Source of the DNA: Longimicrobium sp.
GTDB lineage: Bacteria; Gemmatimonadota; Gemmatimonadetes; Longimicrobiales; Longimicrobiaceae
DNA length: 24,310 nt
NCBI GenBank assembly: GCA_030446945.1
Contig: JAUJMI010000008.1
Coordinates: forward strand, 1 to 24,310
Reading direction: 5' to 3'
Within the stretch, counting starts at the first letter, position 1. Each line of letters begins with the position of its first letter. The position numbers were made by a program, and so were the translations under genes. The notes beneath the pieces were generated by a model. It saw nothing but the letters and a program-made list of their open reading frames with translations, was not told where the DNA came from and made no database searches. Shown here one piece after another: positions 1 through 24,310 of the stretch.

Positions 1-85
1 GCACACGCACAACTATTTGCGCCAACGTGTGTGTAGAGGAGTTTCAAACCTGGGTTCGGAGAAGCAGAGGGTACGCGGGTTAACA

Positions 86-400
86 ATGGTCCGCGAGTAC
101 CGTCACTGGTGGCAAGTTTCCACGAGTGATGACCGCGGGGGCTACTTAGCGCTTGCAAGAATCCGCCTACCGCAGTTGGAGTTCGATGCTTACCTGTATC
201 AAGAGCGTTGGGTTGAGTCGCCCGGAGTGGATGGCGGACTCGGCTCGTCCAGAGAGCTTTGCCCTGCATTCGAGTGTACTGCCGCTGAATACCCGTGCAT
301 GTTTGACCTGCCGAGTGTTAGCTTCGGTCATTCACCACGGCGAAAGCATTGCGCCCGAGCGGCATCTGAATTCGGCGTTCGAGGCGACGCACCAAGATGA
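86..400 (+). CDS. possible small uncharacterised ORF
   Basis: An open frame of about 104 codons starts at ATG 86. I recognise no family. The first half (WWQVSTSDDRGGYLALARI, followed by an acidic and aromatic stretch) reads like a folded protein. The second half is Cys/Arg-rich and looks like out-of-frame translation, so this could be a gene that is intact only at its 5' end. There is no good ribosome binding site; the nearest purine run (AGAGG) is about 13 nt upstream. Base composition is less GC-rich than in the conserved genes further right. Treat it as a possible remnant. Confidence 0.25.
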   Translation: MVREYRHWWQVSTSDDRGGYLALARIRLPQLEFDAYLYQERWVESPGVDGGLGSSRELCPAFECTAAEYPCMFDLPSVSFGHSPRRKHCARAASEFGVRGDAPR

Positions 401-604
401 CGCTCTGTCTTGAGTAGTTCAGTGCGGTCGTCCTCGTTTACAGACAGGGATGGCTCCCATACCGGACAGCCGGTTCGTCTCCGCCTCGTGCTCATCCAGG
501 TAAGCTACGCGTCCGCAGTATGATGCGTGCGCGAACGAATGCGGCATGCATGGTGCGACAGGTTATGAACAACTTCGACGCCGCCTCTCATCTGTGGAGA
601 CCCC
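401..604. other. intergenic stretch, upstream region of the 605 lipoprotein
   Basis: I see no supported gene. The stretch ends with GGAG at about 597-600, five bases before the ATG at 605, which serves as the ribosome binding site of the lipoprotein. I could not define a convincing -35/-10 pair. Confidence 0.4.
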
Positions 605-1012
605 ATGCGCCTGGCCATCGCCGCTTCTGCCCTGGTGCTCGCAGCCGGCTGCAGTCCTGCCGTCCAGTCTGCCATGTTCGTGTCCGATACTCCAGCCCCG
701 CGTCCCACTCAGTCACCCTTGAGGATCTATTCGGAGGCGCGTCCGGAATGCTCGCTCCAGGAGATTGGGACCGTGAGTGGCTACGCGCGTGCGCCGGGAC
801 AGTCGCCCGACGATGTTGCGAACGCGATGCGCGCCCGGGCTCGAAAGATGGGCGGCGACGCGATCGTCGGCTTTGCAACGCAGGAAGTAGTCAGCGGAGG
901 GGTCGCAGTTCCGGCAGGTGCCGGGTCGGTCGCCAGCATCAGCAGCAACACGGTCTACAAGGGAACCGTGGTTCGATTCGACGACCCGTCGTGCAACGGG
1001 CAAGGGCAGTAG
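605..1012 (+). CDS. small lipoprotein, YbjQ/DUF4156-like core
   Basis: The product is a 135-residue secreted lipoprotein of unknown function. Residues 1-16 form a lipoprotein signal peptide (one Arg, a hydrophobic stretch, then LAAGC with the lipidated Cys at 16). The core, about residues 38-90, contains 'ECSLQEIGTVSG' followed by a helix and 'KMGGDAIVGF'. This arrangement resembles small YbjQ/DUF4156-type envelope proteins; the assignment is inference from pattern only. The ATG at 605 has GGAG five bases upstream. A perfect 16-bp hairpin about 100 nt downstream (1112-1153) may end the transcript. There is no operon partner. Confidence 0.7.
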   Translation: MRLAIAASALVLAAGCSPAVQSAMFVSDTPAPRPTQSPLRIYSEARPECSLQEIGTVSGYARAPGQSPDDVANAMRARARKMGGDAIVGFATQEVVSGGVAVPAGAGSVASISSNTVYKGTVVRFDDPSCNGQGQ

Positions 1013-1492
1013 CTTCGACGCCGAACGCGACGCTGAACGCGAGGTGCGGCTGGGCATCTGAGCGGCGCCATACCTTCCCGCAACCGCACGCGCGCTGGCT
1101 CGGCCGTGCGTCAAGGAGAGCGGCCCGAGCAGTAGCACGGGCCGCTCTCCTTGCACAACGGCGCTGCGAAATCGATCGGTTTGGCGCGTTGCACATCTGG
1201 TACGTTTCTGCCGGGAGGACGTGTTCCGGTGCGCATCCACCGGGCGTAAAGATCGTTGCGCGATTCGCTGATGGCACCCAGGCAGTGGCCGGATGCGCGA
1301 CACGCCTGCGGCGGGGGCGCGAACAGGTAACACGATGCGGGGATGGTTCGCGGTTCGTTCGTCGTATGACCACAGGGGATTGAACCGCAGAGGTGCGCCG
1401 TTCAGGCTGGCCCGGGAGGGTGAGCCGTAGACTCCGCCCGACGCAATACGCTCTGCTCCCGCGGCCCCAACTCACCCACCCACGCACTTCCG
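1013..1492. other. 480-bp non-coding stretch between convergent genes
   Basis: The stretch separates the lipoprotein (+) from murB (-), which are transcribed towards each other. Its only clear structure is the long hairpin at 1112-1153. Open frames across 1154-1492 have no start signal or recognisable product and look like chance high-GC frames. Confidence 0.5.
1112..1153. terminator. perfect 16-bp hairpin, probable terminator
   Basis: CAAGGAGAGCGGCCCG (1112-1127) pairs exactly with 1138-1153 around a 10-nt loop. It lies between the convergent 605 lipoprotein and murB genes. There is no run of T after the stem, so Rho-independent termination is not certain, but position and perfect pairing favour a bidirectional terminator. 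Confidence 0.6.
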
Positions 1493-2449
1493 TCAAAACT
1501 CCCCGACCATCCCGATCTCCGTCTTCAGCTCGTATCCCAGCTCGCGCTTGACCGTCGTCTGCGCCAGGTCGATCAGGCGGCGGACGTCGTCGGCGGTGGC
1601 GCCGCCGAGGTTCACCATGATGTTGGCGTGCTTGTGGAAGATCTGCGCGCTCCCCAGCACTTGCCCCTTTAGGCCGCACTGGTCGATCAGGCGCCCCGCG
1701 CCCACCCCCTCGATCTTCTGGAAGACGGAGCCGGCGCTCGGGTACAGCCACAGGTCCGGGTGCCGGTCGTCGCGCCACATCAGGTTCTCGCGGATCACGT
1801 CGCGCAGCACCTCGCGCGGGGTCGGGACCAGGCGGAAGGTGACGTCCAGCACCACGTCCTTGCGGTCGTGCAGGATGCTGTAGTCGTAGCCGAAGTTGAA
1901 GTAGGCGCGGTCCACATTCCGCACGTCCCCCTCCTCCGCGAGAATGGTGGCGCCCTCCACCACCTCCTCGATGAACACGGTGCGCTCCCGCTCCGGCGCC
2001 GGGGAGAGGAAGTGCAGGTTCTGCCAGACCGCCCCGCCCACCGTGCTGGGGATCCCCACGAAGTGATGCAGCCCGCCCAGTCCGCGCGCGACGGTGGCCT
2101 GGATCAGGTCGTGGTACACCTTGGCCCCGCCGCCCGCCTTCACGCGATCGCCAGCGAGAAACTCGACGTGCTCCACCTCGTTCTTGATCACCAGCCCGCG
2201 GAACCCGCCGTCGCCGATCAGGATGTTGGCCCCCATCCCCAAGAGGAAGAAGGGGATCTCCAGCTCGCGCGCGGCGAGCACCGCCCGCGCCAGTTCGTCC
2301 GGGGTCAGGGCGCGGTAGAGCATGTCCGCAGGGCCGCCGATCTTGAACGTCGTGAACGGCCCCAGGAGCGCGTCCCGCTCCAGGCGGTCCGCCCCGAGGC
2401 GGGCTTCCAGTTCGCCCACCGCGGGGCCGAGGGTGTTCGAGTGGGGCAT
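1493..2449 (-). CDS. murB: UDP-N-acetylenolpyruvoylglucosamine reductase (MurB), type II-like
   Basis: MurB is a cytoplasmic FAD enzyme that reduces UDP-GlcNAc-enolpyruvate to UDP-MurNAc with NADPH for peptidoglycan synthesis. I chose the ATG at 2449 (318 aa) because the frame upstream to 2605 is not MurB-like. FAD-binding signatures are 'TTFKIGGPADML' (33-44), 'GMGANILIGDGG' (71-82) and 'VGIPSTVGGAVWQN' (131-144). The proton-donor Ser of the AGS motif is S241, and the C-terminal Glu of 'LKTEI' is E311. Oddity: the usual 'YRDS'-type motif with its active-site Arg reads 'YDYS' (188-191). The gene stands alone, away from any mur/fts cluster, and is divergent from the TPR gene. No strong ribosome binding site is visible. 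Confidence 0.93.
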   Translation of the reverse strand: MPHSNTLGPAVGELEARLGADRLERDALLGPFTTFKIGGPADMLYRALTPDELARAVLAARELEIPFFLLGMGANILIGDGGFRGLVIKNEVEHVEFLAGDRVKAGGGAKVYHDLIQATVARGLGGLHHFVGIPSTVGGAVWQNLHFLSPAPERERTVFIEEVVEGATILAEEGDVRNVDRAYFNFGYDYSILHDRKDVVLDVTFRLVPTPREVLRDVIRENLMWRDDRHPDLWLYPSAGSVFQKIEGVGAGRLIDQCGLKGQVLGSAQIFHKHANIMVNLGGATADDVRRLIDLAQTTVKRELGYELKTEIGMVGEF

Positions 2450-2786
2450 TCGCCGCGTCTGTGTCGGAGTTGGATGGTGGCGTGAGAACGAGGCGGGCGG
2501 GGTTGCAAGGGCGGTGCCCTGCGGAGTGCGCGCGCCGTTTACGCCTCCGTACGTGCACCGGGGGTCGCCCGCAGACCCGCCGCATGCGTTCGTTTGCTTA
2601 AGCAAGACCTGCCTAAATCACCGCACAGGGCGCTGAATGGTGGCCGTCCAGTCCGGCCGGTTCCGCCCGCGCACGCAATCGGCCAGCGTCCGGACCTGTT
2701 CACTCTGTTCAATTGTGCGGGGCTGACTCACTCTATATCGTTTGTTTTACGACGAAGCATGGTTCACAACCGGATGTGAGGATACG
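2450..2786. promoter_or_regulatory. divergent intergenic region murB / TPR gene
   Basis: These 337 bp must hold the promoters of murB (-) and the TPR gene (+). They contain a perfect 12-bp AT-rich palindrome (TTGCTTAAGCAA, 2594-2605) and a repeated CTGTTCA at about 2697-2712. An AT-rich TATATC-like element at about 2732-2737 could be a -10 for the TPR gene. GAGG at 2778-2781 is that gene's ribosome binding site. None of the promoter elements is a strong match. Confidence 0.4.
2594..2605. promoter_or_regulatory. 12-bp perfect palindrome, candidate operator
   Basis: TTGCTTAAGCAA is a perfect palindrome and is markedly AT-rich for its surroundings. It lies between divergent genes, about 145 nt from the murB start. 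Dimeric repressors often bind such sites, but no regulator gene is adjacent, so the role is speculative. Confidence 0.25.
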
Positions 2787-4073
2787 ATGGGGGAAGCCGG
2801 ATCCAAGCGCTCGCGCCGCCCGTCCCGGCGCTGGGTGGTACCGCCGGGGCTGCGCTACATGGACGAGCCCTTCGACGGCTTCGCCGTGGTGGACGAGCTG
2901 CGCAACTCGCTCGGGCTGCTCCTGTGGCAATCCCTTCGCGACGTAGATTTGTGGTCGGCCACGGAGCCGGAGGAGCACCCCCTCCTGTTCGCCGCGGGGG
3001 CGGCCGAGCGGCGCCGCGTCGAGCTGGCATCCGTGCCGGAGGCGCGGGCGGTGCAGTCGCCGCTCCTGGCTATAGCGCGGCTGCTGGAGGGCGGCCCCGC
3101 GCATCCATCCGAGCTGACCGAGACTTGCCTGGCCGTCTCGCGCTGGGCGATCTCTACCGGGTACCGGCGCACGGCGCTGGCCTTTGGCGAAGCGGCCGCG
3201 GTGGTGTCGCCGCACGACGCGGAGGCGGCGTACTGGGTGGGATACCTGTCGCGGCGCGCGGCGGAGTACCGGCGGGCGGAAACCTGGTACCGCCGCACCA
3301 TCGGCCTGGCGCGGAGGAACGACGACTGGAAGTCGTACGGGATGGCGTACTGCGGGTGGGCCAACCTCCTGATCCAGCGCGGCGACTATGCGGGCGCGCG
3401 CGACAAGCTGATGGTGGCGCTGCGCGCGGCACGCCGCCACGGGCTGTGGAACATCAAGCCGCTGGCGCTGCACGACCTGTGCTGCATCGCCATCCGCAAC
3501 GGCAACGCGGAGGAGGTGACGTCTTTCGCGCGCAAGGCGTTCCGCGCGTACGGGCGGCGCCACCCGCGCGTGGTGGCGCTCGCCCACGACGTCGCGTTCT
3601 TCTGGATGCTGCAGGGGTACTTCGCGCCGGCGCTGCGCGTCTTCCGGGCGGTGGCGGCACACGTGGAAGACCGGCCGCACCGCCTGCTGGCGCTCTCCAG
3701 CGTAGCGCGCGCCGCCGGCGGGGTGGGCGACCGCTTCACCTACAACGAGGCGTGGGCGGACACCTGGCAGCTGATCGACTCCAGCGAGGACACCGAAAAG
3801 GTGGCGGAGGCGCTGGTGAACCTGGCCCACGGCGCCGCGGGGATCGGCGACCGCGACCGGGCAAACATCGCGGCGGGGCAGGCGCTGACGGTGGCGCTGC
3901 AGCGCAAGGAGCCGGAGCAGCGCGACGCCGCCGAGTCGATCCTGAACGCGCTGCGCCGCGCCGAGCCCGTGGGCCCGGTGCGGCGCTCCATGTCCACGGC
4001 TCCCGGCGTCGCCGCGGAGGCGCTCTCCAGCGAACTCGCCGAGGTGCTGAGTACGGCGACGCTGGAGGTCTGA
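2787..4073 (+). CDS. TPR-repeat protein, function unknown
   Basis: This 428-residue protein is built of helical pairs. There is no signal peptide, and the N-terminus is basic (KRSRRPSRR), so it is probably cytoplasmic. At least six tetratricopeptide-like units run from about residue 120 to 390, for example 'AAYWVGYLSRRAAEYRRAETWYRRTI', here noted only by its start 'AAYWVGYLSRR', then 'GMAYCGWANLLIQRGDY', 'ALVNLAHGAAGIGDRDRA'. TPR arrays mediate protein-protein contacts; the partner is unknown. The last 40 residues are low complexity. The ATG at 2787 is chosen because GAGG lies five bases upstream. The next gene is convergent, separated by an inverted-repeat element. Confidence 0.8.
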   Translation: MGEAGSKRSRRPSRRWVVPPGLRYMDEPFDGFAVVDELRNSLGLLLWQSLRDVDLWSATEPEEHPLLFAAGAAERRRVELASVPEARAVQSPLLAIARLLEGGPAHPSELTETCLAVSRWAISTGYRRTALAFGEAAAVVSPHDAEAAYWVGYLSRRAAEYRRAETWYRRTIGLARRNDDWKSYGMAYCGWANLLIQRGDYAGARDKLMVALRAARRHGLWNIKPLALHDLCCIAIRNGNAEEVTSFARKAFRAYGRRHPRVVALAHDVAFFWMLQGYFAPALRVFRAVAAHVEDRPHRLLALSSVARAAGGVGDRFTYNEAWADTWQLIDSSEDTEKVAEALVNLAHGAAGIGDRDRANIAAGQALTVALQRKEPEQRDAAESILNALRRAEPVGPVRRSMSTAPGVAAEALSSELAEVLSTATLEV

Positions 4074-4083
4074 AACGACGGGC

Positions 4084-4170
4084 CTCACACAGAGACACAG
4101 AGGACTGCGGAAAGCAAAACAGGAGGGCTTCCTCTGTGTCTTCTCCGTACCCTCTGTGCCTCTGTGCGAG
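4084..4170. repeat. intergenic inverted-repeat element, copy 1 (ACAGAG/CTCTGT type)
   Basis: The left arm (4084-4104) consists of iterated CACAGAG units. It pairs with two successive right arms, CCTCTGTGTCT (4131-4141) and CCTCTGTGCCTCTGTG (4151-4166). The element fills the gap between the convergent TPR gene (+) and the small lipoprotein (-). A related but longer element lies at 21262-21449, also between convergent genes, so this is probably a dispersed family that can act as a bidirectional terminator. Confidence 0.75.
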
Positions 4171-4178
4171 ACGGCCGT

Positions 4179-4376
4179 TCAGACCGTCGTGGTGTCGCTC
4201 GCGGCGCCCTGGGTCGTCCCGTCGTCGGAGGGCGGCGGTGGGGGGGCGATGGTGCCGGAGCCCATCAGCCCGCCGCCGTCGCGGAGCGGATTCGCGGCGG
4301 GCGCGGGGCCGGTCGCGCTCTCGCCGCACGCCGCCAGCACCAGCAACCCGGCCAGGACCCATTGCCTCGTCTTCAT
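4179..4376 (-). CDS. 65-aa lipoprotein
   Basis: This is a very small predicted lipoprotein. MKTRQW and a hydrophobic stretch lead to the lipobox LAAC with Cys 17. The rest is low complexity (a run of five Pro, then Asp/Thr/Ser) with no recognisable domain, so no function is proposed. The start at 4376 is supported by AGGGGAG about 10 nt upstream. It is convergent with the TPR gene across the inverted-repeat element and divergent from the phosphodiesterase gene at 4688. Confidence 0.72.
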   Translation of the reverse strand: MKTRQWVLAGLLVLAACGESATGPAPAANPLRDGGGLMGSGTIAPPPPPSDDGTTQGAASDTTTV

Positions 4377-4687
4377 ATCCGGCGCTCCCCTGTTGAAGGA
4401 TGTCCGGCGCACGGTCGCGCGCCGTCGACCCACCAAGCTATGCAGGTGCGTTTGCTCCGTACACTTTAGCTGATGGCGCATCCGGGGCGGGGTTGCTTCG
4501 CCCGCCGGGTGGCGCATGGCGGAAAAGGCGAGAAGTGGCCGTGTATCGGGTAGCGGAGGCGCACCATTGGGAACGCTTCCGGTTATCCGGCAGCGAACCG
4601 TGGCCGCTTTCACGCCCCCCGGCCGCGGCCCGTTTCTTCCGGCCACCTGTGGAGCGCGTAAGACGCAATCCCCCGCAGCCGAGCACG
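4377..4687. other. 311-bp divergent intergenic region
   Basis: The stretch lies between the 65-aa lipoprotein (-) and the phosphodiesterase gene (+) and should carry both promoters. The AGGGGAG ribosome binding site of the lipoprotein gene is at about 4387-4393. I found no convincing promoter hexamers and no other gene. Confidence 0.35.
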
Positions 4688-5401
4688 ATGATCTTTCCTG
4701 ACCGTCCCCTGGTGCTGGGCCACCGCGGCTCCCCCGCGCGGGCGCCGGAGAACACCCTCCTCGCCTTTCGCCTGGCGCGCGAGGAGGGGGCGGACGGGGT
4801 GGAGCTGGACGTGCAGCCCGCGAGCGACGGCGCACCGGTGGTGATCCACGACGCGACGCTGGACCGCACCACCGACGGCCGAGGCGCGGTGGCGGCGCTG
4901 TCGTGGGCGGAGGTGGCGGCGGCGCGCTCGCGCGGCGAGCCGGTGCCGCGGCTGGAGCAGGCGGCGAGGTGGGCAGCCGAGAGCGGCGCGTGGCTCAACG
5001 TGGAGATCAAGTCGCCGGGGGCCGAGGCGGCGGCGATCGCGGCCGTCGAGGCGGCGGGTGTCCTCGATCGCACCTTCTTTTCGTCCTTTCTGCCGGACGT
5101 AGTGGCGCGCGTGGGGGAGATCGCGCCGCACGCCTCGCGCTTCCTCCTCGCCGAGCGCTGGGACGACGGGGCGCGGGCGACGGCGCGGCGGCTGGGGGTA
5201 CGCGGCGTGTGCCTTCACCACGGCGCCGCCACCCCTGCCGCGCTGGCCGAGCTGCAAGGCACGGGGCTGGACGTGGTGGCGTGGACGGTGGACGATCCGG
5301 GGCGGCTGCGCGAGCTGCTGCGCGCGGGGGTTCGGGCGGTGATCACCAACCATCCGGCGCGGGGGGTGGAGGCGCTTCGCGAGGTGACGCGCGGCATCTA
5401 A
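4688..5401 (+). CDS. glycerophosphodiester phosphodiesterase family protein
   Basis: GDPD enzymes hydrolyse glycerophosphodiesters to glycerol-3-phosphate and an alcohol in a metal-dependent TIM barrel. The 237-residue product has the catalytic signature 'GHRGSPARAPENT' (H12, R13, E21), metal ligands in 'ELDVQ' (E39, D41), the second catalytic His in 'VIHDATLDRTTDG' (H54), and the conserved 'NVEIKSPG' strand. No signal peptide is present, so a cytoplasmic UgpQ-like enzyme is most likely. The ATG at 4688 starts directly at the family's N-terminal strand; no strong ribosome binding site is visible. The next gene begins 83 nt downstream after a GC-rich hairpin. Confidence 0.92.
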   Translation: MIFPDRPLVLGHRGSPARAPENTLLAFRLAREEGADGVELDVQPASDGAPVVIHDATLDRTTDGRGAVAALSWAEVAAARSRGEPVPRLEQAARWAAESGAWLNVEIKSPGAEAAAIAAVEAAGVLDRTFFSSFLPDVVARVGEIAPHASRFLLAERWDDGARATARRLGVRGVCLHHGAATPAALAELQGTGLDVVAWTVDDPGRLRELLRAGVRAVITNHPARGVEALREVTRGI

Positions 5402-5425
5402 GCCGTTCCTGGCGCGGCGCTTGCC

Positions 5426-5450
5426 CCGGCGGGGGTGGCGGCCCCGCCGG
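5426..5450. terminator. 9-bp GC hairpin between phosphodiesterase and barrel genes
   Basis: CCGGCGGGG (5426-5434) pairs exactly with CCCCGCCGG (5442-5450) around a 7-nt loop. No T tract follows. It could be a weak or Rho-assisted terminator, or a structure in the leader of the next gene. In DNA this GC-rich, chance is possible. Confidence 0.3.
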
Positions 5451-5484
5451 ACGGGCGGGGCGCCCGAACCCGTGCACCCGTACC

Positions 5485-7686
5485 ATGACCCTTCTGGCGA
5501 TCGGCGCCGCGCTTCTGATGCAGGTGCCCACGGGGCAGCCGCCCCGCGATACCCTGCGCCTCCCCTCGCCGCGTGACACGGTGCGCTTCGGCGTGCCCGC
5601 CGCGGCGCCGGCGCCCGCCCGCCCGGCGGAAGACTCGCTCGCCTTCGACTCCCCCGCCACGCGCGACCTGGTGGAGCGGGTGCACACGACGGTGGGGATC
5701 GTCCCCGCGGGGCTGGCCGACTACCGGGCGCAGCTCGAGTCCAGCGTCTACCTGTCGCTCCGCGCCGATTCGACGGCGGGCGGCGAGCTTCCGCTGACGG
5801 TGGACGAGTTCGCGGGTGAGCTGCGCTGGAAAAGGGACGGGGGGCTGGAGCAGCGCATCCGCGGACACCGCATCCGCCAGCTCGCGCCGACCCCGTACAC
5901 CATCGGCAGCTGGCTGGACGCCCCGTGGGTGGTGCCGCACCTGTACGGGAGCACGGTGGACGCGCTCCAGCTGTCGCCGAGCGCCAACCGGCGCACCACG
6001 ATGACGCGCGCGGTGCACCCCTTCTCCCTGCGCGGCCCCGAGTTCTACCGCTACACGGCGGAAGACACGGTGCGGGTGCGGACGCAGGAAGGGGTGACGA
6101 CGCTGGTGGCCGTGGCGGTGCGCCCGCGCGCGGAGGCACCGGGCGGCGGGCTGCGCCTGCTGGCCGGCACCTTTTACCTGGACGTGGATCGCGCCGCCAT
6201 CGCCCGCGCGCGCTTCGGCTTCACCGAGCGGCAGGGACGGCTCTCGCTGACGGAGGCAGGGCTCTACTTCGAGCTGGAGAACGCGCTGGTGGGCGGGAGC
6301 TACTGGCTTCCGGTGAGGCAGCGCCGCGAGATCCAGGTGAGCTCGCCCGTGCTGGGCGGGGCCACGGCGCTGCGGCTGGTGACCTCGCTCTCGCGCTTCG
6401 AGCTGAACACCGGGTGGCGCGCGGAGTCGCCGGGATCGCGGCTGGTGCGCGACCTGGCGCGGGGCGAGTCCGCCTTCGCCGGGTGGCGCGACCCCGCGCG
6501 GCGCGGCGAGGACGTGCTGCGCATCGGCGACTTCGCGGACCTGCGCGAGGCGATCCGCCCTCCGAGCCCCGATGCCGGCCCGCTGCGGCTGGGCTTCCGC
6601 GCCGAGCGGAGCAGCCACTTCTTCCGCTTCAACCGGGTGGAGGGGCTCTTCCTGGGCGCCGGCGCGCGCCTGGAGCCGCGCGACCCGTTGCGGCGCGAAT
6701 GGAGCCTGTACGGCACCGGCGGCTTCGCCTTCGCGGAGGGGACGGCGCGCGGCGAGCTCTCCGCCCGCTACCATCCGGTTCCGCGCACGGGGGCGCCGCA
6801 GTACACCGTCTCCGGCACCGGGTACCGGCGGCTGCGCGACACCCGCGTATTCCGCCCCGCCTTCGAGTGGGAGCTGGGCTACTCGCTGGGCGCGGCGTTC
6901 GGCGGCGCCGACCGGCGCGACTACTACGACGCGGCCGGCGGCGAGCTTTTCCTGGCGCGGCGGCGTGGCCCGCTCACGGCACGCATCGGCGCCCGCGGGG
7001 AGCGGCAGGATTCGGTGGCGCGCAACACCGAGAGCGGGCTTCTTTCCGGCGGAAGCTTCGGCCGGGTGGCCGCCTCCGAGCCCGGAACGCACACGGCGCT
7101 CGAAGGGGAGCTGCGCTACGCCCGCGGCGCCGGCGCTTTCGGCATCACCCCGTCTCTGGTGGCTTCGCTCTGGGCCGAGGCCGGAGTGGGCGACTTCACC
7201 ACGCAGCGGCTGACGGCCACGCTTGCCACGCGCCGCCCCGGCCGCTACGTCACCCTCATCGCCCGCGGCGACGCGGGGGTTGTGGCCGGCGAGGCGCCGC
7301 CGCAGTTCCTGATCCGCTTCGGCGGCGGCGAGGGGCTGCGCGGCTACGACGACCGTGAGTTCGCGGGCTCGACCGCCGCGCTGGCGCGGGGGCGTCTCCT
7401 CCTCCACCTCCCCCCATACGGCAACCGGCCTCTGTTCCGCAGCGGCATCTTCCTCTTCCCGCCCCTGCGCCCCGCCCTGGTCCTCTCCGGCGACGCCGGC
7501 TGGTCCGATATCTCCGACGAGGCGCGCCCCTCGCTGATCCGTCTCGGAGGCCGCACCACCGAGGGCACGCGCTACTCGCACGGCATCGGCATCAGCATCT
7601 TCGAGGACGCCGTTTCGGTCGAGCGCGTGTGGCCGGGCGAAGGTGGCGAGGCGAGGTGGTACGCTGGGTTTACGACGTGGTTCTGA
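5485..7686 (+). CDS. large outer-membrane beta-barrel protein (BamA/DUF5686-like C-terminus)
   Basis: The 733-residue product starts with a short hydrophobic segment (MTLLAIGAALLMQ) that could be a signal sequence, though it lacks the usual N-terminal Lys/Arg. Residues about 50-330 are a soluble region containing 'GTFYLDVDRAAIARARFGF' and 'YWLPVRQRREIQ', a pattern recalling Bacteroidota-type DUF5686 proteins. From about residue 370 to the end there are alternating amphipathic strands with aromatic ends, a 'GGGEGLRGYDDREF' motif like the RGY/F loop of the BamA/TamA (Omp85) superfamily, and a C-terminal Phe, as in barrels recognised by BamA. An outer-membrane location is likely; the substrate is unknown. 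No POTRA domain is obvious. No strong ribosome binding site is seen, and ATG 5485 is the only reasonable start. Confidence 0.78.
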   Translation: MTLLAIGAALLMQVPTGQPPRDTLRLPSPRDTVRFGVPAAAPAPARPAEDSLAFDSPATRDLVERVHTTVGIVPAGLADYRAQLESSVYLSLRADSTAGGELPLTVDEFAGELRWKRDGGLEQRIRGHRIRQLAPTPYTIGSWLDAPWVVPHLYGSTVDALQLSPSANRRTTMTRAVHPFSLRGPEFYRYTAEDTVRVRTQEGVTTLVAVAVRPRAEAPGGGLRLLAGTFYLDVDRAAIARARFGFTERQGRLSLTEAGLYFELENALVGGSYWLPVRQRREIQVSSPVLGGATALRLVTSLSRFELNTGWRAESPGSRLVRDLARGESAFAGWRDPARRGEDVLRIGDFADLREAIRPPSPDAGPLRLGFRAERSSHFFRFNRVEGLFLGAGARLEPRDPLRREWSLYGTGGFAFAEGTARGELSARYHPVPRTGAPQYTVSGTGYRRLRDTRVFRPAFEWELGYSLGAAFGGADRRDYYDAAGGELFLARRRGPLTARIGARGERQDSVARNTESGLLSGGSFGRVAASEPGTHTALEGELRYARGAGAFGITPSLVASLWAEAGVGDFTTQRLTATLATRRPGRYVTLIARGDAGVVAGEAPPQFLIRFGGGEGLRGYDDREFAGSTAALARGRLLLHLPPYGNRPLFRSGIFLFPPLRPALVLSGDAGWSDISDEARPSLIRLGGRTTEGTRYSHGIGISIFEDAVSVERVWPGEGGEARWYAGFTTWF

Positions 7687-7734
7687 ACTGCGGGGGAACG
7701 GGGAACGATAACTTCAAACAGAAAGGGGTTAGGC

Positions 7735-8100
7735 TTGGCGCGCATCTCGTCGCATCGGGACCTGGAGGTCTGGCAGATGGCGATGGACCTCGTGGTGGAG
7801 GTCTATCGGTTGTCTGGACGCCTCCCCGGCAGCGAGCGATATCGGCTGACGGCGCAGATCACACGCGCGGCACGTCCGTCCCCGCGCACGTCGCGGAGGG
7901 CAACGCACGTTCGACCCGCCGCGACTACGCGAACTACCTCTCTGTCGCGAAATGCTCGCTAATGGAGACCGAGACGTCCCTCATCCTCGCCGTTCGCCTC
8001 GGGTACATCGACCCGCCTGAGGCCGCTCCCGTGCTCACCCTGATCACGAGGGTGAGCAAGATGCTGACACCCTTGCGCTCCCGCCTCCAACCCACACGTT
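7735..8100 (+). pseudogene. four-helix-bundle protein (S23/TIGR02436 type), frameshifted
   Basis: A TTG start at 7735 with GAAAGGGG upstream begins 'ARISSHRDLEVWQMAMDLV', the typical first helix of the four helix bundle family (related to proteins in 23S rRNA intervening sequences). The frame is right up to 'ITRAA' (ending at 7872). The family's next motif, 'SVPAHVAEGNARS', continues one frame over from 7875, then 'DYANYLSVAKCSLMETET' and 'AVRLGYI' to about 8088. A single missing base in codon 7873-7874 explains this (the family has Val there). Rejoined length is about 118 aa, the family norm. No stop follows the last helix before the cupin gene, so the 3' end may also be altered. Sequencing error is the alternative. 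Confidence 0.8.
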
Positions 8101-8191
8101 CCCCGTCCCCCCGCGGTCCCGACTTTGCACCCGCCCCACGCGTGGCGGCGAGCCGCCTCAGCGTACACACCGAAGACGGAGACCACAAGCA

Positions 8192-8602
8192 ATGTCCTCG
8201 ATCAACCGCCCCCTGGCGGGGCCCACGCTTAGCTACGACCTGTCCGCCGAGGCGGCGCGGCTCCGCCAGGATCCCATGTACCGCCAGAGCGGCAAGCTGG
8301 GCCACGCGCTGGTCAAGAACGGGCGCTTCCGCGTGATCCTCACGGCGCTCGCAGCCGGGCAGGCCGCCGAGACCGCCAACGCGGACTCGGCGATGAGCAT
8401 CCAGGTGCTGGAGGGCTCGCTGCAGGTGCGCGCCGATGGCGGCGAGCAGGAGCTGCGTCAGGGCCAGCTCATCTTCACCGCGCCCGGCGACGCCCACGAC
8501 ATTCGCGCCGCGCAGGATTCGCTCATCCTCATCACCGTCTCCGCCCAGAACGACGACGTCCGCCCCGGCGAGTCGCGCACCGCTTCCGGCGCCAATCCGT
8601 GA
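8192..8602 (+). CDS. cupin-domain protein
   Basis: This 136-residue single-domain cupin is probably cytoplasmic. The beta-barrel pattern is clear at 'IQVLEGSLQVRADGGEQELR' (about 66-85) and 'GQLIFTAPGDAHDIRA' (about 88-103). The usual metal-binding HxH of cupin motif 1 is absent; only the His in 'GDAHDI' remains, so it may bind metal poorly or act as a sensor or small-molecule binder. The ATG at 8192 has GGAG about 10 nt upstream. It follows the broken four-helix-bundle gene and is not clearly in an operon with the 8792 gene (189-nt gap). Confidence 0.82.
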   Translation: MSSINRPLAGPTLSYDLSAEAARLRQDPMYRQSGKLGHALVKNGRFRVILTALAAGQAAETANADSAMSIQVLEGSLQVRADGGEQELRQGQLIFTAPGDAHDIRAAQDSLILITVSAQNDDVRPGESRTASGANP

Positions 8603-8791
8603 CGCGGCTGGCGCGCGATCGCTCCTGCGCCTCCGCGTGAGGGCACTCCGGCGGGGCCGGCGTCCCACAGGGGGGACGAATGGGACAAGTGTTTACGGCG
8701 CTTGCACCTACACGGCGCCTGGCACCGCCCTTGCCCTGTGTGGACCGCTCGACGAGGTGAGGACGGCGGAAACCAGGAAGGAGATCGAGCC

Positions 8792-9436
8792 ATGAAGGCC
8801 AGAATACTCGGGCTGCGGTTGGTGGCGCTCGCCGCGATGCTCTCCGCCACGGGGTGCGCGCAGGCAGGGGCGCTCGGCGAGATCCTGGGGGGCGTGATGG
8901 GGCCCCAGGGGCAGCAGGGGCAGAGGCAGGGCGGTCAGGTGGTCGGCGAGATCCAGGGGATCGACGCGCGGCAGGGGGTGATGCAGATCCGCACGCAGAG
9001 CGGGCAGACTGGGAACGTGTACTTCGACCAGAACACCCGCGTCGTCTACCAGCAGCGTGAGTACAACGTGACGGCGCTGGAGCGCGGCGACGTGGTTGCG
9101 TTCCAGGTGCAGCAGGACCAGCGTGGCAACGCCTACACGAACTACATCCAGGTCCAGCAGAGCGTTCAGGAACGCACCGGCCAGAGCACGCAGCAGGGCG
9201 GGACGTACGGCAACAACGGCATCCAGCGCTTCGCGGGCACGGTGGGGTACATCGACACGCAGCGCGGATCGTTCGAGCTGCGCACCCAGAACGGCTCGGC
9301 GCAGGTGGCGCTCCCCTACGGCGCCAGCGCGCAGGACGCCCAGCGCTTCCGCTCGCTGCGTAGCGGGCAAAGCGTGACGCTCGACGGACAGATGGTCGCA
9401 CAGGGGCGGATCGACCTGGTGCGCTTCATCTATTAG
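8792..9436 (+). CDS. lipoprotein with two similar DUF5666-like beta domains
   Basis: The product is 214 residues. A signal peptide ends in the weak lipobox SATGC (Cys 22), followed by a Gln/Gly-rich linker (residues 38-48). Domain 1 (about 48-122) reads 'GQVVGEIQGIDARQGVMQIR' then 'VVAFQVQQDQRGN'. Domain 2 (about 146-214) repeats the plan with 'FAGTVGYIDTQRGSFELRTQ' and ends 'GRIDLVRFIY'. Each resembles the small OB-like DUF5666 fold, so an internal duplication is likely. It is probably anchored in the envelope; the function is unknown. AGGAAGGAGA at 8775-8784 is a strong ribosome binding site. A 13-bp hairpin terminator follows closely. Confidence 0.78.
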   Translation: MKARILGLRLVALAAMLSATGCAQAGALGEILGGVMGPQGQQGQRQGGQVVGEIQGIDARQGVMQIRTQSGQTGNVYFDQNTRVVYQQREYNVTALERGDVVAFQVQQDQRGNAYTNYIQVQQSVQERTGQSTQQGGTYGNNGIQRFAGTVGYIDTQRGSFELRTQNGSAQVALPYGASAQDAQRFRSLRSGQSVTLDGQMVAQGRIDLVRFIY

Positions 9437-9588
9437 GCGGCTCCGGATTCGGCACGAAGGGGCACACCCGCCGTGGGTGTGCCCCTTTCTGCGCCCCCAG
9501 GCTGCACGAACCTGCCTCGAGCACCTTCCGAGAAGTCGTACTCGGCCAGCATCTCGAACACCTGCTCATCCGTGGACCGATTGCTCAT
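9433..9588 (-). pseudogene. relic of an antitoxin-like small protein ('EYDFS..RGR/KY' family)
   Basis: From ATG 9588 a 51-codon frame reads MSNRSTDEQVFEMLAEYD and continues FSEGARGRFVQPGG. The 'EYDFS-x-G-x-RG-(K/R)-(Y/F)' pattern is that of small proteins often annotated next to toxin genes, which normally continue with a 'YAEGTNVVVL' type segment. Here that part is missing: the frame runs straight into the terminator of the neighbouring lipoprotein gene, and its stop (9433-9435) overlaps that gene's last codons. I infer a 3'-truncated remnant about 33 residues long. The family link is from memory of the motif. Confidence 0.5.
9457..9488 (+). terminator. intrinsic terminator of the 8792 lipoprotein gene
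   Basis: AAGGGGCACACCC (9457-9469) pairs exactly with GGGTGTGCCCCTT (9475-9487) around a 5-nt loop and is followed by T. It starts 21 nt after the stop codon. The stem is symmetrical, so it may also stop transcripts from the minus-strand relic. Confidence 0.85.
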
Positions 9589-9851
9589 GTCGCGTCGCGC
9601 TCGCTCCGCTGGCCTGCACCGCCGAACTCCTTCCTCAACCCAAGCTCGACCACCGATGGCGAATACACAAGGCGGGGCTGATATTCCGCCATCGATGTGA
9701 CGTTTCTATGCTCGACCGCGCCCCATCAGAGCGCCCGTAGAGCGTTTGGCGCCAGCGGTTCGCATATCGAAAAGAGGTGGTTGCGCGGGTGATTCTTTCC
9801 TTCATATTTGACCGTCCGAGCGCGTTCCGCAGATCAACCGGCAGGTGCGAG

Positions 9852-10172
9852 ATGGCGAAGACCGGGGTTGAGAACAGCGCCGCCATGGCGCCCGCTCCGG
9901 TGCTGCCGGGCGGCAAGCTTATCGACGTGTACGTCGTTCCAAAGGATGGGGCGTGGCTGGTGCGCGTGCGCGGGGGTGTCCGCAGCACGCACAAGACGCG
10001 GGATCAGGCGATCAACGCCGCGATGAAGATCGCTCACCAGACGGAGTGCAACGTCGTGGTCCGTGGCGAAGACGGGCGAATCAAGGAGCGGCTGTCCGGC
10101 GCGCTCGTGGACGCGATGATGCTGAAGATGTGGAAGCGCCTGTACGCACGGCACCAGCGGGGGGAGATCTGA
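9852..10172 (+). CDS. DUF2188 domain protein, candidate antitoxin
   Basis: This 106-residue protein carries a C-terminal DUF2188-like domain: a strand with 'VYVVPKDGAWLVRVRG' (about 26-41), a helix with 'THKTRDQAINAAMKIAHQTE' (45-64), and 'NVVVRGEDGRIKERL' (66-80). This beta-beta-alpha-beta layout with 'hGkDGrI-x-er' is the family hallmark. The last 25 residues are basic and helical. I prefer ATG 9852 over the frame opening at 9777, which adds a non-family tail. The stop lies 13 nt before the PIN-domain gene, so the two are almost certainly cotranscribed. By analogy with VapBC loci, the upstream small gene would be the antitoxin; that is inference, as DUF2188 is not an established VapC partner. 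Confidence 0.78.
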   Translation: MAKTGVENSAAMAPAPVLPGGKLIDVYVVPKDGAWLVRVRGGVRSTHKTRDQAINAAMKIAHQTECNVVVRGEDGRIKERLSGALVDAMMLKMWKRLYARHQRGEI

Positions 10173-10185
10173 CGCGGATGAACCG

Positions 10186-10617
10186 GTGCGCCGCGTGACC
10201 TACGACACCAACGTTATGATCCGATACCGCCCGGCGACCTTCCCCGCCGGGTTTTTTATGTCTGCCGTCGTAAGACAGGAACTGACTGCAGGCGCAAAAG
10301 ACGCGGCAGAGGTCCGCGAATTCGAGCAGTTCCGAAAGGAGTACGAAGCCATGGATCGCCTGCTCGTGCCTTCGGGCGAGGACTGGTGGCTCGCCGGGAA
10401 GGTGCTGAACTCGCTGCATCGCGGGCTCAGGTCCCACAAACGGGGGCAGATCACGGCCATTTCAAAGGGAGAGCAGCAACGCATCCTGCGTGACGTGCTC
10501 ATCGCGCTGACCGCGCGGCGAGCGGGCGCCGCCGTCGTCACGGAGAACGTCTCGGACTTCGAGAAGATCCGGGACTTCTGCAATGTCAGGATCGTGCGGC
10601 CCGCCCAGTTCCTCTGA
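10186..10617 (+). CDS. PIN-domain protein, VapC-like RNase toxin candidate
   Basis: PIN-domain toxins are Mg-dependent RNases that cut tRNA or rRNA. The 143-residue frame begins at GTG 10186 (GTG 10195 is an equally possible start). The acidic active-site residues are all present: D7 in 'YDTNV', E32 in 'VVRQEL', D103 in 'LRDVLIALTARR', and D124 in 'VVTENVSDFEKI'. Length fits VapC. It sits 13 nt behind the DUF2188 gene. Unusually, codons 15-24 contain a GC hairpin followed by six T (10230-10257), the layout of an intrinsic terminator. The 3' end overlaps an antisense hypothetical gene. Confidence 0.85.
   Translation: MRRVTYDTNVMIRYRPATFPAGFFMSAVVRQELTAGAKDAAEVREFEQFRKEYEAMDRLLVPSGEDWWLAGKVLNSLHRGLRSHKRGQITAISKGEQQRILRDVLIALTARRAGAAVVTENVSDFEKIRDFCNVRIVRPAQFL
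10230..10257 (+). terminator. intrinsic-terminator-like hairpin inside the PIN gene
   Basis: CCCGGCG (10230-10236) pairs with CGCCGGG (10245-10251) around an 8-nt loop and is followed directly by TTTTTT (10252-10257). It lies 44-71 nt downstream of the PIN start codon, in coding DNA (codons for P-A-T-F-P-A-G-F-F). It could attenuate readthrough from the antitoxin-like gene into the toxin gene. Confidence 0.55.
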
Positions 10618-10833
10618 TCCGGGCGGGCACCGGCGGCTGTCGAACGTACCGGCGAGGCTACGATCCCGCTCCGCGAGCGGGCCGAAGAGGCGGCCGTAGC
10701 GCTCGTGGCTCGTCGCGCGCTCGTCAGCGATGATGGCGGCGCTTTCTTCCAGTACGCCGGCGCAGGAGCGGTCGAGGGCCGCCTCGCACAGCGCGCGGAA
10801 CAGCTTCCATTCGCTCTCGGGGATGTCCGCCAT
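10462..10833 (-). CDS. hypothetical protein, probably 3'-truncated
   Basis: The ATG at 10833 has GGGAGG about 13-18 nt upstream and lies 18 nt after the histidine kinase stop, so it is the last gene of that operon. Residues 1-65 ('SEWKLFRALCEAALDRSC', 'ATSHERYGRLFGPLAERDR') form a charged helical protein. I recall similar short proteins from Longimicrobium-type genomes but know no function. After about residue 68 ('DSRRCPPGSEELGG') the composition changes, and the frame runs antisense through the end of the PIN gene to a stop at 10462. The native C-terminus seems lost, as if the DUF2188-PIN pair had replaced it. The true remnant is about 10640-10833. Confidence 0.5.
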   Translation of the reverse strand: MADIPESEWKLFRALCEAALDRSCAGVLEESAAIIADERATSHERYGRLFGPLAERDRSLAGTFDSRRCPPGSEELGGPHDPDIAEVPDLLEVRDVLRDDGGARSPRGQRDEHVTQDALLLSL

Positions 10834-10851
10834 GCCCGGCGCCTCCCGGGT

Positions 10852-11928
10852 TCAGTTCCCCGGCGCCATGCCCCGCGCGATGCGGGGGAGGGTGAAGGAG
10901 AAGGTGCTTCCAGCGCCGGGGCGGCTCTCGCCGGCGAGGGTGCCGCCGTGCGCCTCCACGATCTCGCGGGCGATGGCCAGGCCGAGGCCGGCGCCCAGCC
11001 CGCGCCCGTTGCCGAGCAGAGACTCCAGCTTGGCGGGCGGGATCCCCGCGCCGCTGTCGGCGACGAAGAAGCGCACCGCGGCCACCGAGCTCTCGGTGCC
11101 CAGGCGGATGGTGCCCCCAGGGGGCGTGTAGCGGATGGCGTTCCCCACCAGGTTCCCGAACACCTGCAGCACGCGCTCCGGGTCGGCCCACACCCACACC
11201 GGCTCGGCCGATGCGATCACCAGCTCGATCCCGCGGTCCGAGGCCAGCGGGCGGCCGACGCAGGCGGCGTCCACCACCAGCGCGCCCGCGGCGAAGGGGC
11301 GCGGAGCGAGCCGGCTCACCCGCTCGCCGGGCGGGCCCTGCGTCAGGTCCTGGATGAGCCGCTGCATCTGCTCGGCGGAGCGCAGGATGCCGCGCACCAC
11401 GTCCCACGAACCCGGGCAGCCGAGGGCGCCGGGGGTCTGCAGGAGGAGGTCGGAGTTGAGCAGGACCACCGACAGAGGATTGCTCAGATCGTGCGAAACC
11501 ATTGCGCGGAAGCGCTCCCGCTCCTCGGCGATCCGCTTCCGCTCGGTGACGTCCACCATGATCCCGCGCAGCTGCCGCACCACGCCGCCCTCGTCGCGCA
11601 CCAGGCGGACCACGTCGCAGATCCACCTCGTCGAGCCGTTTGCGGCGACGACGCGGTACTCGAACTGGGTGTCGCGCCCCTCGCGCAGGCCGGCCAGGCA
11701 GGTCTGCACCGCCTCGTCGAGGTCGTCGGGGTGGAGGATCTTCATCCAGAAGTCTTCCGCCATCCATGCCTCCGGCGGGTAGCCCAGGATACGCTCCGCC
11801 TGCGGGCTCACGAAGGTGAACTGGAAGGTCGCCGCATCCGCCTCCCACACGATTGCGTCCAGAGAGCCGATCAGCTCGTGGTAGTAGCTCTCGGAAGGGG
11901 CGGTGCCGGTGGCGGAGTCTAAGTCCAT
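10852..11928 (-). CDS. PAS-domain sensor histidine kinase (orphan)
   Basis: A 358-residue cytoplasmic kinase (ATG 11928) with no membrane segments. A PAS domain (about 16-130) carries 'ERILGYPPEAW' and ends in the PAC motif 'GIMVDVTERKRI'. HisKA follows with the phospho-accepting His in 'VSHDLSNPLSVVL' (H146). The ATPase domain has the N box 'NLVGNAIRYTPPGG' (259-272), G1 'DSGAGIP' (291-297) and G2 'GRGLGAGLGLAIA' (308-320). The architecture is complete. No response regulator is adjacent, so its partner lies elsewhere. Upstream, 94 nt away, is the DUF6986 gene; downstream, 18 nt away, is the truncated hypothetical gene. The ribosome binding site is weak, and the in-frame start at 11988 is a less likely alternative. 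Confidence 0.9.
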   Translation of the reverse strand: MDLDSATGTAPSESYYHELIGSLDAIVWEADAATFQFTFVSPQAERILGYPPEAWMAEDFWMKILHPDDLDEAVQTCLAGLREGRDTQFEYRVVAANGSTRWICDVVRLVRDEGGVVRQLRGIMVDVTERKRIAEERERFRAMVSHDLSNPLSVVLLNSDLLLQTPGALGCPGSWDVVRGILRSAEQMQRLIQDLTQGPPGERVSRLAPRPFAAGALVVDAACVGRPLASDRGIELVIASAEPVWVWADPERVLQVFGNLVGNAIRYTPPGGTIRLGTESSVAAVRFFVADSGAGIPPAKLESLLGNGRGLGAGLGLAIAREIVEAHGGTLAGESRPGAGSTFSFTLPRIARGMAPGN

Positions 11929-12022
11929 GCGGAGGGAGATGGGTCGGGGGTGAGGACGGGTCCGGAGCCGGCCGGGCGAACGCCGCAAGCATAATCGCCC
12001 TCTGGACCGGGATCAAGCCGAG

Positions 12023-13336
12023 CTATTCCGCCTGATTTTCGCCCTCCCGCGCCCGGACGAGCGCGGCAAAGGAGCGCATGCGCAGCTCGGCGGAGGTGAG
12101 ACCGGTGCGGGCGAGCGCGTCCTCCAGGGCGAGCGCGCCGCAGCCCACGGCGCGGAGGAAAAAGTTGAGGAGTCCCTGCCCTGTCGCCGCGTCGTCGAAG
12201 GCGCTGCCGACGCGGGTGGCACGCGCGGCGCGCTCCACGAAGTTGCGGAGGCGCTCGCCGGCGGCATCCACGCCTTCCAGGAAGAAGCCGTACACCGCCG
12301 CGTAGCGCGAAACCAGCTGGGCCGGATGCAGGTCCCACCCCTGGTAGAAGCCGGACGCCAGTCCGTGCCTCACGTTGTCGTGGTGCACGCGCCACCCGCG
12401 GTGAACCGCCCGGCGGTTCTCCGCCGCCTGCTCACCGGTCAGTTCGCCGCGATGCGGGGCGATGGGGAGGAGCGTCGTGGCGCCGTCCGACCATCGCACG
12501 CCGCTGCCCGCGAGCGCCACCTGCATGGCGTGGCGCGCCCAGTCGCACGCGGGGTGGCGGAGGTGCTGGTGGGCGGCCGTGATCCCCAGCGCGGCCGTGT
12601 AGTCGTACGCGCCGAAGTGCGCGGCCACCACCCGCCCCCGCGCCGCGCGCACCAGACCCGGGAGCGCCGCCCGCCCCTCGCCGTCGAACAGCGCCTCAGG
12701 CGTCTCCACCATCAGCTCCATGCGGAGCGTCCCCGCCGCCACGCCGTGCTCCGCTTCCAGCCGGTCCAGAAGGAGCGCCAGCAGCTCCGTTTGCTCCGGC
12801 ACCGTCACCTTGGGAAGGGTTACGAGGAACTCCGGCGGCAGCACGCCGCCCGTGGCGCGCAGGAGCGTGTCCGCGAAGCGGTGCAGCGTGCGGGCGGCGC
12901 GGGTGCGCGTCTCGGCGGTCAGCGCCTTGACGCGGATGCCGATGAAGGGCGGGAGCGTGCCCTCCGCCATGCCGCGCGCGACTTCGCGGGCCGCGGATTC
13001 GGCGTGGGCGTCTTCCTCGGCGTCAGGTCGCGCGCCGTAGCCGTCCTCGAAGTCGATGCGGAAGTCTTCCACCGGCTCTCGGAGCAGCTTGGCGCTTACC
13101 CGTTCCCACACCGCCTCCGTGTCCCTCCCCAGCGCCTGCGCGAGGGTGGCCGCGTCCGGCGCGTAGCGGTCGAGCGCCTCCAGTGCGTGTGTGCCCAACC
13201 GTGGCGCCGTGTCCGCGCGGAAGAGGTGCGCTCCGCCATACAGGGTGTGCACGGGCTGGCGCTCCGCACCCTCGCCCGTGCGTGCGCGTGCCAGCGCGCG
13301 GGTCAGCCTCTCCTCGGCGTCTTCGAGATCGGACAT
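12023..13336 (-). CDS. DUF6986 aldolase/citrate-lyase-like protein
   Basis: This 437-residue protein matches, by recalled motif order, the DUF6986 family of HpcH/HpaI-related TIM barrels, often labelled aldolase/citrate lyase or phosphoenolpyruvate-utilising. Diagnostic segments in order are 'QPVHTLYGGAHLF', 'EDFRIDFEDGYGARPDAEED', 'FLVTLPKVTVPEQ', 'RMELMVETPEALF' (a Glu in the usual metal-ligand position), 'AAHFGAYDYTAALGI' (Asp ligand), 'SDGATTLLPI', and 'YQGWDLHPAQLVSRYAA'. The substrate is unknown; homologues in actinobacteria lie near purine or ureide catabolism genes, but no such genes are here. I prefer ATG 13336: a TATAAT at 13404-13409 would put transcription start too close to the alternative start at 13390. 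Confidence 0.82.
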   Translation of the reverse strand: MSDLEDAEERLTRALARARTGEGAERQPVHTLYGGAHLFRADTAPRLGTHALEALDRYAPDAATLAQALGRDTEAVWERVSAKLLREPVEDFRIDFEDGYGARPDAEEDAHAESAAREVARGMAEGTLPPFIGIRVKALTAETRTRAARTLHRFADTLLRATGGVLPPEFLVTLPKVTVPEQTELLALLLDRLEAEHGVAAGTLRMELMVETPEALFDGEGRAALPGLVRAARGRVVAAHFGAYDYTAALGITAAHQHLRHPACDWARHAMQVALAGSGVRWSDGATTLLPIAPHRGELTGEQAAENRRAVHRGWRVHHDNVRHGLASGFYQGWDLHPAQLVSRYAAVYGFFLEGVDAAGERLRNFVERAARATRVGSAFDDAATGQGLLNFFLRAVGCGALALEDALARTGLTSAELRMRSFAALVRAREGENQAE

Positions 13337-13403
13337 CGGGTTGGTGGATGGGCACCGCCGGCCGGCGCCCCCGCGCGCGAACCGTTCCATGCCGTTGCGG
13401 GGT

Positions 13404-13409
13404 ATTATA
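13404..13409 (-). promoter_or_regulatory. -10-like element for the DUF6986 gene
   Basis: On the minus strand this reads TATAAT, the consensus sigma70 -10 hexamer, inside an otherwise GC-rich stretch. No -35 match is visible at 16-18 bp. Transcription would begin near 13397, giving a leader of about 60 nt to ATG 13336. Confidence 0.35.
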
Positions 13410-13755
13410 CGACGTGCAGCCGGATGGCGCCGTGCGGGCGCATGGGGAATGGGTCCGCGCGGAACGGGTCAGGGCACGGGCGCTATGAAACGCGACCGGT
13501 CCACTTCCCTGAACGGAGCGCCGCGCGATACTTGCGCGTTCACATTCACTCCGCACCAGAGATCCTGGCACGCCGGTGACCGTGAGGCGCTCCGTCGGGA
13601 ACTGACTGGCAGCTCGTCCCCAGGCCGCGTGCCAAGACCCTCCAGTTTCGAACGATAGGGACGGATTGAGACGCGGGAGAGCACCAACGCGCCATCTTCG
13701 CCCCGCCGGCGTGACGCTAGTTCATGCCTGAACGACAGCGAGCCCGGGGTTGCTC

Positions 13756-13776
13756 CCGCCGCATTGACAGCGGCGG
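13756..13776 (+). promoter_or_regulatory. inverted repeat enclosing TTGACA upstream of lon
   Basis: CCGCCGC (13756-13762) and GCGGCGG (13770-13776) are perfect inverted repeats whose 7-nt centre is ATTGACA. TTGACA is the consensus sigma70 -35. No good -10 lies at normal spacing: TACATT at 13794-13799 is 24 bp away. The site may be a regulated promoter or operator for lon, about 180 nt before its start. No CIRCE element is present. Confidence 0.35.
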
Positions 13777-13956
13777 AAAAGCGGGGGATGTGTTACATTA
13801 AGTATATCAAACAATGAGAGTTAGACACGTTCGGGGTGGCTGGCGCGGGGCGGTTTTCGCGTGGCAGGGCTTGTGCGAAACGCGGTCCCCAGCACGCCGT
13901 TGGGGCCGCACCAGTCGCGGCGGACGGCGACCCCTTCTTGAAGGAAGGATGACGAG

Positions 13957-16542
<2,586 letters not shown>

Positions 16543-16560
16543 GCTGCCAATGTAGCTTTG

Positions 16561-16595
16561 AAGGGTCCTGGAGGCATTTGCCTCCAGGACCCTTT
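16561..16595 (+). terminator. intrinsic terminator of lon
   Basis: AAGGGTCCTGGAGGC (16561-16575) pairs exactly with GCCTCCAGGACCCTT (16580-16594) around a 4-nt loop, followed by T. It starts 18 nt after the lon stop codon. Confidence 0.88.
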
Positions 16596-16791
16596 GCTAT
16601 TGACCGATCAAAAGGTCGAAACCCCTGCTGCCTTAAACTCCTGATTCGCTACGCCCTTCAGTCCTCCGAAGCGAACGGGGTTGTTCCTGGCAGTGAGAGA
16701 CGGCGGACAGAGCCAACCTCTGGTGTGTGGGAAAAGGATACTCGACGACTATGCAAGTAGTCAAAAGAACTTGCGCCAAGCGGCTGAGGAG

Positions 16792-16913
16792 TCAAGACGC
16801 TGTAATGTGATAGCAGCGAAGGGCAGCTTGCATGCTTTGCGCTGCCTCAGCGATGCTTTCCGCAAGTTTGGCTTTGAACGTGTCCGCATCGTGTGCCAGA
16901 TGTACTCGATCAT
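16792..16913 (-). pseudogene. decayed gene start overlapping the HicA-like gene
   Basis: The ATG at 16913 overlaps the HicA-like stop as ATGA, the usual coupling in two-gene toxin-antitoxin operons, and reads MIEYI. That frame soon becomes non-protein-like. One frame over, a good helical stretch follows, 'DADTFKAKLAESIAEAAQSM', up to a stop at 16792. A frameshifted, shortened antitoxin (HicB position) is one reading. The family cannot be confirmed from this fragment. Confidence 0.3.
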
Positions 16914-17164
16914 CGTGTAACCCCCGCACGCACAAGGAAATCCCTCAGGCCCCCAACCGCTGCCCGGCCCATCTCCGGTTTCGGATGAGGCCTGTGAAAG
17001 ACGCGCTGCTGACCGTTTACACTCAGCGCCACCCTAGACTCTTAACGTTCAGCGACGATGCCGTTCAACGCTTTCACTAGCCCCTCCACGTCAGGCCATC
17101 GCACGTCCGGTCGCGTCGGCACTTCGAAGATTGCGGCGAGCGTTGCCCGCTGCTTCTTGTTCAT
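16910..17164 (-). pseudogene. HicA-family toxin gene with internal stop codon
   Basis: HicA toxins are small mRNA-cleaving proteins. From ATG 17164 the frame reads 'MNKKQRATLAAIFEVPTRPD', then 'VRWPDVEGLVKALNGIVAER', then a TAA stop (17042-17044). Without any frame change it then continues 'ESRVALSVNGQQRVFHRPHP' and 'LRDFLVRAGVTR' to TGA 16910-16912. The N-terminal segment, the FHRPHP motif and the C-terminal 'FL..AGVT' match the longer HicA subfamily, and total length (84 codons) is normal. The TAA falls where the family has 'GRGSRV', so this is a nonsense mutation in an otherwise well-kept gene. The ribosome binding site is weak. Confidence 0.75.
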
Positions 17165-17354
17165 TTCGTTCCCGCCCTTGGCTCTTCGCGGAAAACGATC
17201 CAGTCTCGTGGAGAATAGGTGTAGATCGACATCGTTAATGCCGCTCCGGTTCTGTGGCACGTTCTCGACGCATGTTCAAGCGACCGGGTTTTCATGACTT
17301 ATACACGCACAGTGACTACTCCTCTCATGCGAATACTGAGTGGCGGGCCCTGCG

Positions 17355-17550
17355 TCAGTGTGCCGGGCGATCGCCCGCGGAAGTCTCCCCCCGCCCGGCA
17401 AATATTTCCTGAATCTCGTGCTCAACAGCGCGGCCAAGATTCAAAGAACGGTCGAACTCATCCAGCAGGGCGTCGAGAGCTTCGGACAGTCTGCGCTTTG
17501 CTCTGTTTACCGGTGCGCTGATGCGCGGCTGGTTCGCGACCGCAACATCC
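17355..17550 (-). pseudogene. fragment of an unidentified helical protein
   Basis: A minus-strand frame without a start codon reads 'NRAKRRLSEALDALLDEF', then 'RSLNLGRAVEHEIQEIFAGR', ending at TGA 17355-17357. The regular helical pattern and natural stop suggest the C-terminal end of a real protein. Upstream the frame closes at once, so the 5' part is lost or frameshifted. No family is recognised. Confidence 0.35.
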
Positions 17551-17564
17551 CCTGCGCTTCATCG

Positions 17565-17935
17565 TTAGCCGCGTTTAGAACCTGTAAGTTTCCCAATAAG
17601 CTCCCAGAGCGTCGGGTCTGCTCCGTCAAGGTCGGTACTCAGTGCCACCGCGCCAGACAACGACGCAGACGTCGCCTGGCTTGCGGAAGCGAACGCGGGA
17701 CGTAGCTGATCAATCCGTGCGGCGAACGCCTCCGTGTCGACTGCGAATGCCTTCGCCGCCCTCCAAAGAGGCCGTGGGTCGGACCCCGCGATCGCTGAGG
17801 CTAGTTCGAACTCTTTAGTCCGCTCCAGGACACGTGCATTGAATGCGTTCATGTCGAGTGCCAGCTCTGTTATCACCGCGGTCACCGATTCGAAGCCAGA
17901 TGCGCCTTGCTGGTAACTTGAACGGTTTCGATTGG
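17565..17935 (-). pseudogene. 5'-truncated uncharacterised helical protein
   Basis: The frame ending at TAA 17565-17567 reads 'FESVTAVITELALDMNAFNA', 'RVLERTKEFELASAIAGSDP', 'AAKAFAVDTEAFAARIDQLR' and ends 'LWELIGKLTGSKRG'. It is a helix-rich protein of more than 110 residues with no family I recognise. No good start or ribosome binding site exists. Further 5' (17936-18029) the frame turns into Arg/Pro/Ala-rich shadow sequence, so the N-terminus seems missing. It lies next to other broken minus-strand genes. Confidence 0.4.
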
Positions 17936-18083
17936 CGCCCGCGCACCGCCGGGAGCGCGGCAACGACGCGCACGCGCGTGCCGGCGGAGCGAACCAGGCT
18001 CCGCGGGGTATCCGAAGGGCGCGAATCACCGGGCGCTTGCCGGGCGATTTCGCTTTACTTTACATGCGTGCAGAGAGCTCCTG

Positions 18084-19379
18084 GTGCCCGATACGGTGCC
18101 CCCCGCACAGAGCCGGCGGAGCGAGTGGGTGCTGCTGGCGGTGCTGACCGCCGTGCAGTTCTGCCACATCCTCGATTTCGTCATCATCATGCCGCTGGGG
18201 CCGCAGCTGATGCGCTCCTTTGGCATCGGGGCGAGCCAGTTCGCGCTGCTCGTTTCCGCGTACACCTTCAGCGCGGCCGTCACGGGGCTGTTCGCGGCGT
18301 CGGTGATGGACCGCTTCGATCGCAAGCGGATGCTGCTGGTGCTGCTGGCGGGATTCGCCGTGGGGACGCTGCTCTGCGGATTGGCGGGGAGCTTCGCGCT
18401 GCTGATGGCGGCGCGGGTGGCGGCCGGGGCGTGCGGCGGGGTGCTGGCGGGGGTCGTCTTCGCCATCGTCGGCGACCAGATCCCGCCCGAGCGGCGGGGG
18501 CGCGCCACCGGCGTGGTGATGGCGGGGTTCAGCGCCGCGTCGGTGCTGGGGCTGCCGCTGGGGCTCTCGGTGGCGGAGCGGCAGGGGTGGCAGGCGCCCT
18601 TTTTCCTGCTGGCGGTGCTCACGGCGGGGGTGGTGCTCGCCGGCGCTCTGGCGCTCCCCCCCATGCGCAGGCACCTTTCCGCTCCCCGGGGAAGCTCGCC
18701 GCTGCGGGACCTGTGGGCGGTGGCGCGCGAGCCGTCGCACCTGCGCGCCCTCGTCTTCACGACCGCGCTGATGTTCGCCGCCTTCACCGTGGTCCCCTTC
18801 CTCAGCCCGTACCTGACCTCCAACGCCGGCGTCGCGGAGACGCGGCTGGACCTGGTCTACCTGGCGGGCGGGCTGGCGACGCTCTTCACCGGGCCCGCGA
18901 TGGGGTGGCTGGCCGACCGCTTCGGCCACGCGCGGGTGTTCACGATGACGGCGGTGGTGAGCATCGTCCCCATCGTGGCCGTCACCAACCTGCCGCCCGT
19001 GGGGCTCCCGCTGGTGCTTACCGTCACCACCACGATGATGGTGCTGGGCTCGGGGCGGATGATCTCGGCGACGGCGCTGGTGACGGGGGTGGTGCTGCCG
19101 GCGCGGCGCGGGAGCTTCATGAGCCTCAACGCCGCCGTACAGCAGGGGGCGGCCGGGCTCGCCGCCTTCGTGGCGGGGCTGATGATCGGCCGCGCGCCCG
19201 ACGGCAGGATGCTGGGCTACGCGCGGGTGGGCGCGCTGGCCATCGCCGCCAACCTGCTCACCCTGTGGCTGGTGCGCCGGCTGCACGAGGTGAAGCCGGA
19301 GCCCGCCACGCAGCTGGAGGCGGGCGCGCCCCCGCTCGCCGCACCGCTGGAGGCGCCGCGCGACGCGGCCGCCGTCTGA
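18084..19379 (+). CDS. MFS transporter, DHA1-like
   Basis: The product is a 431-residue inner-membrane transporter with 12 hydrophobic segments, a loop 2-3 motif A variant 'DRFDRKRMLL' (normally GxxaDrxGrkxxl), and a long central loop after segment 6. The N-half resembles AraJ/Bcr-type drug or sugar efflux permeases; the substrate is unknown. The start is GTG 18084, which gives a short polar N-terminus before segment 1. The ribosome binding site is weak (GAGAG). The ABC exporter gene follows 18 nt after the stop, so the two are cotranscribed. The C-terminal tail (about 35 residues) is Pro/Ala/Glu-rich. Confidence 0.9.
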   Translation: MPDTVPPAQSRRSEWVLLAVLTAVQFCHILDFVIIMPLGPQLMRSFGIGASQFALLVSAYTFSAAVTGLFAASVMDRFDRKRMLLVLLAGFAVGTLLCGLAGSFALLMAARVAAGACGGVLAGVVFAIVGDQIPPERRGRATGVVMAGFSAASVLGLPLGLSVAERQGWQAPFFLLAVLTAGVVLAGALALPPMRRHLSAPRGSSPLRDLWAVAREPSHLRALVFTTALMFAAFTVVPFLSPYLTSNAGVAETRLDLVYLAGGLATLFTGPAMGWLADRFGHARVFTMTAVVSIVPIVAVTNLPPVGLPLVLTVTTTMMVLGSGRMISATALVTGVVLPARRGSFMSLNAAVQQGAAGLAAFVAGLMIGRAPDGRMLGYARVGALAIAANLLTLWLVRRLHEVKPEPATQLEAGAPPLAAPLEAPRDAAAV

Positions 19380-19397
19380 ACTCAAGGAGATTGCGCT

Positions 19398-21245
19398 TTG
19401 TCCAACGGCTCGGAAAAGAAAAAGAAAAAGGTCACCGCCGAAGCGTGGGCCGAAGCGCGCGCGCTCGTCTGGCAGCACCGCGGCAAGCTCAGCATCGGGA
19501 TGGTGCTGATGCTCGTCTCGCGCGTGGCGGGGCTGGTGCCGGCCGCCGCCTCCAAGTTCCTGATCGACGATGTGATCGGGAAGGGGCGCGGCCAGCTCCT
19601 GATGCCGCTCGCCCTGGGCGTGGCCGGCGCGACGCTGGTCCAGGCGCTGACCTCGTTCTCGCTGTCGCAGGTCATCAGCATCACGGCGCAGAGGGCCATC
19701 AACGACATGCGCCGCCGGGTGATGAGCAAGATCACGCGGCTGCCGATCGGCTACTTCGACTCCACGCAGTCCGGCGTGCTGGTGTCGCGCATCATGACGG
19801 ACGCGGAGGGGATCCGGAACCTGGTGGGGACCGGGATCATCCAGCTGGTGGGCGGCATCGTGACGGCGATCGTGGCGCTGGTGTGGCTCTTCGTCCTCAA
19901 CTGGCTGCTGACGGCCATCATCCTCGCCATCCTGCTGGTGTTCGGCGGCGCCATGGCGCGCACCTTTACCAAGCTGCGCCCCGTCTTCCGCGAGCGGAAC
20001 GAGATCAACGCGCGCATCACGGGCCGGCTCACCGAGACGCTGGGCGGCATCCGCGTGGTGAAGGCGTACGGCACCGAGAAGCGGGAGCAGCGGGTGTTCG
20101 CGCGCGGCGTCAACCGGCTCTTCCGCAACATCGCGCTGAGCATCACGGCGGTGTCGGCGGTCGGCTCGGCCGCGACGGTGGTGGTCGGGCTGGCGTCGGT
20201 GGCGATGATCATGGTGGGCGGCCGCGCCATCCTCGACGGCACCATGACGCTGGGCGACCTCTTCTCGTACACCATCCTCACGGGGCTGCTGGCGGCGCCG
20301 GTCATCCAGATCGCCTCCATAAGCACCCAGATCAGCGAGGCGTTCGCGGGGCTGGACCGCATCCGCGAGATCATGAAGATGCGCACCGAGGACGACGAGG
20401 ACGAGGAGCGCGGCCCCATCGGCCGCATTCACGGCGACCTGGAGCTGCGCGACGTCTGGTTCGAGTACAACCCGGGCCAGCCGGTGCTCAAGGGGGTCAA
20501 CGTGGACGCCCCCGCGGGGAGCACGACGGCGCTGGTGGGCTCCAGCGGCTCGGGGAAGAGCACGCTGGTGAGCCTGGTGATGGCCTTCAACCGCCCCTCC
20601 CGGGGGAAGCTGCTGGTGGACGGGCGCGACCTGAACGACATCCGGCTGGGCGACTACCGCGCGCAGCTGGGCGTGGTGCTGCAGGAGAACTTCCTCTTCG
20701 ACGGCACGGTGGCGGACAACATCCGCTTCAGCCGCCCGGACGCCACGCGCGACGAGATCGAGGAGGTGGCGCGCATCGCCAACGCGGACGAGTTCATCCG
20801 CGGCTTTCCGCAGGGATACGATACGGTGGTCGGCGAGCGCGGAATCAAGCTCTCGGGCGGGCAGCGGCAGCGGATCGCCATCGCGCGCGCCATTCTGGCG
20901 GACCCGCGCATCCTGATCCTGGACGAGGCCACCTCGGCGCTGGACAGCGAGAGCGAGGCGCTGATCCAGGAGGGGCTGCGGCGGCTGCGGCAGGGGCGCA
21001 CCTCGTTCGTGATCGCGCACCGCCTCTCCACCATTCGCAGCGCGGACCAGATCCTGGTGCTGGAAGCCGGCGAAGTCGTCGAGCGCGGCACGCACACGGA
21101 GCTGATGGCGCTGGGTGGCCGCTACCGTGAGCTGCACGACCGGCAGTACGCGTGGGAGTCCGACCGCTTCGTGAACCCCGGCGAGGACTTCACGCCCGAG
21201 CCGGAGCTGCCCAAGGCCAAGGTGCGCGCGGCGGCGGCGAGCTAA
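19398..21245 (+). CDS. ABC exporter half-transporter (MsbA/multidrug type)
   Basis: This 615-residue fusion of a six-helix transmembrane domain (about 25-320) and an ATPase would work as a dimer exporting lipids or drugs. Nucleotide-binding motifs are complete: Walker A 'GSSGSGKST' (381-389, K387), Q loop 'VVLQENFLFDGTV', signature 'LSGGQRQR' (485-492), Walker B 'ILILDEATSALD' (D509, E510), and the switch His in 'IAHRLST' (H541). The start is TTG 19398, selected by AAGGAGA at 19384-19390. The N-terminus carries a Lys run. The pairing with an MFS gene suggests a shared efflux role, but the substrate cannot be read from sequence. Confidence 0.95.
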   Translation: MSNGSEKKKKKVTAEAWAEARALVWQHRGKLSIGMVLMLVSRVAGLVPAAASKFLIDDVIGKGRGQLLMPLALGVAGATLVQALTSFSLSQVISITAQRAINDMRRRVMSKITRLPIGYFDSTQSGVLVSRIMTDAEGIRNLVGTGIIQLVGGIVTAIVALVWLFVLNWLLTAIILAILLVFGGAMARTFTKLRPVFRERNEINARITGRLTETLGGIRVVKAYGTEKREQRVFARGVNRLFRNIALSITAVSAVGSAATVVVGLASVAMIMVGGRAILDGTMTLGDLFSYTILTGLLAAPVIQIASISTQISEAFAGLDRIREIMKMRTEDDEDEERGPIGRIHGDLELRDVWFEYNPGQPVLKGVNVDAPAGSTTALVGSSGSGKSTLVSLVMAFNRPSRGKLLVDGRDLNDIRLGDYRAQLGVVLQENFLFDGTVADNIRFSRPDATRDEIEEVARIANADEFIRGFPQGYDTVVGERGIKLSGGQRQRIAIARAILADPRILILDEATSALDSESEALIQEGLRRLRQGRTSFVIAHRLSTIRSADQILVLEAGEVVERGTHTELMALGGRYRELHDRQYAWESDRFVNPGEDFTPEPELPKAKVRAAAAS

Positions 21246-21261
21246 GGGATCGAACGGCGGG

Positions 21262-21449
21262 TCTCACGCGGAGGCGCGGAGAGAACCGCAACTGCGTGGC
21301 TCACACAGAGGCACAGAGACACGGAGGAAAGCCGACGAAGGTTTTTCTCCGCGCCTCCGCCTCTCCGCGTGAGCCCTGCGGTTCGGGTACTGAGAGAACA
21401 CCGAGACGAGCGGGAAGGTCTTCTCTCTGCCTCCGTGTCTCTGTCTGAG
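21262..21449. repeat. intergenic inverted-repeat element, copy 2 (longer, nested)
   Basis: Two inverted repeats interleave. The outer-left arm, TCTCACGCGGAGGCGCGGAG (from 21262), pairs with 21346-21373, which has an 8-nt extra unit. The arm at 21302-21327 (CACAGAGGCACAGAGACACG core) pairs with 21422-21449. The units match those of the element at 4084-4170. It again separates convergent genes (the ABC exporter and the gene at 21519-22022). Confidence 0.75.
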
Positions 21450-21480
21450 GTTGCCGTAATCTCAAGCGGTTGGATAGCGA

Positions 21481-21518
21481 GGAGGCGCGGAGAAGATCTC
21501 TCCGCGCCTCCTTCTTTG
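21481..21518. terminator. 13-bp hairpin, probable bidirectional terminator
   Basis: GGAGGCGCGGAGA (21481-21493) pairs exactly with TCTCCGCGCCTCC (21499-21511) around a 5-nt loop, followed on the plus strand by TTCTTTGT. It lies right beside the stop of the convergent minus-strand gene. The stem uses the same GGAGGCGCGGAG unit as the repeat element upstream. Confidence 0.75.
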
Positions 21519-22022
21519 TCAGGACTTCTGGCCGCGCCCGCCGCCGCCGCGGCCGGGACCCTTGGACGGGCCGCGCGCCGGGCCCTTGAAGGGCGGCTTG
21601 CCGGGGCCGCGGCGAGGCTTTGACTCGCGGGGGGCCTCGTCGTCGTCGCGGTCGCGGGAGCGGGGAGGGGCGCCGCGAGTGCCGCCGCGCGGGCCGCCGC
21701 CGGTGCGGCCGGCCGAGCCACCGCGGGTGCCGTAGCCGGGGCCTGAACGCTCGGACGGGCCGGAGCGCTCGCGCGTGGCCGTGCTCGGGCGCGCGCGCGG
21801 GGCGGGACGATCCTCCTCGGCGCGCTCCATCCCCTGGGCGATGCGCTGGAGCTGGCGGGCCTGGCTCAGAAGCGCGCGGCCCTGCTCTTCCAGCGCGTCC
21901 GCCATCTCCAGCAGGTCCTCGGAACGCGAGCCGCGGGCGCGCGAGGGCGCGCGGAATCCTCCGTCTTCAGCATCGTTATCGGCAGCGCGGCCGGGCGGGC
22001 CGCGGCGCGTGGGTTGTCTCAT
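21519..22022 (-). CDS. Arg/Gly/Pro-rich protein with short helical core
   Basis: A 167-residue protein without a known family. Residues about 33-72 ('SEDLLEMADALEEQGRALLS', then 'QARQLQRIAQGMERAEED') form one charged amphipathic helix or coiled coil. The rest is a disordered tail rich in Arg, Gly, Pro and Lys with RGG-like triplets, typical of nucleic-acid-binding tails. ATG 22022 has GAGGA a few bases upstream, and the gene ends next to a terminator hairpin, which supports it as real despite low complexity. An RNA- or DNA-associated role is a guess from composition only. Confidence 0.6.
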   Translation of the reverse strand: MRQPTRRGPPGRAADNDAEDGGFRAPSRARGSRSEDLLEMADALEEQGRALLSQARQLQRIAQGMERAEEDRPAPRARPSTATRERSGPSERSGPGYGTRGGSAGRTGGGPRGGTRGAPPRSRDRDDDEAPRESKPRRGPGKPPFKGPARGPSKGPGRGGGGRGQKS

Positions 22023-22149
22023 GTGTCCTCATGTGTGGGTGTGACGCGGATGCGGGAACCGGGTCCGCACCCGCTGCACGATGCGCACCCGCCGCACGGG
22101 CGGTGCGCGCACAAGGTAACGCCCCGCGCGCCCCGCCGCTTACTTGCGC

Positions 22150-22600
22150 TCAGGACCAGGGCTCGTCGGTCGCGGGGCCGTAAATGGAGGGGACCGGCAC
22201 GTCCAGCAGCCGCAGGTACAGGCTGAGCTGCCCGCGGTGGTGCACCAGGTGACTCACCACCGTCCCGCGCAGCACCCCGATGTGCGGCGCGGTGAAGACG
22301 ACGCGCTCCCCGGCGCGCAGGCTCCGCGGCTCCCGCAGCGACAGGTCGTCCGCGTCCTCCAGCAGCGCGCGAAGGCGGCCACCGTCTCGTCGAAGCGGCG
22401 CAGGACCTCGTCGCGGCTCGTCGCGATCCGGTTGGGCGGCAGCGGGGCGGCGACGTCGAAGTCCTGGCCCTGCAGCACCGCCGTCCCGTAGAACGGGATC
22501 GTCGCGACGTGCGTGGCGAGGCCGCCCAGCAAACATCGACCTGGCGTGCGGCTTCCAGTCGAGTCGTCGGTCACGGCGGGACTTCGAAGGCGAGTTGGAA
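22150..22600 (-). pseudogene. DinB/YfiT-like protein, multiply frameshifted
   Basis: DinB-like proteins are four-helix metal-dependent hydrolase or thiol-transferase folds. Family pieces appear in order but in changing frames: 'LAFEVPP' (about 22590), 'LDWKPHARSM' (22562-22534), then after an extra base 'LGGLATHVATIPFYGTAVLQ' (from 22529), 'RDEVLRRFDETVAA', then after another shift near 22365-22380 'ALLEDADDL', 'HIGVLRGTVVSHLVHHRGQL' (with the metal-ligand HxxHHR motif) and 'VPSIYGPATDEPW' to the stop at 22150. At least three frame changes within 450 bp and a missing N-terminus make this a dead gene. Confidence 0.8.
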
Positions 22601-22604
22601 AAGG

Positions 22605-22632
22605 AAAGGCGGCCCCGGGGGACCGCCTTTTC
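22605..22632 (-). terminator. terminator of the Cys-rich peptide gene
   Basis: AAAGGCGG (22605-22612) pairs with CCGCCTTT (22623-22630), with a GC-rich inner part. On the minus strand the stem is followed by TTTCCTTTT. It lies 24 nt after the stop of the 28-aa gene. Confidence 0.7.
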
Positions 22633-22656
22633 AGATGCAGCAACGAAGCGCGCGGC

Positions 22657-22743
22657 TCAGCAGCAGCACTTCTCCCTGCAGCAGTCGCAGCTCTCGCAGC
22701 ACGCGGTGCAGTCGCAGTCCGGACAGTCGCACTTGACGTTCAT
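22657..22743 (-). CDS. 28-aa cysteine-rich peptide, metallothionein-like
   Basis: The frame from ATG 22743 to TGA 22657-22659 encodes 28 residues with Cys at 5, 7, 10, 12, 15, 16, 19, 21, 22, 26, 27 and 28: 12 of 28. The N-terminal part is 'MNVKCDCPDCDC' and the C-terminal part 'CREKCCC'. Spacing is C-x-C and C-C pairs separated by two or three residues, with Asp, Glu, Lys and Ser between and no aromatic residues, as in short metallothioneins. GGAGG sits four bases before the ATG. TTGACC (22810-22815) and TACCGT (22787-22792) with a 17-bp spacer form a plausible promoter, and a terminator follows. A role in binding Zn, Cu or Cd, or metal delivery, is inference. It follows the MOSC gene by 93 nt. 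It is not a SmtA/BmtA homologue, which are about 55 residues with His. Confidence 0.7.
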   Translation of the reverse strand: MNVKCDCPDCDCTACCESCDCCREKCCC

Positions 22744-22786
22744 GGGGCCTCCAAACTGTGGATGAAGTTGAATCCGTTCGTATGTG

Positions 22787-22815
22787 ACGGTAAGCTAGAT
22801 GAAGCTTCGGGTCAA
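22787..22815 (-). promoter_or_regulatory. candidate sigma70-type promoter of the Cys-rich gene
   Basis: On the minus strand, TTGACC (22815-22810) matches five of six -35 positions. After exactly 17 bp, TACCGT (22792-22787) matches three of six -10 positions. Transcription would start near 22780, giving a leader of about 37 nt with GGAGG before the ATG. Confidence 0.4.
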
Positions 22816-22836
22816 GCCGACCGCATGCGTCACTGT

Positions 22837-23379
22837 TCACACCGGCGCGAGCGGATGATGGGGCGCGCGCGGAAGCTCCACGCGCACCGGGTCGCCCGGG
22901 CGCACCTCGCCGTCCGCGACGACCACGCCCATGATGCCCGCCTTGCGCACCAGGTTCCCCTCGGCGTCATGGCCGAGGACGGCGGACATGAGGCCGGGCT
23001 GGAAGCGGTCGAGCTGCCTGCACGGGTTGCGCAGGCCGGTGACCTCCACCACCGCATCGCCGCCCAGGTACAGGCGCGTTCCCACCGGGAGCGCCAGCAG
23101 GTCGACTCCGCGCGTGGTGACGTTCTCGCCCATCTCCCCCGGCGCCACGGTGAAGCCGGCCACCCGCAGCTCGTCGTGCAGCTCGGCGTGGATCAGGTGC
23201 ACCTGGCGCAGGTTGGGCTGCGTGGGGTCGCGGGCCACGCGCGAGAGGTGCTGCACGGTGACCCCCAGGTGCGCGTCTCCCTCCACGCCCAGCCCGGCCA
23301 GGAGACGGATGCGCTCCCGGTTCGCCTTGCCGAAGGAGTGCTCCGGGCTGAGGCTGACCGCCGCGACGGTGCCGGTCAT
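22837..23379 (-). CDS. MOSC-domain protein
   Basis: MOSC domains, related to the C-terminus of molybdenum cofactor sulfurase, handle sulfur and molybdenum cofactor chemistry and carry a conserved Cys. The 180-residue stand-alone protein has 'LLAGLGVEGDAHLG' (26-39), 'GEMGENVTTRGVDL' (81-94), 'LPVGTRLYLG' and the key 'GLRNPCRQLDRF' with Cys 120. Its length suits the single-domain YiiM-like class. The start at 23379 lies 4 nt after the DUF2059 stop, so translation is probably coupled; no separate strong ribosome binding site is visible. The Cys-rich peptide gene follows downstream. Confidence 0.92.
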   Translation of the reverse strand: MTGTVAAVSLSPEHSFGKANRERIRLLAGLGVEGDAHLGVTVQHLSRVARDPTQPNLRQVHLIHAELHDELRVAGFTVAPGEMGENVTTRGVDLLALPVGTRLYLGGDAVVEVTGLRNPCRQLDRFQPGLMSAVLGHDAEGNLVRKAGIMGVVVADGEVRPGDPVRVELPRAPHHPLAPV

Positions 23380-23383
23380 CGGC

Positions 23384-23848
23384 TCAGGGCGTGGGCTTCA
23401 CGCGCTCCAGCCGCGCGATCAGGTCGGCCTGGTGTGCCTCCGCCAGCTTACGGCCCACCTCGGCGCCGCGCTCAGCCATCTTCGGCTGGATCAGGGCGAC
23501 GCGCTGCCCCAGCGGCGTGCGGAAGAAGGCGGTGAGCGCGCGCAGATCGGCCTCGGTAATCGCCTCCGCGTAAACCTCGGCGAAGGCGGTCTTGGCCTCG
23601 GCGCTGGCGAAGATCTCGCGCGCCCACTCCATCATCACCGCCCGATAGGGCTCCATTCCCGGGTTGGCACGGATCTGCTCCTCCAGCGACATCTCCACCG
23701 CGGCGGCGGCGACCTTTTGAATGTGGAGCGTCTCCAGGTATTCCCGCGCCGCCTCCAGGTGCGAGGGCGCAAAGGTGCGCGCCTGCTGCGCGGCGGCCGG
23801 CGTGGCGAGCGCGAGGACGAAGCCGAGTGCGAACACGATGTGGCGCAT
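23384..23848 (-). CDS. secreted DUF2059-like protein
   Basis: A 154-residue exported protein with a signal peptide (MRHIVFALGFVLALATPAAA, cleavage expected after AAA-Q, about residue 20). The mature part is helical: 'HLEAAREYLETLHIQKVAAA', 'EIFASAEAKTAFAEVYAEAI', 'TEADLRALTAFFRTPLGQRV'. The last stretch, 'T..eL..l..Fy.tp.Gq', is the DUF2059 hallmark. It is probably periplasmic with unknown function. GGAGA lies five bases before ATG 23848. It forms an operon with the MOSC gene (4-nt gap) and lies 93 nt downstream of the acylase gene. Confidence 0.85.
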   Translation of the reverse strand: MRHIVFALGFVLALATPAAAQQARTFAPSHLEAAREYLETLHIQKVAAAAVEMSLEEQIRANPGMEPYRAVMMEWAREIFASAEAKTAFAEVYAEAITEADLRALTAFFRTPLGQRVALIQPKMAERGAEVGRKLAEAHQADLIARLERVKPTP

Positions 23849-23941
23849 GAAGTCTCCAGGTTCTTCCCGGGCGCGCGGCCCGGTGGTTCGGGTTGGTGGC
23901 GGGTGCCCGCCGTTGTCGCGAGGCCGTCTTAACGCGCCGTT

Positions 23942-24310
23942 TCACCGCCCCGGCCGGTACTCCCGCTCGGTGTGCCCGCGCAGCTGCGAGGGGTAGAAGT
24001 ACACCTCGCGCAGGTCGCCGGCGGCGTAGCGCTCGGCCTGGTCGTTGAAGTGCGGCGAGCGCGGGTCGCCGCTCTGCCCGCCGGCGGTCACAGCGCGCGC
24101 CCGCACGCTGTCGCCGAACTCTACGACGGCCACGAAGCTGTTGCCGCTGGTGCCGTAGTAGCGCTTCGTGCCCGGGTAGCGGCGCGCCCCAAAGGAGGCG
24201 AGCGAGCCCCACTGCGCCGACGTAAAGGGCACCGGGATGCTGGGCCCCGCATCGGTGAACGGCTGCACGATGGCGCCGGTCAGGCGCTGGAAGCGGTTGA
24301 TCTCCCCCCA
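23942..24310 (-). CDS. penicillin acylase family protein, C-terminal part (runs off the window)
   Basis: The last 122 codons of a larger gene are present; its 5' part lies beyond 24310. It begins 'WGEINRFQRLTGAI' and continues 'FGARRYPGTKRYYGTSGNSF', 'VAVVEFGDSVRARAVTAGGQ', 'SGDPRSPHFNDQAERYAAGD', ending 'EREYRPGR'. The 'GGQSGdp.SPHf.DQ' motif and the preceding beta strands are characteristic of the beta-subunit end of penicillin/acyl-homoserine-lactone acylases, periplasmic Ntn-hydrolases that cleave amides. The catalytic N-terminal Ser is outside the window, so activity and substrate cannot be judged. Confidence 0.88.
   Translation of the reverse strand, partial: WGEINRFQRLTGAIVQPFTDAGPSIPVPFTSAQWGSLASFGARRYPGTKRYYGTSGNSFVAVVEFGDSVRARAVTAGGQSGDPRSPHFNDQAERYAAGDLREVYFYPSQLRGHTEREYRPGR

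Follow-up and report, generated by a model that had tools for sequence, protein, structure and literature searches.

A conserved 28-codon cysteine-rich gene in Longimicrobium, probably encoding a minimal metallothionein-like peptide

The 28-codon frame and its neighbors

The window analyzed here, a single stretch of 24,310 nucleotides from Longimicrobium sp., contains a 28-codon gene (87 nt including the stop) on its (-) strand at 22657..22743, which encodes MNVKCDCPDCDCTACCESCDCCREKCCC. From 22743 down to 22657, this gene reads ATG AAC GTC AAG TGC ... TGC TGA, and the (+) strand over the same positions translates as SAAALLPAAV.... Cysteines account for 12 of the 28 residues, namely those at positions 5, 7, 10, 12, 15, 16, 19, 21, 22, 26, 27, and 28; only four residues precede the first of them, and the peptide contains no His, no aromatic residue, and no Leu or Ile. 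An earlier, sequence-only reading of this DNA had noted a 28-residue frame with 12 Cys at these positions; its coordinates and its Cys count were right, and the strand, which it left unstated, is (-). The Cys codons (11 TGC and one TGT) are interleaved with other codons, so the frame does not have the look of a trinucleotide expansion. A frame with 12 Cys is, moreover, far beyond chance: across 200 dinucleotide shuffles of the window, the maximum Cys count per stop-free 28-residue stretch stayed below 8 in 199 and reached 8 in one. Just one other stretch of the real window, of a Cys/Arg/Pro type with 8 Cys, comes to at least 8. Common gene finders apply a 90-nt floor, and the 87-nt gene falls just below this usual limit, in line with the earlier suggestion that gene callers would miss it.

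Directly upstream of the peptide gene lies a MOSC-domain gene (22837..23379, (-) strand), a syntenic neighbor that we do not consider to be part of the unit, and downstream lies a DinB-superfamily gene (22150..22643, (-) strand). The peptide gene was found in 4 of the 10 genomes of the genus that were searched, namely the window's own (G000), G004, G005, and G006; one of the six genomes lacking it has a completeness of 76%. The window, G005, and G006 share one arrangement, in which MFS is followed by the ABC exporter, a low-complexity RPR-type gene, DinB, the peptide gene, MOSC, and DUF2059; G005 and G006 have extra small genes inserted between the ABC exporter and the RPR-type gene. The G004 locus differs: the immediate neighbors of the peptide gene are the RPR-type gene on one side, where the contig ends, and MOSC-DUF2059 on the other, and DinB was not found within the stretch read. 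G005 and G006 have an intact DinB-superfamily gene; in the window, its sequence is spread over two frames and has a divergent start, which points to gene decay or to an error in the assembly.

The sequence-only reading had taken the MOSC neighbor as a hint of metal or sulfur biology. Among 11 MOSC loci (one per genome with a match at E 1e-20, with at most 700 nt scanned and two further partial matches left out), the peptide gene follows MOSC in four and is absent in seven (G003, G007, G008, G009, G013, G018, and G020). MOSC is therefore a neighbor rather than functional evidence and says little about what the peptide does. The peptide gene also has a conserved promoter of its own. No recognized metal genes were found beside this first copy. 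The MOSC tree resolves only the grouping of G000, G005, and G006, with which a single gain of the peptide gene and several losses are both compatible.

Elsewhere in the window, a short repeat (type CTCCGCGCCTC / GAGGCGCGGAG) occurs several times, in either orientation, within the intergenic stretch 21260-21520, and similar motifs occur near the same genes in the stretches L014 and L015. At 9777-10617 on the (+) strand, a DUF2188 gene and, 13 nt further on, a 143-aa gene that matches no Pfam model form a toxin-antitoxin-like arrangement; by eye, the 143-aa product has the look of a PIN-type nuclease. A DUF6986 protein (540 bits) with weak similarity to HpcH/HpaI aldolases is encoded at 12023-13390 on the (-) strand.

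Conservation and expression signals of the five copies

The four genomes together carry five copies. G005 and G006 encode MNVKCDCPDCDCTECCESCDCCKEKCCG, with 11 Cys in the G005 form; the G004 copy beside MOSC encodes MSMKCDCPDCDCTECCESCDCCKEKCCC; and a second, diverged G004 copy encodes MNNKCDCPDCGCGDCCGDECCCTEKCCG, which is 64% identical to the window peptide. All five copies are exactly 28 codons long, with ATG, length, and stop kept, and each has 11 or 12 Cys. Ten Cys columns are invariant, an 11th is displaced by one residue in the second G004 copy, and the 12th column, the C-terminal position, has Cys in two copies and Gly in three. Among the non-Cys residues, Lys4, Asp6, Pro8, Asp9, Glu24, and Lys25 are kept. 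The sequence-only reading had held that a lack of conservation in relatives would speak against a gene; instead, the frame, its length, and its Cys spacing are kept in three further species of the genus.

At the DNA level, the frame is 94% (G005), 97% (G006), and 91% (G004) identical to that of the window, versus 64%, 68%, and 58%, respectively, over the 140 nt before it and 68%, 68%, and 53% over the 120 nt after it. The second G004 copy is 75% identical in the frame and 40% and 47% identical in the flanks before and after. Among the orthologs, per-site differences range from 0.00 to 0.08 (pN) and from 0.00 to 0.22 (pS), which correspond to 0 to 2.5 synonymous and 0 to 5.5 nonsynonymous differences, a thin basis at synonymous sites. 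Because these synonymous counts are small, and because all changes between G000 and G006 are nonsynonymous (three, with no synonymous change), it is the contrast between frame and flanks that carries the coding argument. A spurious frame in conserved noncoding DNA would be compatible with the shortness of 28 codons and the few synonymous changes; however, start, length, stop, and at least 11 Cys persist in five copies while the flanks decay, and the second copy retains the pattern at its lower DNA identity, which leaves this explanation extremely improbable. On this comparative evidence, the frame is a real, conserved gene.

The putative expression signals point in the same direction. The ribosome-binding site GGAGG at 22748..22752 on the (-) strand, which the sequence-only reading had also seen, lies 4 nt before the ATG, and a stretch pairing with the 16S tail precedes the ATG in all five copies (-6.2 to -10.7 kcal/mol, with an assumed tail sequence). 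A candidate -35 element, TTGACC (22810..22815, (-) strand), is identical in the five copies, and a -10 element, TACCGT (22787..22792, (-) strand), follows after a 17-nt spacer and lies 43 nt before the ATG, with TAnnnT present in every copy and the whole pattern ending 40-43 nt before the ATG. Beyond the stop codon, the window has an 11-pair, terminator-like hairpin (22605..22630, (-) strand) whose T tail is weak; each of the five copies retains such a hairpin, of 11 to 13 pairs (-18.9 to -23.7 kcal/mol). Both a 17-bp-spaced promoter candidate and a terminator 24 nt after the stop had been proposed. The promoter candidate is present and kept throughout, although its -10 element matches only 3 of 6 consensus bases and a generic scan does not call it; the hairpin is strong, although its distance is 26 nt and its T tail weak. 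The generic scan of the window returned no promoters and no terminators, because the -10 element and the T tail are weak, and we judged the signals by agreement among the five copies instead. Within 168,422 strand-bases (the window and L014-L017), TTGACC-17-TAnnnT occurs five times, once per copy, and a looser TTGACn form eight times; the pattern was defined after the copies had been seen, so that this count is a description and not a test. The peptide gene thus looks like a self-contained transcription unit with its own promoter, ribosome site, and terminator-like hairpin. Transcription would start from the TTGACC-17-TAnnnT promoter just after the MOSC gene, giving a 5' leader of probably ∼35 nt; translation would start from the GGAGG site, and the hairpin would end the transcript.

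A hairpin that follows the frame makes one alternative the most serious, namely that the frame is a Cys-rich leader peptide, at whose Cys codons ribosomes sense the cysteine supply, with the hairpin as an attenuator for the next gene. Polycysteine leader frames have been described in mycobacteria, and several features would suit such a role: (i) the Cys codons are many, and the frame ends in CCC; (ii) the hairpin is close behind the stop, and same-strand genes lie downstream; (iii) thiol transferases are among the relatives of DinB (the G005 gene matches PF04978); and (iv) in the consensus fold of the five copies, a weak helix pairs the ribosome site with a stretch 3' of the hairpin, with two-sided changes in 2 of its 5 pairs, but with 3 of the 5 broken in at least one copy. 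The downstream gene, however, varies from copy to copy: G005 and G006 have an intact DinB gene, the window has one spread over two frames, none was found in the stretch read in G004, and a cupin frame lies downstream of the second copy; together with the retention of the six non-Cys residues and the exact length, this variation leads us to disfavor a leader. Moreover, the consensus fold keeps the hairpin separate from the frame, and nearly all of the 12 hairpin pairs are kept without two-sided changes. Such changes affect 4 of the 45 pairs of that fold; its covariation term (0.56) adds no stability, and folded as a single sequence, the RNA of the unit does not exceed the strength of shuffles (z -0.69). 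We therefore regard a leader as unlikely and an independent peptide gene as the favored reading. An antiterminator in competition with the hairpin is not apparent in this consensus fold.

The second copy and the reach of the family

The start of the second G004 copy (contig C25, stretch L017) overlaps, as ATGA, the last codon of a frame for a flavin-dependent oxidoreductase; the copy is on the same strand as, and follows, arsR, tonB, and the flavin monooxygenase; a CDF cation-efflux gene is divergent from the regulator. The regulator scored 89.7 bits with the NCBIfam ArsR/SmtB model (cut-off of 55) and 67 bits with CmtR, below the cut-off of 150. The short CDF gene scored 54.7 versus 26.6 in Pfam and 59.7 with the NCBIfam CDF model, below the cut-off of 82.35, and the best NCBIfam models for the flavoprotein, MSMEG_0569 and ArsO, both remained below their cut-offs. 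No inverted repeat of at least 8 that could serve as an operator was found in five stretches, namely the gap between arsR and CDF and the promoters of four of the five peptide copies. The row itself (L017:3271-6911, divergent from the CDF exporter at 7004-7606) may be of interest in itself for its pairing of a TonB receptor with an ArsR/SmtB-type regulator.

Relatives of the regulator at E 1e-15 or better occur in seven other family genomes (8 of 21 including G004). In six of these seven stretches (G013 left out), TonB is present in five, CDF in two, and a flavoprotein match in two, with the flavoprotein adjoining the regulator in G009 only. None of these six genomes has a credible peptide copy near its arsR relative, the densest frame having 7 Cys in 30 residues. 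Since the regulator-TonB module exists in relatives without the peptide copy, the peptide gene seems to have entered an older metal-type module in G004. The ArsR/CDF setting of this copy is the best evidence for metal handling, and it bears on a further alternative, in which the peptide is a redox or zinc-chaperone peptide whose Cys serve as a thiol buffer rather than for metal storage. The sequence permits this, and metallothioneins can also scavenge oxidants according to a passage of PMC7387436; by itself, however, a thiol buffer does not explain why a copy should stand beside ArsR and CDF genes, and we consider it very unlikely.

The neighboring genes also bear on whether the peptide is a RiPP precursor, with its Cys crosslinked by enzymes instead of being used for metals. 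Short, Cys-dense peptides occur among RiPPs, six-Cys precursors of another phylum that might bind metals are discussed in a part of PMC8692599, and the window encodes two transporters, one MsbA-like ABC exporter and one of the MFS type, no more than 5 kb away. However, the peptide has no leader region, its first Cys coming after four residues, and no radical SAM, YcaO, or lanthionine-synthase domain was found among those neighboring frames that were scanned in the window, L014, L016, and L017. With no typical modifying enzyme among these scanned neighbors, we consider a RiPP precursor very unlikely as well and retain the metallothionein-like reading.

No Pfam or NCBIfam model matches the peptide. 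At E up to 10, the metallothionein family PF02069 matched none of four peptides, and it was likewise not found in any of 200 phylum genomes, the window's own included, with Synechococcus elongatus as a positive control; sequences this short and biased are, however, treated severely by the HMMER filters. No PDB chain matched at E up to 10 in a profile search, or by sequence, and Rfam found nothing in the window at gathering scores. A profile search of 395 phylum genomes at E up to 0.1 returned G000, G005, G006, and G338, missed G004, and gave nothing credible from beyond the genus. Queried with the second copy, 295 class genomes yielded G005, G006, and a weak G284 match, but not the window's own copy at E 0.1; with the first copy, 61 relatives yielded the four bearers and a weak G057 match, the second copy being found only at E 0.04. 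These genome sets overlap, and the near misses between the two known copies imply that other diverged copies may be overlooked. Weak matches (E 0.049 to 0.69) were not accepted, those in G017 and G338 lying inside frames of 332 and 642 residues, and those in G057 and G284 having been inspected coarsely only.

Plasmids gave no relative, viral contigs gave 63 pattern-matching stretches and no relative, and genome contigs gave 441 such stretches with one relative, AVDCRST_MAG68 (an uncultured Gemmatimonadetes bacterium, identical to G004). Protein clusters covering ∼5.8 billion predicted proteins held no candidate, although a 28-aa frame may well be missing from such a set. Among the titles and abstract beginnings of the matches listed in the literature search, no metallothionein was described from the phylum Gemmatimonadota, and no paper joined "metallothionein" with "Longimicrobium". 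None of the protein sets and papers searched yielded the peptide gene. As far as found, and with searches that can miss divergent copies, the family appears to be restricted to the genus.

A probable metallothionein-like peptide and its relation to known systems

All five copies show the features of a broad description of metallothioneins, i.e., 28 aa with 11-12 Cys, C-x-C and C-C motifs, and no aromatic residue. We conclude that the locus is a real, self-contained gene, the 28-residue product of which is probably a minimal metallothionein-like protein. The best reading of the comparative data is a lineage-restricted minimal metallothionein, separate from SmtA/BmtA and not a member of PF02069. 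The sequence-only reading, which had suggested a hidden gene of a class other than SmtA/BmtA, is thus favored by the conserved and independent gene, the lack of a PF02069 match and of His, and the ArsR/CDF-linked second copy.

Without aromatic residues, His, Leu, or Ile, the peptide should have no fold of its own in the absence of metal, and by its composition, it could hardly act other than through its thiols. Its Cys, arranged in C-x-C, C-C, and C-x-x-C steps, would wrap several d10 ions in one thiolate cluster. The α domain of vertebrate metallothioneins holds four divalent ions, and 11 Cys in 27 residues equal the Cys number of that domain. SmtA, which is longer and contains His, holds four Zn according to a passage of PMC10612145. 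From these two parallels, we infer a capacity per peptide of about four divalent ions (Zn(II) or Cd(II)) or of six to eight Cu(I). Its composition and the ArsR/CDF setting of the second copy suggest a likely cytosolic role in buffering or sequestering Zn, Cd, or Cu. The gene is predicted to be transcribed and translated, and the peptide to bind metal. We further lean toward a family that arose independently of SmtA/BmtA and consists of one bare cluster unit of 11-12 Cys, encoded by a ∼200-nt cassette that moves or duplicates with its own promoter and terminator, and that in one genome joined an arsR-tonB-flavoprotein row.

If this reading is true, the peptide would be, as far as searched, the first metallothionein recognized in its phylum and probably the shortest bacterial one. 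Bacterial metallothioneins may be undercounted, because such genes are too short for gene calling and too small for profile searches. A natural 28-residue peptide is accessible by chemical synthesis, so that its metal stoichiometry is directly testable, and it would offer bioinorganic work a minimal natural cluster of 11-12 Cys.

Among the known systems, SmtA, BmtA, and PmtA (PF02069) are likewise small and Cys-rich; they have about 50-80 residues with about 9-10 Cys, whereas the peptides here have 28 residues with 11-12 Cys, no PF02069 match, and in none of the five copies a His that could correspond to the His ligand(s) of that family. SmtA has an N-terminal K-C-x-C-x-x-C-x-C block, as does the peptide described here, in which C-x-C-x-x-C-x-C is formed by Cys5, Cys7, Cys10, and Cys12 in all five copies. 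Cyanobacterial smtA adjoins the repressor gene smtB, as stated in a passage of PMC7387436. The second peptide copy similarly follows an ArsR/SmtB-type regulator.

Another short, Cys-rich bacterial protein outside PF02069 is MymT, with about 50 residues. It is named in a part of PMC7387436 as the mycobacterial copper metallothionein. It is longer than the 28-residue peptide and comes from another lineage. The polycysteine leaders of mycobacteria share with our gene a short frame dense in Cys codons, here with a hairpin after it, whereas the peptide gene has no constant downstream gene, conserved non-Cys residues, and a promoter of its own. The vertebrate α domain, finally, has 11 Cys in about 30 residues that form an M4Cys11 cluster, and short fungal metallothioneins are free-standing, very short chains. 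Neither has detectable homology to the peptide (no matching PDB chain); here, one such unit would be the whole protein.
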